Of a stretch of 64,000 nucleotides of DNA, positions 1 through 64,000 are shown piece after piece. Each line of letters opens with the position of its first letter. Position 1 is the stretch's first letter. This DNA comes from Bauldia litoralis. Lineage in GTDB: Bacteria > Pseudomonadota > Alphaproteobacteria > Rhizobiales > Kaistiaceae. The notes beneath the pieces are model-generated. The model searched no databases, was not told where the DNA came from, and saw nothing but the letters and a program-made list of their open reading frames with translations. A program made the translations under genes and the position numbers. Location: contig CAMCWB010000011.1 of NCBI GenBank assembly GCA_945882315.1, forward strand, positions 1 through 64,000, written 5' to 3'.

Positions 1-669
1 CTGACGATCGGCGGCACCACTATCCGCTATGTCGGCGCCGGCGCCGGCGCGACCGCGGGCGGCGCCAAGGCGATCGTCGTCTTCGTGCATGGCCGCGGCA
101 CCGACCGTTTCTCCGGCACCAATGACTGGATCCACGGCGGCAACTTCAACCGCATCAAGAATCTGATGATGCTGAATGGCGGCGTCTATCTCTCGCCGAG
201 CTTTCCGGATTTCGAGGCGAAGGGCGCCGATTCGGTGGCGGCGCTGGTGCTGCATTATGCGGCGCTGCCGCCCGGCGCGCCCGTGATCCTCGCCTGCGCC
301 TCCTGGGGCGGCAAGATCTGCTGGCGGCTCGTCCGCGATCCGGGCGTCGGGCCGCTGCTCACCGGGCTGATGTTCATGGACGCCGACACCAATGACGGTT
401 TCATCGAGACCGCGAAAGCCTTGCCGCCGGACCAGCGGCTGCCGATCCATGTCAGCAATTCGATGGGCGACAAGATCATCGGCTGGCGGAGCCAGCAGCG
501 CTTCTTCCGGGCGATCAAGGACGCCGTGCCGGACTATCCGCTGCGCTTCACACTGTTCAGCGCCGGCACGCACGGCATCTCGCTCCGCATGACCGACTGG
601 CGGCTGGCGATCAACTGGATACTCGCGTCACGGGACGGCTTGCCGGAAGATATACGTAGGGCGGATTAG
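1..669 (+). CDS. Alpha/beta hydrolase, 5' truncated by window edge
   Basis: The frame is open from base 1, so the start lies outside the window; about 222 residues are visible. A strand ending in VFVHGRG is the oxyanion-hole region of alpha/beta hydrolases. The nucleophile elbow reads CASWGG, with Ser in the usual position but Cys where the first Gly of GxSxG is common. The acidic residue is probably in MDADTNDG and the catalytic His in AGTHGI. The family is hydrolase or carboxylesterase-like; the substrate cannot be read from sequence. The TAG stop lies inside the palindromic repeat that follows. Confidence 0.75.
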   Translation: MTIGGTTIRYVGAGAGATAGGAKAIVVFVHGRGTDRFSGTNDWIHGGNFNRIKNLMMLNGGVYLSPSFPDFEAKGADSVAALVLHYAALPPGAPVILACASWGGKICWRLVRDPGVGPLLTGLMFMDADTNDGFIETAKALPPDQRLPIHVSNSMGDKIIGWRSQQRFFRAIKDAVPDYPLRFTLFSAGTHGISLRMTDWRLAINWILASRDGLPEDIRRAD

Positions 670-737
670 CGAAGCGTAATCCGCCACTCCTTCCCGGCAC
701 GACGCGGCGGGTTATGCCTTCGGCTAACCCGCCCTAC
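656..737. repeat. Compound palindromic intergenic repeat (two hairpins)
   Basis: Two adjacent perfect hairpins: GGCGGATTA (660-668) pairs with TAATCCGCC (677-685), and GGCGGGTTA (706-714) pairs with TAACCCGCC (725-733). The whole is bounded by GTAG (656-659) and CTAC (734-737). This is the REP/BIME-like type found widely between proteobacterial genes. It sits between convergent genes and may also end their transcripts. Confidence 0.8.
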
Positions 738-744
738 AGGCCCG

Positions 745-1710
745 TTAACGCGGCCAGGGGGTTTCGGCGACCGGCGTGATCGGCTTGCCGTCGGCGAACC
801 AGCTTTTCAGGTTATCGACGACGAGCTGGCCCATGGCGTCGCGCGTATAAAGCGAGGCCGAGGCGACGTGCGGCAGGAGCACGGCGTTGGGCAATGCCAG
901 CAGCTCGGCCGGGACCTGCGGCTCCTTGGCGAAGACGTCGAGGCCGGTGGCGAGGATGGTGCCCTTCTGCAGGGCCTCGATCAGCGCCGGCTCGTCGACG
1001 ACGCTGCCGCGGCCGATATTGATGAGGATGCCGTTCGGGCCGAGCGCCTTGAGGACCTCGGCGTCGACCGCGTTCCGCGTCGCGGCGCCGCCGGGCAGGA
1101 CGACGATGATGGTGTCGACATCGGCCGCCATCTGCTTCAGGTCGGGATAGTGGCGGTATTTGACGTCGGAGCGCGGGTTGCGGTTGTGGTAGACGACCGG
1201 CACCAGCATCGCCTCAAGGCGGCGGGCGATGGCCATGCCGATGCGGCCAAGGCCGACGATGCCGACCGTGCGGTTGCGGAGCGTGGCGGGCGTCAGGCGG
1301 TAGGGGCCTTCCTTCACCCAGCGGCCCTCGCGGAGATAGCGCTCCGAGGCGGAGAATTCGCGGACGGTCATGAGGAGAAGGCCGATCCCCGTATCGGCAA
1401 CCTCCTCGGTCAGCACATCGGGCGTGTTGGTGACGACGATGCCGCGCTCGGCGGCCGCCTTGACGTCGATCGGGTCGTAGCCGACCCCGAAGCTCGCAAT
1501 GATCTCGACCTTCGGCAGATGCTCGATAAGGGCGCGGTCGACCGGCGTCTGCAGGCCGGCGGCGATGCCGCGTACCCGGCCGGCAAGCGAGGCGACGAAG
1601 GCGTCGGGGTCGGCCGCCTCATAGCCGCGATGGATGGTGAAGGAGGCTTCGAGCGCCGCCATGATTTTCGGCGACATCGTCCTTGGAAGATAGATTTCAA
1701 CGCCGGCCAA
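745..1710 (-). CDS. D-isomer-specific 2-hydroxyacid dehydrogenase (hydroxypyruvate/glyoxylate reductase-like)
   Basis: A cytoplasmic NAD(P)-dependent oxidoreductase that reduces 2-keto acids such as hydroxypyruvate or glyoxylate. The Rossmann motif GLGRIG and the catalytic triad contexts are visible: Arg in INIGRG, Glu in FAKEP, His in LLPHVAS. I chose TTG at 1710 (about 321 residues) because AGGGGA lies 7 bases upstream. A farther TTG at 1740 falls inside a dispersed repeat, and ATG at 1677 would trim the first strand. The following gene is on the same strand but separated from it by that repeat. Substrate preference is not determined by sequence. Confidence 0.88.
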   Translation of the reverse strand: MAGVEIYLPRTMSPKIMAALEASFTIHRGYEAADPDAFVASLAGRVRGIAAGLQTPVDRALIEHLPKVEIIASFGVGYDPIDVKAAAERGIVVTNTPDVLTEEVADTGIGLLLMTVREFSASERYLREGRWVKEGPYRLTPATLRNRTVGIVGLGRIGMAIARRLEAMLVPVVYHNRNPRSDVKYRHYPDLKQMAADVDTIIVVLPGGAATRNAVDAEVLKALGPNGILINIGRGSVVDEPALIEALQKGTILATGLDVFAKEPQVPAELLALPNAVLLPHVASASLYTRDAMGQLVVDNLKSWFADGKPITPVAETPWPR

Positions 1711-1732
1711 GATCGTTCCCCTGTTCTTATTC

Positions 1733-1808
1733 TTGCGCAATGTCGGACGGAAAACCGGTGACCACCCCGGATCGTAGTCCGGGGCATGCTTTTCCTGACA
1801 TTGCTTTA
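1733..1808. repeat. Dispersed repeat, copy 1, carrying a nested hairpin
   Basis: The left part (1733-1759) and right part (about 1791-1808) are identical to the copy at 57819-57870. In this copy the middle holds an extra hairpin, CCCCGGA (1765-1771) against TCCGGGG (1778-1784). The right end supplies the TAA stop of the neighbouring DMT transporter (1806-1808). The element type is common in Hyphomicrobiales genomes. Confidence 0.75.
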
Positions 1809-2702
1809 GTTTCTTCGGATGCTTTCACGATAGAGAATATAGAGCCCGCTTGCGATGACGAGGGCGCCGCCGAAGAGCGTCGTCGGTCCCGGCCAGTCGC
1901 CGAAGACAACATAGCCGGCGATCATCATCCAGACGATCTGCGTATAGGCGAAGGGGGCAAGGACCACGGTCGGCGTCTTCTCATGGGCGACGATCAGGCA
2001 GTAATGGCCAAGCGCGCCCATGGTGCCGGTGATGACCATCGCCGCCATCACCGTCCAGTGCGGCGGCAGGGTGGCGACGGCCGGCAGGGTCGGCGTCAGG
2101 AGCACGGTCGCGATCAGCGTGCCGAAGATCAGCATGGTCGGGGCCGAGGTCGTCCCGGCGAGGAGCCGCGTCGTCAGCGAATAGCCGGCGTAGCAGATCG
2201 CTGCGCCGACCGAGAAAAGCGCTTCGACGCGGAAATTGGCCGGCGTCGGCTCGAGGATGACGAGGACGCCGACGAAGCCGAAGACGATCGCCGCCCAGCG
2301 CCGCGGGCCGGCCCATTCGCCGAGCAGCGGGCCGGCAATGGCGGTCACCATCAGCGGCGCGGCGAAGGCGATCGACACGGCTTCGGCAAGCTGGAGATAC
2401 ATCAGCGCCAGGAAGTTGAAGACGCTCGACATCATCAGGAAGAGGGCGCGGACGATCTGCACCACCGGCCGCTCGAAGCGGTATTCGGAGAGGCTCCGCC
2501 ACGGCCGCAGGACGATGACGGCGAAGACCAGCGCGATGGCATAGCGCGTCCAGGCGACCTCCAGCGTCGGCACGAAACGGCCGGCATATTTGGCGGAGGT
2601 GTCGAGGATGGTGAACAGGAAGACGGCGAGGCAGATCAGGCCGATGCCGCGCAGCCGCTCGGCGGTATCCGCCTCGCTCGACGGCAACGATATCTTCGGC
2701 AT
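1806..2702 (-). CDS. DMT-family (EamA) transporter
   Basis: About 298 residues with roughly ten hydrophobic segments in two EamA repeats, as in drug/metabolite exporters of the inner membrane. The ATG at 2702 gives MPKISLPSSE just before the first membrane helix (GIGLICLAVFLFT). A TTG at 2762 is possible but adds an atypical 20-residue leader. The stop codon lies within a dispersed repeat. The substrate is unknown. Confidence 0.85.
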   Translation of the reverse strand: MPKISLPSSEADTAERLRGIGLICLAVFLFTILDTSAKYAGRFVPTLEVAWTRYAIALVFAVIVLRPWRSLSEYRFERPVVQIVRALFLMMSSVFNFLALMYLQLAEAVSIAFAAPLMVTAIAGPLLGEWAGPRRWAAIVFGFVGVLVILEPTPANFRVEALFSVGAAICYAGYSLTTRLLAGTTSAPTMLIFGTLIATVLLTPTLPAVATLPPHWTVMAAMVITGTMGALGHYCLIVAHEKTPTVVLAPFAYTQIVWMMIAGYVVFGDWPGPTTLFGGALVIASGLYILYRESIRRN

Positions 2703-2786
2703 GAAAGGGAAAGCCTTCGGGAAAAGCGGCGAGTCTATTCCCCCGTTATAGCGATCCGGCAAACGATGGGGAAAGAAGGTCGTGGG

Positions 2787-3086
2787 TCAGTTTGAGATTG
2801 TTTCCTCAGTCCATTCCCACGTGACAGGAGCCCAAGGCTGGGCGGATGCCCACGCTTTCACATCCTCAATCGAAAGATGCTTTCCGGAATAGAATGGTGA
2901 GCAGGCGTAGAGATAGCCATCCCTGGTTTCAGGAACGGGCATGCTCTCATCGTATTCGCCGGTGATTTCTCCATCTTCGGCATAGCGGGTGTCGGAGTAG
3001 CGTGCGGGGAAGGCATGAATTTCGACGCGATGAGGAATCGTGCCGTCGTAATACCAAGTGCCTATCGCTACTATCTTTGGCACCAT
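2787..3086 (-). CDS. Small hypothetical protein
   Basis: 99 residues, ATG start, not recognised. It is aromatic- and acidic-rich (WYYDG, EWTEE), with no signal peptide or membrane segment. Its base composition is less GC-biased than its neighbours, which may suggest acquisition. It stands alone between the DMT transporter and the MarR regulator. A real but unassigned gene is likely, though a chance frame cannot be excluded. Confidence 0.5.
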   Translation of the reverse strand: MVPKIVAIGTWYYDGTIPHRVEIHAFPARYSDTRYAEDGEITGEYDESMPVPETRDGYLYACSPFYSGKHLSIEDVKAWASAQPWAPVTWEWTEETISN

Positions 3087-3209
3087 GATTATCCCGTTCG
3101 CTTATTATATGGCCCGCGAACCATTGGCTCTCAGCTTCCTTGTCTCCGACCAGCGCAACGACGTCAAATTTGACCGCTACCGGAAAGAAGCAGTCTTATC
3201 GGTAGGATT

Positions 3210-3710
3210 TTAGCGGATTTCGACGAGGTTGTCGGGCTCGGGCGCCTCGTCCTCGGCATCGGTGCCGTCGGAGGGATCGGCGGCGGCGCCGAGATTGCGC
3301 TCGACCTGGCGCAGCAGCTTGCGGAGGCGCTTGCGGTCCTTGTCGTCGATGCCGGCCAGGGCATCTTTCTCGATGCGCTTCCACAGCTTGTCGATGAGGG
3401 CGATGGCGCGCTGGCCGCGTTCGGTCAGGAAGACCTGGGCCTGGCGGCCGTCGCCGGCCGAGGCGCGGCGCTCGACATAGTCCTGGGCGGCTAGCCGGCT
3501 GATCATTTTCGTGACGGTCGGCGGCTGGACGCCAAGCGTCGCGGCAAGGTCGCTCATCGACATGCCGTCATTGTCGGCGAGGGCCTTGAGGAGGCCTTCC
3601 TGGCCCGGGTGCAAGGCAATCCGGGCAAGGTGCGTGCCTGCACGGACGCGGTAGGCGTGTGCCGCCTGCGCCAACCGGAAAGTCACTGAACGGCGATGAT
3701 CGAACCCCAT
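3210..3710 (-). CDS. MarR-family transcriptional regulator
   Basis: 166 residues with a winged helix-turn-helix (about residues 35-110). The recognition region reads LAATLGVQPPTVTKMISRL and the wing DGRQAQVFLTERG. The C-terminal tail is acidic. MarR proteins are dimeric repressors, often relieved by small aromatic ligands. It lies 54 bases downstream of the quinone reductase on the same strand, so it could be the last gene of that operon or be transcribed on its own. A perfect palindrome overlaps its start codon. Confidence 0.9.
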   Translation of the reverse strand: MGFDHRRSVTFRLAQAAHAYRVRAGTHLARIALHPGQEGLLKALADNDGMSMSDLAATLGVQPPTVTKMISRLAAQDYVERRASAGDGRQAQVFLTERGQRAIALIDKLWKRIEKDALAGIDDKDRKRLRKLLRQVERNLGAAADPSDGTDAEDEAPEPDNLVEIR

Positions 3711-3719
3711 AAGCTTATG
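3708..3719. promoter_or_regulatory. Palindrome at marR start, possible operator
   Basis: CATAAGCTTATG is a perfect 12-base palindrome whose first three bases are the marR start codon on the minus strand. MarR proteins bind short AT-rich palindromes near their own starts, so autoregulation is plausible but unproven. Confidence 0.35.
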
Positions 3720-3764
3720 CGTCTAAGCTGCCAACGTGTCGGTCTTATGACGGAACTTTCGCGG

Positions 3765-4346
3765 CTAAAAGCGAGCCATTGTCCTGGCGACCCGGTCGAG
3801 GAAGGCCTTGCGGACCGCCTCGTCGTTGCGGTTCATGTCGTAGAGGGCGAGATAGCGGGTCTTGGCGAGCGGGTGGATGCAGGCGCGCACGACCCGCTTG
3901 AGAAGCCGGCGCGGCGGATCGCCGACCAGGAAGGCGCGCACGCGGTCGCCGCCATAAGTGACCACGGCGGCGAGCTTGCGAATATTCTGCAGGTTCGGCC
4001 AGACCTGGCCGTTGTGAAGCTGGAACGAGACGCCGGGGAGGAAGACGCGATCGAGGAAGCCCTTGAGGATCGCGGGATAACCGAAATTCCAGACCGGGTG
4101 AATCAGGACCAGGGCTTCGGCGCGGAGCAGGCGCTCGACATAGGAATCAACGTTGCGCCGGTTGATGTCGAGGTCGTGATAGTCGATGCGCTCCTGCCGC
4201 GACAGGACCGGGTCGAAGCCTTCGGCATAGAGGTCGCAGTCGTCGACCTCGTGGCCGGCCTTGCGGAGCGCCTCGACGGCGGTGCGGTGCAGGGCCCCGA
4301 CGAAGCTCTCCGCGACGGGATGGGCATAGACGACGAGGATGCGCAT
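3765..4346 (-). CDS. NAD(P)H dehydrogenase (quinone), flavodoxin fold
   Basis: 193 residues of the NQO1/KefF-like flavodoxin-2 family, which reduces quinones with NAD(P)H and FMN/FAD. The N-terminal strand and phosphate loop read ILVVYAHPVAESF, and HPVWNFGYPAILKGFLDRVF is the typical middle segment. The ATG at 4346 would overlap the expected stop of the upstream FAD oxidase as TGATG. In this sequence that stop is out of frame because of a one-base insertion, so the upstream frame reads straight through into this gene. It is the downstream partner in the deaminase/oxidase operon. Confidence 0.88.
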   Translation of the reverse strand: MRILVVYAHPVAESFVGALHRTAVEALRKAGHEVDDCDLYAEGFDPVLSRQERIDYHDLDINRRNVDSYVERLLRAEALVLIHPVWNFGYPAILKGFLDRVFLPGVSFQLHNGQVWPNLQNIRKLAAVVTYGGDRVRAFLVGDPPRRLLKRVVRACIHPLAKTRYLALYDMNRNDEAVRKAFLDRVARTMARF

Positions 4347-5750
4347 CAGCCAGCCGCCTGGAGGCCGGGGAAGAGATAGGGTCTTGCCCTGGTCGAGACC
4401 GAAATCGGGATTCTCCCAGCCGATCATCTTGCCGGGATTGAGGAGCCCGTCGGGATCGGCCTGGCGCTTGAAGGCGAGCTGCACGGCGTCGGTCTGCTTC
4501 ATGCCGCCTTCTTCGAGCGTGTAACGGTGCGGGTTGAAGATCGGGCAGCCATTATCCTCGTAGATCCGGACGATCTCGTCGAGCCGCGCCTCGCCGGTGT
4601 AGCGGACGATCGGCAGCCCGAAACAGGTGACCTTGCCGTCGAAGCGGACGAATTCGAGATGGCCGGGCACCTCGTCGCCGAAAATCTCCGTGATACGGCG
4701 AACGCTTTCGACATGGCCGGGGAAGCGGTGCAGGGTCTGCAGATAGGTGATCGACGGATCGACGCGCAGGCCGCGCAGCGTCGTGTGGTTCCACGCAAGC
4801 TCGAAGACCGGCGGCAGGCCCCTCTTCTCCGTCTCGCGGGCGCTGTCGGAGCGGAAGAGGATCGCGGCATGTTCGCGGGCGGCGAGCGCCATGAAGGGAT
4901 CGATGGCGTGGCGCGCCACCATGAGGAGGACGACGGACTGGTCGCGGCGGATGAATTTCTGGTGGCGCAGGAAGTAGTCGTGCGGCAGAGGGGCGGCGAC
5001 CGGCGCGATCTCCTTGAGGAGGAGGCCGTCCTGATTGCCGACGACATCGGCGAAGCGCACGGCATCCATCCAGTCGTCGAAGCCGGCAATGACCTCGATC
5101 CAGTCATAGGCGATGTCGAGCGGCACATCGACCTCGGTGATAATGCCGTTGGTGCCGTAGGCGTGCATGACCTTGTGGAGGTCCCAGCCGGTCAGGTCGA
5201 GGATGCGTGGCACCGCCTCCATCGTGACGATGCGGAGCCGCAGCACGTTGCCGAGGTCGCGGAGGCCGCCCCAGTTGATCGAGCCGACGCCGCCCGAACC
5301 GCCGGCGATGAAACCGCCGATCGAAGCCGTGTTGTAGGTCGACGGATGAAGCCGGAGCTCCTGGCCGGAAGGGCGGGTCTCCCTGTCGATCGCCGCGAGG
5401 ATCGCGCCGGGCTCGGCCCTGACCCGGCCGGGCCCAATCTCGATGACGCGGTTCATGTCGGCGAGGCTCATCACGACACCGCCGGCGAGCGGCATGGCCT
5501 GGCCGTAATTGCCGGCACCGGCGCCGCGGGCGGTTACCGGCACGCCGAGGCGATGGCAGGCGGCGAGAACGCGGATGACGTCCGCCTCGTTCCGCGGGCT
5601 GACGACGAGATCGGCGGTGACATGGTCGAGCTGGCGCTTGAGGACCGGCGAATACCAGAAGAAGTCGCGGCTCTTCTGCCGGACGATCGCCGGATTATCC
5701 TCGATGCGCAGGCCTTCAAGCTCTGACTTGAGGCGCGCGATGTCGGTCAT
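4346..5750 (-). CDS. GlcD/PCMH-type FAD-binding oxidase with C-terminal frameshift
   Basis: FAD-linked oxidase whose PCMH domain spans roughly residues 45-220 (TARGAGAGNYGQ; NTASIGGFIAGGSGGVG), followed by a cap domain ending in NPGKMIGW. The ATG at 5750 overlaps the stop of the amidohydrolase (ATGA). After GKT the frame reads LSLPRPPGGWLM and continues into the quinone reductase, giving a 661-residue fusion. Removing one C from the run at 4379-4381 instead gives YLFPGLQAAG and a TGA at 4346-4348 overlapping the next ATG. The unshifted protein would be about 467 residues. The substrate is unknown; the neighbours suggest an N-heterocycle. Confidence 0.82.
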
Positions 5751-7069
5751 GATGCCTTGCCCATGAGATCGTCGAGCTCGCGATAGTCGGGCAGTGTCCG
5801 GTCGATCGCCTTGCCCTTGCGGAGCACGGTGCGGTCGGCCTGCGGCCGGGCGAGGAGCTCGGTCCAGCTCCGCGCCCGGAAGAGGACGAGGTCGGCGGGC
5901 CGGCCGGGCACGATCATGCCGACATCCGGGCGGCCGATGATTTTCGCGGCGTCGGCGGCGACGAGGCGCGGCCAGTCGCCGACCGGATGGTCGAAATGCA
6001 TTATGCGCGTCGCCTCGCGGAAGACCTCCATCATGTCGAGGTCGCCATAGGCATAGAAAGGGTCGCGCGTGTTGTCGGAGGCGACCGCCACCGGGATACC
6101 CCGGGCGCACATCTCATGGAGGAGCGTGACGCCCCGCCAGCGCGGCGTGCGGCCGGCATGGCGGTTCTGGAGATACATGTTGCACATCGGCAGCGAGACC
6201 ACCGAAATGCCGGTTTCATGCAGGCGGGCGAGCGTCTCCTCGGCCTCCTTCCTGGGCTGCAGCGCAAGCGAGCAGCAATGGCCGACATTGATGCGGCCCT
6301 TGAAGGCGTGACGGGTCGCGGCGGCGGCGATGTGGCGAAGCGAGCGCGCTGCGGGATCCTCGCTCTCGTCGACATGGAAATCGAGGTCGAAGCCGGAATC
6401 GCGCGCCAGCCGGAAGACCCGGTCGAGCGCCCGGTCGAGCTCGGGAACCATGTAGGTGACGGCGCCGAAGATGCCGCGATACTTGCGGACGGTCGAGGCC
6501 ATCGCGGCGAGGAAATTGTCGTCGAGGACGGCGTCTACTGCGAAGATCGTCACCGCCTGCAAGTCGATGCGGCCGGCCCAATCGGCGCGGACCTCGTTGA
6601 AGACCGGCCACGAGATCGCGTGCTGCGGGGCGATCGAGTCGATATGGGTGCGGATCAGCGCCGTGCCGTGCGCGTAAGCCGAGCGGAGCGCGAAATCCAT
6701 GCGCCGGCGCACGTCCTCAGCCGACCAGTTGGCCTCGCGATCGGCCTGTGCGGCGTCGAGCGCGCCCTGGAAGGTGCCGTTCGGATTGGGCTTCCGCCCC
6801 CAGATATGGCCCTTGTCGAGATGGGTGTGCATGTCGACGAAGCAGGGCCAGGCCATGCCGCCGTCGAGATCGACACGTGGCGTCGCGACCGATGCGCCCG
6901 GCGCGGTGACGCTCTCGATGATGCCGTCGGAGACGATGATGTCGGCGCGGGCGAGGCTGTCGCCCGTCACGACGAGGCCGGGCGCCTCGACCAGCGCGGC
7001 GGGCAGGGTCGCGTTGGCGAGCACGAAGCGGTTCGCTTCCGGGACCGGTGCGAAACCCGTCTCCGCCAT
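5747..7069 (-). CDS. Cytosine deaminase-like amidohydrolase
   Basis: 440 residues of the metal-dependent amidohydrolase superfamily, CodA-like branch. Metal and catalytic motifs are visible: DMHTHLDKG (His81/His83), HVDES, GHCCSL and ASDNTRDPFYAYGDLDMME. Family members deaminate cytosine or related ring compounds. It begins one base past the permease stop and overlaps the FAD oxidase start by ATGA. Tight coupling to an NMT1-type importer suggests the imported compound is its substrate. Cytosine itself is only one option; creatinine-, hydantoin- or pyrimidine-like rings are others. Confidence 0.85.
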   Translation of the reverse strand: MAETGFAPVPEANRFVLANATLPAALVEAPGLVVTGDSLARADIIVSDGIIESVTAPGASVATPRVDLDGGMAWPCFVDMHTHLDKGHIWGRKPNPNGTFQGALDAAQADREANWSAEDVRRRMDFALRSAYAHGTALIRTHIDSIAPQHAISWPVFNEVRADWAGRIDLQAVTIFAVDAVLDDNFLAAMASTVRKYRGIFGAVTYMVPELDRALDRVFRLARDSGFDLDFHVDESEDPAARSLRHIAAAATRHAFKGRINVGHCCSLALQPRKEAEETLARLHETGISVVSLPMCNMYLQNRHAGRTPRWRGVTLLHEMCARGIPVAVASDNTRDPFYAYGDLDMMEVFREATRIMHFDHPVGDWPRLVAADAAKIIGRPDVGMIVPGRPADLVLFRARSWTELLARPQADRTVLRKGKAIDRTLPDYRELDDLMGKAS

Positions 7070-7070
7070 C

Positions 7071-7913
7071 TCAGCTCTCCCGCCGGACGGCGCTTTCGGG
7101 CCAGCGCCGCAGGAGAAGATACGAGATGAGGCTGGTCACGAAGAAGATGATGACGCCGGTCGCCGACAGCAGCAGGAGCGCCGCGTAGAGGCGTGGGATG
7201 TTCAGGCGGAATTGCGATTCCAGAAGCCGGAAGGCGAGGCCGGAATTGGCGCCCGCGGAGCCCGCGACGAATTCGGCGACGACGGCGGCGATCAGCGCCA
7301 GGCCGCCGGCAATGCGCAGCCCGACGAGGAAATAAGGGAGTGCGTTCGGAATTTTCAGGTGGAGAAGCGTCTGCAGCGGGCTGGCGCCGTAAAGCTCGAA
7401 AAGGTTGAGGAGATTGTGGTCGGTCGATTTCAGCCCCTGCATGGTGTTGGAAAGCACCGGGAAGAAAGCCACCAGGAAGGCGATGATGAGAAGCGCCGCG
7501 TAGGTCGTCGGCGCATAGATGATGATCAGCGGCGCGACGGGGATGATCGGCGTGACTTGCAGGATCACCGCGTAGGGATAGAGGGCGAGTTCGGCGAGCC
7601 GCGACTGCGCCATGACGATGGCGATGGCGACGCCGCCGAGAAGCGCCAGCGCCAGCGCCGATAAGGTGATCTCGAGGGTGACCCGGAGGGCGCGGAAGAG
7701 GATCGGCCAGTCATTGTAGAGGGCCTTTGCGACCAGCAACGGGCCGGGCAGCACGTAATGCGGCACATGGTTGAGGGTTACGTAGAGATGCCAAACCAGG
7801 ATCACCAAGGCGAGCATGACGACCGGCACGACGATCTGGGCGATGCGGTCGGCGCGGCTCGCCGCTAGTGCCGGCGGGGGAAGCTCCTCGACGCTGTCTT
7901 GCGTATCGGTCAT
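7071..7913 (-). CDS. ABC transporter permease (SsuC/TauC type)
   Basis: 280 residues, about six membrane helices, BPD_transp_1 family, with the coupling-helix region ELYGASPLQTLLHLKIPNAL. It forms the inner-membrane channel for the ATPase and solute-binding protein next to it. Permeases of this branch carry sulfonates, taurine, nitrate or pyrimidine-type compounds. Its stop precedes the amidohydrolase start by a single base. Confidence 0.9.
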   Translation of the reverse strand: MTDTQDSVEELPPPALAASRADRIAQIVVPVVMLALVILVWHLYVTLNHVPHYVLPGPLLVAKALYNDWPILFRALRVTLEITLSALALALLGGVAIAIVMAQSRLAELALYPYAVILQVTPIIPVAPLIIIYAPTTYAALLIIAFLVAFFPVLSNTMQGLKSTDHNLLNLFELYGASPLQTLLHLKIPNALPYFLVGLRIAGGLALIAAVVAEFVAGSAGANSGLAFRLLESQFRLNIPRLYAALLLLSATGVIIFFVTSLISYLLLRRWPESAVRRES

Positions 7914-7923
7914 CGGGCGGGCG

Positions 7924-8754
7924 TCACGGTGCGACGGCCGCGGCGTCCATCGCGCCGTGGAGCGCGTCGGAGGTTCGGCGGCAAAGCTCGTTGTAGGGCG
8001 TCGAGGTACGGAACGCTTCGGTGCGTGGATAGGGCGTGTCGATCGGCAGCTCGCAGAAGACGCGGCCGGGCCGGGCCGCCATGACGACGACGCGTTCGGA
8101 GAGATAGACGGATTCGAAGACCGAATGGGTTACGAATACGACCGTCCAGCCGAACTTCTCCCAGAGATTCAGGAGGTCGTCGTTGAGCTTGAAGCGGGTG
8201 ATCTCGTCGAGCGCCGCGAAGGGCTCGTCCATCAGGAGAAGCTTCGGCCGGGTGATCAGGGCGCGGGCGATCGAGACGCGCATCTTCATGCCGCCCGACA
8301 ATTCGCGGGGGTAGGCGTCCGCGAATTTATCGAGGCCGACCATGGCCAGCGCATCCATGACCCTGGCTCGCGCGGCGGCGCGCGAGACGTGGGCGAGGCG
8401 AAGCGGCAGCCAGACATTGGCGAAGACCGTCGCCCAGGGCATCAGGGTCGGTTCCTGGAAGACGAAGCCGATCTCGCGCTCCGGCTTGCCCGATGCGTCG
8501 AAGCTGGCGCTCGGCCATTCGACCGTGCCGGACGTTGCCTCGCCGAGGCCGGCGATGATGCGGAGCGCCGTCGACTTGCCGCAGCCGGACGGGCCGAGAA
8601 GGCTCAGGAACTCGCCCTGGCCGACATCGAGCGACAAGTCCTTCAAGGCGACGGTGCCGTTGGAGAACACCTTGGAGATCGAGCGCAGCGACACGAGCGG
8701 CTTGCGCGCGCCCATGCGCGGGCCGGAGGTCGTGGCGGCGGTGGCAATGTTCAA
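7924..8754 (-). CDS. ABC transporter ATP-binding protein (SsuB/TauB type)
   Basis: 276 residues with Walker A GPSGCGKST, Q-loop FVFQEP, signature LSGGMKMR, Walker B LLLMDEP and an H-loop His in VTHS, all intact. The start is TTG at 8754 with CGGAG upstream; an ATG at 8715 is the alternative. It energises the adjacent permease. A gap of 139 bases with a stable hairpin separates it from the solute-binding protein gene. Confidence 0.9.
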   Translation of the reverse strand: MNIATAATTSGPRMGARKPLVSLRSISKVFSNGTVALKDLSLDVGQGEFLSLLGPSGCGKSTALRIIAGLGEATSGTVEWPSASFDASGKPEREIGFVFQEPTLMPWATVFANVWLPLRLAHVSRAAARARVMDALAMVGLDKFADAYPRELSGGMKMRVSIARALITRPKLLLMDEPFAALDEITRFKLNDDLLNLWEKFGWTVVFVTHSVFESVYLSERVVVMAARPGRVFCELPIDTPYPRTEAFRTSTPYNELCRRTSDALHGAMDAAAVAP

Positions 8755-8820
8755 AGGGCGGGCTCCGTTTTTCGCCAGGAAACGGCGTCGACAGCGTGCC
8801 GTCGAGCGGCTTCATTGAGA

Positions 8821-8843
8821 TGGCGGGAGCCTGCCCCCCGCCA
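8821..8843. terminator. Intercistronic hairpin between solute-binding protein and ATPase genes
   Basis: TGGCGGG (8821-8827) pairs with CCCGCCA (8837-8843) across a nine-base loop. There is no U-run, so it is more likely a transcript-stabilising or processing hairpin that raises solute-binding-protein mRNA than a full terminator. Confidence 0.45.
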
Positions 8844-8893
8844 GAGTCGCTGTTGTCAGCCGCGTTCTATCGCGTTTCGGGCCGCTTGGAACG

Positions 8894-9904
8894 CTACTTC
8901 TTCAGCTCCATGCCGACGCCCTTGCAGACGAAGTCGTTGGTGTAGACCTTGGAAAGGTCGACGCCTTCAGGCACGGCGCCCGCCTTGACCATCTTGTCGT
9001 AGAAGGATTTCTGCACGGCTTCGTCGAAGCAACCGATCCCCTTTTCCAGCGCGAGGCCGGATTCAAGCATGCCGGTCGTCTTCATCTTGTCGATAGTGAA
9101 GGCGATCTGCTCGTCGCTGATTTCGGGATTATCGACCTTGATGGCGGCATTGCCGAGCGCGGGATCGCCGTGGAGGTAATTATACCAGCCTATGATCGTG
9201 GCATCGACGAAGCGCTGGATGAGGTCCTTGTTGGCGGCGACATAGTCGGTCTTCGCCTCGATCAGCGTCGAGGGCGTGTCGAAGCCGGCATCCGCAAGAA
9301 GGAATTCCTTGGGCCAGAAGCCGGCTGCCTTATAGATGCCGAGCGGCTCCGAGGTGACATAGCCCTGCATCGCCGACTGCTTGTCGACGATGAAGACCTG
9401 CGGATCGAAATTGTAGGGCTTGTACTGCTCGTCGCGGAAACCAGGAAAGGTCTGCTTCATCCATTGGAAATAAGAGGCGAAGCCCTCGAGGCTCATGAAG
9501 ATCGTCGGCAGCTTGGCGAGGTCCTCGAATTTCTCGATGCCGGCATCGGGATGGACGAGGAAAACCTGCGGCTCCTTCTGGAAGATCGCCGCGACCTCGA
9601 CCACCGGCACGTCCTACGCCTTGGCGTTCAGCGGCGCCAGCATGTTGCCGGCCATGAAGAATTGCACCTTGCCGGCGAGCAGCAGGGCGCGATTGTCCTT
9701 CTGCGGGCCGCCGGCAAGGATGGTGACCTTGAGACCGTACTTCTCGTAGGTGCCGTCGGCGACCGCCTGATAGAAACCGCCATGCTCGGCCTGGGCCACC
9801 CAGTTGGTGCCGAAGGAAACCTCGTCGAGGGCCAGAGCCGGCCCGGAAAGCGCCGTCAGCCCGCCGGCGAACAGGCCGCAAAGGAGCGCCCGGGTGGTTT
9901 TCAT
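8894..9904 (-). pseudogene. NMT1/THI5-like ABC substrate-binding protein, interrupted by TAG
   Basis: A periplasmic binding protein of 336 codons with a signal peptide (KTTRALLCGLFAGGLTALSGPALA) and the NMT1/THI5 pattern (FGTNWVAQAEHGGFYQAVADG; GGPQKDNRALLLAGKVQFFMAGN). An in-frame TAG at 9614-9616 follows NAKA, and the same frame resumes at once with DVPVVEV and runs intact to GMELKK. A GAG, CAG or AAG codon is the likely original. As written only 96 residues are made from the main start. A GTG at 9610 could restart but would lack the export signal. It is the first gene of the importer/deaminase operon. Confidence 0.85.
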
Positions 9905-10088
9905 CTTTGTCGTTCTCCGCTCAAGCCAGATACTGCGTTATCAGCAAAAGACATGCCACCAAAACCCGGGAATCGCCTCACTTTCGGCCGGGCCGGGGTA
10001 GCCGGAGCGGCCCGTCTGGGTGGGCGGCACCAGCCGAACGTGATAGGCAGGCTGACAAAGCGCCCAGGAGCAGGTTTCGAGCCGATTG

Positions 10089-11054
10089 ATGAAGCTGATA
10101 ATCCAGATTCCCTGCTTCAACGAAGAGGAGTCCCTTCCCACGACACTGGCCAGCCTGCCCCGGCATGTCGACGGCTTCGACAGCGTCGAATGGCTCGTGA
10201 TCAATGACGGAAGCACGGACAGGACGGTCGAGATAGCGCGGGCAAACGGCGTCGATCACATCGTCGATTTCGACGTCAACCGCGGCCTGGCGCGGGCTTT
10301 CATGGCGGGGATCGAGCGGGCCCTCGAAGAGGGGGCGGACGTCATCGTCAACACCGACGCCGACAATCAATATGATGCCCGGGACATCCCGGTGCTGGTC
10401 GCCCCGATCCTTGCCCGCCGCGCGCAGTTCGTCGTCGGAGCGCGGCCGATATCCACCATCGAACACTTCTCCGCGGCCAAGAAGCTGCTGCAGCGGCTCG
10501 GCAGTTGGGTCGTCCGCTTCACTTCGGCCACCGATGTCCGCGACGCGCCCAGCGGATTTCGCGCGATCTCGCGCGAGGCGGCGCTCCGCCTGAATGTCTT
10601 CGACGGCTATTCCTATACGCTGGAGTCGATCATCCAGGCCGGGCGGCTCGGCATCCGCGTCACGTCCGTGCCGATCCGCGTCAATGGCGAAACGCGGCCC
10701 TCGCGGCTCATCCGCAGCATTCCGCGCTACATCACGCGGTCGTCCCTCTCGATCCTCCGGTCGCTGCTCGTCTACAGTCCCGGCCGCACATTCGCGGCGC
10801 TCGGTGCGCTTCCCGTGCTGATCGGCAGCGGGCTCGCCGTGCGATGGCTGATCCTGTTCATGTCGGGCACCGAGCGCACGCGCCTTCCGAGCCTGATTGT
10901 GGCCGCGGTGCTCCTGCTTGTCGGATTCATCCTGTGGCTCTGTGCGATGCTCGGCGAACTCATCGGCATCAATCGCCGCCTGCTCGAGGACATGCAGCAT
11001 CAACTCAGACGGGCGCGGCTCGGCAAAGACGACGGCCCGGGCAATGCCCCCTGA
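10089..11054 (+). CDS. Family 2 glycosyltransferase with C-terminal membrane anchor
   Basis: 321 residues. The N-terminal GT-A fold resembles dolichol-phosphate mannose synthase (QIPCFNEEESL; VINDGSTDRT; metal-binding DAD in NTDADNQY, residues 90-92), and two hydrophobic helices follow near the C-terminus. Such enzymes move a sugar from a nucleotide donor to a lipid phosphate or growing glycan at the cytoplasmic face. The ATG at 10089 is used; a TTG just before it is possible. It is the first gene of a four-gene coupled operon and overlaps the next start by 11 bases. Confidence 0.9.
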   Translation: MKLIIQIPCFNEEESLPTTLASLPRHVDGFDSVEWLVINDGSTDRTVEIARANGVDHIVDFDVNRGLARAFMAGIERALEEGADVIVNTDADNQYDARDIPVLVAPILARRAQFVVGARPISTIEHFSAAKKLLQRLGSWVVRFTSATDVRDAPSGFRAISREAALRLNVFDGYSYTLESIIQAGRLGIRVTSVPIRVNGETRPSRLIRSIPRYITRSSLSILRSLLVYSPGRTFAALGALPVLIGSGLAVRWLILFMSGTERTRLPSLIVAAVLLLVGFILWLCAMLGELIGINRRLLEDMQHQLRRARLGKDDGPGNAP

Positions 11055-12651
11055 TTCCTCTCGCGCGGCTCTTGCCCGGCAGGCGCTTGCCGAAATTCCC
11101 AAGCTTCTGACGCTGCTCGACCGGACGCCGGTCAGCCCGACCTATGGCTGCTTCGACCGCAGCTACTGGCACTACCGGATCATGGATTTCCCGTGCGGCA
11201 TGTCGCAGGAATTCGTGCTGCCGCTGGCGCTGGTCTGGTCGCTCGACCTGCCGGACAATCCCTACAGGGGATCTGCTGCACTCCGCGAGTGGATCGAAGC
11301 GGGCATACGCTTCGCCGCCCGCGCCTCGCATGCCGATGGCTCGTGCGACGACTACTATCCCTTCGAGCGGGCGACCGGTGCCGCCGCATTTTCGCTTTTC
11401 GCCATGTTCGAGGCGGCGCGCATCATCGAGCTCGGCAAGGACGACGAAATCGACGCATTCCTGGTCCGCCGGGCGAACTGGCTGGCGGCCCATCAGGAGA
11501 ACGGACAGCTCTCCAATCATGAAGCGCTGATCGTTGCCTGCCTGCAAAGGGCGGCGGAGCGCTTCGGTGCGGGGCCTTTCGAGACGCCGATGCGCGAGCG
11601 GCTGACGCGGCTCCTTTCCTGGCAATCCGCCGAAGGCTGGTTTTCCGAATATGGCGGCGCCGATCCCGGCTACCTTTCGCTGACCATCGGCCTCCTCGCC
11701 GATCTCGACCGGCGCCGGCCGGACCTGAGCCTCCGGGCGCCGCTTGCGCGCGCGATCGCCTTCTTCGCCGAATTCGTCCATCCGGACGGGACCGTCGGCG
11801 GGGAATATACGAGCCGCGCGACGCTCAATTTCTTCCCGCATGGCTTCGAGATCGCCGGGCGCTGGCTTCCGGAAGCCCTTTCCGCCAACGACAGTGCGCT
11901 GCGTCCACTCGCCGAAGGGCGCTCGCCAAGCTATTCGGACGACCGCATCATCGGCCATCACCTCTGGAGCTGGCTGTTCGCGTGGCAGGATTATTGTTCC
12001 GAGAGGCCTGTGGCGTCTCAGCAGCGCACCGGGCGGCAATGGTTTTCGGAAGCCGGATTGCTGGTCGACCGGCGCGACGGAATCGAGCTGTTCGCGGCGC
12101 TTCGGCGGGGCGGCGCCTTCAAGCTCTTCCGCGACGGCGCGCTTCTCGTCTCCGATACCGGGCCGAGCCTCCGCATCGGCGAGCGGGTGGCGGTCAGCCA
12201 TATCGAGAGCAAGGCTCCGGGCGACCCGGGCGATGGGACGATCACCGTCGAGGGACCGATGGCCTTTGCCAAGAGCACGCGGCTGACGCCGTTCAAGAAT
12301 GTCGTGCTCAGAACATTCATGCTCGTCTTCGGACGTTTTTTCCCGGACCTCGTCCGCCGTCTGCTCCAGCGCCTGCTGGTGACGGGACGGAAAGACGCGC
12401 CATTCCGTTTCCGGCGCAGTCTCGAGCCGAACGCGCAAGGCTGGACGGTGCGGGATGAAGTCCGGGCGGAGGGCGACTGGAGTTCGGTCGGCGCTGCCGG
12501 CATCGGTGGTTTCCAGACTTCCGTCACGACGGTCATGGCGCGCGTCTTCCGCAGCGAGCAATTGCAGCCTTGGCTGAAGCTCGACGACGAGGTGAGGCGT
12601 TTGAAGCGCGGCGAGCCGCTGGTCGTCGAGCGCCGGTTTGGCGGATCGTGA
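11044..12651 (+). CDS. Unassigned protein, probable alpha/alpha-toroid enzyme
   Basis: 535 residues, not confidently recognised. The first ~330 residues contain regularly spaced amphipathic helices (GIRFAARASHADGSCDDYYPFERATGAAAFS; GWFSEYGGADPGYLSLTIGLL), as in alpha/alpha-toroid glycan enzymes. The rest is strand-rich (GIELFAALRRGGAFKLFRDGALLVSDTG) and recalls the beta-sandwich of heparinase-type lyases. No signal peptide is seen. It overlaps both neighbours, so it probably acts on the same glycan, as a lyase, epimerase or hydrolase. This is inference from fold pattern and context only. Confidence 0.6.
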   Translation: MPPDSSRAALARQALAEIPKLLTLLDRTPVSPTYGCFDRSYWHYRIMDFPCGMSQEFVLPLALVWSLDLPDNPYRGSAALREWIEAGIRFAARASHADGSCDDYYPFERATGAAAFSLFAMFEAARIIELGKDDEIDAFLVRRANWLAAHQENGQLSNHEALIVACLQRAAERFGAGPFETPMRERLTRLLSWQSAEGWFSEYGGADPGYLSLTIGLLADLDRRRPDLSLRAPLARAIAFFAEFVHPDGTVGGEYTSRATLNFFPHGFEIAGRWLPEALSANDSALRPLAEGRSPSYSDDRIIGHHLWSWLFAWQDYCSERPVASQQRTGRQWFSEAGLLVDRRDGIELFAALRRGGAFKLFRDGALLVSDTGPSLRIGERVAVSHIESKAPGDPGDGTITVEGPMAFAKSTRLTPFKNVVLRTFMLVFGRFFPDLVRRLLQRLLVTGRKDAPFRFRRSLEPNAQGWTVRDEVRAEGDWSSVGAAGIGGFQTSVTTVMARVFRSEQLQPWLKLDDEVRRLKRGEPLVVERRFGGS

Positions 12652-13616
12652 TGCGGCGCACCGTCAGCATCGTCATCAGCCTCGGCCTGCTGCTTCTGCT
12701 CTACGCCGCCGTCGATGTCGGCGCGCTGATCGCGGCCATCGGCTCGGCCGACATTTTCTGGCTCGTAACGGGATTGCTGATGGTCGTCCCGCTGACGCTG
12801 GCAACGGCGTTGCGGTTCACGGCGCTCGTGATGGAAGCCCATGTCGGCTTCGCCGAAGCCAACCGCCTCGTCCTCGCAACGAGCACGCTCAACCTCTTCC
12901 TGCCGTCCAAGCTTGGAGATTTTGCCAAGGCCTATGTGCTTTCCGCCCGGCACGGCATGGAAGGCGAACGCGCGCTTTCCATCGTGGTCTTCGAGAAAGC
13001 GCTCGACATGGCGTCGCTTCTCCTCTGGGGGGCGTTCGCCTGCCTCTATGTCGGGTTCTCGAGGCCGGACGTGCTCGTCTTCGCGATTCCGGTGGTCGTG
13101 CTGCTCGGTCTGTCCCTATTGGTCATCCTGCCGCTGCCAGCTTTCGCTTGGCTGATCCGGTTCGTCGCGCGATGGCTTCCGAAAAGCATCGCCGGCAAGG
13201 CCGGGCGTCTTGCCGACAGCGCCGCCGGGGTTGCCGTCTGGTTTTGGCAAAGGCCGGCGCGGGCGGCCGGCGTTCTTCTCCTGTCGGTTCTCTTGTGGGG
13301 CGCGCATCTCCTTCAGTTCTGGCTGTTCACGAAGGCGATCGGCGGTTTCGTGCCGCTTCTCGACAACATGGCCTTCGCGACGCTTTCGATCCTGGTCGGG
13401 CTGCTGCCTTTCACCTTCGCCGGCATCGGCAGCCGGGACGTCGCGATCGTCTATTTCTATGGCCCCTATCTCTCCGCGGCGGCGGCGGCATTCCTCGGCA
13501 TTTTGGCGACGCTTCGTTATGTCATTCCCGCAATCGCCGGCATTCCCTTTGCCGGCGACCTCGCGGCGGCCGCAGCTGTCCAGCGGTCTAAAGCCCGTGA
13601 CGGCAGCGCCTATTAG
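12651..13616 (+). CDS. YbhN/UPF0104-family membrane protein (flippase-like domain)
   Basis: 321 residues with about eight membrane helices. The family motifs FLPSKLGDFAKAYVL and LLPFTFAGIGSRD are those of the lysylphosphatidylglycerol-synthase transmembrane region. Members are linked to lipid or lipid-linked sugar translocation. The ATG at 12651 shares its A with the preceding TGA (TGATG), so translation is coupled. In this operon it could move the lipid-linked product across the inner membrane, which is inferred. Confidence 0.82.
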   Translation: MRRTVSIVISLGLLLLLYAAVDVGALIAAIGSADIFWLVTGLLMVVPLTLATALRFTALVMEAHVGFAEANRLVLATSTLNLFLPSKLGDFAKAYVLSARHGMEGERALSIVVFEKALDMASLLLWGAFACLYVGFSRPDVLVFAIPVVVLLGLSLLVILPLPAFAWLIRFVARWLPKSIAGKAGRLADSAAGVAVWFWQRPARAAGVLLLSVLLWGAHLLQFWLFTKAIGGFVPLLDNMAFATLSILVGLLPFTFAGIGSRDVAIVYFYGPYLSAAAAAFLGILATLRYVIPAIAGIPFAGDLAAAAAVQRSKARDGSAY

Positions 13617-13624
13617 GAGGCAGG

Positions 13625-15286
13625 GTGGGACGCGAATCTGAACGCGGTTGGCTTTGGCTGGCTCTCGCGCTCGGCGCCTCGGCCGGAATCGCAGCGCTTG
13701 CGGCGGTCGTTTTCCGGCCGCTGGTCATCCAGGACGATGCACGGCAGTTCGTCTTCTGGATGGCCGAGTGGCGCGACGAGACGCTTTTCCGCGGCGATCT
13801 GGTCGCCGACTATTGGCGCTCGGTTTCGCCCTGGCTCTATGTCGTCATCTTTCGCGCGGCGGATTTCGTCGGGATCGACCCGATCACCACGGTTCGCATC
13901 CTGCCGGTCATCCTGTTCCCGGCAAGCGCCTATTTCAGTTTCCGGTTTTGCCGGGCGATTTCCGACGAGCCGCGCCTTGCCTGCATGGCGACGCTTTTCC
14001 TGCTGAGCTGGCTGATTGTCGAGGATGGCGTCGTCAGCTCGACGCCGCGCGCCTTCGCGCCGCTCTTCCTGCTGGTCTTTCTCGACGGCCTGGCCCGCCG
14101 CTCGATCGTCGAGATCACCGCGGGGCTTTTTTGCCTTGCGGGCATCTATCCGCATGTCGCCCTCGTCGCGGCGACGGTGCTCTGCATCATTTTCATAGAC
14201 TTCAGCGGCCGGCCGAAGCTGGCGCTGACGAAAGCCAACTTCGTTTTGTTGGCGGCGGGAGCGGTTGCGGTTATCGCCGGCATCGCCCCCTTCCTGTTTG
14301 AAAGCAGTCAGTTCGGCCCGATCGTCACGCCCGAGAGCGCGCGTGAATTCGTCACTTTCGGCCCGGACGGCCGGACAAGCCTGTTCGGCCGGGACGGCAG
14401 GATCGACTTTGCCTGCGGGATGCGAACCATCGGCATCTTTGACGGTTGCGACGGACTGAGCAGCCCGGTCTTCTGGCTGTGGACGGCGGGCGTGTCGTTG
14501 GCGCCGGCCCTCCTCTTCCTGCGCACCCTCAAGACCGGGGGACGGAGCGGCTCGCCGATCCCTCTCGCGGTCGTGCTGGCCGCCTTCGCCTGGTTCGCAA
14601 TCGCGATCATCCTGGCCTTCAGGCTGCACATACCGAGCCGTTTTGTCGTGCGCACCGTGCCGATGGTGTCGTGGCTTTGTCTCGGGCTGGTGATCGGTAC
14701 GTTCTTCCGGCACTGGCCGAAGCCCGGGACGCGCGGCGAGCGCTTCGCAACCTTTGCCGGAACAGGCATATTGCTCGCCCTGTTCGCCGGGCTTGCCCTG
14801 CCGCGAACCTTGGCGCATTTCAGGATTTGGCAGCACCCGGCCCTTGCCGAGGCGGTGGCGTCCTACCCGCCGGGTACTCTCTTCGCCGGCTTCGTCGAGG
14901 ATACCGACTTTATCCCGCTGCTGGCCGAGCGACGGGTGCTTTTCAGCGTCGAGCTCGCCGTCGCCTATCACCTCGGCTACTACCGGCAGATCGACGCGCG
15001 GATGCGCGACATGGTCGAGGCCGAGCTGACCCCCGATCCGGCCGTGCTGGCCGGGAAGCTGGAGCAGAACGCGGTCGACATCTATCTGGTCAACAAGAAT
15101 CGCCTCGCCGAACCGTCCATCGACAAGAAGTTTGCCCAGCAGCTCGGAGACTTCGTCCCGGAGCAGATCGCCAGGCTCGGCGGTGCGCCAACCGCGCTTT
15201 CGCGGCTCGTGCCGGCTTGCAGCCGCGGCACGTTCGACGGGGTCGAGGTGCTCGACGCCCATTGTCTGATCGCGGCCGCTCGATAA
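13625..15286 (+). CDS. Polytopic membrane protein, GT-C glycosyltransferase-like
   Basis: 553 residues with about ten membrane helices, then a soluble C-terminal domain of about 150 residues. The first periplasmic loop has an acidic pair (VIQDDARQFVFW), as in GT-C enzymes that use lipid-linked sugar donors. It starts at GTG 13625 behind a strong AGGAGG (13615-13620) that overlaps the end of the preceding gene. The C-terminal part (GTLFAGFVEDTDFIPLLAERRV) resembles soluble tails of oligosaccharyl-type transferases. Acceptor and donor are unknown. It closes the glycan operon. Confidence 0.65.
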   Translation: MGRESERGWLWLALALGASAGIAALAAVVFRPLVIQDDARQFVFWMAEWRDETLFRGDLVADYWRSVSPWLYVVIFRAADFVGIDPITTVRILPVILFPASAYFSFRFCRAISDEPRLACMATLFLLSWLIVEDGVVSSTPRAFAPLFLLVFLDGLARRSIVEITAGLFCLAGIYPHVALVAATVLCIIFIDFSGRPKLALTKANFVLLAAGAVAVIAGIAPFLFESSQFGPIVTPESAREFVTFGPDGRTSLFGRDGRIDFACGMRTIGIFDGCDGLSSPVFWLWTAGVSLAPALLFLRTLKTGGRSGSPIPLAVVLAAFAWFAIAIILAFRLHIPSRFVVRTVPMVSWLCLGLVIGTFFRHWPKPGTRGERFATFAGTGILLALFAGLALPRTLAHFRIWQHPALAEAVASYPPGTLFAGFVEDTDFIPLLAERRVLFSVELAVAYHLGYYRQIDARMRDMVEAELTPDPAVLAGKLEQNAVDIYLVNKNRLAEPSIDKKFAQQLGDFVPEQIARLGGAPTALSRLVPACSRGTFDGVEVLDAHCLIAAAR

Positions 15287-15394
15287 AGAGGCGCGTCCCC
15301 GGCTTGTCAGGGACCACCGGGAATCGTAGCGTTTCCAAACTGGGTAGGGCGGAGGAGCATTCCCGCTCCCCGGATATCCCGACGGACGTCGCGT

Positions 15395-15787
15395 TTGCGC
15401 TCGCAACTCAATCCCGCCAGCATCCGAAGGCCCTTCGCCCGTTACAGTCACGGGATCGAGATCGGCGAAGGAAGCCGTCTCGTGCTCTGTTCGGGACAGC
15501 TCGGCGTTGCGATGAACGAGGTCATTCCGGCAGATATCGAGGCGCAGGCGGCCCTCTGCTTCGACAATATCGCGGCGATCCTCGGCGAGGCCGGGCTGAC
15601 GCTCGCCGATATCGTGCGGATCAACGCCTATGTGACGGCGCGTGAGCATATGGCCGGCTACATGGCGGTCCGCGACCGCTACGTCGGAGAGCCGCCGCCG
15701 GCCTCGACACTGATGATCGTGACCGGCTTCACCCGTCCCGAATTCCTCGTCGAAGTCGAAGCGATCGCGGCCGGCCCGGCCCGTTAG
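15395..15787 (+). CDS. RidA/YjgF-family protein
   Basis: 130 residues, the family's usual length. The family hydrolyses reactive enamine/imine intermediates or related amides as a trimer. Typical segments are GQLGVAMNEVIPADIEAQAALCFDNI and TGFTRPEFLVEVEAIA. The start is TTG at 15395, since no ATG exists before the conserved core. Its TAG stop sits beside the ribosome-binding site of the next gene, indicating an operon with the two amidohydrolase-type genes downstream. Confidence 0.85.
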   Translation: MRSQLNPASIRRPFARYSHGIEIGEGSRLVLCSGQLGVAMNEVIPADIEAQAALCFDNIAAILGEAGLTLADIVRINAYVTAREHMAGYMAVRDRYVGEPPPASTLMIVTGFTRPEFLVEVEAIAAGPAR

Positions 15788-15795
15788 GAGCTTTC

Positions 15796-17139
15796 ATGCG
15801 CGTCTGGATCAAGGATCCGCTTGCCATTCTCGCCGAGGGCGCCGAAGGCGGGATCGTCGTGCATCATGCCCAGATCGTCGAGCTGATCCCGCGCGGCGGA
15901 CGCCCCAGCGGGGATATCGACCAGATCTTCGACGCCAGCCAGCATGTCATCATCCCCGGCCTGATCAACACACATCACCATTTCTTCCAGACGCTGACCC
16001 GCGCCCATCCCGCGGCGATCAACAAGGAGCTCTTTCCCTGGCTGAAGGTGCTCTATCCGATCTGGGCGCGGCATGTGACGCCCGACGCCTTCCGCATGGC
16101 GACGCGGCTGGCGCTGACCGAATTGCTGCTGTCGGGCTGCACTTGCGCCTCGGACCATCAATATCTCTATCCGCCGGGCCTCGACGACGCGATGGATATC
16201 CAGGCCGAGGAAGCGGCGCGGCTCGGCATGCGCATGACGCTGACACGCGGCTCGATGAATCTTTCGGAGAAGGACGGCGGCCTGCCGCCGGACTCGGTCG
16301 TCCAGGACGAGGACACCATCCTTGCCGATTGCGAGCGGGTCCTGTCGCGCTATCACGACGCCTCCGAGGGCGCGATGCTGCAGGTGGCGCTTGCCCCTTG
16401 CGCGCCGTTCACGGTGACCAAGCGGCTGATGGTCGACAGCGTCGGCCTGGCCGAGAAGTTCAATTGCCGGCTGCACACGCATCTCGGCGAGACCCGCGAC
16501 GAGAATGAGTATTGCCTTGCCAATTTCGGCTGCCGGCCGGTCGACTATCTTGAGGAATGCGGCTGGCTGACCGATCGCGTCTGGCTGGCGCATGGCATCC
16601 ATTTCAACGACGACGAGGTGCAGCGGCTCGGCCGTCACCATGTCGGGATCTGCCATTGCCCGACCTCAAACATGGTGCTTGCTTCCGGCCAGTGCCGGAC
16701 GCAAGAGCTCGAGGCCGCCGGCTCGCCGATCGGCCTCGGCGTCGACGGCTCGGCCTCGAACGACAATTCCAACCTGATGGAGGGCGTGCGGCACGCACTG
16801 ATGATCAATCGGTTGAGCTACAACGCGGCGCCGGTCACGCATTTCGATGTCTTCCGCTGGGCGACCGAAGGTTCGGCGCGCTGCCTCGGCCGCAACGATC
16901 TCGGTGCTATCGCAACCGGCAAGCAGGCGGATCTCGCGTTCTACAAGCTCGACGAATTGCGTTTCTCGGGAGCCGGCGATCCGCTTGCGGCGCTGGTCCT
17001 TTGCGGTGCGCATCGTGCCGACCGGGTGATGGTCGGCGGGCAATGGCTGGTCGAGCATGGCGATCCGATCGGCCATGACGTCATGCGGCTCCGCCATGAG
17101 CATGGCGAGGCAGCCAAAGCCTTCCTCGCGTCGCTTTGA
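15796..17139 (+). CDS. 8-oxoguanine deaminase-like amidohydrolase
   Basis: 447 residues of the ATZ/TRZ-type amidohydrolases. Motifs: GLINTHHHFFQTLTRA (His60-62), LHTHLGETRDE (His229), LAHGIHF (His266) and VDGSASND (Asp317). The HHFFQTLTRA and DGSASNDNSN combination matches 8-oxoguanine deaminases, which convert 8-oxoguanine to urate. Related members deaminate other purine or triazine rings. AGGAG five bases upstream makes the start firm. It lies between ridA and a creatininase-family gene, suggesting breakdown of an N-rich heterocycle. Confidence 0.85.
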   Translation: MRVWIKDPLAILAEGAEGGIVVHHAQIVELIPRGGRPSGDIDQIFDASQHVIIPGLINTHHHFFQTLTRAHPAAINKELFPWLKVLYPIWARHVTPDAFRMATRLALTELLLSGCTCASDHQYLYPPGLDDAMDIQAEEAARLGMRMTLTRGSMNLSEKDGGLPPDSVVQDEDTILADCERVLSRYHDASEGAMLQVALAPCAPFTVTKRLMVDSVGLAEKFNCRLHTHLGETRDENEYCLANFGCRPVDYLEECGWLTDRVWLAHGIHFNDDEVQRLGRHHVGICHCPTSNMVLASGQCRTQELEAAGSPIGLGVDGSASNDNSNLMEGVRHALMINRLSYNAAPVTHFDVFRWATEGSARCLGRNDLGAIATGKQADLAFYKLDELRFSGAGDPLAALVLCGAHRADRVMVGGQWLVEHGDPIGHDVMRLRHEHGEAAKAFLASL

Positions 17140-17155
17140 GCTTGAGGTAGTCGTG

Positions 17156-17953
17156 ATGCTTCCCCGCCGCCATTGGGCCGAGATGACGACGCTCGATTTC
17201 GGCGATCCCGGCGTCGGCGACTGGATCGCGGTGCTGCCGGTCGCGGCGATCGAGCAGCATGGGCCGCATCTGCCGGTCTATACCGACACCTGCATCGCCG
17301 AAGGACTGGTGCAGCGCTCCATCGATCTGATGCCGGCCGACCTGCCCGTGACCTTCCTGCCGGTGCAGGCGATCGGCAAATCGAACGAGCATATCTCCTT
17401 GCCCGGCACGCTCACGGCGGGCTGGGAGTCGACCACGAAGCTCTGGCTGGAGATCGGCGAAAGCGTCCGTCGCGCCGGCATCCGCAAGCTCATCATCATC
17501 AATTCGCATGGCGGCAACGTGCCGATGGTCGACATCGTGGCGCGCGAGCTTCGCGTCCGCCTCGACATGCTGGCGGTCGGCACCGGCTGGTCGCGCTTCG
17601 GTCATCCCGAGGGGCTGACGGCACCGGAAGAGGCGCTCTACGGCATTCACGGTGGCGACGTCGAAACCTCGATGATGCTGGCGCTGCGGCCCGATCTCGT
17701 GCGGATGGAACTGGCCGAGGATTTCCGGTCGACCCAGCTCGACCTCATCGCGGAATTCGCGCATCTGCGCGCCCACGGGCCGGTCCAGTTCGGCTGGAAG
17801 GCCGGGGATCTCAATGCCAAGGGCGCGGTCGGAAACGCCAAGGCGGCGACAGTCGAAAAGGGCAGGGCGGTGGTCGATCACCAGGCCCGCGCGTTTGTCG
17901 CGCTTTGCCGGGACGTGAACGGCTTCGATCCTGGCCGATTGCAAAAAGCCTGA
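17156..17953 (+). CDS. Creatininase-family amidohydrolase
   Basis: 265 residues. Metal ligands are in family positions: Glu33 and His35 in AIEQHGPHLP, Asp44 in VYTDT, His118 in NSHGGN, Glu170 in GGDVETSMM. Family members hydrolyse creatinine or related cyclic amides; some act in cofactor biosynthesis. The ATG at 17156 is preceded by GTG in frame. It is third in the ridA/8-oxoguanine deaminase operon, so a ring-opening step after deamination is a reasonable guess. Confidence 0.85.
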   Translation: MLPRRHWAEMTTLDFGDPGVGDWIAVLPVAAIEQHGPHLPVYTDTCIAEGLVQRSIDLMPADLPVTFLPVQAIGKSNEHISLPGTLTAGWESTTKLWLEIGESVRRAGIRKLIIINSHGGNVPMVDIVARELRVRLDMLAVGTGWSRFGHPEGLTAPEEALYGIHGGDVETSMMLALRPDLVRMELAEDFRSTQLDLIAEFAHLRAHGPVQFGWKAGDLNAKGAVGNAKAATVEKGRAVVDHQARAFVALCRDVNGFDPGRLQKA

Positions 17954-18116
17954 GCCGGCCGGGCGCAAAGCGTAGGCGGATCACGTTATTTTCGGTCTTG
18001 CAATGCGCAGCGGCCCGGGTCGACACTCTGGTAACCTTCCAGGCTGCCAGACCAACGGGAAGCTGGCTGGGATATTGAAACGCGCCGGTTTCGGCGCCGC
18101 GTCGAGGAGTTCACGC

Positions 18117-18371
18117 ATGAAACGCGCAGTGTATCTTCTGACTGCATCGATTTTGGCGGCCGGGCTGGCGACGGCCGCGGAGGCAAAACAGCTGGTCTTC
18201 TGTTCGGAGGCCTCTCCGGCCGGATTCGATCCTTCACCCTGGAGCGGCGGCAACGATTTCGACGCCTCGTCCCGGACGATCTATTCACGCTTGGTCGAGT
18301 TCGATAAGGGCAAGACGACGGTCAGCCCCGGCCTCGCCGAGAGCTGGGAAGTCTCCGCAGCCATCGGCTGA
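18117..18371 (+). pseudogene. dppA: N-terminal remnant of a dipeptide/oligopeptide-binding protein
   Basis: Starts with GAGGAG seven bases before the ATG, then a signal peptide (KRAVYLLTASILAAGLATAAEA) and the SBP_bac_5 opening LVFCSEASPAGFDPSPWSGGND. It matches DppA-type proteins up to GLAESWEVS, then ends after three unrelated residues. Full-length proteins are about 500-540 residues; only 84 remain. Homology stops at about 18355, where foreign DNA begins. The rest of dppA, dppB and most of dppC are absent. Confidence 0.85.
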
Positions 18372-18423
18372 ACCCCTATTATTCCAAACAAATCAGCGAC
18401 TTACTGGCGGGACCAGAAATAGC

Positions 18424-18458
18424 TCCTACCAAGTATTCCTACCAATTCCTTGGCAGGA
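18424..18458. repeat. Two direct copies plus one inverted copy of a nine-base motif
   Basis: TCCTACCAA occurs at 18424-18432 and 18437-18445 (13-base period). TTGGCAGGA at 18450-18458 is its inverted form with one mismatch, separated by TTCC. The cluster is within the foreign segment, 50-80 bases past the end of the unknown gene. It could be a protein-binding site, a recombination site or an iteron-like fragment. Confidence 0.5.
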
Positions 18459-18485
18459 AGGGGCCCCAGCAGTCACCCGCCGAGG

Positions 18486-18499
18486 CCCTTGTCACAGGG
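18486..18499. terminator. Weak hairpin at 3' end of the unknown gene
   Basis: CCCT (18486-18489) and AGGG (18496-18499) flank TGTCAC; TCTTTTCC follows on the plus strand. It lies just past the stop of the minus-strand gene. The arms are short, so a terminator role is only possible. Confidence 0.25.
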
Positions 18500-18506
18500 T
18501 CTTTTC

Positions 18507-19403
18507 CTAGAACTTGATCGTCCCCGCCCTGACCGCCGCGCCCCACGAGGTCGTCTCCCCGTTCGGCGTGGTCAGCACCCACTTGCCGTTGCGCTCGGTG
18601 ATCATCTTCCTGTCGCTGGCGCTCATCGTCTCAAGCAGCTCGGCCAAGCGCTCAGGGGCTTCAGTCGGCAGCATCTCCAGACGGGTCCGCGCTTGCTGCC
18701 CAAGGTTCCGCAGAAGACCCTTGTCGCCGCTCACGGTGGCTCTTCGGGCAACGGCGAGTTCGTTGTCGGTTAGCATCTCCTGCACCATCGGCACCGACGA
18801 TCCAGCCCCGGCGAGTGTGTGCCCGGCGCTGGCAACATACCCGTCGATCACCGCTTCGGCCTGCGCCGTCGAGATGCCTTCAGGAAGATTTTCGGGGATA
18901 GCACCCTGCTCCGCGCCCGCCATGAGATATGCATTGGCCGCAGTAGGACCGACCGAAGCAATGATGTCGTTCATCGTCGCCCCTGCCGCTGCTACCGCTG
19001 CCACGGCGTCGGGCGCTGCTTCGCGCTCGGCATCTTCGGCGTCGGCCGCGTTGCCCGTCTTCGGTGCGTCGGGTTGGCCTGCCGGTCGGGGGTCCTCGCT
19101 ATCGTTGGAGCCGCTATCGTCAACGATGATCCCGGCTGCAATCGCTGCGGCTCGCGTGGTTTCAGTGCCGTTGATGACGATGCGGTCAGAGGGGACCACT
19201 CGCGCCAACTGCACCTGTTGGGCTGCAAGGTTCTGAAGGGTCGGCGTTCCTCCGAAGCCGCCTTGATAGGTGATCCGGCTTTTGCCGCCGCCACCGTGGC
19301 GAGCCTCTTGTGCGATGCTGGGGGCTTCCGCCTTGCGCTGCATCGAAGCGAGTTCATCCGGCGTCGGTGCCGGGCCAATGTTCATTGATGAGAAGGTCGA
19401 CAT
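18507..19403 (-). CDS. Unrecognised Ala-rich protein encoded on foreign segment
   Basis: 298 residues from ATG 19403; a GTG at 19481 would add 26 basic residues. I do not recognise it. A Gly-rich stretch (HGGGGKSRITYQGGFGG) is followed by a Gln/Val-rich part, an acidic linker (DDSGSNDSEDP), an Ala-rich helical middle and a C-terminal part reading MLPTEAPERLAELLETMSAS then a short strand pair (GKWVLTTPNGETTSWG). No signal peptide or membrane helix is seen. The composition would fit a phage structural or accessory protein, but this is a guess. It is the only complete gene in the segment. Confidence 0.6.
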   Translation of the reverse strand: MSTFSSMNIGPAPTPDELASMQRKAEAPSIAQEARHGGGGKSRITYQGGFGGTPTLQNLAAQQVQLARVVPSDRIVINGTETTRAAAIAAGIIVDDSGSNDSEDPRPAGQPDAPKTGNAADAEDAEREAAPDAVAAVAAAGATMNDIIASVGPTAANAYLMAGAEQGAIPENLPEGISTAQAEAVIDGYVASAGHTLAGAGSSVPMVQEMLTDNELAVARRATVSGDKGLLRNLGQQARTRLEMLPTEAPERLAELLETMSASDRKMITERNGKWVLTTPNGETTSWGAAVRAGTIKF

Positions 19404-19437
19404 GGTTTGGTTGGTCTTTCGTTGTTTTGGTTTCTGT

Positions 19438-19467
19438 GTTTCAAAACGTGTTTCTCGTTTCAAAACG
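19438..19467. promoter_or_regulatory. Tandem palindromic direct repeat, operator-like
   Basis: GTTTCAAAACG occurs at 19438-19448 and 19457-19467, a 19-base period. The second copy extends to CGTTTCAAAACG, a palindrome with two central bases. They lie 35-65 bases upstream of the ATG at 19403, where tandem repressor operators of phage type would sit. If the GTG at 19481 is the true start they would instead be coding. Confidence 0.4.
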
Positions 19468-19481
19468 TAGGGTTTACTCAC

Positions 19482-19708
19482 TCGCCAGCTTCGGCCGGCG
19501 GGTCTAAGTATCTGGTATGATTGGTTATTTCCTCGCTCAGGGGGTGCCCCGGAAACCTAGGGTCCCCGAAAGCTAGGCTGGGCAAGGGTTTGCGGCCCGT
19601 TTTCAGGCCGCAGACTGCACGCTGCAGGCCTAATCTTTGTAGTGAAGTGGTCCCTAAAGTCAGCCTTTCCGCCACTTCAGCCCACTTTATTTCCGGCCAG
19701 AGAGGGTC
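19482..19708. other. Non-coding part of foreign segment with hairpins
   Basis: No convincing gene. A perfect hairpin pairs TGCGGCC (19591-19597) with GGCCGCA (19606-19612). GAAGTGG (19644-19650) is inverted as CCACTTC (19672-19678). The stretch separates the tail of one minus-strand gene from the start of the unknown Ala-rich gene, so it may hold a terminator and a promoter. Confidence 0.4.
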
Positions 19709-19782
19709 CTAAAAGGGTTCCTGTTCGGCAGGGGCTTTGCGGTCGTCCGCTCGCTCCTCTTCGGCCTCTTCAGCCACTTCAG
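19709..19782 (-). pseudogene. C-terminal tail of a truncated gene on foreign segment
   Basis: The minus-strand frame reads an acidic low-complexity tail ([17 protein letters not shown]) ending PAEQEPF and TAG. Upstream it runs directly into dppC antisense, so it is best read as the 3' end of a gene cut at the junction. The stretch is short and evidence is limited. Confidence 0.3.
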
Positions 19783-20111
19783 TCATCGCCGCGAGGGTCG
19801 CGGGCGCCGGCCCGCTGCGGCTGATGTTCGTCGCGATCCTGCCGAACTGCATGGCACCGCTCATCGTCCAGGCGACGCTGTCCTTCTCGAACGCCATCCT
19901 CGAGGCCGCGGCGCTGGGCTTCCTCGGCATGGGGGCGCAGCCGCCGATCCCGGAATGGGGAACGATGCTCGCCTCGGCGCGCGAGTTCATCCTGCGCGCC
20001 TGGTGGGTGGTGACCTTCCCCGGTCTCGCGATCCTGCTGACCGTGCTCGCCATCAATCTCATCGGCGACGGCCTGCGCGATGCGCTCGATCCGAAGATGA
20101 AGCGGAGCTGA
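19783..20111 (+). pseudogene. dppC: C-terminal remnant of dipeptide ABC permease
   Basis: About 109 residues matching the end of DppC-type permeases: [16 protein letters not shown], the coupling segment [33 protein letters not shown], then [15 protein letters not shown] and a last helix ending [18 protein letters not shown]. The first ~170-180 residues, with start and most helices, are missing. Homology begins abruptly at the edge of the foreign segment. The intact ATPase genes follow nine bases later but may have lost their promoter. Confidence 0.85.
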
Positions 20112-20119
20112 GCCGAAGG

Positions 20120-21124
20120 ATGGCGCTCCTCGAGATCACCAACCTCTCCGTCGATTTCGGCATGCCGACGCTGCCGCTGCGCGCCGTCGAAGGCCTGTCG
20201 CTTACGGTCGACGCCGGCGAGGTGCTGGCGATCGTCGGCGAGTCCGGCTCGGGGAAATCGGTGGCGATGCTGGCGCTGATGGGCCTCCTGCCGTGGACAG
20301 CGACGGTCTCGGCCGAACGGCTCGCCTTCAACGGCATCGACCTGATCGGCATGAGCGCGCGGCAGCGGCGCAAGATCATCGGCAAGGATATCGCGATGAT
20401 CTTCCAGGAGCCGACATCGAGCCTCAATCCCTGCTTCACGGTGGGCTTTCAGATCGACGAGACGCTGAAGACGCATCTCGACCTCGGCCGGTCCGAGCGA
20501 CGCGACCGATCGGTCGCGCTTCTCGAAGCGGTCGGCATTCCCGATGCGGAGCGCCGGCTCGGCGCCTTTCCGCACCAGCTTTCCGGCGGCATGAACCAGC
20601 GCGTCATGATCGCGATGGCGCTCTCCTGCCGGCCGAAGCTGATCATCGCCGACGAGCCGACGACGGCGCTCGACGTCACCATCCAGGCGCAGATCCTAGA
20701 CCTTCTCGTCGAATTGCAGCGCGAGACCGGCCTTGGCCTGATCCTGATCACGCATGACATGGGCGTCGTTGCCGAAACGGCCGAACGCGTCGCCGTCTTC
20801 TATGCCGGCCAGAAGGTCGAGGAACAGGCGGTCGCGGCACTCTTCGCCGATCCGCACCATCCCTATACGGCGGCGCTGCTCGCGGCGCTGCCGGAACGCG
20901 CCGAGGGGCGCAAGCTGCCGTCGATACCGGGCGTCGTGCCGGGGCCGTTCGATCGTCCGTCCGGCTGCCTCTTCTCGCCGCGCTGCCGGTTCGCGACGGC
21001 GCGCTGCGTCGAGAAGGTGCCGCCGCGGCAGGGGGCAATCGCCGGTTACGCGCTTTGCCACTATCCACTGGCGCATGGCAGGCCCGTCGGCCATCCGGGC
21101 CCGGTCGGCGAGGTGGCGGCATGA
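20120..21124 (+). CDS. dppD: Dipeptide/oligopeptide ABC ATPase (DppD type)
   Basis: 334 residues. Walker [10 protein letters not shown]-loop [12 protein letters not shown], signature LSGGMNQR, Walker [13 protein letters not shown] and the H-loop ITHDMG are intact. The Cys-containing C-terminal oligo_HPY segment ([15 protein letters not shown]) is characteristic of DppD/OppD. It overlaps the next gene by ATGA. With the binding protein and both permeases broken or absent upstream, it cannot form a complete importer from this locus. Confidence 0.9.
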
Positions 21125-22140
21125 CACATTCGCCCGGCGGCAACACGGTGCTCGCGGTCGACGATCTCAGGCAGGTCTATGAGGTGCCGCGCGGCTTCTT
21201 CGCCAAGCCGCTCCTCCTCAAGGCGGTCGACGGGGTTTCCTTCACGCTCGATGCCGGAAGGACACTGGCGGTGGTCGGCGAATCCGGCTGCGGGAAGTCG
21301 ACGCTCGCCCGCATGGTGTCGATGATCGAGCCGCCGACCAGCGGGGCGCTACGCATCGAGGGGGTCGATATCGTCAGTGGCGGCAAGGCCGCGCGGCAGG
21401 CACTCCGCAGCCATGTCCAGATCGTCTTCCAGAACCCCTACGGCTCGCTCAACCCGCGCCAGAAGATCGGCACGATCCTCGAGGAGCCGCTGGTCATCAA
21501 CCGGCCGGACATGCGCAAGGCGGCGCGCCGGCAGGCGGCGATCGACATGCTCGCCCGCGTCGGGCTGCGGGCCGAGCACTATCATCGCTACCCGCATATG
21601 TTTTCCGGCGGCCAGCGGCAGCGCATCGCGATCGCCCGCGCCCTGATGCTCAATCCGGCGATTCTCGTCCTTGACGAGCCGGTCTCGGCGCTCGATCTCT
21701 CGGTGCAAGCGCAGGTGCTCAACATCCTGGTCGACCTACAGAACGAATTCGGCCTCGCCTATCTCTTCATCAGCCACGGCCTGTCGGTGGTCCGCCACAT
21801 GGCCGATGACGTCATGGTCATGTATCTCGGCCGCGCCGTCGAGCATGGCGCACGCGACGCGATCTTTGCCAATCCGCGACATCCCTATACGCGGGCGCTG
21901 CTCTCGGCGACGCCGGTCGCCGATCCGGCGCGGCGGAAGGAGCGCATCGCCCTCGAAGGCGAGTTGCCGTCGCCGATCAACCCGCCGCGCGGCTGCGCCT
22001 TTCATCCGCGCTGCCCGCTGGCGTTCGACCGCTGCCGCGTCGAGCGGCCGGAACTGGAGGAGAAGGGCGGGGTCAAGGTTGCGTGTTTCGCCGTCGATGC
22101 GGCAGGGCGGGTGGCGCCGCCGGTTGCGGCCGTCGCGTGA
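21121..22140 (+). CDS. dppF: Dipeptide/oligopeptide ABC ATPase (DppF type)
   Basis: 339 residues. Walker A GESGCGKST, Q-loop VFQNPYGSLNPRQ, signature FSGGQRQR, Walker B ILVLDEPVSALD, H-loop ISHGL and a C-terminal GCAFHPRCPLAFDRC segment are present. It is partner to the preceding ATPase, with which it is translationally coupled. The sequence shows no lesion, so loss of the upstream genes may be recent, or the pair may serve another transporter. Confidence 0.9.
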   Translation: MTHSPGGNTVLAVDDLRQVYEVPRGFFAKPLLLKAVDGVSFTLDAGRTLAVVGESGCGKSTLARMVSMIEPPTSGALRIEGVDIVSGGKAARQALRSHVQIVFQNPYGSLNPRQKIGTILEEPLVINRPDMRKAARRQAAIDMLARVGLRAEHYHRYPHMFSGGQRQRIAIARALMLNPAILVLDEPVSALDLSVQAQVLNILVDLQNEFGLAYLFISHGLSVVRHMADDVMVMYLGRAVEHGARDAIFANPRHPYTRALLSATPVADPARRKERIALEGELPSPINPPRGCAFHPRCPLAFDRCRVERPELEEKGGVKVACFAVDAAGRVAPPVAAVA

Positions 22141-22199
22141 CCGCCGCATTGACGTTTATCCGGCAACGCGCCACCTAAAAGATAACGGAGGCGATTCCA

Positions 22200-22724
22200 A
22201 TGACGATCACCAGTGACGCAAAATCGGGCGATGGCCTGCTCGGCAAGCCCATCGATCCCAAGACGACCATCGGCCATGTCCATCTCAAGGTCGCCGACCT
22301 GGAGCGCGCGATCGGCTTCTATTGCGGCGTTCTCGGCTTCGAGGTGAAGGCGCGCTACGGCAACGAGGCGGCTTTCATCGCGGCCGGCGATTATCATCAC
22401 CATATCGGCCTCAACACCTGGGAAAGCCTTGGCGCGCCGCCGCCGCCCAGGCGCTCGACCGGGCTTTTCCATACGGCGATCCTCTATCCGACGCGGGCAG
22501 CACTCGCCGATGCGCTCCGCCGGCTGATCGCGGCGAAGATCCCGCTCGACGGGGCCAGCGACCACGGGGTTTCCGAGGCCCTCTATCTCCGCGATCCCGA
22601 CGAAAACGGCGTCGAGCTCTACCGCGATCGTCCGATGGAGGAATGGCCGAAGAATCCCGATGGCAGTCTCCATATGTTCACGAACAAGCTCGACCTCCAG
22701 GATTTGCTGCGCGAAGGGAAGTAA
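22200..22724 (+). CDS. VOC-family (glyoxalase/dioxygenase fold) protein
   Basis: 174 residues with two beta-alpha-beta-beta-beta modules of the vicinal oxygen chelate fold. Likely metal ligands are His in IGHVHLKV, the DYHHHIGLNTW block, His in GLFHTAI and Glu in ENGVELYRDRP. GGAGG upstream supports the ATG. Such proteins act as ring-cleaving dioxygenases or glyoxalases; the NTWES segment favours the catechol 2,3-dioxygenase-like group. Substrate is unknown. Confidence 0.85.
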   Translation: MTITSDAKSGDGLLGKPIDPKTTIGHVHLKVADLERAIGFYCGVLGFEVKARYGNEAAFIAAGDYHHHIGLNTWESLGAPPPPRRSTGLFHTAILYPTRAALADALRRLIAAKIPLDGASDHGVSEALYLRDPDENGVELYRDRPMEEWPKNPDGSLHMFTNKLDLQDLLREGK

Positions 22725-22834
22725 GAGGGATTTCACCTTCCCTAAACCTTGGGACCGGCAAATCACCGTTCCTCAGCGTTTTGCAACTTTTTCTGCGCCA
22801 TGGTGCCCGTCACTATTCCTGATAGGGGCCGCCA

Positions 22835-25375
22835 ATGTCCTTCCAGCACTACCTTCGCCCCTTGACTATAGGGACCTTGATCGTCGCTTGGGCGCACCCT
22901 GCCGGCGGGCAGGCCGTTCAGAAGCCGGCCGATGGCCCGACCGCAGCGGCGGTTGCCAATATGCCGGTCGACATTCTTCCGCAGATCATTCAGGCGCGCT
23001 TTCCTGAGCAGGTCATCGCCCAACTCATGGTCACGTTTCGTCTCGCGGATCGCGATCGTGACGGCCTCGGCCGTGCGGATATCGAGCGGCTTGAACAAAA
23101 AGAGGCCGTGGAGAGGCGGGCTCATCAAATCAGCCGCTTGCTGCGCAACGATCTGGACGGCGACGGACAGGTCAGCGAGGACGAAATTTTGGGCGCGGCC
23201 CGGATGGAGGGCGGTCCTGCTGGCGCTGTCGGGCAACGCGCGGCCGAGCAAGCCGTTAAAAATGCGATGCGGTCCGACAAGGACGGAAACCGCGTCATCA
23301 CCTATGCGGAAATGCTGGCCCCTTTGGCGGAAGAAGGGCGTTCGCGCATGACGGCCAATTTCCTGGCAACATTTTTCGAAGCAGACCCGAATGACGATGG
23401 CCGTCTCACGGACCAAGAGTTGGAAGGACTTATCAGAGGCTGGTTCGCGGCAATCGACGTGAATAGCAATCGCTATCTCGACGAGGCGGAACTGGCAGAG
23501 TTGGGGCGAGCGATTGCGCCCGCGGTGGGCCTGTCAGCGGGCGCGCCGGCTGCAAGGCCGCCCTTCGTCAAGAAGCCCGGACCCCGTGATGCGGAAGGTT
23601 GCCGTCTGCCGAAGGCTAGGCCGGAGGAACTCGTCTTCGCCGCGGGAGTATATGAGGCCGATGCGGTGTCGACGATTGCGCTGGCGGGCCCGCATGAAGT
23701 GACCAACGTCACGCGTGTGGTGATCGCTCCCGGAACCCAGCCTGTCTATCTTTTCCTGAACAGCTACGAATCGATGGTCTGGGAAGTCGCGGGTGCTGTC
23801 GACCGAGTCAGTCGCGCCATCGTGACGTCGTTCCGGACGATAGAAGGCGGCAACCCCGCTGCCGGCGTGGTCGGATTAGATCGCGCCCGGATCATCTTCG
23901 TGGACAGGAAGGCGTGTGATCTCAAGCAAGCTTCCGTCAGGCGGGTCGATGACAAGCGCAGTTTCGAACCCGACCCCAGCCTTGCCATCGGCCGCGTGCC
24001 GGACTCCACCGCGCTCTTTTACTCGGTCGAAGCGATAGAATTTCCGGCAGCAAAGCCTGTCGCGGGAACGAGATCGCAACCGCTTCCCGAGGGTTTCGAC
24101 AGCTATTTCTGGAAGCAGCACCTCCACTACACCCCGGCGGGCGTAAAACATTTCGAGCCCGAACAAATTATCTCTCCCGAGCCGCCCCAAATTTATGCCG
24201 TGCTGCCACAAATGGCCGGTGTGGCACAGCTCGTGGGCAATGGATCGATGGAATGGTCGGGTTGGAAATTGCGCATCGTCAAGTCCATTCCATCCGTGCC
24301 GGCGGGGATGAGCATCGGACTTCTCGCAAATCTTGTGATCGGGAAGGGTGTGACTCTGCCCAAAGGCAGCATCGGCGTCGGATGTCTGATCGAGGAGGTG
24401 ACCGGCAAATACGTATGTGAGCAGGAGAAGCCTGCTGTCAGGCCGGCCGGGGCGGCGGTCGTGCCCGCCGCGACGCCATCAGTCGCCCGGACGCAGCCGC
24501 CGCCCGATGACTACGGATGCAGCCTGCCAAAGGCTCAGCCCGAGGAAGTCGTGTTTGCAGCGGGAGTTTATGAGTCGGATGCTGTGTCGAGCATCGCGCT
24601 GGCGGGACAGGGCTCTGTGACGAATGCGACGCGTGTAGTTATCGCTCCGGGTGTCCGGCCCGTCTATCTTCTCCTGAACAGCTACGGGTCGATGGTCTGG
24701 GAAGTGACAGGAGCCGTCGGCCGCGTCAGCCGGGCGGTCGTGACATCGTTCACGACGACGCAAAGCGGCAAGCCTGCCGCCGGCGTGATTGGGCTGGATC
24801 GTGCCCGGATCAGCTTCGTTGAGAAGAAGACCTGCGGCCTGAGGCAGGCTTCCAACAGGCGGGCGGAGGACAAGCGCAGCTTAGAGCCCGATCTCAGCCA
24901 AGCCATTGGGCGGACTCCAGATGTGATCGCTCTATTTTACTCGGTCGAAGCAATCGAACCGCCTTCTGCAAAGCCGATCTTCGGCACCAAGTCGCAACCA
25001 GCTCCCAAAGGCTTCGACGATTTTCTTTGGAGCCAACATCTTCAGTACAGCCCGGCTGGCGTAAAGACGTTCGATGCCCGGCGGATTATCTCGCCGGAGC
25101 CTCCGCAGTCTTATGCCGTCCTGCCCCAACTTGCTGGAGCAGCTCAGTTGGTAGGTGATGGATCGATGAAATGGGTCGGCGAGGAACTGCGCATCTTCAA
25201 GCAAATTCCATCGATGCCCGCCGGGTTCGATAGTGCCCTGTTCCTTGATCTCGTGCGCGGCAAAAAAATGAAGTTACCCGCAGGAAATTTCGGTGTTGGG
25301 TGTTCGCTGGCGGAGGCGACCGGCCAATGGGTGTGTGAGACGGGCAAACCTTCGACGGCACCCTTAGAGCACTAG
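22835..25375 (+). CDS. Secreted EF-hand protein with duplicated ~280-residue domain
   Basis: 846 residues, not recognised as a named family. The N-terminus looks like a signal peptide ending near AWAHPAGGQA. Residues ~60-225 hold five EF-hand-like loops starting at Asp72, Asp106, Asp148, Asp184 and Asp208; the second (DLDGDGQVSEDE) is canonical. Then two tandem domains of about 280 residues follow (about 252-531 and 558-839). They share GCxLPKAxPEExVFAAGVYExDAVS, NSYxSMVWEV, IISPEPPQxYAVLPQ and a final V-C-E, with Cys near 256, 361, 517 and 528 conserved between copies. Linkers are Pro/Ala-rich. A calcium-binding envelope or extracellular protein is likely; its role is unknown. Confidence 0.75.
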   Translation: MSFQHYLRPLTIGTLIVAWAHPAGGQAVQKPADGPTAAAVANMPVDILPQIIQARFPEQVIAQLMVTFRLADRDRDGLGRADIERLEQKEAVERRAHQISRLLRNDLDGDGQVSEDEILGAARMEGGPAGAVGQRAAEQAVKNAMRSDKDGNRVITYAEMLAPLAEEGRSRMTANFLATFFEADPNDDGRLTDQELEGLIRGWFAAIDVNSNRYLDEAELAELGRAIAPAVGLSAGAPAARPPFVKKPGPRDAEGCRLPKARPEELVFAAGVYEADAVSTIALAGPHEVTNVTRVVIAPGTQPVYLFLNSYESMVWEVAGAVDRVSRAIVTSFRTIEGGNPAAGVVGLDRARIIFVDRKACDLKQASVRRVDDKRSFEPDPSLAIGRVPDSTALFYSVEAIEFPAAKPVAGTRSQPLPEGFDSYFWKQHLHYTPAGVKHFEPEQIISPEPPQIYAVLPQMAGVAQLVGNGSMEWSGWKLRIVKSIPSVPAGMSIGLLANLVIGKGVTLPKGSIGVGCLIEEVTGKYVCEQEKPAVRPAGAAVVPAATPSVARTQPPPDDYGCSLPKAQPEEVVFAAGVYESDAVSSIALAGQGSVTNATRVVIAPGVRPVYLLLNSYGSMVWEVTGAVGRVSRAVVTSFTTTQSGKPAAGVIGLDRARISFVEKKTCGLRQASNRRAEDKRSLEPDLSQAIGRTPDVIALFYSVEAIEPPSAKPIFGTKSQPAPKGFDDFLWSQHLQYSPAGVKTFDARRIISPEPPQSYAVLPQLAGAAQLVGDGSMKWVGEELRIFKQIPSMPAGFDSALFLDLVRGKKMKLPAGNFGVGCSLAEATGQWVCETGKPSTAPLEH

Positions 25376-25423
25376 GTGCAAAGCGGCGCCGGAACCCCTA
25401 TATCATCGCCCCAACCCTTTATC

Positions 25424-25441
25424 CGGGCGGGTTTCCGCCCG
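25424..25441. promoter_or_regulatory. Hairpin in 5' region of cobW-like gene
   Basis: CGGGCGG (25424-25430) pairs with CCGCCCG (25435-25441) across GTTT, ending 15 bases before the start codon. It is GC-rich without a U-run, so it may affect translation or end upstream transcripts weakly. Confidence 0.35.
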
Positions 25442-25456
25442 TGAGGACCCTGTCCG

Positions 25457-26494
25457 ATGCCCGAAACCCAGATTCCCGTAACGGTCCTGACCGGCTATCT
25501 CGGCGCCGGCAAGACGACGCTGCTCAACCGAATCCTCTCGGAGAACCACGGCAAGCGCTATGCCGTCGTGGTCAATGAGTTCGGCGAGATCGGCATCGAC
25601 AACGATCTCATCGTCGAATCCGACGAGGAGATCTACGAGATGAACAATGGCTGCGTCTGCTGCACGGTGCGCGGCGACCTGATCCGCGTCGTCGAGGGGC
25701 TGATGAAGCGGCCCGGCGGCTTCGACGGCATTCTGGTCGAGACCACCGGCCTCGCCAATCCGGCGCCGGTCGCCCAGACCTTCTTCATGGATGACGACGT
25801 CAAGGCGCGGGCCAAGCTCGACGCCGTGATCACCGTCGCCGACGCCAAGCACCTCCTGCAGCGGCTCGAGGACGCACCAGAGGCCGAGGAGCAGATCGGC
25901 TTCGCCGACGTCATTCTCCTCAACAAGACCGACCTCGTGACGCCGGCCGAGCTTGCCGAGGTCGAGAGCCGAATCCGGTCGATCAACAGCCATGCGATCG
26001 TTTACCGGACGGAGCGCTGCGCGATCCCGCTCGACCGGGTGCTCGACCGCGGCGCCTTCGATCTCGACCGCATCCTGTCGCTCGACCCCGATTTCCTCGA
26101 CAGCGACAGCCATGAGCACGACCACCATGACCATGAGCATCACGATCATGACCACGATGACCATGATCACGGCCATGATCATCACCATCATCACCACGAC
26201 AATGCGGTGTCGAGCGTTTCGCTGCGTGGCGGTGCGCTCGATCCGGAGCTGATTTTTCCGTGGATTTCACGCATCACGCAGGAATTCGGGCCGGATATAT
26301 TGCGTCTGAAAGGTATTCTGGCGCTCAAGGACGATCCCGAGCGCTACGTCGTCCAGGGGGTTCACATGATCATCGAAGGCGACCACCAGCGCGCCTGGCG
26401 CGACGGCGAAACGCGCGACAGCCGTCTTGTCTTCATCGGACGCAAGCTCGATGAAACGATGCTGAAAACTGGCTTCGAAGCCTGCCTGGCCTGA
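25457..26494 (+). CDS. CobW/COG0523-family GTPase with His-rich metal site
   Basis: 345 residues. P-loop GYLGAGKT (13-20), the family CxCC metal motif (Cys66, Cys68, Cys69), ETTGLANP switch region and base-recognition NKTD (156-159) are present, followed by a His/Asp-rich stretch at residues 219-247 and a CobW C-terminal domain. These GTPases deliver metals, commonly zinc, or support cobalamin synthesis. No cobalamin gene is nearby, so a zinc chaperone is more likely. It is followed after five bases by a WD40 protein and is probably co-transcribed with it. Confidence 0.9.
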
Positions 26495-26499
26495 TCAGC

Positions 26500-27474
26500 A
26501 TGCCCGCCACACAGCAATTTCCGTTTGCGGCTTTCGTCGTCGAGGTTGCTTTTCTCGGCGACCACACAGTCTTCGCGCTCGGCGACGGATCGCTCCGCTG
26601 GGTCGAAGGCAATGTCGCCAAGAAGGCCGAAATCCACTCCGGCGCGATCCTTTCGGCGGCGCCGACCCGCGACGGCAAGGCGATGGTGACCGGCGGCGAT
26701 GACGGCAAGGTGGTGCTCGTCGATGCCAGCAGCGCCGTCAAGCGCATCGCTCTCGTCGAAAAGAAATGGATCGATCACGTCGCCACCGGGCCGGACGGTG
26801 CGGTGGCTTTCGCGGCCGGCCGACAGGTTTTCATCCGCCTCGGCGACGGCCGCGAAAAGGTTCTGGATCTCGAGCGGGCCGTCGGCGGGCTCGCCTTCGC
26901 CCCGAAGGGGACCCGACTCGCGGTCGCGAGCTACGACGCCGTCACCCTGTGGTGGGCCGGCACCGACGCCGAGCCCGTCCGCCTCGCCTGGAAGGGCGCT
27001 CATCTTGGCGTTGCCTTCTCGCCGGACAATCGCTTCGTGGTCTCGGCCATGCAGGAGAATGCCCTGCATGGCTGGCGCCTGGAAGACGGTAAGGACATGC
27101 GCATGTCGGGCTATCCGGCCAAGACGCGGTCGCTCGCCTGGACGCCGAAGGGCCGCTTCCTCGCCACCTCGGGCGCCAATTCGGCCGTGCTGTGGCCGTT
27201 CCAGTCCAAGAACGGGCCGATGGGCAAGCAGCCGACCCTGGTCGGCGGCCGGGCGGACATGCTGGCGACGCGGGTGGCCGCGCATCCCCGCGAGGAGAAA
27301 GTGGCGATCGGCTACCAGGACGGCATGGTCATCCTCGCCGATATCGGCGAGCGCAAGGAAGTGGCGCTGCGCAAGGCCGGGGGCGGACCGATCTCGGCGC
27401 TCGCCTTCGACAAGACCGGCAAGCGTCTCGCCTATGGCACCGAGGACGGCACCGGCGCCATCGTCACGCTATGA
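26500..27474 (+). CDS. WD40-repeat protein, partner of CobW-like GTPase
   Basis: 324 residues forming a predicted seven-bladed beta-propeller (repeated blades such as GAILSAAPTRDGKAMVTGGDDGKVVLVD and HLGVAFSPDNRFVVSAMQENALHGW). No signal peptide; cytoplasmic. It may provide a protein-interaction platform for the adjacent GTPase, which is inference. A strong hairpin follows the stop. Confidence 0.85.
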   Translation: MPATQQFPFAAFVVEVAFLGDHTVFALGDGSLRWVEGNVAKKAEIHSGAILSAAPTRDGKAMVTGGDDGKVVLVDASSAVKRIALVEKKWIDHVATGPDGAVAFAAGRQVFIRLGDGREKVLDLERAVGGLAFAPKGTRLAVASYDAVTLWWAGTDAEPVRLAWKGAHLGVAFSPDNRFVVSAMQENALHGWRLEDGKDMRMSGYPAKTRSLAWTPKGRFLATSGANSAVLWPFQSKNGPMGKQPTLVGGRADMLATRVAAHPREEKVAIGYQDGMVILADIGERKEVALRKAGGGPISALAFDKTGKRLAYGTEDGTGAIVTL

Positions 27475-27487
27475 GCACTATAGGATG

Positions 27488-27513
27488 CCCAACTCGGCAA
27501 CAGCCGAGTTGGG
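27488..27513. terminator. Strong hairpin after WD40 gene
   Basis: CCCAACTCGGC (27488-27498) and GCCGAGTTGGG (27503-27513) are perfect arms around AACA, 14 bases past the WD40 stop. The U-run is poor, but position and stability favour a transcript end. Confidence 0.65.
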
Positions 27514-27611
27514 TGTAGGCGGTGGTGGGGGCGAGACCTCGCTCCGAGTGTGCCGCCGCCCCCTCCACCACGCTGCGCGTGGTCCCCCTCCCCCGTAAAC
27601 GGGGAGGACCC
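27514..27611. repeat. GC-rich dispersed intergenic repeat, copy 1
   Basis: Shares the core GGCGGTGGTnGGGGCGAGA and the later GCCCCCTCC with the copy at 30817-30955, and ends with the CCTCCCCCGT / ACGGGGAGG hairpin element. It fills the gap between the WD40 and NDH-2 genes. Confidence 0.65.
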
Positions 27612-27660
27612 ACGCCGCTGTCGCTTGACCTTCCCGCCCTTCGCCGCGACTCTGCCGCGT

Positions 27661-28929
27661 ATGAGTCCGTCAGGAACTGCACCGCGCATCGTCATCGTCG
27701 GCGCTGGCTTCGGCGGCCTTGCGGCGGCGAAGACGCTCGGCGGCTCGGCGGCGCGCGTCACCATCGTCGACCGGCACAACTACCATCTCTTCGTGCCGCT
27801 CCTTTATCAGGTGGCAACGGCGGCGCTGTCGCCCGCCGACATCGCGCGGCCGATCCGGCGTCTGCTGGCGCGCTACCGGAATATCGAGGTGGTGCTCGGC
27901 GAGGCCGTCGGCGTCGACAAGGCGGCGAAGCTTCTGAAGTTCGCCGATGCGCCCGACATCCCGTTCGACGTGCTGATCCTGTCGACCGGCTCGTCCTACA
28001 GCTATTTCGGCCATGACGAGTGGGCGGCGGCGGCCCCGGCGCCGAAGACCATCGCCGATGCGCGCGCCATCCGCTCCAACCTCCTGCTCGCCTTCGAACG
28101 CGCCGAGATCGTCACCGACCCGGAAGAGCGCCAGGCGCTCCTGACGACGGTTGTCGTCGGCGGCGGCCCGACCGGCGTTGAGATGGCCGGCGCGGTCGCC
28201 GAGTTGACGAGGCATTCGCTGGCTCGCGATTTCCGCCATGCCGACCCGACCGCGGCGCGCGTGCTGCTCGTCGAGGCAGGGCCGCGGCTCCTGGCGACCT
28301 TCCCGCAATCGCTGTCCGACTATGCGCGGGACGCGCTGGGCAAGCTCGGCGTCACGGTGATGACGGGCCAGTCGGTCGAAGACATCAAGCCCGGCGCCGT
28401 GACCATCGGCGGCAAGGTCGTGCGCGCCGCCTGCATCGTGTGGGGCGCCGGCGTGAAGGCCTCGCCCGTCGCGGCATGGCTCGGCATAACGCCGGACCGG
28501 GCCGGCCGCGTCCCGGTCAATTCCGACCTGTCGGTGCCGGGCTGTGACGGCATCTATGTGATCGGCGACAGCGCGATGCTCGCCGACGAGAAGGGTGTGC
28601 CGCTGCCGGCGCTGGCGCAGGTCGCTAACCAGTAGGGCCTCTATATCGGCAAGGCGCTCCGACGCTCGCTGGAGAAGGGCACGGCGCCGCCGCCCTTCCG
28701 TTTTCACAATCGCGGCAATGCCGCGATCATCGGCAGGAACGCGGCGGTCTTCGATTTCGGATCGTTCCGGCTAAAGGGCCGCATCGGATGGATGCTCTGG
28801 GCCTTCATCCACATCTACATGCTGGCCGGCTTCGAGAACCGCCTGCTCGTCGCCATCCACTGGTTCTGGCTCTACCTGACCTATGAGCGCGGCGCGCGGC
28901 TGATCGTCGAGGAGAAGCCGAAGGCCTAG
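27661..28929 (+). pseudogene. Type II NADH dehydrogenase, interrupted by TAG
   Basis: 422 codons. N-terminal FAD motif VIVGAGFGGLAAAK, second nucleotide-binding motif VVVGGGPTGVEMAG, VIGDSA near the end of the FAD domain, and a membrane-anchoring C-terminus (WMLWAFIHIYMLAGFENRLL). An in-frame TAG at 28633-28635 follows ALAQVANQ. The frame resumes with GLYIGKAL, where NDH-2 proteins have Q-G-x-Y-x-G-K, so CAG to TAG is the simple explanation. The product as written is 324 residues and lacks the membrane anchor. NDH-2 passes electrons from NADH to quinone without proton pumping. Confidence 0.88.
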
Positions 28930-28942
28930 CGAGGGATGCGCG

Positions 28943-29359
28943 CTAGCCGTCGCTCCTCGCATCGTAGCGGGCGCGGGCCGCGGCGATTTCGTTCTGGTTG
29001 TGCTCGGTCCAGGCAACCAAGGACTGAATCGTCGCGTAAAGCGTGATGCCCATCGGCGTCAGCGCGTAGTCGACGCGTGGCGGCACGACCGGGTAGACGG
29101 TCCGCCGGACGATGCCGTCGCGTTCAAGCTGGCGGAGCGTGACGGTGAGCATGCGCTGGCTGATGCCGTCGATGTGCCGGCGCAATTCGGTGAAGCGGAG
29201 CGTGCGCCGCTCGAGCAGTTCGATCACCAGCAGGGACCATTTGTCGGCGATCCGGTCGAGGATCTGGCGGACCTCGCAATCTTCGCGGAAGTCCCATTGC
29301 AGGCATTCGCTGACGGTTCCCTCAGCGTGCGTCGGTGACTTTGAAGTGCCTTCTTCCAT
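28943..29359 (-). CDS. HxlR-family transcriptional regulator
   Basis: 138 residues from ATG 29359. The winged helix typical of HxlR is clear: CEVRQILDRIADKWSLLVIELL with the family's N-terminal Cys, RFTELRRHIDGISQRMLTVTLRQLERDGIV and the wing YPVVPPRVDYALTPMG. It is divergent from the MFS gene with 41 bases between starts, so it probably controls that exporter and itself. Confidence 0.92.
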   Translation of the reverse strand: MEEGTSKSPTHAEGTVSECLQWDFREDCEVRQILDRIADKWSLLVIELLERRTLRFTELRRHIDGISQRMLTVTLRQLERDGIVRRTVYPVVPPRVDYALTPMGITLYATIQSLVAWTEHNQNEIAAARARYDARSDG

Positions 29360-29364
29360 AGGGC

Positions 29365-29375
29365 GGCAGACTGCC
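29365..29375. promoter_or_regulatory. Inverted repeat in hxlR/MFS intergenic region
   Basis: GGCAG-A-CTGCC lies five bases upstream of the regulator start in the 41-base divergent gap, a good place for an HxlR operator. Binding is untested. Confidence 0.35.
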
Positions 29376-29400
29376 TTAAGTGCCGGTCGGTTCCGAGCCA

Positions 29401-30788
29401 ATGAGCCGGCGGAAAAAAGCTGTCCTGATCGTGCTGAGCGGGGCGCTTTTCCTCGAAGGCATCGATGTCGCGATGCTGAACGTCGCCCTGCCTGCCATCC
29501 GCGCCGAACTGGACCTGTCGACGCCGGTGCTGAGCGCGGTGGTGAGCGCCTATGTGCTGGGTTACGCAGGTTTCATGCTGCTCGGCGGCCGCGCTGCGGA
29601 TCTTTTCGGCCGGCGCAGGATGTTCCTCCTGTCGCTGTCGGCCTTCATCCTGTTTTCCGGGCTTGGTGGGCTGGCGACCGAAGGCTGGGTCCTGATCCTT
29701 TCCCGCTTCGCCACCGGTATCGCCGCCGCCTTCATGACGCCCGCCGGCCTGTCGCTGGTGACGACCAACTTTCCCGAAGGTCCACAGCGCAACAAGGCGG
29801 TCCTGATCTATTCGGCGACCGGGTCGGCCGGATTTTCGCTGGGCCTCGTCGCCGGCGGCCTGCTTGCCGCCATCGACTGGCGCTGGGTGTTCTTCGCGCC
29901 GGTGATCCTGGCGACGATCATCTTCTTTTTGTCGCTTCGCTTCATCATCGACGGCAACGGCCGCGAGCGGCGGCAGAGCTTCGACATACCGGGGGCCGTG
30001 ACGCTGACGGGGGCAATGCTGCTTGCCACCTATGCCGTCATGCGGCTCGATCAGCCGGCGGAGGGATGGAGCGTGACGCTGGCGCTTGCCGCTGCCAGCG
30101 CCATCCTCGGGTTCCTATTCGTGGCGATCCAACGGCGTTCGGTCGCGCCGCTGCTCCGCCTCGGCATTCTGCGCTCGGGCCCGCTGGTCCGCATCAATCT
30201 CAGCGCGCTGCTGTTCGCCGCCGCCTTCTTCGGCTTCCAGTTCATCGTGTCGCTTTATCTGCAGGAATTGCTCGGCTGGACGCCGCTGCAGACGAGTCTC
30301 GCGCTGCTTGCCATCGGCATCGACCTCTTCCTCGCGCCGACCGTGACGCCATGGCTCGTCGAACGCTTCGGCAACATGCGCGTCATCCTCGGGGGGCTTC
30401 TGCTTGCCGCCGCGTCTTATGCGCTGTTCCTGCGGCTCGACTTCGACTGGACCTATGCGGCGATGGTCCCGAGCATGGTGCTGCTCGGACTCTCCTTCGC
30501 CTTCGCCTTGGCCCGATCACCATCGCGGCGACGGACGGCGTGGCGGAAAGCGAGCAGGGGCTGGCGAGCGGTCTCGTCAACACAGCGTTCCAGTTCGGTG
30601 CGGCGCTCGGGCTTTCGGCGACCAGCGCGGTCAGCGTCCTTGGTCTCGGCGCCGGCGCCTCGCCCGAGGCCTATCTGGAGGGGATGCGGCTGGCGCTGGC
30701 GATCCCGCTGGCGGCGACCGCGATCGCCGTCATCGTTATCGCGACAGGCCTGCGGCAATGCCCGCAGGACAGGGAGTGCCTGGCTTAG
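29401..30788 (+). pseudogene. MFS drug-efflux transporter (EmrB/QacA type), frameshifted
   Basis: Reads as a 14-helix exporter from ATG 29401: motif A in GGRAADLFGRRRM, motif C region in IYSATGSAGFSLGLVAGG. At 30509/30510 the frame breaks after LLGLSFAFA. One base is missing, and restoring it gives FGPITIAATDGVAESEQGLASGLVNTAFQFG and the remaining helices to 30788, about 462 residues. As written the frame continues wrongly into Arg-rich sequence, so the last two to three helices are lost. Divergent from the HxlR regulator. Confidence 0.85.
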
Positions 30789-30816
30789 GCAATTTGCACA
30801 GCGCTCGTGTGGTCGG

Positions 30817-30955
30817 GTCCTCCCCCGTTTACGGGGGAGGGGGACCGCCGTTAGGCGGTGGTAGGGGCGAGAGCTTGCTCAGAATATGCGGTCGCCCCCT
30901 CCGTCAGCGCTTCGCGCTGCCACCTCCCCCGCTGCGCAGGGGAGGACCAGGAACT
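30817..30955. repeat. GC-rich dispersed intergenic repeat, copy 2
   Basis: Contains the hairpin TCCTCCCCCGT / ACGGGGGAGG, the core GGCGGTGGTAGGGGCGAGA, a small GCGCTTCGCGC hairpin and CTCCCCCGCTGCGCAGGGGAG. A mosaic relative of 27514-27611, it separates the MFS gene and the homospermidine synthase gene, which converge. Confidence 0.65.
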
Positions 30956-30956
30956 T

Positions 30957-32387
30957 CTACCGCACCAGAATATTCCGGAACTGCCACGGGTCGCGGACGT
31001 CGATGTCCTCGGGGAAGAAGCCCGGCCGGTCGGTGAGCGGCGTCCAGTCGGTATAGTAGCCCTTGACCGGGCCGAGATAGGGCGACTGGACTTCGAGGCA
31101 GCGGCGGTAGTCCATCTCGTCGGTCTCGACGATGCCGGCCTTCGGGTTCTCGACGGCCCAGACCATGCCGGCGAGAACGGCCGAGGTCACCTGCATGCCG
31201 GTGGCGTTCTGGTAAGGCGCAAGCTGGCGAGTCTCTTCGACGGAAAGCTGCGAGCCGTACCAGTAGGCGTTCTTCTTGTGGCCGTAGACGAGGACGCCGA
31301 GCTCGTCGATGCCGTCGACGATCTCGCTCTCGCCGAGGATGTGGTGTTCTTCCTGCATCTTGCCGGCGCGGCCGAACATCTCGTACAGCGAGAGGACCGC
31401 GTCATTAGCCGGGTGATAGGCGTAGTGGCAGGTCGGCCGGTAGACGGCCTTGCCGTCCTCGCGGACCGTGAAATAGTCGGCGATCGAGATCGACTCGTTA
31501 TGGGTGACGAGGAAGCCGTATTGCGGCCCGGGCGTCGGGCACCATGAGCGGACGCGCGTGTTGGCGCCGGGCTGGAGCAGATAGACCGCGGCGCGCGAGC
31601 CCTTCTTGTGGCGGCGGCCGTTCTCCGGCAGCCATTTCTCATGCGTGCCCCAACCAAGCTCGGAGGGCTGCATGCCTTCCGACAGGAAGCCCTCGACGGA
31701 CCAGGTGTTGACGAAGACGTCCATCGGCTTCGGCTGCTTGGCGCGCTGGGTGTCGCGCTCGGCGATGTGGATGCCCTTGACGCCCAGCCGGCGGGCGAGC
31801 TTCGCCCAGCCGGCCTGGGTGGTGGGCTCCTTGGTCTTCACATTGGTGTCGGCCGCGATGTTGACCATCGCCTGCTTGACGAACCAGGAGACCATGCCGG
31901 GATTGGCGCCACAGCACGAGACGGCCGTCGTGCCGCCGGGATTGGCTGCTTTCTCGGCACGCACGGTTTCGCGGAGCGAATAATTGGTGCGCGCCTCCGG
32001 GCCCGCGGATTTGTCGTAATAGAAGCCCAGCCAAGGCTCGACGACGGTGTCGATGTAGAGGACGCCCAGCTCGCGGCAGAGCTTCATGAGGTCGAGCGAG
32101 GAGGTGTCCACCGAAAGGTTGACGCAGAAGCCTTGGCCGGCGCCCTCGGTCAGAAGCGGCGTCAGCAGCTCGCGGTAATTCTCGCGGGTGACCGCGTCAT
32201 GCACGAAGCGGACATTGTGCTGCTCGAGCAGGCCGCGATCCCGGTCGTCGGGCGCAATGACCGTGAAGCGCGAACGGTCATAGCTGAAATGGCGCTCGAT
32301 GAGCGGCAGTGTGCCTTTGCCGATCGAGCCGAAGCCGATCATGACGATGGGGCCGTCGATCCGGGCATGAATGGGCCAATCGGCCAT
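30957..32387 (-). CDS. hss: Homospermidine synthase
   Basis: 476 residues. Makes homospermidine from two putrescines (or putrescine and spermidine) with NAD. The N-terminal NAD-binding motif is MIGFGSIGKGTLPLI; PWLGFYYDKS, SCCGANPGMVSWFVKQAM, NTWSVEGFLSEGMQPSELGWG and HHILGESEIVDGIDELGVL are characteristic of bacterial Hss. AAGGAG is eight bases before the ATG. In many relatives it sits beside the decarboxylase gene. Here the decarboxylase is at 38791-39921 on the same strand, with six kilobases of unrelated genes between. Confidence 0.95.
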   Translation of the reverse strand: MADWPIHARIDGPIVMIGFGSIGKGTLPLIERHFSYDRSRFTVIAPDDRDRGLLEQHNVRFVHDAVTRENYRELLTPLLTEGAGQGFCVNLSVDTSSLDLMKLCRELGVLYIDTVVEPWLGFYYDKSAGPEARTNYSLRETVRAEKAANPGGTTAVSCCGANPGMVSWFVKQAMVNIAADTNVKTKEPTTQAGWAKLARRLGVKGIHIAERDTQRAKQPKPMDVFVNTWSVEGFLSEGMQPSELGWGTHEKWLPENGRRHKKGSRAAVYLLQPGANTRVRSWCPTPGPQYGFLVTHNESISIADYFTVREDGKAVYRPTCHYAYHPANDAVLSLYEMFGRAGKMQEEHHILGESEIVDGIDELGVLVYGHKKNAYWYGSQLSVEETRQLAPYQNATGMQVTSAVLAGMVWAVENPKAGIVETDEMDYRRCLEVQSPYLGPVKGYYTDWTPLTDRPGFFPEDIDVRDPWQFRNILVR

Positions 32388-32576
32388 TTCGGGTCTCCTT
32401 GAGCAGGCGGCTCTGTCGGGATTTGGGGCGCGCGAACGCGGGTTCGACTGGTCATCGGAAAATTGCCGGGAGGAGTCAACAGCAGGCCAACGGAGATGTG
32501 ATCAGTGGCTCATTGAATCCGTGTGACGCTGCGATAGGTGGGCAGGTCGGGCGGCGTCTTCCCACGAGGATACGGC

Positions 32577-33809
32577 ATGATCATTTCGCGGAAAGCGCCT
32601 CTTTATGCCGCACTTCTGCTTGTGCTCACATTCGGCGGAACGGAGGCACAGGGTGCATCCGGCAAGGCGGTGTTCGACAGGACGGTCGCGATCGTCAAAG
32701 AGAATTTCTATCGCCCGGCCGAACTCGGCGGTTTCGACGCGGATGTCACGGCGGTGCGAGCGGCGGCCGGCAATCTCGACGACAAGGCGGCGCTCGACGG
32801 TGCCATCGGCAGGCTGCTGGCCGGGCTGAAGACATCGCACACGGCGCGCTACACGTCCGACCGGGTCGACTATTACGAGCTTATCGACGTCTTCCGCTAC
32901 AATTACCGCCAGCGCCTCCGCCAGCTCTATCCGCCCGAGGGCGAGATCACCTATGAGGGGATCGGCATCGCGACCCGGCGGATCGGCGGCACGCTCTTTG
33001 TCAGCGATGTCTATCATGGCGGCCCGGCGGCGCGCGCCAATGTGAAAGCCGGCGACGAGATCGTCGCGGTCGATAGGGCCCCCTTCGACGAGATCGGGTC
33101 CTTCAAGGACAAGACCGGCGAGGAAGTGGCGTTGACGCTGCGGCGCAAGGCGGATGGGCCGGAGATGACGATCCGCGTCCGAGTCGAAAAGCTGTAGCCC
33201 TCGGAAGCACTGGTCGACGCGATCTCGAAGAGCGTCCGCGTCATCGATCGCGGCGGCAAGCGGATCGGCTACGTGCGCATCTGGTCCTATACGGAGCAGG
33301 AGGTTGGCGACATCCTCAACGAGGAGCTTCGCGGCGGGCGGCTCGCCAATATCGACGGGCTGGTCCTCGATCTCCGCAGCCGCTGGGGCGGGGCGCCGGC
33401 CGATGCCGGCGAAATCTTCGTCGGCGGGACTTCCGACATGCGCATGATCGAGCGCGACGGCGACGCGCTCTACGTCAACACGCGCTTCGACAAGCCGCTG
33501 GTGGCGATCATCGACGAAGGCACACGCTCGGGCATGGAGATCCTGGCCGAGGGGCTCAAGAAGAACGGCACCAAGCTGATCGGTACGCCGACCGCCGGCG
33601 CGGTCGTCGCCGGGCGAGGCTTCCTGCTGCCGGACGACAGCCTGCTGGTGCTGGCGGTTGCCGATGTCATCATCGACGAGAGGCGGCTGGAAGGCGATCC
33701 GGTCGATCCGGACGAGACGGTGCCGTTCGACATCCGCTACGCCGACGGCGCCGACCCGCAGCTCGATGCGGCGGTGCAGGACATGACGGAGCGGCTGTCG
33801 GAGGGGTGA
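32577..33809 (+). pseudogene. S41-family (CtpA-like) peptidase, interrupted by TAG
   Basis: 410 codons from ATG 32577 (GAGGA upstream). Signal-peptide-like N-terminus; PDZ domain (GIGIATRRIGGTLFVSDVYHGGPAARANVKAGDEIVAVD); then the tail-specific protease core (GYVRIWSYTEQEV; LVLDLRSRWGG; catalytic-Ser region DEGTRSGMEILAEGLKK). An in-frame TAG at 33195-33197 follows VRVEKL. The frame resumes with PSEALVDAI and is intact to the end. CAG to TAG would explain it. The truncated 206-residue product would lack the catalytic core. Confidence 0.85.
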
Positions 33810-33822
33810 TCCGATCTCAAAA

Positions 33823-33993
33823 CCTCGTCCTTCCAGGCCCGGATTTTCCTTCCGTCCCTGTCCGGCCTTTGGCCGTCCCACGCTCTCTATGGCCGGGCAC
33901 CTCAGGATGAGGTTTTGATACCAGACGCTCCATACGAGGCTTGATTACCGCCTCATCCTGAGGTGCCGCCGAAGGCGGCCTCGAAGGACGAGG
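33823..33993. repeat. Large nested inverted repeat
   Basis: Outer arms 33823-33839 and 33977-33993 are 17 bases with one mismatch. Inner arms CACCTCAGGATGAGG (33898-33912) and CCTCATCCTGAGGTG (33951-33965) are perfect. The CTCATCCTGAGGTG type is a common intergenic element in alphaproteobacteria. It lies between convergent genes and nothing else is seen in the gap. Confidence 0.75.
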
Positions 33994-34020
33994 CGGCCCG
34001 GGCGTCGGCTTACTCCACGC

Positions 34021-34980
34021 CTACTGCGCCGACAGCTTGTTGTCCTTGGCGATCTTGGCGATCGTCGCGACGGTCTCCTTGAGGAAGCTGCCGAAGGCCG
34101 GGCCGTCGGCGAGAGTCGCGTCGAGGCCCTGGTCGGCGAGGCGCTTTCCCGTTTCTTCGCCGTTCACCGCATCCGCGAGGCCCTTGTAGAGGCGATCGAC
34201 GACATCCTGCGGCGTGCCGGCGGGGACGGCGAGGCCATACCATGAGCCGGTGTCGAAGCCCGGCACCGTCTCCGAGACGGCAGGCACGTCCGGCAGTTCC
34301 GGGGCGCGCGCGGCGGAGGAGACGGCCAGCGCCCGGACGCCGCCGCTCTCGATCAGCGGTTTCACCGAGGCGAAGGGCGCTGCCGAGAATTGCGTCTCGC
34401 CGGCCAAGACGGAGGCGAGCGCCGGGGCGCCGCCGTTATAGGGGATATGCAGCATGTCGAGGCCGGCCGCCGACTTCAGGATCTCGGTGGCGAGATAGGT
34501 CGCGGTGCCGACCGCGGCGGCGGAATAATTGATCTCGCCGGGCTTCGCCTTCACCATCTTCACGAAGTCAGCGAAGGTCTGCGCCTCGACCTTCGGGTTG
34601 ACGACGTAGACGAAGAAGGACGACGGGAAGCTGCCGACCGGCGCCATATCCTCAAGGAAGACGTAGCCGCGCTGCGGATGCAGGGTTTCGGCTGCCGCGA
34701 TGCTCGTATTGACGAGGAGGACGGTGTAGCCGTCGGGCTTCGCCTCGGCGGTCTTGGCGCCGGCGACCGTGCCGCCGCCTTCGGGCAGGTCTTCGATGAC
34801 GACCGACTGGCCGAGCGTCTTCGACATGCCGTCGGCAATGACGCGGCCGACGATGTCGGAGGCGCTGCCGGCCGAGCCGGGGACGATCAGGGTCACCGGG
34901 GCGGTCGGGAAATCCTGGGCGAGGCTCGTGCCGGACAGCGGCAGGAGCGCCGTCGTGGCGATCATCAGGGAACGAAACAT
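34021..34980 (-). CDS. Bug/TctC-family periplasmic solute-binding protein
   Basis: 319 residues from ATG 34980, with GGAGG upstream. A signal peptide (MIATTALLPLSGTSLA) is followed by the Bug fold: FPTAPVTLIVPGSAGSASDIVGRVIADG, GYTVLLVNTS, and the INYSAAAVGTATYLATEILKSAAGLDMLHIPYNGG ligand-loop region. These proteins feed tripartite tricarboxylate transporters or act in sensing. No TctA/TctB genes are next to it, so it is an orphan receptor here. Ligand probably a carboxylate; not determinable. Confidence 0.9.
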   Translation of the reverse strand: MFRSLMIATTALLPLSGTSLAQDFPTAPVTLIVPGSAGSASDIVGRVIADGMSKTLGQSVVIEDLPEGGGTVAGAKTAEAKPDGYTVLLVNTSIAAAETLHPQRGYVFLEDMAPVGSFPSSFFVYVVNPKVEAQTFADFVKMVKAKPGEINYSAAAVGTATYLATEILKSAAGLDMLHIPYNGGAPALASVLAGETQFSAAPFASVKPLIESGGVRALAVSSAARAPELPDVPAVSETVPGFDTGSWYGLAVPAGTPQDVVDRLYKGLADAVNGEETGKRLADQGLDATLADGPAFGSFLKETVATIAKIAKDNKLSAQ

Positions 34981-35169
34981 TCTTACATATCCTCCGTCTT
35001 CTTGGCTTGAGCGGTTTCTCAGGGAACCGCCTTGCGACGGTTTTACGCCGGCCCGGCGCCGCACTCCACGATCATTTCGCCACGGTGCGCGACGGCTTGG
35101 AATCACTATCTATAAATTGCCCTATAACCTTGCCTTCGCCCCCTGGATTCAACAGATCGAGACCTGCAC

Positions 35170-37224
35170 ATGACCGAGACCGCCGGAAATCCGTTGCTTG
35201 AACCCTGGACCGGGCCGTTTGGCGCGCCGCCCTTCATGGATGTCGAGGTCGCGCATTTCCGGCCGGCGCTCGACACCGGCATGACAGAGCAGCGAGCCGA
35301 GATCGATGCGATCGCCGACAACCCGGCGGCCGCGACCTTCGACAACACGATCGTGGCGCTAGAGACGAGCGGCTTCAATCTCGACCGGGTCTGCAGCGTC
35401 TTCTTCAATCTCTCCGGTTCGCACACCAATGACGAGATCCAGGCGATCGAGCGCGACGTCGCGCCGCTGCTCGCCCGGCATTCGAACGAGATCAGTCTCA
35501 ACACGAAGCTCTTCGCGCGCATCGCCTCGCTCTGGGAACGGCGCGAGGCCCTTGGCCTCGATGACGAGCAGGCGCGCGTGCTGGAGCGCTACCACATCAA
35601 CTACCTCCGCTCCGGCGCCGGGCTCGATGCCGCCGGCAAGACGCGGCTGGCCGAGATCAACGAACGGATGGCGACGCTTGCGACCCTTTTCGGCCAGAAT
35701 GTGCTTGCCGACGAGAAGGCCTACACGCTCGTCCTCGACGGGGCGGCCGATCTCGCCGGGTTGCCCGATTTCGTCGTCGCGGCCGCGGCGCAGGCGGCGG
35801 AAGAGCGCGGCGTAGCGGACAAGCATGTCATCACGCTGTCGCGCTCCAGCATCGAGCCCTTCCTGCAATTCTCGAAGCGCCGCGATCTCCGCGAGAAAGC
35901 CTTCACGGCCTGGTCGAAGCGCGGCGAGAATGACGGGGCGAGCGACAACCGGCCGATCATGGCCGAGATGATTGATCTCCGTGCCGAGCGCGCCAAGCTG
36001 ATGGGCTTCGACAGCTTCGCCGATTTCAAGCTCGCTGACACGATGGCGAAGACGCCGGGGGCGGCGCGCGCGCTTCTCGATACGGTGTGGACGCCGGCGC
36101 GGCGCCGGGCGGCGGTCGAGGAAGCCGACCTGCAGGCGCTGGCCGTGGCCGAAGGCGGCAATTTCAAGATCGCGCCCTGGGACTGGCGCTACTATTCCGA
36201 GGCGGTCCGCAGCCAGCGCTTCGCCTTCGACGAGGCCGAGCTGAAGCCCTATCTCCAGCTCGAATCGATTATCGACGCGGCCTTCTACACGGCGAACCGG
36301 CTCTTCGGCCTTTCCTTCAAGGAGCGCTTCGACGTTCCGGCCTATCATCTCGACGTGCGCGTCTTCGAGGTGACCGGCGCCGACGGCAAGCATGTCGGTC
36401 TCTTCTTCGGCGATTATTTCGCGCGTTCCTCGAAGCGGAGCGGCGCCTGGATGAGCGCCTTCCGCGACCAGCAGCGGCTTACCGGCAACGTCCGGCCGAT
36501 CGTGGTCAACGTCATGAACTTCTCGAAGCCGCCGGAAGGCGAGCGGGCGCTACTCTCCTTCGACGACGCGCATACGCTGTTCCACGAATTCGGCCACGCG
36601 CTGCACGGGCTTCTCTCCGACGTCACCTATCCGTTGATCTCGGGCACGAGCGTTTCGCGCGATTTCGTCGAACTGCCCTCGCAGCTTTACGAGCATTGGC
36701 TGGAGCAGCCGGAAATCCTGTCGCGCTTCGCCGTCCATTCGGAGACCGGCGCGCCGATGCCGGAGGCGCTTCTGAAGAAGGTGCTGTCGTCGCGGACCTT
36801 CAACCAGGGTTTCGCCACGGTGGAATACACCTCGTCGGCGCTGGTCGATCTCGACCTGCATGCGCGCAAGGCGGGCGAGGGAGCCGATGTGATGGCGCTC
36901 GAGAAGGCGACGCTCGACCGCATCCATATGCCGGAGGCGATCACGATGCGGCACCGGAGCCCGCATTTCGGACATATCTTCTCGGGCGGCTATGCGGCCG
37001 GCTACTACTCCTACCTCTGGTCGGAAGTGCTCGACGCCGACGCTTTCGCGGCCTTCAGGGAAACCGGCGACATCTTCGACCCGGCGCTGGCGAAGCGGCT
37101 CCACGACTTCATCTATTCGGCCGGCTACCGGCGCGATCCGGCGGAGGCCTACACGAGTTTCCGTGGCAGGCTGCCGACCAGCGAGGCTTTGCTTCGGAAG
37201 CGGGGGCTGGCAGAAGTAAAGTAG
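35170..37224 (+). CDS. M3-family oligopeptidase / peptidyl-dipeptidase (Dcp-like)
   Basis: 684 residues, typical length. The zinc site HEFGHALH starts at His472, with the third ligand Glu in DFVELPSQLYEHW and the substrate-binding region at HRSPHFGHIFSGGYAAGYYSYLWSEVLDADAF. Cytoplasmic, no signal peptide. It degrades short peptides, removing C-terminal dipeptides or cutting oligopeptides. It probably recycles peptides; the nearby peptide importer is broken. Confidence 0.93.
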   Translation: MTETAGNPLLEPWTGPFGAPPFMDVEVAHFRPALDTGMTEQRAEIDAIADNPAAATFDNTIVALETSGFNLDRVCSVFFNLSGSHTNDEIQAIERDVAPLLARHSNEISLNTKLFARIASLWERREALGLDDEQARVLERYHINYLRSGAGLDAAGKTRLAEINERMATLATLFGQNVLADEKAYTLVLDGAADLAGLPDFVVAAAAQAAEERGVADKHVITLSRSSIEPFLQFSKRRDLREKAFTAWSKRGENDGASDNRPIMAEMIDLRAERAKLMGFDSFADFKLADTMAKTPGAARALLDTVWTPARRRAAVEEADLQALAVAEGGNFKIAPWDWRYYSEAVRSQRFAFDEAELKPYLQLESIIDAAFYTANRLFGLSFKERFDVPAYHLDVRVFEVTGADGKHVGLFFGDYFARSSKRSGAWMSAFRDQQRLTGNVRPIVVNVMNFSKPPEGERALLSFDDAHTLFHEFGHALHGLLSDVTYPLISGTSVSRDFVELPSQLYEHWLEQPEILSRFAVHSETGAPMPEALLKKVLSSRTFNQGFATVEYTSSALVDLDLHARKAGEGADVMALEKATLDRIHMPEAITMRHRSPHFGHIFSGGYAAGYYSYLWSEVLDADAFAAFRETGDIFDPALAKRLHDFIYSAGYRRDPAEAYTSFRGRLPTSEALLRKRGLAEVK

Positions 37225-37259
37225 AATCGCGTCTTCGATTTGGCCGGCGGGGAGACGGA

Positions 37260-38027
37260 ATGACCGATCGCGGCGTTGTCTATGCGTGCTCGCATATGCG
37301 CTGGCTTGCCGAGACGCTCACGTCGGCACGCTCCTGCGCCGCCCAGATGCCCGACCTTCGCCGGCAGCTCTTCGTCACCGAGACGCTCTACGCCGAGGCG
37401 AAGCGGCACATCGATGCGGACTTTCCCGAGGTGTTCGTGCTGCCGGCGACGTTACACGCGCATCGTCCGAGATTTGAAGCCACGCTTCGGACCGACCTGA
37501 AGGAGGCGATCTTCATCGACGGCGACACATATTTCATCTCGCCGGTCCATGAACTCTTCGACATTCTCGCCGATTTCGACATCGCGGTCGCGCTGGCGCC
37601 GCAATATTTCAGCCCGCAGGCGGTGACGCTGAAGATCTATGACCTGCTACCGGCGGTCTCTGAGGCGCTGCCCGAGTGGAATACCGGCGTGATCGTGGCG
37701 CGCGTGGACGACGCCTTCCGGGCGATGGTGACAAGCTGGTCGGAGCTTTTCGAGAAGGCCCAGGCGGCCGGCTTCCGCATGGACCAGGCTTCCTTCCGCA
37801 GTGCCGTGATCAAGAGCGGGTTACGCATCGCCACGCTGCCCAACAACTATAATTTCCGGGCCAATATCGAGAACAATCTGGCGCGGGCGGTGAAGATCCT
37901 GCATGCGCATGGCGAACTGGAAAAGATCGCCGGCTACATCAACGCGAAGACGAGCATGCGCGTCTATGCGCCGAAGCAGGAAGAGATCTACGGCTTCTCG
38001 CCGCGGCCGGTGTCGCTGCAGAATTGA
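37260..38027 (+). CDS. GT-A-fold sugar transferase-like protein
   Basis: 255 residues. The DxD-type motif IFIDGDTYFISPVHELFDIL and the later EWNTGVIVARVDDAFRAMV resemble nucleotide-diphospho-sugar transferases that modify surface glycans. No membrane helix. GGGAGACGG precedes the ATG. It starts 35 bases after the peptidase and may share its transcript, which ends at the hairpin at 38056-38082. Donor and acceptor unknown. Confidence 0.65.
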   Translation: MTDRGVVYACSHMRWLAETLTSARSCAAQMPDLRRQLFVTETLYAEAKRHIDADFPEVFVLPATLHAHRPRFEATLRTDLKEAIFIDGDTYFISPVHELFDILADFDIAVALAPQYFSPQAVTLKIYDLLPAVSEALPEWNTGVIVARVDDAFRAMVTSWSELFEKAQAAGFRMDQASFRSAVIKSGLRIATLPNNYNFRANIENNLARAVKILHAHGELEKIAGYINAKTSMRVYAPKQEEIYGFSPRPVSLQN

Positions 38028-38055
38028 AACCGAGTCCGTCCATCGCTCGAATGCA

Positions 38056-38082
38056 AAACGGCCGGAACTTGCCCGGCCGTTT
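38056..38082. terminator. Bidirectional rho-independent terminator
   Basis: AAACGGCCGG (38056-38065) and CCGGCCGTTT (38073-38082) form perfect arms around a seven-base loop. T-rich bases follow on each strand. It lies between the convergent sugar-transferase-like and GNAT genes. Confidence 0.85.
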
Positions 38083-38106
38083 CATCTTTGCCGCGAATCG
38101 CAGCGG

Positions 38107-38655
38107 CTATGCGGCGCGCGTGAAGGCGCCCGCCGCACCAGCCATCGCCGGGACGAACTCGGTCTGGCTGCTCGCCGTGATCTTGCCGGCGGCATGCGCC
38201 AACGCGCCGGGCTGGAGCTCCAGGCCGAGGAAGCGCTTGCGGATGACCGGGGCGGGCATCTTCAGACGCTTGGTCAGTTCGGCCGAGAAGCCGAAGCGGG
38301 TGTAGTAGGGCGCGTCGCCGATGAGGAGGATCGCGGTGTGGCCAAGCGCCTTGGCGCGGGCGACGGCCTCCCGCATCAGCGCCGAGCCGATGCCGCCGCC
38401 CTGGACGTTCGGATCGACCGCCAGCGGGCCGAGCAGGAGCGCGGCGCAATCCTCGCCGGCGTCGACATGCCAAAGGCGGACGGAGCCGACGATCCTGCCG
38501 CCGTCGCGCGCCACCAGAGAAAGACCGGGCGCCGGAAGACGGCCGGCGCGCAGGCGCTCGGACGGCTTCAGTACGCGGTCGGGCCCCATCGCCCGGTCAA
38601 GCAGGATCTCGCGGGCGCCGATGTCTTCCGGCTGCTCTTCGGTGATCGTGATCAT
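38107..38655 (-). CDS. GNAT-family N-acetyltransferase
   Basis: 182 residues from ATG 38655, with GGAGAG nine bases upstream. Acetyl-CoA-binding motif LGPLAVDPNVQGGGIGSALMREAVARAKALG and a C-terminal DAPYYTRFGFSAELTKRLKMPAP segment. Such a GNAT is commonly encoded beside the alphaproteobacterial ornithine decarboxylase and may acetylate polyamines, which is unproven. It lies downstream of odc on the same strand, separated by a hairpin. Confidence 0.88.
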   Translation of the reverse strand: MITITEEQPEDIGAREILLDRAMGPDRVLKPSERLRAGRLPAPGLSLVARDGGRIVGSVRLWHVDAGEDCAALLLGPLAVDPNVQGGGIGSALMREAVARAKALGHTAILLIGDAPYYTRFGFSAELTKRLKMPAPVIRKRFLGLELQPGALAHAAGKITASSQTEFVPAMAGAAGAFTRAA

Positions 38656-38737
38656 CTTCGTTCTCTCCAACCGGTCACATCCGGCGTCAGGACCCAGCAG
38701 ACCGCGGCGCGACCGAAATCGCGCTTTGGCAGGTGGA

Positions 38738-38759
38738 CCCTCCGCGTGGCCGCGGAGGG
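38738..38759. terminator. Intercistronic hairpin between odc and GNAT genes
   Basis: CCCTCCGCG (38738-38746) and CGCGGAGGG (38751-38759) are perfect arms around TGGC, 32 bases past the odc stop. No U-run; likely to reduce read-through or stabilise the odc transcript end. Confidence 0.55.
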
Positions 38760-38790
38760 GTGACAGTCAGGGGTTTCCCGGCCTGACCGC

Positions 38791-39921
38791 TCAGATCACG
38801 TAGGATCGGAGCGGCTCGAAGCCGTTGAAGGCGACCGCCGAGTAGGTGGTCGTGTAGGCGCCCGTGCCTTCGATCAGCACTTCGTCGCCGATCGAGAGCG
38901 ACACCGGCAGATCGTAGGGCGTCTTCTCGTAGAGGACGTCCGCCGAATCGCAGGTCGGGCCGGCGATGACGCAGGGGCTCTTCGCGTCGCCGTCGCGCTC
39001 GGTGCGGATCGGGTAGCGGATCGCCTCGTCCATCGTTTCGGCGAGACCGCCGAACTTGCCGATGTCGAGATAGACCCAGCGCACCGGATCGTTGTCGGCC
39101 TTCTTCGAGATCAGCACGACCTCGGCCTTGACGACGCCGGCATCGCCGACCATGCCGCGGCCCGGCTCGATGATGGTCTCCGGAATGCGGTTGCCGAAAT
39201 GCTTGCGGAGCGCATTCGAGATCGCCCGGCCGTAGGTCTTCACCAGCGGAATCTTCTTCAGATACTTCGTCGGGAAGCCGCCGCCGAGATTGACCATGCG
39301 GAGCTGGATGCCGCGATCCGACAGCGTGCGGAAGATTTCCGCCGCCGAAGCGAGCGCGATGTCCCAGGCCTCCGGGTTCGGCTGCTGCGAGCCGACATGG
39401 AAGGAAATGCCGCAGGCGTCGAGGCCAAGCCGGTGAGCGTGCTCGAGCACGCCGACGGCGAGTTCCGGCACGCAGCCGAACTTCCGCGACAGCGGCCATT
39501 CGGCGCCGACGCAGTCGCACAGGATGCGGCAGAAGACGCGGGCGCCGGGAGCGGCACGGGCGACCTTTTCGACTTCCTCACGGCAATCGACCGCGAAGAG
39601 GCGGATGCCGCGCTGGTAAGCGGCGGCGATGTCGCGCTCTTTCTTGATCGTGTTGCCGAAGGAGATGCGGTCCGGAGTGGCGCCGGCGGCCAGCGCCATG
39701 TCGATCTCGGCGACGCTGGCGCAGTCGAAGGACGAGCCCAGGTCGGCGAGGAGCTTCAGCACCTCCGGCGCCGGATTGGCCTTCACCGCGTAATAGACGC
39801 GGCTGTCCGGCAGGGCGCGGGCGAAAGTGTTGTAATTGGTGCGCACGACATCGAGGTCGACGACGAGGCAGGGGCCTTCGGGACGTCGGTCACGAAGGAA
39901 TTCGCGGATACGGTCGGTCAT
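38791..39921 (-). CDS. Ornithine (or ornithine/lysine) decarboxylase, fold III
   Basis: 376 residues of the alanine-racemase-fold decarboxylases. PLP-binding Lys47 in YYAVKANP, His175 in FHVGSQ, the phosphate loop NLGGGFP, EPGRGMV, and catalytic Cys324-Asp325 in GPTCDSADVLYE are all present. It produces putrescine, the substrate for the homospermidine synthase encoded at 30957-32387. The gene is preceded by a long structured non-coding leader, suggesting control of polyamine level at the RNA. Confidence 0.94.
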   Translation of the reverse strand: MTDRIREFLRDRRPEGPCLVVDLDVVRTNYNTFARALPDSRVYYAVKANPAPEVLKLLADLGSSFDCASVAEIDMALAAGATPDRISFGNTIKKERDIAAAYQRGIRLFAVDCREEVEKVARAAPGARVFCRILCDCVGAEWPLSRKFGCVPELAVGVLEHAHRLGLDACGISFHVGSQQPNPEAWDIALASAAEIFRTLSDRGIQLRMVNLGGGFPTKYLKKIPLVKTYGRAISNALRKHFGNRIPETIIEPGRGMVGDAGVVKAEVVLISKKADNDPVRWVYLDIGKFGGLAETMDEAIRYPIRTERDGDAKSPCVIAGPTCDSADVLYEKTPYDLPVSLSIGDEVLIEGTGAYTTTYSAVAFNGFEPLRSYVI

Positions 39922-40350
39922 TCTCGGGCGCTCCCAAGCGAATTGTTGAAACCGCCGGCAGCATTGGTTTTCGGATGACCGCGATGGAGACGATCAGTCC
40001 GTAACGTCTGCGACCGGTTTGCCGGCTGGAGCCGACTGGTTTGCGGGTGGCAGTCGATCAAACGGACAGGGTAGTCCGCTTCCTCGCTGCCTTCGCTTGG
40101 ATTGGGAAGCTCCCGATCCGCACTCCCGGCAAGATGTAGATGCCTCTTCAGTGACCCCGGCCTTTGGAGAGCCGGTTGAGACCAAAAAAGCCCGCTACGT
40201 CGTTGCTTTAAGCCGCGTCCTTCGAAGTCTCCGGGAACTCCCCGGCGCTTCACCCTCGGACAATCTGCGACCACAGGCACGTGCGAAATTGGGCAAAGCG
40301 GATGTATGCTCGATTGGTTACACAATCAAGAATAAATTCGGCTTCTCCTA
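39922..40350 (-). promoter_or_regulatory. Long structured leader of the decarboxylase gene (speF-like candidate)
   Basis: No convincing gene occupies the 553 bases between odc and the divergent GGT gene. On the odc strand the part nearest odc can form several hairpins: CCGGG/CCCGG (40231-40235 with 40241-40245), CCGGC/GCCGG (40157-40161 with 40171-40175) and GGATTGGGA/TCCCGATCC (40099-40107 with 40111-40119). A U6 run follows GCGGGC (40184-40189). A conserved RNA motif named speF precedes ornithine decarboxylase genes in alphaproteobacteria; this region is a candidate by position and structure, but I could not check it against the motif model. Confidence 0.5.
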
Positions 40351-40425
40351 AAAAAATCACTGGAGGAATTTTGGGGCCTGGCCGGGGCCGTTCGCGTGGC
40401 GCTTTCGGCTGAGGGCCTGTAATTC

Positions 40426-40468
40426 TCCCTCAGGCAGCGGTGGCACGGGTCTGCCCGGACGTGAGGGA
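40426..40468 (+). promoter_or_regulatory. Hairpin that could mask the GGT ribosome-binding site
   Basis: TCCCTCAGGCAG (40426-40437) can pair with CTGCC (40451-40455) and TGAGGGA (40462-40468), leaving a six-base bulge. The 3' arm contains the GAGGG that serves the GTG start at 40475. Confidence 0.35.
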
Positions 40469-40474
40469 ACAAGC

Positions 40475-42064
40475 GTGAACGAGACGGTGGTCGGGGAAAA
40501 GGGCATGGTCGTCGCGCCGCACCGGGCGGCGGCGGAGGCCGGCGCCGAGGTGTTGCGGGCCGGCGGCAACGCCGTCGAGGCGATTCTCGCGGCGGCGGCG
40601 ACCATCGCCGTTGTCTATCCGCACATGAATTCGATCGGCGGCGATTCCTTCTTCCTCATCGCCGAGCCGGGCAGGCCGGTCAAGGCGATCGACGCCTGCG
40701 GACCAGCCGGCGCGCTGGCGACGGCCGAGAGCTACCGGAAGGCCGATTATGACGTGATGCCGACCCGGGGGCCGGAGGCGGCACTGACCGTTGCCGGTAC
40801 GGTTTCGGGCTGGCAGCTCGCCAGTGAAGTGGCTACGGCGCTGGGCGGCCGCCTCGACCGGCGCGACCTTCTCGGCGACGCCATCGGGCGGGCGCGTGAG
40901 GGCATCGTCGTGACACGCTCGCAGTCGCAGATGGCAGGCGAGTTCCTCGACGAGCTGGCGCCGGTGCCGGGCTTCGCGGCGCATTTCCTCGTGGACGGCA
41001 AGCCGCCCGAGATCGGCAGCCGGCTGAAGATGGAACGGCTCGCCGATACGCTCGAGCGGCTCGCCCATGTCGGCTTCCAGGATTTCTACAAGGGCGATAT
41101 CGCCGCGACGGTCGCCGGAGAACTCGAAGCCGTCGGCAGCCCGGTGACGCGCGAAGACCTTCGCCGGCAGGAAGCGCGGCTGGTGACGCCGCTGACGCTC
41201 GGCCTCGCCGATGCGACGGTCCACAATATGACGGCGCCGACGCAGGGCCTCGCCTCGCTGATCATCCTCGGCCTGTTCGACCGGCTGGGCGTCAAGCGCG
41301 GCGAGAGCTTCGACCATCTCCACGGGCTGATCGAGGCGACCAAGCGCGCCTTTGCGGTCCGCGACCGCGAAATCGCCGATCCGCGCGTCGTCGACGATTT
41401 GAAGCGCTACCTCGATCCCGCCTGGCTCGACCCGGAAGCGCTGACCATCGACCGGAGGCGGGCGGAGCGCTGGGGCAATGGCAGCGGCAAGGGCGACACG
41501 ATCTGGATGGGGGCCATCGACCAGAAGGGGCTTTCAGTCTCCTTCATCCAGTCGATCTATTGGGAATACGGCTCCGGCGTCGTGCTGCCGCGGACCGGCA
41601 TCCTCTGGCAGAATCGCGGCGCGGGATTCTCGCTCGATCCGGCCTCGCTGAATGCGCTGAAGCCAGGCAAGAAGCCGTTCCACACGCTCAACCCGCCGCT
41701 GGCGCGCTTCAAGGATGGGCGGACGATGACCTATGGCTCCATGGGCGGCGACGGCCAGCCGCAATTCCAGGCGGCGGTCTTCACCCGCCACGCGCGTTTC
41801 GGCATGGAACTCGGCGACGCCATCGATGCGCCACGCTGGCGGCTCGGCCGGACCTGGGGTTCGGAAACCGCGGAACTCGTCGTCGAGAACCGTTTCGATC
41901 CGGATCTCATCGAGGCGCTGGCGCGCGCCGGCCACGGCATTGAGGTGCTGCCGGAGGCCTATTCGGACGGGCTTGGTCACGCCGGGGCGATCGTCCGGCG
42001 GGCTGACGGCAGGCTCTTCGGCGCCTCCGATCCGCGCTCGGACGGCGCCGCGGTTACCGTGTGA
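40475..42064 (+). CDS. Gamma-glutamyltransferase-family protein
   Basis: 529 residues of the Ntn-hydrolase GGT family. Probable self-cleavage and catalytic Thr342 is in GKGDTIWMGAID; upstream EVLRAGGNAVEAILAAA and downstream RTMTYGSMGGDGQPQFQAAVFTRH are family blocks. No signal peptide, so a cytoplasmic acylase-type role is more likely than periplasmic glutathione breakdown. GTG start with GAGGG. It is followed by an amidase on the same strand. Confidence 0.88.
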   Translation: MNETVVGEKGMVVAPHRAAAEAGAEVLRAGGNAVEAILAAAATIAVVYPHMNSIGGDSFFLIAEPGRPVKAIDACGPAGALATAESYRKADYDVMPTRGPEAALTVAGTVSGWQLASEVATALGGRLDRRDLLGDAIGRAREGIVVTRSQSQMAGEFLDELAPVPGFAAHFLVDGKPPEIGSRLKMERLADTLERLAHVGFQDFYKGDIAATVAGELEAVGSPVTREDLRRQEARLVTPLTLGLADATVHNMTAPTQGLASLIILGLFDRLGVKRGESFDHLHGLIEATKRAFAVRDREIADPRVVDDLKRYLDPAWLDPEALTIDRRRAERWGNGSGKGDTIWMGAIDQKGLSVSFIQSIYWEYGSGVVLPRTGILWQNRGAGFSLDPASLNALKPGKKPFHTLNPPLARFKDGRTMTYGSMGGDGQPQFQAAVFTRHARFGMELGDAIDAPRWRLGRTWGSETAELVVENRFDPDLIEALARAGHGIEVLPEAYSDGLGHAGAIVRRADGRLFGASDPRSDGAAVTV

Positions 42065-42122
42065 GGCGAGCGCGACCGATTGGCGGGTTTCACCGCCGGA
42101 AAGTTCGTGTCACTCTCCGGTC

Positions 42123-43307
42123 ATGTTGATCCCCGCCGACCCTTTCCATGCCTTCGTCGACTATCCGGACGTGCCGGTCGCCAATGCGCCGTCGGGCACA
42201 CTGGCTGGTCTCACCTTTGCCGTGAAGGACATCTTCGATGTCGCCGGCTACAAGACCGGCTGCGGCAATCCGACCAAGACCGAGGACGCCGCGCCGGCGG
42301 CGCATCACGCGCCCTGCGTGGCGGCGCTGCTCGACGAAGGCGCGCGCTTCGTCGGCAAGACCCATACGGCGGAGCTCGCCTTTTCGCTCGACGGGCGCAA
42401 CGAACATTTCGGCACGCCGGAAAATCCCGCTGCTCTGGGCCGCGTGCCCGGCGGCTCATCTTCCGGCTCGGCTTCGGCAGTGGCCGGCAAGCTGGTCGAT
42501 TTCGCACTCGGCAGCGACACCGGCGGCTCGATCCGCGGCCCGGCTTCCTTCTGCGGCCTGATCGGCCTCCGTCCGACGCATGGACGGATCGATATCGGCG
42601 GCGCCATGCCGCTGGCGCCGAGTCTCGACACGGTCGGCTGGTTCGCGCGCTCGGCGGATGTCTATGAGCGCGTCGCCGCGGTACTGCTCGGCGAGGACAA
42701 GGACGGCCCGGCGTTGAAGCGCATGACGATCGCCGACGATGCCTACGCGCTCCTTGCCGGCGCCGGCGAGGATGCGGCGGTCCGGCCTGGCATCGCGCGG
42801 GTCGGCGAATTCTTCGAGCCGACCGGCGCGCGGGTCATCGCCGCCGACGGGCTGGCGGCCTGGGCCCAGGTCTTCCGGACCGTCCAGGGCTATGAGGCCT
42901 GGCAGTCGCATGGCAATTGGATCAAGAGCCGGAACCCGGTGTTGCAAGCGGTCGTGCGCGGCCGCTTCGAGGCGGCGAGCCGGATCAGCGCCGAGGAGTA
43001 TCGCGCCGCCACAACGAAGCGCGCGCAGATCAGCGAGACCATCGAGGCGATTCTCGGCGACGACGGCGTCATCGTCCTGCCGACGCTGCCGACGGTGGCG
43101 CCGCGGCTCGATGCCGACGAGGCGACCTTCGAGAGCTTCCGCGCCCAGGCGTTGCTGATGCTGTGCACGGCGGGGCTTTCCGGCCTGCCGCAGATATCGC
43201 TGCCGCTCGGTCTCGTCTATGGCTGCCCGATCGGCATCTCGATCCTCGGTCCGCGCGGCCGCGACCGGGCGCTGGTCCGCGTTGCCGGCGAAATACTGGC
43301 GTCATAA
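42123..43307 (+). CDS. Amidase (amidase-signature family)
   Basis: 394 residues. Ser-cisSer-Lys triad: Lys35 in FAVKDIFDV, the Ser-rich VPGGSSSGSASAVA, and the nucleophile Ser136 in GSDTGGSIRGPASFCG. Hydrolyses a small amide; shorter than GatA and without the GatCAB context, so a catabolic amidase such as an indoleacetamide- or allophanate-type hydrolase is possible. It is 58 bases after the GGT gene. Confidence 0.9.
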   Translation: MLIPADPFHAFVDYPDVPVANAPSGTLAGLTFAVKDIFDVAGYKTGCGNPTKTEDAAPAAHHAPCVAALLDEGARFVGKTHTAELAFSLDGRNEHFGTPENPAALGRVPGGSSSGSASAVAGKLVDFALGSDTGGSIRGPASFCGLIGLRPTHGRIDIGGAMPLAPSLDTVGWFARSADVYERVAAVLLGEDKDGPALKRMTIADDAYALLAGAGEDAAVRPGIARVGEFFEPTGARVIAADGLAAWAQVFRTVQGYEAWQSHGNWIKSRNPVLQAVVRGRFEAASRISAEEYRAATTKRAQISETIEAILGDDGVIVLPTLPTVAPRLDADEATFESFRAQALLMLCTAGLSGLPQISLPLGLVYGCPIGISILGPRGRDRALVRVAGEILAS

Positions 43308-43358
43308 ACAAAGCCTCGAATTCGCCGCAGTCGCTGCCGCAGTCTCAACCGGATTTCG

Positions 43359-44018
43359 ATGACAGAAAAACGTCCCCTTCTTGCTGCCCTGATGCTCGCC
43401 GGCTGCGTGTTCGCAGCGCCGGTCGCGGAGGCGCATCCGCATGTGCTGGTCGATGCCAAGTCGGAGATCCTTTTCGACGGAGAGGGACGCATAGCAGCCG
43501 TCCGCCACAGCTGGCAGTTCGATGAGGCCTTCAGCTCCTATGCAATGCAGGGTCTCGACACGAACAATGACGGCGAGATGTCGCCCGAAGAGTTGCAGCC
43601 GCTCGCCAAGGTGAATGTCGAGTCGCTGCAGGAATTCGCTTTTTTCACCTACCTGACCGTCGACGACAAGGAACTCGCCTTCCTGCCGCCGACCGAATAC
43701 TGGCTGGAGCTGCGCGGCGACAAGCTGACGCTCTTCTACAGCCTGCCGCTGAAAGAGCCGGCCAAGGTCGGTGCCAAGACGACGCTCGAAGTCTACGACC
43801 CCGAATATTTCGTCGCCTTCACCTTCGTGAAGGACGATCCGATCGCGGTTGTCGACGCGCCGGCGGGCTGCGCGGCGGTCTATCATCCGCCGGTCGGGGT
43901 CGATGACGAGACGATGGCGATGCTCGGCGCGCTGCCGGCGGAAGAGAAGGAACTGCCGCCCGAGCTTGCCGATGCGGCGTCCGACCTCGCCAATGTCGTG
44001 ACGGTTACATGCCCCTGA
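43359..44018 (+). CDS. DUF1007 periplasmic protein
   Basis: 219 residues with a signal peptide (LAALMLAGCVFAAPVAEA) followed at once by HPHVLVDAKSEILFD, the family hallmark; the mature N-terminus starts near the His pair. DTNNDGEMSPEEL resembles an EF-hand loop. DUF1007 genes are usually beside NicO-type metal exporters, as here, where the stop overlaps the next start by ten bases. A periplasmic metal-binding partner is likely. Confidence 0.9.
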   Translation: MTEKRPLLAALMLAGCVFAAPVAEAHPHVLVDAKSEILFDGEGRIAAVRHSWQFDEAFSSYAMQGLDTNNDGEMSPEELQPLAKVNVESLQEFAFFTYLTVDDKELAFLPPTEYWLELRGDKLTLFYSLPLKEPAKVGAKTTLEVYDPEYFVAFTFVKDDPIAVVDAPAGCAAVYHPPVGVDDETMAMLGALPAEEKELPPELADAASDLANVVTVTCP

Positions 44019-45031
44019 CCATGATGCGAAAGGCGGCGCGCGCCGGTATCGCCCTGATTGCCGTCGCGGCGGTGGCCGTGCTGGCGGACCAGGCCCTGGC
44101 GGCGTCGAGCCCTTTCGGCATCGCGACGCCCGACAGTTCCGGCGGCGCCTTCGGCGGGCCGCTGGCGCCGGTCTTCCGGTGGATCGCGCTCCGCCAGGCG
44201 GAATTCTACCGGACCCTCACCGGCACGCTGTCCGAGATGAAGGAGAGTGGCTGGGCGGCCTGGCTCCTGATGGGCGTCAGCTTCGCCTATGGCGTCTTCC
44301 ATGCCGCCGGGCCCGGCCACGGCAAGGCGGTGATCAGCGCCTATGTCCTCTCGTCTGGCGAGAGCGTTCGCCGAGGCGTGCTGATCTCCTTCGCGGCGGC
44401 TTTCGTCCAGGCGCTGTCCGCCATCACCATCGTGCTCATCGGCTCGATCGCGCTCCGCGTCACGGCGCGGTCGATGACGGTTGCGACCGAATGGATCGAG
44501 ATAGCGAGTTATGCGCTGATCGCCGCGGTCGGTGCCTGGCTGCTCTTCGCCAAGGTCACCGGGCGCGGGCACCATCACGGCAGCCACAGCGGTCACGACC
44601 ATCACGGGCATGGTCACGACCATCACGCCCATGATCATCATGCGGAGGCGCATCACGGGCACGCGCATCATGACGATCACCACCACGCACCGCCCGCGCC
44701 GAGCTTCGCGGCGGCGTGGTCGGTGATTCTGGCGGTCGGCGTCCGGCCCTGTTCCGGCGCAATCATCATCCTCGTTTTCGCGTTGACCCAGGGCCTGTTC
44801 CTGGCGGGCGTCGCCGCCACCTTCGTGATGGCGATCGGCACCGGGCTGACGGTTGCCGTGCTGGCGACGCTGGCGGTTTCGGCGCGGGGGCTAGCGATGC
44901 GGCTGGCGGGAAGCGAATCGGGCGTGGCGCTCGGCGCGATCAAGGCGGTCGAGATCCTCGCGGCGCTGGCGATCCTCGTTTTCGGGCTGCTGATGCTTGG
45001 CGGTGCAATCGCCGGTGGGTTGCCGGGATAG
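44009..45031 (+). CDS. NicO/RcnA-type nickel-cobalt exporter with His-rich loop
   Basis: 340 residues from ATG 44009; ATG 44021 is also possible. About six to seven membrane helices. NicO motifs are HAAGPGHGKAVISAYVLSSGE and VGVRPCSGAIIILVFAL. A cytoplasmic His-rich loop spans residues 188-226. The family exports Ni/Co, and some members are assigned to other metals. Its TAG stop abuts the TAG of the convergent puuD-like gene (TAGCTA), leaving no spacer. Confidence 0.9.
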   Translation: MPLTMMRKAARAGIALIAVAAVAVLADQALAASSPFGIATPDSSGGAFGGPLAPVFRWIALRQAEFYRTLTGTLSEMKESGWAAWLLMGVSFAYGVFHAAGPGHGKAVISAYVLSSGESVRRGVLISFAAAFVQALSAITIVLIGSIALRVTARSMTVATEWIEIASYALIAAVGAWLLFAKVTGRGHHHGSHSGHDHHGHGHDHHAHDHHAEAHHGHAHHDDHHHAPPAPSFAAAWSVILAVGVRPCSGAIIILVFALTQGLFLAGVAATFVMAIGTGLTVAVLATLAVSARGLAMRLAGSESGVALGAIKAVEILAALAILVFGLLMLGGAIAGGLPG

Positions 45032-45820
45032 CTATTCCGCCGCGGCGAGCGTCGTCTCGCGGCGGAGCATCCGTTCGCGCACGGCCGCGCCGAAGGCCTG
45101 GAAGAGCTTCGCCGAAGCCTCGTCGCTCGCTACCCAATATTCCGGATGCCATTGCACGCCGACGGCGAAGGCCGGGGCCTTGGCGACGCGGACCGCCTCG
45201 ATGGTGCCGTCCGCCGCCGTCGCCTCGACGACGAGGCCGTCGCCGAGCCGGTCGATCGCCTGGCGATGCAGGGAATTCACGCGAATGGTGCCGCAGCCGA
45301 CAATGCCGGCAAGGACGCCGCCCGGCTCGAGGGCGACATCCTGGCGGATCGCGAAACGCTCCGGCTGGACGTCCGATGCCGGGGCGCGATGATCGCTGCG
45401 TCCGGCGAGCTCCTGCACCTCGGAATGGAGCGAACCGCCGAGCGCGACGTTGAGTTCCTGCATGCCCCGGCAGATGGCGAAGAGCGGCACGCCGCGCTGC
45501 AGCGCCGCCTTGATCAGCGGGAAGGTCATCGCGTCGCGGGCGGTGTCGTAAGGCTCCGAGCTTGGATCGGCGCTGGCGCGGTAGCGCTCGGGATGGACGT
45601 TGGAGCGGCTGCCGGTCAGCAGGATGCCGTCGACCCGATCGAGCAGCGCATCGATGTCGATCGCGTCGGACAGCGACGGGACGATCAGCGGAATGCCGGC
45701 AAGGCCGATGGTGACGGCTTTCAGGTAGGATTCGGCGGCCGCGTGCCAGCGGTAGCCCTCGACATCGCGCACGTCGGCCGGGAGCGCGATGACGGGCGGT
45801 ATCCTTAGATTCTGAGCCAT
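45032..45820 (-). CDS. Gamma-glutamyl-gamma-aminobutyrate hydrolase-like amidotransferase (PuuD family)
   Basis: 262 residues, class I glutamine-amidotransferase fold (peptidase C26). Catalytic Cys117 in FAICRGMQE, His225 and Glu227 in QWHPEYW; LLTGSRSNVHPERY is typical of PuuD. PuuD releases GABA in putrescine breakdown, which would fit with the polyamine genes nearby, but no other puu gene is present. Confidence 0.9.
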   Translation of the reverse strand: MAQNLRIPPVIALPADVRDVEGYRWHAAAESYLKAVTIGLAGIPLIVPSLSDAIDIDALLDRVDGILLTGSRSNVHPERYRASADPSSEPYDTARDAMTFPLIKAALQRGVPLFAICRGMQELNVALGGSLHSEVQELAGRSDHRAPASDVQPERFAIRQDVALEPGGVLAGIVGCGTIRVNSLHRQAIDRLGDGLVVEATAADGTIEAVRVAKAPAFAVGVQWHPEYWVASDEASAKLFQAFGAAVRERMLRRETTLAAAE

Positions 45821-45934
45821 TTTTATCTCGCCGGTTCCGCGCGTCTCATACCCTTGACAGGTGTCGCGCAATTGTCTTCCGGTGCAAGGATAAAATTTCG
45901 TGCGCCGACCGGCGCTCGTCAAGGGGAGGGGATC

Positions 45935-47044
45935 ATGGATCGTCGGCATTTCATCAAGAAGGCGGGCTTCGCGGCTGGTGGTGCGGCGCTTGGCTCCGGC
46001 GCGCTGGCAGCCCCCGCCATCGCCCAATCGGCGCCGGAGGTGAAGTGGCGGCTGGCCTCGACCTGGCCGAAATCGATCGACACCCTGTTCGGCACGGCGG
46101 AGCTTCTCGCCAAGACCGTTTCCGAGGCCACCGACGGCAAGTTCCAGATCCAGCTCTTTGCCGGTGGCGAGCTGGTGCCGCCCTTCGAGGTGGTCGACGC
46201 GGTCGGCAACAAGACCTGCGAGATGTGCCAGACGGCGAGCTATTATTTCTGGGGCAAGGACCCGACCTTCTCCTTCGGGACGGCGGTCCCCTTCGGGCTC
46301 AACAGCCGCATGCAGAATGCCTGGTGGTATGAAGGCGGCGGCATGGATGTCCTCAACGCCTTCTACAAGAAGTTCAATCTCTACGGCATGGCGGGCGGCA
46401 ATACCGGTGCGCAGATGGGCGGCTGGTACCGGAAGGAGATCAACTCGGTCGACGACTTCAAGGGCCTGAAGATGCGCATCGCCGGTTTCGCCGGCGCGGT
46501 CTTCGCCAAGCTCGGCGCGCTGCCGCAACAGGTGCCGGCGGTCGAGACCTACCAGCAGCTCGAGAAGGGGCAGCTCGACGCTACCGAGTTCGTCGGTCCC
46601 TATGACGACCAGACGCTCGGCTTCGCCAAGGTCGCGAAATATTATTACTATCCCGGCTGGTGGGAAGGCGGGGCGATGACCCACTTCTTCGTCAATCTCG
46701 AGCTCTGGGAAGGGCTGCCGAAGGCCTATCAGGCGATCCTGACGGCGGCTTCGGCGCAGGCCAATCTGCATCAGCAATCGCGCTACGACACGGTCAATCC
46801 GCCGGCGCTCCGCAAGCTCGTCGCCGAAGGGGCAGAGCTGCGGGCCTTCTCGCCGGAGGTGCTGGCGGCCTGCTTCAAGGCCGCGAACGAGGTCTTCGAC
46901 GAGAAGAGCGCCGAGAATGCCGAGTTCAAGGCGGTCTATGAGTCGATGAAGGCCTTCCGCAACGAAGCCTATCTCTGGAACCAGCTCGCCGACGGCACCT
47001 TCGACAATTTCATGATGGCGCAGCAGCGGGCGGGGACGCTTTAA
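45935..47044 (+). CDS. TRAP transporter solute-binding protein (DctP/TakP type)
   Basis: 369 residues with a Tat-type signal (DRRHFIKKAGFAAGGAALGSGALAAPAIAQ). The DctP fold is clear (WRLASTWPKSIDTLFGTAELLAKTVSEATDGKFQI; GGWYRKEINSVDDFKGLKMRIAGFAGAVFAKLG; conserved Arg in KMRI). It resembles TakP, which binds 2-oxo acids. GGGGAGGGG precedes the ATG. The permeases are on the opposite strand at 47889-49845. Confidence 0.92.
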   Translation: MDRRHFIKKAGFAAGGAALGSGALAAPAIAQSAPEVKWRLASTWPKSIDTLFGTAELLAKTVSEATDGKFQIQLFAGGELVPPFEVVDAVGNKTCEMCQTASYYFWGKDPTFSFGTAVPFGLNSRMQNAWWYEGGGMDVLNAFYKKFNLYGMAGGNTGAQMGGWYRKEINSVDDFKGLKMRIAGFAGAVFAKLGALPQQVPAVETYQQLEKGQLDATEFVGPYDDQTLGFAKVAKYYYYPGWWEGGAMTHFFVNLELWEGLPKAYQAILTAASAQANLHQQSRYDTVNPPALRKLVAEGAELRAFSPEVLAACFKAANEVFDEKSAENAEFKAVYESMKAFRNEAYLWNQLADGTFDNFMMAQQRAGTL

Positions 47045-47053
47045 GCCTTCTGA

Positions 47054-47078
47054 TCCTCCCCCGTGGTGCGGGGGAGGA
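47054..47078. terminator. Hairpin between convergent TRAP receptor and L,D-transpeptidase genes
   Basis: TCCTCCCCCG (47054-47063) and CGGGGGAGGA (47069-47078) are perfect arms around TGGTG. The same arm sequence recurs in the repeats at 27514-27611 and 30817-30955, so a repeat-derived terminator is likely. Confidence 0.6.
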
Positions 47079-47085
47079 CAACGGC

Positions 47086-47757
47086 TCAGGCCGTGGGGGC
47101 ACCGGACGGGAGGACGATGACCGTGCTGCCGACCGGGACGCGACGGTAGAGGTCGATGATGTCCTGGTTGAGGAAGCGGACGCAGCCGGAGGAGACCATC
47201 GTGCCGATGGTCCAGGGCTCCGTCGTGCCGTGCAGCCGGAAGAGCGTGTCGCGGCCGTCCTTGTAGAGATACATGGCGCGGGGCCCAAGCGGGTTGTCTA
47301 TGCCGCCGGCCATGCCGCCGGCATAGGGCCCGTAGCGCTCGGGCTGGCGGGCGATCATGTCCTTGGTGGGCGTCCAGCGTGGCCACTCGGCCTTGCGGGC
47401 GATGGTTGCCGTGCCCTGGAAATTGAACGCCTCTTCCTTGCCGACGCCGACCCCGTAGCGGATGGCCCTGCCGCCTTCCATGACGAGATAGGCGTAGCGG
47501 GCGCCGGGATCGACGACGATCGTGCCGGGCCGCTCATTGGTCGGATAGGCGATTTCCTGGCGCAGGAACTGTGCCTTGACCTTGCGGAGGTCGACGGCCG
47601 GAACCGGGAAGGCCTCGCCTTCGACCGCCGCATACATGGCGACGTAATAGGGATCGATCGGCTCGCCCAGCGCGATCAAGGGCATGCGCTGACTGCCCAT
47701 GCAGCCCGCAAGAGCAAAGGGCAGGCCGATCACAAAGCTACGTCTGTCGATATTCAT
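47086..47757 (-). CDS. L,D-transpeptidase (YkuD), lipoprotein
   Basis: 223 residues. N-terminus combines an RR motif (IDRRSF) and a lipobox LAGC (Cys19). The YkuD catalytic signature is HGTTEPWTIG (His176) and SSGCVRFLNQD (Cys192). It forms 3-3 peptidoglycan cross-links or attaches proteins to the wall. It sits between the TRAP receptor and permease genes but has no obvious link with transport. Confidence 0.93.
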   Translation of the reverse strand: MNIDRRSFVIGLPFALAGCMGSQRMPLIALGEPIDPYYVAMYAAVEGEAFPVPAVDLRKVKAQFLRQEIAYPTNERPGTIVVDPGARYAYLVMEGGRAIRYGVGVGKEEAFNFQGTATIARKAEWPRWTPTKDMIARQPERYGPYAGGMAGGIDNPLGPRAMYLYKDGRDTLFRLHGTTEPWTIGTMVSSGCVRFLNQDIIDLYRRVPVGSTVIVLPSGAPTA

Positions 47758-47888
47758 TTCGTCGTCCGTTTCGTCGCGCCAAACGCACTGAACTAGCGCG
47801 CCACACCAATATGGCGAGACAATCCTTCACAATTCGATGATGGCTAACAAATGGCGACCGGAAATCCGCCCTGCGGCGTCGTGACGCT

Positions 47889-49295
47889 TCAGAAGCGCGG
47901 TCCGGCCGGGGCCTCGAAGGCGGGTGCCTGAAGGATGATCGGAACCGTCGATGGATCGATCGTCGTCCGGTCGGCGGTCCAGTAGGTGACTGAGCCCGGC
48001 CAGGCAATGACGACCGCAACCAGCAGAAGCTGGAGCAGCACCCAGGGCAGGGCGCCGATGAAGATGTCCGTGCTCTTCACCGAGGGTGGCGCGACGCCGC
48101 GCAGATAGAAGAGCGCGAAGCCGAAGGGCGGATGCATGAAAGAGGTCTGCATGTTGATGCAGAGGAGGACGCCGAACCAGACCAGATCGATGCCGAGCTT
48201 TTCGGCGACCGGCGCCAGCAGCGGAATGACGATGAAGGCGATCTCGAAGAAATCGAGGAAGAAGGCGAGCAGGAAGACGGCGATATTGACGAAGATCAGG
48301 AACCCGACCTGGCCGCCGGGCAGACCCACGAGCAGGTGCTCGATCCAGAAGCCGCCATCCATGCCGCGGAAGACCAGCGTGAAGACCGTGGCGCCGATCA
48401 GGATGAAGATGACCATCGAGGTGAGGCGCATGGTCGACGACATGGCCTCGCTGACGAAGCGCCAGGTGAGGCGGCGATAGAGCGCGGCGATGACGAGAGC
48501 GCCGACAGCGCCCATGGCGCCGGCTTCGGTCGGCGAGGCGAGGCCGAGGGCGATCGTGCCCAGCACCAGGAAGATGAGGGCGAGCGACGGGAGCATGCCC
48601 CTGATGAGCTTGATCGCCAGCGGCCAGCCGCGGTCGATGCGCGCTTCCGGCGGCAGCGGCGGCATGAGGTGCGGCTTCAGGAGGGCGAGCGCCCCGATAT
48701 AGAGCAGGAAGATGAGGACCTGCAGGAAAGAGGGGCCGGTCGCGCCGAGATACATGTCGCTGACCGGCGTGCCGAGCTGGTCGGCGAGGATGATCAGCAC
48801 CAGCGATGGCGGGATGAGCTGAGTGATCGTGCCCGAGGCGGCGATGACGCCGGTCGCGAGCTTCATGTCGTAGCCGTAGCGGGTCATGATCGGCAGCGAG
48901 ATCACCGCCATGGCGATGACCGAGGCGGCGACCGTGCCGGTGACGGCGCCGAGCACTGCGCCGACCAGGATGACGGCAACGGCGAGGCCGCCGGGAACGC
49001 GTCCGAAGAGCTGGCCCATGCCGTCGAGGAGATCCTCGGCCAGGCCGCAGCGTTCTAAAATGGCGCCCATGAAGGTGAAGAAGGGGATCGCCAGCAGGAG
49101 CTCGTTCGAGACGATGCCGAAGATGCGAAGCGGCAGGGCCTGCAGGAACGTCGCCTCGAAATGACCGAAGGCAATGCCAAGGGCGCCGAAGAAAAGGCCG
49201 AGCGCGGTCAGCGAGAAAGCGACCGGGAAGCCGAAGAGGAACACCGCGACGAGCGTCGCGAACATCGCGGGCGGCATGACTCCATAGGCGAACAT
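47889..49295 (-). CDS. TRAP transporter large permease (DctM)
   Basis: 468 residues, about 12-14 membrane helices. DctM motifs: PFFTFMGAILERCGLAEDLL, GTVAASVIAMAVISLPIM and the C-terminal MQTSFMHPPFGFALFYLRG. Couples solute uptake to sodium or proton entry. Encoded 13 bases after the small permease on the same strand. Confidence 0.93.
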   Translation of the reverse strand: MFAYGVMPPAMFATLVAVFLFGFPVAFSLTALGLFFGALGIAFGHFEATFLQALPLRIFGIVSNELLLAIPFFTFMGAILERCGLAEDLLDGMGQLFGRVPGGLAVAVILVGAVLGAVTGTVAASVIAMAVISLPIMTRYGYDMKLATGVIAASGTITQLIPPSLVLIILADQLGTPVSDMYLGATGPSFLQVLIFLLYIGALALLKPHLMPPLPPEARIDRGWPLAIKLIRGMLPSLALIFLVLGTIALGLASPTEAGAMGAVGALVIAALYRRLTWRFVSEAMSSTMRLTSMVIFILIGATVFTLVFRGMDGGFWIEHLLVGLPGGQVGFLIFVNIAVFLLAFFLDFFEIAFIVIPLLAPVAEKLGIDLVWFGVLLCINMQTSFMHPPFGFALFYLRGVAPPSVKSTDIFIGALPWVLLQLLLVAVVIAWPGSVTYWTADRTTIDPSTVPIILQAPAFEAPAGPRF

Positions 49296-49308
49296 CGGTC
49301 TTTTCCGC

Positions 49309-49845
49309 CTATTGGGTCGGCCGGACGTAGTCGGGCTCAGCCGCTTCGCCCTTCAGCGCGGCGACGCGCTTGATCAGCTCGGAAATGCCCTGCAGGGCGA
49401 GGAGGGCGAAGCCGAGCGGCAGGACGAGGAGGATCGGCCAGCGGATCAGGCCGCCGAAATTCGACGAGGTTTCACTCGTCTGCCATGCCGCTGCGAAGAC
49501 CGGCCAGCTCAGCCAGGCGAGGACCAGCGCCCCGGGCAGCAGGAAGAAGGTCAGCCCGACGATATCGACAAAGATCCGGCCGCGCCGGGACAGCATGCCG
49601 TAGATGAGATCGACCCGGACATGCTCGTTGTGGATGAGCGTGGCTGAGGCGCCGAGCAGCACGATGGCGCCGAAGAAATACCACTGGATCTCGAGAAGGG
49701 CGTTCGAGCCGTAGTTGAAGAGGTAGCGCAGCCCTGCCGTTGCCGCGCCGACCATGATTACGGCGAGAACCAGCCATTCGGCAAAACGGCCGAAAGCGAG
49801 ATTTATGGCGTCGATGGTGCGGCTGAGCTTCAGCAATCCCGGCAA
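49309..49845 (-). CDS. TRAP transporter small permease (DctQ)
   Basis: 178 residues, four membrane helices; the central ALLEIQWYFFGAIVLLGASATLIHNEHVRVDLIYGML is characteristic of DctQ. The start is TTG 49845 with GAGGGGG five bases upstream. It pairs with the adjacent DctM. Confidence 0.9.
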   Translation of the reverse strand: MPGLLKLSRTIDAINLAFGRFAEWLVLAVIMVGAATAGLRYLFNYGSNALLEIQWYFFGAIVLLGASATLIHNEHVRVDLIYGMLSRRGRIFVDIVGLTFFLLPGALVLAWLSWPVFAAAWQTSETSSNFGGLIRWPILLVLPLGFALLALQGISELIKRVAALKGEAAEPDYVRPTQ

Positions 49846-49943
49846 GAGCCCCCCTCGGACTGCCGCGGCCGGCGTCCGTTTATCATTTGCAGCTTACTGC
49901 GCCTGATCGACCGGACCTTGCAAGGGCTCGCCGCGCACCGGCG

Positions 49944-50783
49944 TCACGCGGTCGGCGGACGAGCCGGCGATTCCGGGGCCCTAAGGCGTCGACAGAGTGC
50001 TTCGGGCGAAAAGGCCCCGCGGCTGTCCAGCGTCGGAAATTCCTGGCGAAAGCGCAGCAACCGGCCCTCATCGAGATCCATCGAGAAGGCCGTAACGATC
50101 TCCGCGTAGCGGTCCGAGAGGACGGTCGAGGCCGGGTCGAGCCCGTTCACCAGGACGAGGCCGCTCGGCGGTGTGTCGAGGACGAATATTTCGAGCTCCG
50201 GCCGGTATTGCCGCAGGATCGGCAGGAGCTTCCAGATGTCGCCGGTCCACCAATTTGCCCACTCCCTGACCACCCTGGCTTCGGCGTTCCATTCGCGAAG
50301 CGCCATCTCGGCATTGAGCGGACAGCAGTCATGGATGGCAATGAGGCCTTGCGGGCGGGCGAAGCGTTCCAGATTGATGAAATCGCGAAGCGCATATTCG
50401 AAGAGATGCATGCCGTCGATGAAGGCCAGGTCGACGCCGGCCGGAAAAATACGACGCAGGTCCTGCCCTTCGAAAAAATGGTCCGACGTCATCTGAAAAA
50501 TGTGCGTCTCGGAGCGCGCGGCAAGGGTTTCGCCACGCAGCTTGATGTCAGGATCGATAGCAACCGCCGCGCAGCGGGCCTTGGCCAAGCTCTCGCCCAC
50601 ATAGACGCCGATCTCGACATAGCTCGCCGGATTCAGGGCAAGGTGCAGCCGGTCGAGATACTCGATGTAGTCGAGTCCGCGATGGATCACCTCGCGTTCA
50701 GCCGCCGCCTGTTTGCGGTCCGGTGACGGCCAAATCCGCCTTGTCCGCCGGAAAAACCGGCGGAGCTTCCTGCCAAATTTCAT
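49944..50783 (-). CDS. Class I SAM-dependent methyltransferase-like protein
   Basis: 279 residues. SAM-binding motif I is YVEIGVYVGESLAKA with the acidic residue in VAIDPD; DLAFIDGMHLFEYALRDFINLERFA matches Methyltransf_24-type proteins encoded in surface-glycan clusters. A basic N-terminus (KFGRKLRRFFRRTRR) may contact membrane or nucleic acid. It starts six bases after the 5'-nucleotidase stop. Target unknown. Confidence 0.75.
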   Translation of the reverse strand: MKFGRKLRRFFRRTRRIWPSPDRKQAAAEREVIHRGLDYIEYLDRLHLALNPASYVEIGVYVGESLAKARCAAVAIDPDIKLRGETLAARSETHIFQMTSDHFFEGQDLRRIFPAGVDLAFIDGMHLFEYALRDFINLERFARPQGLIAIHDCCPLNAEMALREWNAEARVVREWANWWTGDIWKLLPILRQYRPELEIFVLDTPPSGLVLVNGLDPASTVLSDRYAEIVTAFSMDLDEGRLLRFRQEFPTLDSRGAFSPEALCRRLRAPESPARPPTA

Positions 50784-50789
50784 TGTTCT

Positions 50790-52298
50790 CTATTCTGTGG
50801 CGATGCGGTCTTCGAGCTTCGGCGCGATCGTGCCCTTGGCGGCGATATAGTCGATGACGTCTGACGCCATAAGCTTGCCGTCAGCCTCGGCGATCAGCGT
50901 CGTGCCTTCCCCGAAGACGGTGTAGTCGTTGCCGCCGCGCGCCATGAAGTCGTTGGTGGCAACCGTGTATTTCCTGGCAGGGTCGAGCGGCGCGCCGTCC
51001 ACGGTGACGGTCAGCAGGCGTTCGCCGACCGGCTTGTCGAGATCGACGGTGACCGCCATGCCGGAGATCTGCGGATTGCGGCCGTCGGTCTCGGGATAGT
51101 TGGCGAAGCCGTTCTCGAGCGCTGTCTCGAGCTGCTCGCCGGTGATCTCGATCTTCACCGTCTTGTTGCCGAAGGGCAGCTCCGAGAAGATGTCGCGGCG
51201 GGTGAGACTGGTGCCGGCGGCATATTCATGGTCGGCGCGGATGCCGCCGCCATTGGTCATGGCGACATCGGCATCCACGGCGGCGCGCATCGCGTCGGCG
51301 ATGAGGTTGCCGATCGCGGCCTCGCCGCCGCGGACGATGGCACGCCGGGAGTCGAGCGGCGTCTCGGTCGTGCCGATTTCGACGCCGAGCTCCTTGTCGA
51401 GCTTGTCCTCATAGGTCTTGACCAGGGCCGCGATCGTCGCGTCGGGCTCAACGTCCTTGGTATCGACGATGCGGAAATCCGGCTCCCAAGAGAAGGAGAC
51501 TTTGCCGTCCTTCTCGGTCTTTTCGATGGTGAGGTCGGTGATGACGACGCGGTCGCCCTGCGAGCCGGATTCGGTCAGCACCGTCTTGCCGTCGAAGAAG
51601 GTGAGGAGGTGCTCGTCATGGCCCGAAAGGACGATATCGGCGGCGCGGTTCCGCACGAGGTCGAGATCGGTCGCGAGATCGGTATGGACGAGGGCAAGCA
51701 CGATCTCGGCACCCTGGGCGCGCAGATCCTCGGCCGCGTCGAGCCCGGTCTCCAGCGGGTCCAGGAAAGAGATGCCGGGGCCAGGGCTCGAAACCTGCGG
51801 CGTCGTTTCAGTCGTCAGGCCGTAGAAACCAAGCTTGATGCCGCCGACCTCGACGATGCGGTCGACGGTCGTGTTGGCCGGCCCGCCGCCGCCGGGCATC
51901 GAGATGTTCGACGAGACGATCGGGAATTTCGCCTCGGAAATGCGCGTCTGGAAAATCTCCGGGCCGAAATCGAATTAGTGGTTGCCAGGCACCATCAGGT
52001 CGACGCCCATATGGTTGAGGATGTCGATGATGTGGGCGCCCTTGTCGATGCCAGACAGCAGCGAGGGCGAGATCGTGTCGCCGGAATGGACGAAGAGGAC
52101 GTCGCCCTTGGAGCGCTCGGCGGCGACCACCGCGGCGAGCCGGGCGAATCCGCCGCGGCCGTCATCCTCTTCCATACGGTCGATATCATTGGTCTGGACG
52201 AGGCTGAGCTTGATCGTTTCGGCAAAGGCCGTGCCGGCGAGAAGGGCGCTTGCGGCAAAAACCGTGGCACAGGCGAAAGCCTGAAGTCTCGACATCAT
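50790..52298 (-). pseudogene. 5'-nucleotidase/UshA-like metallophosphoesterase, interrupted by TAA
   Basis: 502 codons from ATG 52298 (GGAG upstream) with a signal peptide. N-terminal calcineurin-like domain (LVQTNDIDRM; VHSGDTISPSLL; GNH) and C-terminal 5'-nucleotidase domain (NGGGIRADHEYAAGTSLTRRDIFSELPFGNKTV). TAA at 51975-51977 falls exactly after GNH and is followed in frame by FDFGPEIF. The family motif is GNHEFD, so GAA to TAA is the simple explanation. The product as written is 107 residues and cannot fold as an enzyme. The rest of the frame is intact. Confidence 0.9.
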
Positions 52299-52454
52299 CG
52301 TAAATCTCCAAGCTTGGCTGGTCGACGAGCGCACCCCTGCACCAAAAGTGTCGCAAGCGAATGACGCGCTGTCACGCCCGAAAAGAGCGGCATTCCGCCC
52401 GATTGTCGCAGGAGGTTGGAACCTCGAAGCCGTCATACTATTCTCCGCTCCGTC

Positions 52455-53528
52455 ATGGACGCCAGAGTCGCCCCAACCAGCCCAGCTGCAAACGACGTTC
52501 CGAACGCCCATACGCCTGCCGGCCATCCGGTGGTGGCTTCCGGGCGGATAGGCGTCCTCCTCGTCAATCTCGGCTCGCCGACCGGCACCGACTATTGGTC
52601 GATGCGGCGCTATCTGAAAGAGTTCCTGTCCGACCGGCGGGTGATCGAGGTCTGGCGGCCGCTATGGTGGACGATCCTCAATCTCTTCGTGCTGACCTCG
52701 CGGCCGTCGAAATCGGGCCACGCCTATTCGCTCGTCTGGAACAAGGAACGGAACGAGGGCCCGCTCGTCACGACGACGCGCTCGCAGGCCGAAAAGCTCG
52801 GCGCGGCGCTCGCCAAGGTCGACGGGCGGATCTTGGTCGACTGGGCGATGCGCTACGGCGCGCCGACGGTTGCGGCGCGCATCGAGGCGCTGAAGCAGGC
52901 AGGCTGCGACCGTATCCTCGTTGCGCCGCTCTATCCGCAATATGCCGCGGCGACGACCGCGACGGTCAACGACGTGGCTTTCGCGGCGCTGCAGAAGATG
53001 CGCTGGCAGCCGGCGCTCCGGACGCTGCCGCCCTATCATGACGAGCCGGCCTATATCGAGGCGCTGGCGACCACGCTGGCCGGGTCGATTGCGGGGCTCG
53101 ATTTCGAGCCGGAACTGGTGCTCGCCTCGTTCCACGGCCTGCCCCGCGAGTATCTCGACAAGGGCGACCCCTATCATTGCCAGTGCCACAAGACGACGCG
53201 GCTCCTGCGCGACCGGCTCGGCTGGCCCAAGGAAAAGCTCCGGATCGTCTTCCAGTCGCGCTTCGGCCGGGCGGAATGGCTGCAGCCTTACACGGATGTG
53301 ACCCTCGCCGAGCTTGCCAAGGCCGGCGTCAAGCGGGTCGCCGTCATCATGCCGGGCTTCTCGGCCGACTGCCTGGAGACGCTGGAAGAGATCGCGATCC
53401 GCGGCGGCGAGACCTTCCACCAGAATGGCGGCGAGCATTACGCCGCGATTCCCTGCCTCAATGACGGGCCGGAGGGCATGGCTCTCCTCGAACTCGTCGT
53501 CAGGCGCGAGCTCTCCGGCTGGATCTAG
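52455..53528 (+). CDS. hemH: Ferrochelatase
   Basis: 357 residues. Inserts Fe(II) into protoporphyrin IX, the last step of haem b synthesis. Conserved LLVNLGSPTGTDYWSMRRYLKEFLSD, VAPLYPQYAAATTATV, metal-site His in SFHGLPREY and the C-terminal acidic stretch near CLETLEEIAIRGGETF. CHCQCHKTT-like Cys pairs (HCQCHKTTRLL) are present. The gene is divergent from the broken 5'-nucleotidase across 156 bases. Confidence 0.95.
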   Translation: MDARVAPTSPAANDVPNAHTPAGHPVVASGRIGVLLVNLGSPTGTDYWSMRRYLKEFLSDRRVIEVWRPLWWTILNLFVLTSRPSKSGHAYSLVWNKERNEGPLVTTTRSQAEKLGAALAKVDGRILVDWAMRYGAPTVAARIEALKQAGCDRILVAPLYPQYAAATTATVNDVAFAALQKMRWQPALRTLPPYHDEPAYIEALATTLAGSIAGLDFEPELVLASFHGLPREYLDKGDPYHCQCHKTTRLLRDRLGWPKEKLRIVFQSRFGRAEWLQPYTDVTLAELAKAGVKRVAVIMPGFSADCLETLEEIAIRGGETFHQNGGEHYAAIPCLNDGPEGMALLELVVRRELSGWI

Positions 53529-53709
53529 CCGCCTGCCGTCTAAACGCATTTTTCATCGGGCCGGAGCCTTTTCGGCTCGCCGCCGCCTTCCGGCGTGCCT
53601 ATGTGACGGAAGTCATTGATCTCGCGTGGCGATTGCGCCATTCGAGCCGAACCGCCTATAAGGCCGCGGACATCGGCCGAAGGCCGCCCGATTCCTTGGA
53701 GGGACGTCG

Positions 53710-54692
<983 letters not shown>

Positions 54693-54693
<1 letters not shown>

Positions 54694-55142
54694 TGGTCAT
54701 CGATCTCATCAGCGATCTCGGCGCCTGGAGCTGGATCATCCTCGGCGTCGGCCTGCTCTGCCTCGAGATCGCGGCCCCGGGCGCGTTCTTCCTGTGGTTC
54801 GGGCTGGCCGCCATCACGGTCGGCGCGTTGGCATTCGCCGTCGTGGTGCCGTGGCAGGCGCAGGTTCTCGCCTTCGTCGTCCTCGCCGCCGTCGTCGTCT
54901 TCTTCGGCCGCCGCTATTTCTCGCGGTCGCAGTCCGGCGACATGGTCTCGGTCGGGCTGAACGAGCGCGGCCGGCGGCTGGTCGGGACGATCGTCGTGCT
55001 CAGCGAGCCGATCGTCGACGGCAAGGGCAGCGTCCGCATCGACGACACCAAATGGCGGGTCACCGGCCCGAGCCTGCCGACGGGGACGCGGGTTCGCGTC
55101 GTCCATGCCGAGGGAGCGCTGCTGTCGGTGAAGGCGGAGTAG
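54693..55142 (+). CDS. NfeD-family membrane protein
   Basis: 149 residues, two to three membrane helices then a C-terminal OB-fold domain (LVGTIVVLSEPIVDGKGSVRIDDTKWRV). NfeD partners stomatin-type proteins, as the TGATG overlap here indicates. Probably forms a membrane complex with the upstream product. Confidence 0.9.
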
Positions 55143-55163
55143 GCAGCCTGTCGGCAGCCCGGA

Positions 55164-56180
55164 TCAGACGACGCCCTGGCGCAGGAAGTCGTGCATGTGG
55201 ACGATGCCGACGGGCCTGGTGTCCTCGACGACGAAGAGCGTCGTGATCTTTGCCTGATTGAGAAGGTCGAGCGCCGCGCCGGCGAGCATGTCCGGCGGGA
55301 TGGTGCGCGGCCCGGCGGTCATCACATGGTCGACGCTCCGCGCCAGCAGGTCGGGGCCGAGATGGCGGCGAAGGTCGCCGTCGGTGATGATGCCGACAAG
55401 GCAGCCGTCATGGTCGGTGATGCCGAGGCAGCCGAAGCCCTTCTCGGTCATCGCGACGATCGCCTCGCTCATCGGCGTGCCGAGGGCGGCGAGCGGCAGA
55501 GACGCAGCCTGATGCATGAACTCGGCGACGAGCCGGAGACTTGCGCCGAGCCGGCCGCCGGGATGGAATTCGCGGAATCTCTCGGCGGTGAAGCCGCGGC
55601 TTTCGAGGAGCGCGATGGCGAGCGCATCGCCGAGCGCCATCTGCATGAGCGTCGAGGTGGTCGGCGCGAGACCGTGCGGGCAGGCCTCGTCGGCGAGCGG
55701 CAGCGTCAGCACGACGGAGGATTGGAGCGCCAGGGAGCTTTCGGGTCGCGAGGTGATCGCGATCAGCGGAATGCTGAAGCGCCTCGCATATTCGACGATG
55801 CTCTTCAGTTCGACGGTTTCGCCCGACCAGGAGATGACGATGGCGACATCGGCGCCGGTCACCATGCCGAGGTCGCCATGGCTTGCCTCGGCGGCGTGCA
55901 TGAAGAAGGCGGGCGTGCCGGTCGAGGCAAGGGTCGCGGCGACCTTGCGGCCGATATGGCCGCTCTTGCCGACGCCGGAAACGACGACGCGGCCGCGGGA
56001 GGCGCGGATGATGGCGACGGCTTCGGCGAAGGGGCCGGCAAGAGCGGTATCGAAGGCGGCATGAAGGGCGGCGAGGCCGGACCGCTCGGTCTCGATGGTC
56101 CGCTTGGCGCAGGCAATGGCTTCTGCGGCCGCAAGGGCGGTATCGCGAAGGCCGTTTCTGAGGGGAAGCTTGCTTGCCAC
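55164..56180 (-). CDS. kdsD: Arabinose-5-phosphate isomerase (KpsF/GutQ/KdsD)
   Basis: 338 residues from GTG 56180; a TTG at 56276 is a less likely alternative. SIS domain (SGVGKSGHIGRKVAATLASTGTPAFFMHAAEASHGDLGM; ISWSGETVE), then two CBS domains (TPMSEAIVAMTEKGFGCLGITD; ILLNQ-region ending VGIVHMHDFLRQGVV). Converts ribulose-5-P to arabinose-5-P for Kdo and lipopolysaccharide. The start is uncertain because no clear ribosome-binding site precedes either codon. Confidence 0.9.
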   Translation of the reverse strand: MASKLPLRNGLRDTALAAAEAIACAKRTIETERSGLAALHAAFDTALAGPFAEAVAIIRASRGRVVVSGVGKSGHIGRKVAATLASTGTPAFFMHAAEASHGDLGMVTGADVAIVISWSGETVELKSIVEYARRFSIPLIAITSRPESSLALQSSVVLTLPLADEACPHGLAPTTSTLMQMALGDALAIALLESRGFTAERFREFHPGGRLGASLRLVAEFMHQAASLPLAALGTPMSEAIVAMTEKGFGCLGITDHDGCLVGIITDGDLRRHLGPDLLARSVDHVMTAGPRTIPPDMLAGAALDLLNQAKITTLFVVEDTRPVGIVHMHDFLRQGVV

Positions 56181-56347
56181 GCCGGTTTCACGCCGTTTGG
56201 ACTCGGGGCCAGTCTTTAGCACGGTTCCGGGTCGAAGGAGAAACCCCGGCGGCGGCCGCAACCTCCCATTAACCAAGACAATTTACGGTTCGGAAAGCAT
56301 GTCGGCCTGAGGGCCGGCTCCTGTCGGCTATCGGTCCGGGCCTAGAA

Positions 56348-57769
56348 ATGCGTTTCAGCCGGCTTCCACTACTGGGCGTTTTGGCAGCCGGCCTCATCGC
56401 GCCCGGCGCCGCGATGGCGCAGGAGGTCAATCCCTGGGCCGTTCCAGAAGAGGAGCCAGCGCCGGCCGACGATCTGGCCGTGATCGCAGCACCGAACGGC
56501 GTCGCTCCAGAGGCCGCAACGGCGGAGCCCGCCGACAATCAATCGCAATCGCGCGTCCAGGCGGAACCTGCCGTCGATACGATCGATCCGCTGGCGGATG
56601 TCGTCCAGGCGCCGCTTCGCAAGACTTCGCCCGACGTCGATCCCTATGAGGCGCTCGGCATCAGGGCAGGGAGCTTCGTCCTCTACCCCTCGCTCGAGAC
56701 GACGGCCGGCTACACCACGAACGGCGACGATGTGGCCGGTGGGTCGGAAACGGCGCTCGGCGCTGTGACGCCGGAACTGCGCGCCGTGTCCGACTGGTCG
56801 CGGCACGAGGCGACCTTCCTGATGCGCGGCACCTACGAGACTTACGCCGACGATTCCGTCCAGGACAAGCCGACAGCGGACATCGAGGCGACGCTGCGGC
56901 TCGACCATAGCGAGGAATGGACGACCGACCTCGCGGCCGCCTATCACTATCGCGAGCAGGAAATCTCCGATCCCAACACGCCCGGCGGGCTCGACGAGCC
57001 GCCGCCGGTGCATGAATTCGTGACCTCTGCCGACATGCGCGGCCGCTTCGGCCGTACCGTCCTCGAATGGGGCGCCCTCGTCGACCGGACGATCTATGAG
57101 GACGGCACTTCGGGTGGCATGACCGTCGACCAGAGCGATCGCGACGAGACCGAGATCGGCGGGCGGCTTCGCTACGGCTTCGCCGTCACCGATGTCACGA
57201 CGCCCTTCGTCGAGGCACGCGTGGCGCGCGAGCAGTATGACCAGAAGGTCGACAATAACGGCTTCGAGCGTTCGGCCTGGATTTATGGCCTTCGCGGCGG
57301 CATCTCGTACCAGGCATGGCCGGTGCTGACCGCCGAGGTCGCCGTCGGCTACGCCCGTGCCGAGCCTGACGATTCCGCCCTGTCGTCGCTGGAGACGCTC
57401 ACCTTCGACGGCTGGCTGACCTGGATGCCGACCGAACTGACCACCGTCAAGTTCAACGCCTATACTGATTTCAGCCCGACCTCCGATCCGGCGAGTTCCG
57501 GCTCGGTCGTGCATGATGCCTCGGTGGACGTCGCCTATGACTGGCGCGAGAATGTCACGCTGTCGGCGCTCGCCGGCGTCAATGACGAGCGCTTCAAGGG
57601 CACCGACAAGGAAGAAACGACCTATCGTCTCGGCGCCGGCGCGACCTGGAAGCTCAACCGGACGATGCACCTGACCGGCGGCTACCTTCACGAATGGCTC
57701 GACAGCTCCGAGCCGGGCGAAGACTACAGCGCGGATTCGATACGGCTTACGCTTCGGCTGCAGCGCTAG
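56348..57769 (+). CDS. Outer-membrane beta-barrel protein
   Basis: 473 residues with a signal peptide ending AMAQ, a Pro/Ala-rich periplasmic segment of about 80 residues, then alternating strands from GSFVLYPSLETTAGYTTN to a terminal RLTLRLQR suitable for barrel insertion. It belongs to the OMP_b-brl_2/DUF2320-type surface proteins often found with rhizobial exopolysaccharide genes. The galU and galE genes beside it support an export or surface-attachment role, which is inferred. Confidence 0.8.
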   Translation: MRFSRLPLLGVLAAGLIAPGAAMAQEVNPWAVPEEEPAPADDLAVIAAPNGVAPEAATAEPADNQSQSRVQAEPAVDTIDPLADVVQAPLRKTSPDVDPYEALGIRAGSFVLYPSLETTAGYTTNGDDVAGGSETALGAVTPELRAVSDWSRHEATFLMRGTYETYADDSVQDKPTADIEATLRLDHSEEWTTDLAAAYHYREQEISDPNTPGGLDEPPPVHEFVTSADMRGRFGRTVLEWGALVDRTIYEDGTSGGMTVDQSDRDETEIGGRLRYGFAVTDVTTPFVEARVAREQYDQKVDNNGFERSAWIYGLRGGISYQAWPVLTAEVAVGYARAEPDDSALSSLETLTFDGWLTWMPTELTTVKFNAYTDFSPTSDPASSGSVVHDASVDVAYDWRENVTLSALAGVNDERFKGTDKEETTYRLGAGATWKLNRTMHLTGGYLHEWLDSSEPGEDYSADSIRLTLRLQR

Positions 57770-57807
57770 AGCCTGATCCGTTTCGATGGAAACGGATCAC
57801 GCTCTAG
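57766..57807. repeat. Long palindromic element at the end of the barrel gene
   Basis: Arms 57766-57784 and 57789-57807 are 19 bases with one mismatch around GATG. CTAGAGC and GATCCGTTTC are the main blocks. The TAG of the barrel gene lies inside it. The GATCCGTTTC palindrome type is common between genes in Hyphomicrobiales and can act as a terminator. Confidence 0.75.
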
Positions 57808-57818
57808 ATTCCTTGAAG

Positions 57819-57870
57819 TTGCGCAATGTCGGACGGAAAACCGGTTTCCATTTTTCCTGACATTGCTTTA
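57819..57870. repeat. Dispersed repeat, copy 2
   Basis: Ends identical to the copy at 1733-1808, without the nested hairpin. It lies 12 bases after another palindrome, so the gap between the barrel and galU genes is almost wholly repeat DNA. Confidence 0.75.
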
Positions 57871-57885
57871 CGCAGCCGAAGCGCC

Positions 57886-58776
57886 TCAGCCGCCGTGCTT
57901 GGCGAGCAACTCGCGGAGCTCCTGCTTGAGCTCGGACGAGAGCTCCGGGCGATCGAGCCCGAACGCGATGTTGGCGGTCAGGAAGCCGATCTTCGAGCCG
58001 CAATCGTAAGTGCGGCCGTTGAAGCGGCAGCCATAGAAGGGCTGTTCCTTGGACAGCGCGATCATCGCGTCGGTGAGCTGGATTTCGCCGCCGGCGCCGC
58101 GCTGCTGCTTCGCCAGATGCGCGAAGATCTGCGGCTGCAGGATGTAGCGGCCGTTGATGTAAAGGTTCGACGGCGCCTTGTCGGGAGCGGGCTTCTCGAC
58201 CATGCCGGTGATCTCGAAAGCGCCGCCGGTGCCGGCCTTCTTGCCGACGCCGACGATGCCATACTGATTGGTCAGCGCCGGGTCGCATTCCTCGACCGCG
58301 ATGACATTGCCGCCGGTCTCGTTATAGACGGCGACCATCTCGGCCATGCAGCCCGGATCGGCCTGCATGATCATGTCGGGCAGTAGCACGGCAAAAGGCT
58401 CGTCGCCGATCAGGTCATGGGCGCACCAGACGGCGTGGCCGAGGCCGAGCGGCGATTGCTGGCGGGTGAAGCTCATCTGGCCGGGCGTCGGCATGAAGGC
58501 GGCGAGCTGCTCGACCGCCTCGGTCTTGCCGCGTTCCCGGAGCGTTGCTTCAAGCTCGATCTGAAAGTCGAAATGATCGGCGATGACGCCCTTGCCGCGC
58601 CCGGTGATCAGCACGAAATGCTCGATGCCGGCGGCGCGGGCCTCGTCGATGACATACTGAATGAGTGGACGGTCGACGACCGTCAGCATTTCCTTGGGCA
58701 TGGCCTTGGTGGCCGGAAGAAAACGCGTGCCGAGACCGGCCACCGGGAAGACGGCCTTGCGAATGCGTGAATTCAT
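57886..58776 (-). CDS. galU: UTP-glucose-1-phosphate uridylyltransferase
   Basis: 296 residues. Makes UDP-glucose. Nucleotide loop FPVAGLGTRFLPATKAMPKEML, VVDRPLIQYVIDEA, and the active-site region EVD-like EKPAPDKAPSNLYINGRYIL are present. Together with the divergent galE it supplies UDP-glucose and UDP-galactose for exopolysaccharide and LPS. Confidence 0.95.
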   Translation of the reverse strand: MNSRIRKAVFPVAGLGTRFLPATKAMPKEMLTVVDRPLIQYVIDEARAAGIEHFVLITGRGKGVIADHFDFQIELEATLRERGKTEAVEQLAAFMPTPGQMSFTRQQSPLGLGHAVWCAHDLIGDEPFAVLLPDMIMQADPGCMAEMVAVYNETGGNVIAVEECDPALTNQYGIVGVGKKAGTGGAFEITGMVEKPAPDKAPSNLYINGRYILQPQIFAHLAKQQRGAGGEIQLTDAMIALSKEQPFYGCRFNGRTYDCGSKIGFLTANIAFGLDRPELSSELKQELRELLAKHGG

Positions 58777-58912
58777 TGAGGAGTCGCCCTCGTTTGCGAT
58801 GTCTGAAGCGATAATGGATGGGTTCAGCGGAAAGATCGCGTCAATACTCTTTGCCTATGGTTACAACATACAATGAGGGCATCGTAATTAGTCAGGATTG
58901 GGGCCTATCCGC

Positions 58913-59905
58913 ATGACCATCCTAGTGACCGGCGGCGCCGGCTATATCGGCAGCCACATGGTGTGGCAACTCGTCGATATGGGCGAGGATGTCGTCGTCC
59001 TCGACAGCCTCGTCACGGGCTTCGCCTGGGCGATCGCGCCGGAAGCGAAATTCGTGCAGGGCGATTGCGGCGATATGGCGCTTGTGGGCCGCCTGATCGC
59101 CGAACACCAAATCGAGGCGATCATCCATTTCGCCGGATCGATCGTCGTGCCGGAATCGGTCGCCGATCCGCTCGGCTATTACCTCAACAACACCTCGCGG
59201 GCCCGCAATCTCATCGAGGCGGCAGTCAAGGGCGGGGTCCGCAAGTTCATCTTCTCGTCGACCGCGGCGGTCTATGGCACGCTCGAAAAGGTGCCGGTTG
59301 CCGAGACGGCGCCGCTCCTGCCGGAATCGCCCTATGGCCGCTCGAAGCTGATGGTCGAGATGATCCTCGCCGACACGGCCGCGGCGCATGATTTCAACTA
59401 TGTGGCGCTCCGCTATTTCAACGTGTCGGGCGCCGACCCGGCCGGGCGCACCGGGCAATCGACGGCCGGCGCCACGCATCTGATCAAGGTCGCCTGCGAG
59501 ACGGCGCTCGGCAAGCGCTCCGCGATCACCGTCTACGGCACCGACTACCCAACGCCGGATGGCACCTGCGTCCGCGACTATATCCATGTCAGCGACCTCG
59601 TGGCGGCGCATGCCGATGCGCTCCGTCATCTCCGTTCCGGCGGCGAAAGCCTGATCGCCAATTGCGGCTACGGCCACGGATTTTCGGTCTTCGACGTGCT
59701 CGACACGGTCAAGCGTGTTTCGGGCCGCGACTTCACGGTGGTGCTCGGCGACCGGCGGCCCGGCGATGCAATCGCCGTCGTCGCCTCCCCGGAACTGATC
59801 AAGGCCCGCTTCGGCTGGCAGCCGCGCTATGACGATCTCGACGGGATCATCGGTAACGCACTCGCATGGGAGGCGTCGCTTTCGCGCCGCAATCAGCGGG
59901 AATAA
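58913..59905 (+). CDS. galE: UDP-glucose 4-epimerase
   Basis: 330 residues of the extended SDR family: NAD motif GGAGYIGS (7-14), catalytic Ser in SSTAAVYG, Tyr141-x-x-x-Lys145 in SPYGRSK, RYFNVSGADPAGRTG. Interconverts UDP-glucose and UDP-galactose. Divergent from galU across 136 bases, a likely shared promoter region. Confidence 0.95.
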   Translation: MTILVTGGAGYIGSHMVWQLVDMGEDVVVLDSLVTGFAWAIAPEAKFVQGDCGDMALVGRLIAEHQIEAIIHFAGSIVVPESVADPLGYYLNNTSRARNLIEAAVKGGVRKFIFSSTAAVYGTLEKVPVAETAPLLPESPYGRSKLMVEMILADTAAAHDFNYVALRYFNVSGADPAGRTGQSTAGATHLIKVACETALGKRSAITVYGTDYPTPDGTCVRDYIHVSDLVAAHADALRHLRSGGESLIANCGYGHGFSVFDVLDTVKRVSGRDFTVVLGDRRPGDAIAVVASPELIKARFGWQPRYDDLDGIIGNALAWEASLSRRNQRE

Positions 59906-60004
59906 CGCAGAAAAGGGATTGATTTCCCTTTGCCGCAAACTGTTACAATTTGGGACGAGTCGTCCGAGGCGCCCGAAAGGCGAGGGGACGCGAGAGGTTG
60001 GACG

Positions 60005-61225
60005 ATGATTTTGGACTCGATCCTCGGAAGGTCCGGTCTGCTGCGGCTGGCCGCCATCGCGGCGGCCTTCAGCCTGGCGCTCGCCGGCACCGCCACGGCC
60101 AAGACGCCGGCGCAATGGGTCAAGGAGTTCTGGCCGACGGCGAAGGCCGCGAGCATTTCCAAGAGCACTTATGACGCGGCGCTCGGCAAGTTCACGCCCG
60201 ACCCGACGGTGCTCGAAAAGGCCTCCAACCAGGCTGAGTTCAAGCGCGAGATCTGGGAATATCTGGACTCGACCGTCACCGAGAAGCGCATCAAAGAGGG
60301 CCAGGACCTCATCGACCACCACAGCGGGCTCCTGAAACGCATCGAGGCGCGTTACGGCGTCGACAAGCATATCGTCGTCGCCATCTGGGGGATGGAATCC
60401 TCCTATGGCGCGGTGCTCAACAACCCGACGGTCGTGAAGGGTACAATCCGGTCGCTGGCGACGCTCGCCTATCAGGGCGGCAGCCGCGCCAAATATGGAC
60501 GCCAGCAACTGGTCGCGGCCCTCAAGATTCTCCAGCACGGCGACATCACCGCCAAGGGCATGACCGGCTCATGGGCCGGCGCCATGGGGCATACCCAGTT
60601 CATCCCGACGACCTACGCCGCCTATGCGGTCGATTTCGACGGGGACGGCAAGCGCAACATCTGGACGTCGCTCGACGATGCGCTGGCCTCGACGGCCAAT
60701 TATCTCGCCAAGATGGGTTGGCAGAAGGGCAAGACCTGGGGCTACGAGGTCAAGCTGCCCAAGGGCTATAAGGCCGCCAAGGGCGAACGGACCCTCGGCG
60801 CCTGGCAGAAGGCCGGCATCAAGCGACCGAATGGCAAGGGTTTCGCGAGGCCCGGCGATGTCGCGACGCTGTTCGCGCCGGCCGGCTCCAACGGGCCTGC
60901 CTTCCTCATCCTGAAGAATTTCAGCGTCATCAAGCGCTACAACAACGCCAATTCCTATGCGCTCGCGGTCGGCCATCTCGGCGACCGGCTGGCCGGATAC
61001 GACGCTTTCCAGGGCAAATGGCCGTGGAAAGAGGAACCGCTCTCCGACAGCCAGAAGGCCAAGTTGCAGGAGCTCCTGACGGCGCGCGGCTTCTATTCCG
61101 GCACCATCGACGGCAATCTCGGCAGCGGCAGCCGGGAGGCCATCCAGGCCTATCAACAGGCGATCGGGCTTCCGGAGGATGCCGGGCTGCAGAAAATATT
61201 GCAGCTTCTCCAGGACGGCCGATAA
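60005..61225 (+). CDS. Lytic murein transglycosylase (MltB-like, SLT_2 + PG-binding)
   Basis: 406 residues with a signal peptide (RLAAIAAAFSLALAGTATA). SLT_2 domain: VVAIWGMESSYG with catalytic Glu131, RQQLVAALKILQHGD, GSWAGAMGHTQFIPTTY. A C-terminal peptidoglycan-binding domain (LQELLTARGFYSGTIDGNLGSGSREAIQAYQ) follows. Cleaves glycan strands with 1,6-anhydro products. The ATG at 60005 has GAGAGG upstream. Confidence 0.93.
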   Translation: MILDSILGRSGLLRLAAIAAAFSLALAGTATAKTPAQWVKEFWPTAKAASISKSTYDAALGKFTPDPTVLEKASNQAEFKREIWEYLDSTVTEKRIKEGQDLIDHHSGLLKRIEARYGVDKHIVVAIWGMESSYGAVLNNPTVVKGTIRSLATLAYQGGSRAKYGRQQLVAALKILQHGDITAKGMTGSWAGAMGHTQFIPTTYAAYAVDFDGDGKRNIWTSLDDALASTANYLAKMGWQKGKTWGYEVKLPKGYKAAKGERTLGAWQKAGIKRPNGKGFARPGDVATLFAPAGSNGPAFLILKNFSVIKRYNNANSYALAVGHLGDRLAGYDAFQGKWPWKEEPLSDSQKAKLQELLTARGFYSGTIDGNLGSGSREAIQAYQQAIGLPEDAGLQKILQLLQDGR

Positions 61226-61327
61226 TATAGAAAAGGGCGGGCAACCGATGCCGGCGGCGTCGGCGGACGATAGAGAGCCTGCCGGCATATGGCTTGCCGG
61301 CAGGCTGAACAGCATCTGGACCCGCTC

Positions 61328-62578
61328 ATGCTCCGACGGTTTCTCGTCGCCTTTCTGATCGCCATCTTCGGGCTTGTCTCGGTGCCCGTCACCGTGCCGC
61401 ATTTCCAGACCGAAGCGGTCGCCCAGACCAAGAAGGTGAAGCGCGACGACCGCTCGCTGCTGCAGCGGCTCTTCGGCGGCAAGCCGCGCCAGGAACGACC
61501 GCTCTTCGGCGGATCCAAGATCATTCGCAAGCTCAAGCCCAAGAAAAAGACGCCGCGGGAGCCGGCCGCCGTGCCGATCATAGAGGTCCAGACCAAGAAC
61601 CCGGATGCGCGCAAGGTGCTGGTCATCGGGGACTTCATCGCGGGTGGTGTGGCCTGGGGGCTCGAGCAGGCCTTCGCCAACGAGCCGAAGATCGTGATCG
61701 TCGACAAGTCGGATGCGAATTCCGGCCTTGTCCGTATCGACCAGACCGACTGGAATACCCTACTGCCGGCGCAGCTCAACGAATTGCAGCCCGATCTCGT
61801 TGTGGTGGCTTTGGGCGCCAATGACCGCCAGCAGATGCGCGGCGACAATGCGCGCTCGGCGATCCGCTCGAATAGCTGGGAAGCGGCTTATACGCAGCGC
61901 CTCTCCGGCTTGACCGATACGCTCAAGCTTTATGGGCGGCCCTTCTTCTGGGTGGGGGCGGCGCCGATGCGCCAGACGCAGGCCGCCGCCGACATGAACT
62001 ACCTCAACGACCTGTTCAAGCCGCGCGTCGATCGGGCCGGCGGGCATTTCGTCGATGTCTGGAGCGGCTTCGCCAATGAGGAGGGCCGCTACATCACCTC
62101 GGGTCCCGACGTCGAAGGCCAGACGCGGCAGCTCCGCACCGGCGACGGCATCAATTTCACCCGCGCCGGGCGGCTGAAGCTCGCCTTCTATGTCGAGCGC
62201 GAAATCCGTCGGCAGACCGGCTTCGGGAGCGGCGGCGTCGACCTTCTCGCGACGGTCACGCAAGGCAACCAGATCGAGATCGCGCCGGACGGCACCAAGC
62301 GGCTGGTCGGCCCGATCATCTCGCTCAACAATCCGCTGCCGGGATCGAGCGGCGAGCTTGCCGGCGCCACACCGCCGACGGCCCCGACCGAGGAGTCCTT
62401 GCAGTTCAAGGTGATCGTCAAAGGGGAGGCGCTGCCGGAGATCGCCGGCCGGGTCGACGATTTCGTCTGGCCGCCGCGTCCGGCCGCCGTCGTCATTCCC
62501 GCCAAAGCGCCGGAGCCGCTCGCCGATGCCGGCGGGGCGCCGATTCCGCAGGCGCGGCCGGAAGGCGTCGCGAACTAG
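61328..62578 (+). CDS. DUF459 (SGNH-hydrolase-like) protein
   Basis: 416 residues from ATG 61328; ATG 61289 would add 13 residues. Signal peptide or anchor (RRFLVAFLIAIFGLVSVPVTV), a basic linker, then an SGNH-type domain: strand VLVIGDFIAGGVAWGL, LVVVALGANDRQQM (block III) and DGINFTRAGRLKLAF with the late His position apparently Asn/Phe. The GDS nucleophile Ser is Phe here. The C-terminal tail is Pro/Ala-rich. Periplasmic; likely linked to envelope polysaccharide, but catalysis is doubtful from the motif. It follows the transglycosylase on the same strand. Confidence 0.75.
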   Translation: MLRRFLVAFLIAIFGLVSVPVTVPHFQTEAVAQTKKVKRDDRSLLQRLFGGKPRQERPLFGGSKIIRKLKPKKKTPREPAAVPIIEVQTKNPDARKVLVIGDFIAGGVAWGLEQAFANEPKIVIVDKSDANSGLVRIDQTDWNTLLPAQLNELQPDLVVVALGANDRQQMRGDNARSAIRSNSWEAAYTQRLSGLTDTLKLYGRPFFWVGAAPMRQTQAAADMNYLNDLFKPRVDRAGGHFVDVWSGFANEEGRYITSGPDVEGQTRQLRTGDGINFTRAGRLKLAFYVEREIRRQTGFGSGGVDLLATVTQGNQIEIAPDGTKRLVGPIISLNNPLPGSSGELAGATPPTAPTEESLQFKVIVKGEALPEIAGRVDDFVWPPRPAAVVIPAKAPEPLADAGGAPIPQARPEGVAN

Positions 62579-62611
62579 CCCGGTTCACGATTTGCCGGAA
62601 GCGCTGGGATA

Positions 62612-62806
62612 CCCTCTCCCATAGGGAGAGGGCTTTGAGCCTTAATGAGCAGAGCGAATTTAGGCGAGAAGGGTGAGGGGTTGGAGCGGTTCGGATTGCT
62701 GGAGGGCTTCGCCGCGGGGAGCAACTAACGTGTGCCTTAACCCCTTACCCCAGCGCGCTAAGTCGCTACGCTCCTAAGCGCGCCGGCCCTCTCCCTATGG
62801 GAGAGG
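62612..62806. repeat. Mirrored pair of CCCTCTCCC hairpins in intergenic region
   Basis: CCCTCTCCC/GGGAGAGGG (62612-62620 and 62624-62632, loop ATA) and CCTCTCCC/GGGAGAGG (62788-62795 and 62799-62806, loop TAT) lie about 170 bases apart. The 308 bases between DUF459 and gltD hold no gene; this dispersed element type fills most of them and may end both convergent transcripts. Confidence 0.7.
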
Positions 62807-62886
62807 CTGACCGGCCGATTCCGTCGATCCATGAACCGCTCTAGGGCTTTGCGTTATTTGGATCCCGCATTCGCGGGATCGACGGA

Positions 62887-64000
<1,114 letters not shown>

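Follow-up and report, generated by a model that had tools for sequence, protein, structure and literature searches.

The gene studied here encodes an 846-aa protein, probably secreted as judged from its sequence, in which EF hands precede two tandem units, and the beta-sandwich module that opens each unit is probably a relative of the orphan domain of betaglycan and endoglin. Common ancestry of the module and the orphan domain is probable from their resemblance in comparisons of predicted models and of sequence profiles. The gene lies in a window of 64,000 nucleotides, that is, the whole stretch of DNA analyzed, and its features are as follows (window positions, strand, description, and basis).

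22835..25375, +, whole gene: 846 aa, with a probable signal peptide, EF hands, and two tandem units of ~285 residues
22835..22915, +, probable Sec signal peptide, residues 1-27: read from the sequence and a hydrophobicity heuristic
23048..23083, +, degenerate EF-hand loop, residues 72-83 (DRDRDGLGRADI): by eye, inside the EF-hand_7 match at 63-121
23150..23185, +, EF-hand loop, residues 106-117 (DLDGDGQVSEDE): pattern match and Pfam
23276..23311, +, EF-hand loop, residues 148-159 (DKDGNRVITYAE): pattern match
23384..23419, +, EF-hand loop, residues 184-195 (DPNDDGRLTDQE): pattern match; best EF-hand_6 stretch, 178-201
23456..23491, +, EF-hand loop, residues 208-219 (DVNSNRYLDEAE): pattern match
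23579..24430, +, unit 1, residues 249-532 (the stretch modeled): self-alignment and AlphaFold2 model
23618..24073, +, unit 1 orphan-domain-like beta-sandwich, residues 262-413 (model residues 14-165): PDB matches and profile tests
24074..24430, +, unit 1 C-terminal half, residues 414-532: common to the EF-hand relatives and several divergent ones
24443..24496, +, Pro/Ala-rich linker, residues 537-554: sequence
24497..25360, +, unit 2, residues 555-842: self-alignment and match to profile A5 (E, 2.3e-9)
24536..24991, +, unit 2 orphan-domain-like beta-sandwich, residues 568-719: located through the alignment of the two units
24992..25360, +, unit 2 C-terminal half, residues 720-842: located in the same way

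Fold of the unit

The initial annotation had seen in the unit an unknown 280-residue domain without a named family. The latter point was upheld: Pfam at E values of up to 10 gave no family in either unit, NCBIfam gave nothing above cutoff (unit 1 had a single match, at chance level, and unit 2 had none), and PHROGs had no match for three proteins. Pfam at E values of up to 1 over the 846 residues returned EF hands only, with no zona pellucida domain. The module is without a Pfam or NCBIfam name in all members scanned. In structure prediction and a fold search, the first half of the unit resembled the betaglycan/endoglin orphan domain, to which it is probably homologous.

The AlphaFold2 model of unit 1 (residues 249 to 532; 27 sequences) had a pLDDT of 88.8 and a pTM of 0.88. 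In the Foldseek comparison with the PDB, rows 1 to 6 were endoglin and betaglycan orphan domains (best E, 6.8e-3; the E values of both models described here are above 0.001). The eight top rows of VIA-align, run on the 178 chains preselected by Foldseek, were likewise all betaglycan or endoglin, with Z values of 8.7 to 7.5, against 2.4 for the next row, although according to the warning of the program a Z of 7 to 8 can be a common arrangement. These rows covered 101 to 121 residues at 2.4 to 3.5 Å, the best one (Z, 8.7) 106 residues at 2.5 Å.

The second model was that of L051, which belongs to a different family within the phylum and shares 17% identity with unit 1 across the module (pLDDT, 85.7; pTM, 0.69; alignment of 17 rows). 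Foldseek placed betaglycan in rows 1 to 7 (probability, 0.96 to 1.00) and endoglin in rows 8 and 9 (0.23 to 0.28), and the next, unrelated row had an E value of 2.2. Among 93 preselected chains, VIA-align gave eight rows with Z values of 8.6 to 7.1, which included matches to OD1 as well as OD2, and then dropped to 2.9; the best row spanned 116 residues at 3.5 Å (Z, 8.6). Endoglin itself reached a Z of 8.6 for unit 1 and 7.1 for L051. Both models, which are not fully independent since nine EF-hand-group sequences were in both alignments (L051 is 19 to 26% identical to those nine rows), picked betaglycan/endoglin first among 350,542 PDB chains, and both, as predicted, contain a beta-sandwich of the OD1/OD2 type. 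A library of viral folds gave no match at an E value of ≤0.001 (best, 0.29).

Sequence profile comparison with the orphan domain

Searches of the PDB with sequence profiles returned chance-level matches only, and betaglycan and endoglin were not found. The direct comparison was made with a vertebrate set of eight subdomain sequences, namely, OD1 and OD2 of betaglycan (three species) and OR1 and OR2 of endoglin. With hhalign, this set scored 39.4 (probability, 86) against 14 divergent bacterial members, 38.5 (probability, 87) against all 43 members, and 31.5 (probability, 53) against the 28-row EF-hand group, of which the window protein is part. For none of the three bacterial profiles did any of the 200 column shuffles or 200 block shuffles reach the real score; the top block shuffles were 25.5, 28.95, and 22.9, respectively, and for the divergent members, the column shuffles reached at most 18.3 and the reversed profile 12.0. 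With betaglycan alone, the probabilities were 86, 63, and 7.5 in the same order of profiles, and with endoglin alone they were weak (5.6, 6.9, and 0.6). In the profile alignment, the bacterial module and the orphan subdomain were colinear from the first Cys through the Trp.

The reverse comparison covered 2005 bacterial ORF segments, 56 of them from members (duplicates included). Rows 1 to 6 of the vertebrate profile were all members (four distinct proteins), and the AUC was 0.82 for the 56 member segments versus 597 other segments of ≥140 residues. The vertebrate HMM gave its best bacterial row an E value of 0.03 and the window protein one of 19. Taken singly, 13 of the 43 members scored higher against the vertebrate profile than the best of 250 random ORFs (22.1); these included both units of the window protein, with 25.5 for unit 1 and 22.8 for unit 2.

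All six betaglycan sequences exceeded every true decoy (n = 250) with the divergent bacterial profile, the weakest case being zebrafish OD2 (21.56, versus 21.49 for the top true decoy); the top-scoring "decoy" of each run was a cut piece of a member and hence no true decoy. The endoglin sequences were reached by 6 and 30 of the 250 decoys with this profile. The all-member profile placed five of the six betaglycan sequences above the decoys and the EF-hand-group profile only the three OD1 sequences, with 51 and 54 of 250 decoys reaching zebrafish and human OD2, respectively. Within the bacterial family, profile A5, made from six divergent sequences of which none came from the window or from A3, matched unit 2 at an E value of 2.3e-9 and unit 1 at 8.9e-7.

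The same data bear on convergence, under which the unit would be a beta-sandwich of common build with no ancestry shared with the orphan domain, and the protein an EF-hand protein with a private fold. Such an origin would agree with Foldseek E values above 0.001, the negative PDB profile searches, the weak profile results of endoglin, and those of the EF-hand group against OD2. It is nevertheless unlikely, given that two models with so little identity in the module both rank betaglycan and endoglin at the top, well clear of the other chains, that the sequence profile agrees and keeps the Cys-to-Trp order, and that members fill the first six rows when the vertebrate profile is run over bacterial ORFs. 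We retain kinship with the orphan domain as the preferred reading.

Two parts of the unit and architectures of the relatives

In four relatives (L065, L067, L069, and L072), the profile of divergent members matched the sandwich part only, and the 280-residue "domain" is therefore best read as a beta-sandwich of ~150 residues plus a separable C-terminal half rather than as the single domain of the initial description. No counterpart was found for the C-terminal half, though the fold searches barely probed it.

Over the 43 rows of the module, Cys 8 was conserved in 38, Cys 113 in 39, Trp 68 in 39, and Gly 99 in 38. Five rows were without one or both cysteines: four lacked both, and that of L028 starts after the first. 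The loss of both cysteines together in four members fits a disulfide bond between them. The best-conserved positions of the module seem structural, and inspection of the 43 rows by eye revealed no catalytic-looking constellation among them.

Among the relatives without a match to the EF-hand pattern, the module stands nearly alone after a hydrophobic leader in L038 and L049, while it follows an N-terminal region without a Pfam name in L051 and one with an LprI match under the cutoff in L053. In L052, also without a match to the EF-hand pattern, an LprI domain (Pfam PF07007; 31.4 bits, cutoff 22) precedes the module. L069 has EF hands and extra sequence C-terminal to the module, and L067 and L072 have extra sequence after the module with no Pfam match.

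Several individual loci are worth recording. The LprI-module frame of L052/L063 (G951:C1) is broken by a stop near the C-terminal part and continues in another short ORF. At L028 (1474-3063, −), a different N-terminal region without a Pfam match replaces the EF hands; by eye, it resembles a concanavalin-like domain. At L071 and L075 (G835:C240), three genes stand in a row, and each of them encodes a hydrophobic leader, an N-terminal region, and a single module, without a match to the EF-hand pattern. A genome of the class (L056, G735:C1:938500-958000) carries the module in five genes, of which a cluster of four lies within 13 kb; the clustered four have EF-hand-like loops by pattern and the fifth (L049) none. 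In G060 (Methylopila turkensis), an in-frame TAG inside the EF-hand region (L002, 2461-2463, −) interrupts a single-unit relative, unlike its counterpart in Methylopila jiangsuensis (L036), whose frame is open.

Tandem duplication

Self-alignment paired residues 250 to 537 with residues 556 to 843 without any gap, with 194 identities in 288 columns (67%) and a local score of 1007; the scores of 200 shuffles averaged 36 and did not exceed 65. The duplication had been called divergent but clear at the outset; that score leaves it clear, while at 67% identity its divergence was overstated. The four matched cysteines claimed for each copy were all found (256/361/517/528 and 562/667/823/834), with an exact offset of 306. 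At the nucleotide level, the copies were 70% identical, with a dN of 0.24, a dS of about 1.2, and a dN/dS ratio of 0.20. By the evidence of these sequences, the duplication is not fresh, and the change since then is mostly purifying. In a tree of the 43 module sequences, the window copies were sisters with a support of 100/100 (the bootstrap had not settled), which would make the duplication younger than the split from every sampled relative.

A scan of all retrieved segments with the module profile found two copies only in the window protein, L027, and L032; in the tree, the copies of the last two were placed apart from each other or had long branches. Apart from the window protein, the retrieved ORFs with EF-hand-like loops (by pattern) had one module each. 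The initial annotation had suggested looking at how often the domain occurs once, twice, or without EF hands, and all of these arrangements were found.

Calcium-dependent assembly or adhesion, also raised in the initial annotation, is possible. It would take the form of a Ca2+-dependent, self-assembling surface or matrix protein in which the units stack and the EF hands clip neighbors together. The combination of tandem units with calcium loops speaks for such a protein, as does the genome with five module genes, but the retrieved EF-hand relatives have a single unit, and we consider this form improbable.

Gene, probable export signal, and EF-hand region

The ORF proved real, at the place first assigned to it and with a product of 846 aa. 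The description of its product as an exported EF-hand protein also stood: the EF hands were found by Pfam above the gathering cutoffs (EF-hand_7, 46.8 bits, cutoff 30; EF-hand_1, 42.6 bits, cutoff 25.4; EF-hand_6, 32.7 bits, cutoff 25), and export is probable from the sequence and the heuristic, residues 1 to 27 containing the hydrophobic stretch LTIGTLIVAWA and then GQA before V, a modest signal. As for the five EF-hand-like loops originally counted, four are canonical by pattern (starts at residues 106, 148, 184, and 208), and the fifth (72 to 83) is degenerate, by eye, at EF positions 8 and 12. The NCBIfam XopAW model (NF041410) reached only 26.8 bits, against a cutoff of 120, over residues 95 to 198, covering EF hands only. 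A promoter scan found none, and terminator-like sites were at chance level. A CobW GTPase gene (25457-26494) and, directly after it, a WD40 beta-propeller gene (26500-27474) occupy window positions 25457-27474.

The last two EF loops (window 23384-23491) start exactly 24 residues apart, a spacing also seen in twelve relatives (L008, L009, L011, L012, L013, L018, L026, L041, L043, L046, L047, and L048).

Lanmodulin loops have a 24-residue spacing, a proline at loop position 2 is a mark of lanmodulin, and Methylopila are methylotrophs. A role in lanthanide or calcium handling, with EF hands that store or sense metal as in lanmodulin and units that only anchor or dimerize, would be in keeping with the spacing of the last two loops, with the relatives in Methylopila, and with the match of the NCBIfam lanmodulin model to residues 167 to 221 (E, 3.1e-4). 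However, this match scored 20.8 bits against a cutoff of 135, the proline is present in only one of the four canonical loops, and several relatives (L038, L049, L051, and L053) carry the module without a match to the EF-hand pattern. The odds are well against such a role.

Distribution and genomic context

Genome counts include the own genome unless stated otherwise. Matches were found in 3 of 61 relatives with the whole protein as the query, in 1 of 28 genomes of the family with unit 2, and in 28 of 397 genomes of the order with a three-sequence profile. A 27-sequence profile matched in 6/385 genomes of the class sample and 7/398 of the phylum sample, a profile of six divergent members in 10/299 genomes of the phylum, and an eight-member profile in 2/48 genomes of the order of G835 (own genome absent from the sample). 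The family of G060, taken as Methylopila turkensis, had a relative in 3 of 18 genomes. A first scan of named genome contigs confirmed no locus; three loci were confirmed by a second such scan, giving as named members two Methylopila and one Sphingomonas. Overall, the module was present in several dozen genomes of the samples searched, and because of the low match counts across the family, order, class, and phylum samples, we call the gene scattered.

The GC3 of the gene was 0.68, versus a mean of 0.82 (standard deviation, 0.07) for 46 picked ORFs of the window, a set that contains the gene itself and perhaps some wrong-frame picks. This value and the single occurrence among 28 genomes of the family suggest, but do not prove, horizontal movement of the gene. 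Plasmids had no match for the whole protein or for two divergent members, and phages had none for unit 2. Among the neighbors at eight loci (ORFs by eye), there was no partner common to the Methylopila pair and the other six, and the two Methylopila loci had the same neighbors as each other.

Proposed function and significance

The simplest account, in view of a probable export signal, EF hands, and the likely relatives of the module, is a Ca2+-stabilized binding protein. We give about an even chance to the whole of it, that is, to an exported, soluble, Ca2+-stabilized binding protein with tandem orphan-domain-like modules. The protein would be exported to the periplasm or to the outside, as its probable signal peptide suggests, and the first two conserved cysteines of each unit, which are conserved and lost jointly, would pair. 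Ca2+ would fill the EF-hand loops and stiffen that module. By analogy with the orphan domain, the two beta-sandwich modules might then form a binding surface for a protein or envelope ligand, to which the tandem duplication could add bivalency or avidity. This mechanism of binding is more tentative than the account as a whole.

On a broader scale, we think it likely that exported beta-sandwich binding modules form an old, scattered family in bacteria and that the orphan domain is the animal branch of this family. Bacteria would join these modules to EF hands, to LprI-like domains, and to other parts outside the cytoplasm, and tandem duplication would have occurred at least twice, once here and once in the betaglycan/endoglin line. 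The orphan domain binds TGF-beta/BMP ligands in two vertebrate coreceptors, endoglin and betaglycan. If true, the bacterial family would provide evolutionary context for it, a much larger set of sequences on which to base structural and mutational analyses, and small proteins for the study of the fold. On the bacterial side, it would name a module that is nameless in Pfam and NCBIfam among the members scanned.

Comparison with known systems

The orphan domain of betaglycan and endoglin binds growth factors (PMC11865472 and PMC3275592), and it has been described as being without similarity to other known proteins, in 2012 (PMC3275592) and again in a review of 2025 (PMC12492590). Among the papers listed in literature searches, judged by titles and abstract openings, none reported bacterial or prokaryotic relatives of it, and PMC10927120 does not mention betaglycan or endoglin.

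Among bacterial EF-hand proteins, CaBP of Caulobacter vibrioides (PMC13171946) differs in having, as its abstract opening gives it, 133 aa and three EF hands. EfhP of Pseudomonas aeruginosa (PMC9132961) is another bacterial EF-hand protein, and the abstract openings of both reports do not mention a tandem unit. Lanmodulin (NCBIfam NF053806) is approached by the subthreshold match and the loop spacing described above, but the score lies far below the model cutoff and the proline at loop position 2 is present in only one of four loops. The orphan region of endoglin (OR1 and OR2) was found by both fold searches, with weak support from sequence profiles when taken alone.

Betaglycan (TGFBR3) is among the closest parallels in the comparisons made here. 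In the predicted models, its OD1 and OD2 have the same beta-sandwich core as the bacterial module, and in the profile alignment its leading Cys and conserved Trp are in register with those of the module. Betaglycan is not known to have EF hands. The bacterial unit, unlike betaglycan, has an extra half of ~120 residues after each sandwich, and betaglycan includes a zona pellucida domain and is anchored in the membrane (PMC11865472). Betaglycan is also, like the window protein, built on a tandem pair of one subdomain, the zebrafish OD1 query matching OD2 with an i-Evalue of 3.2e-7.
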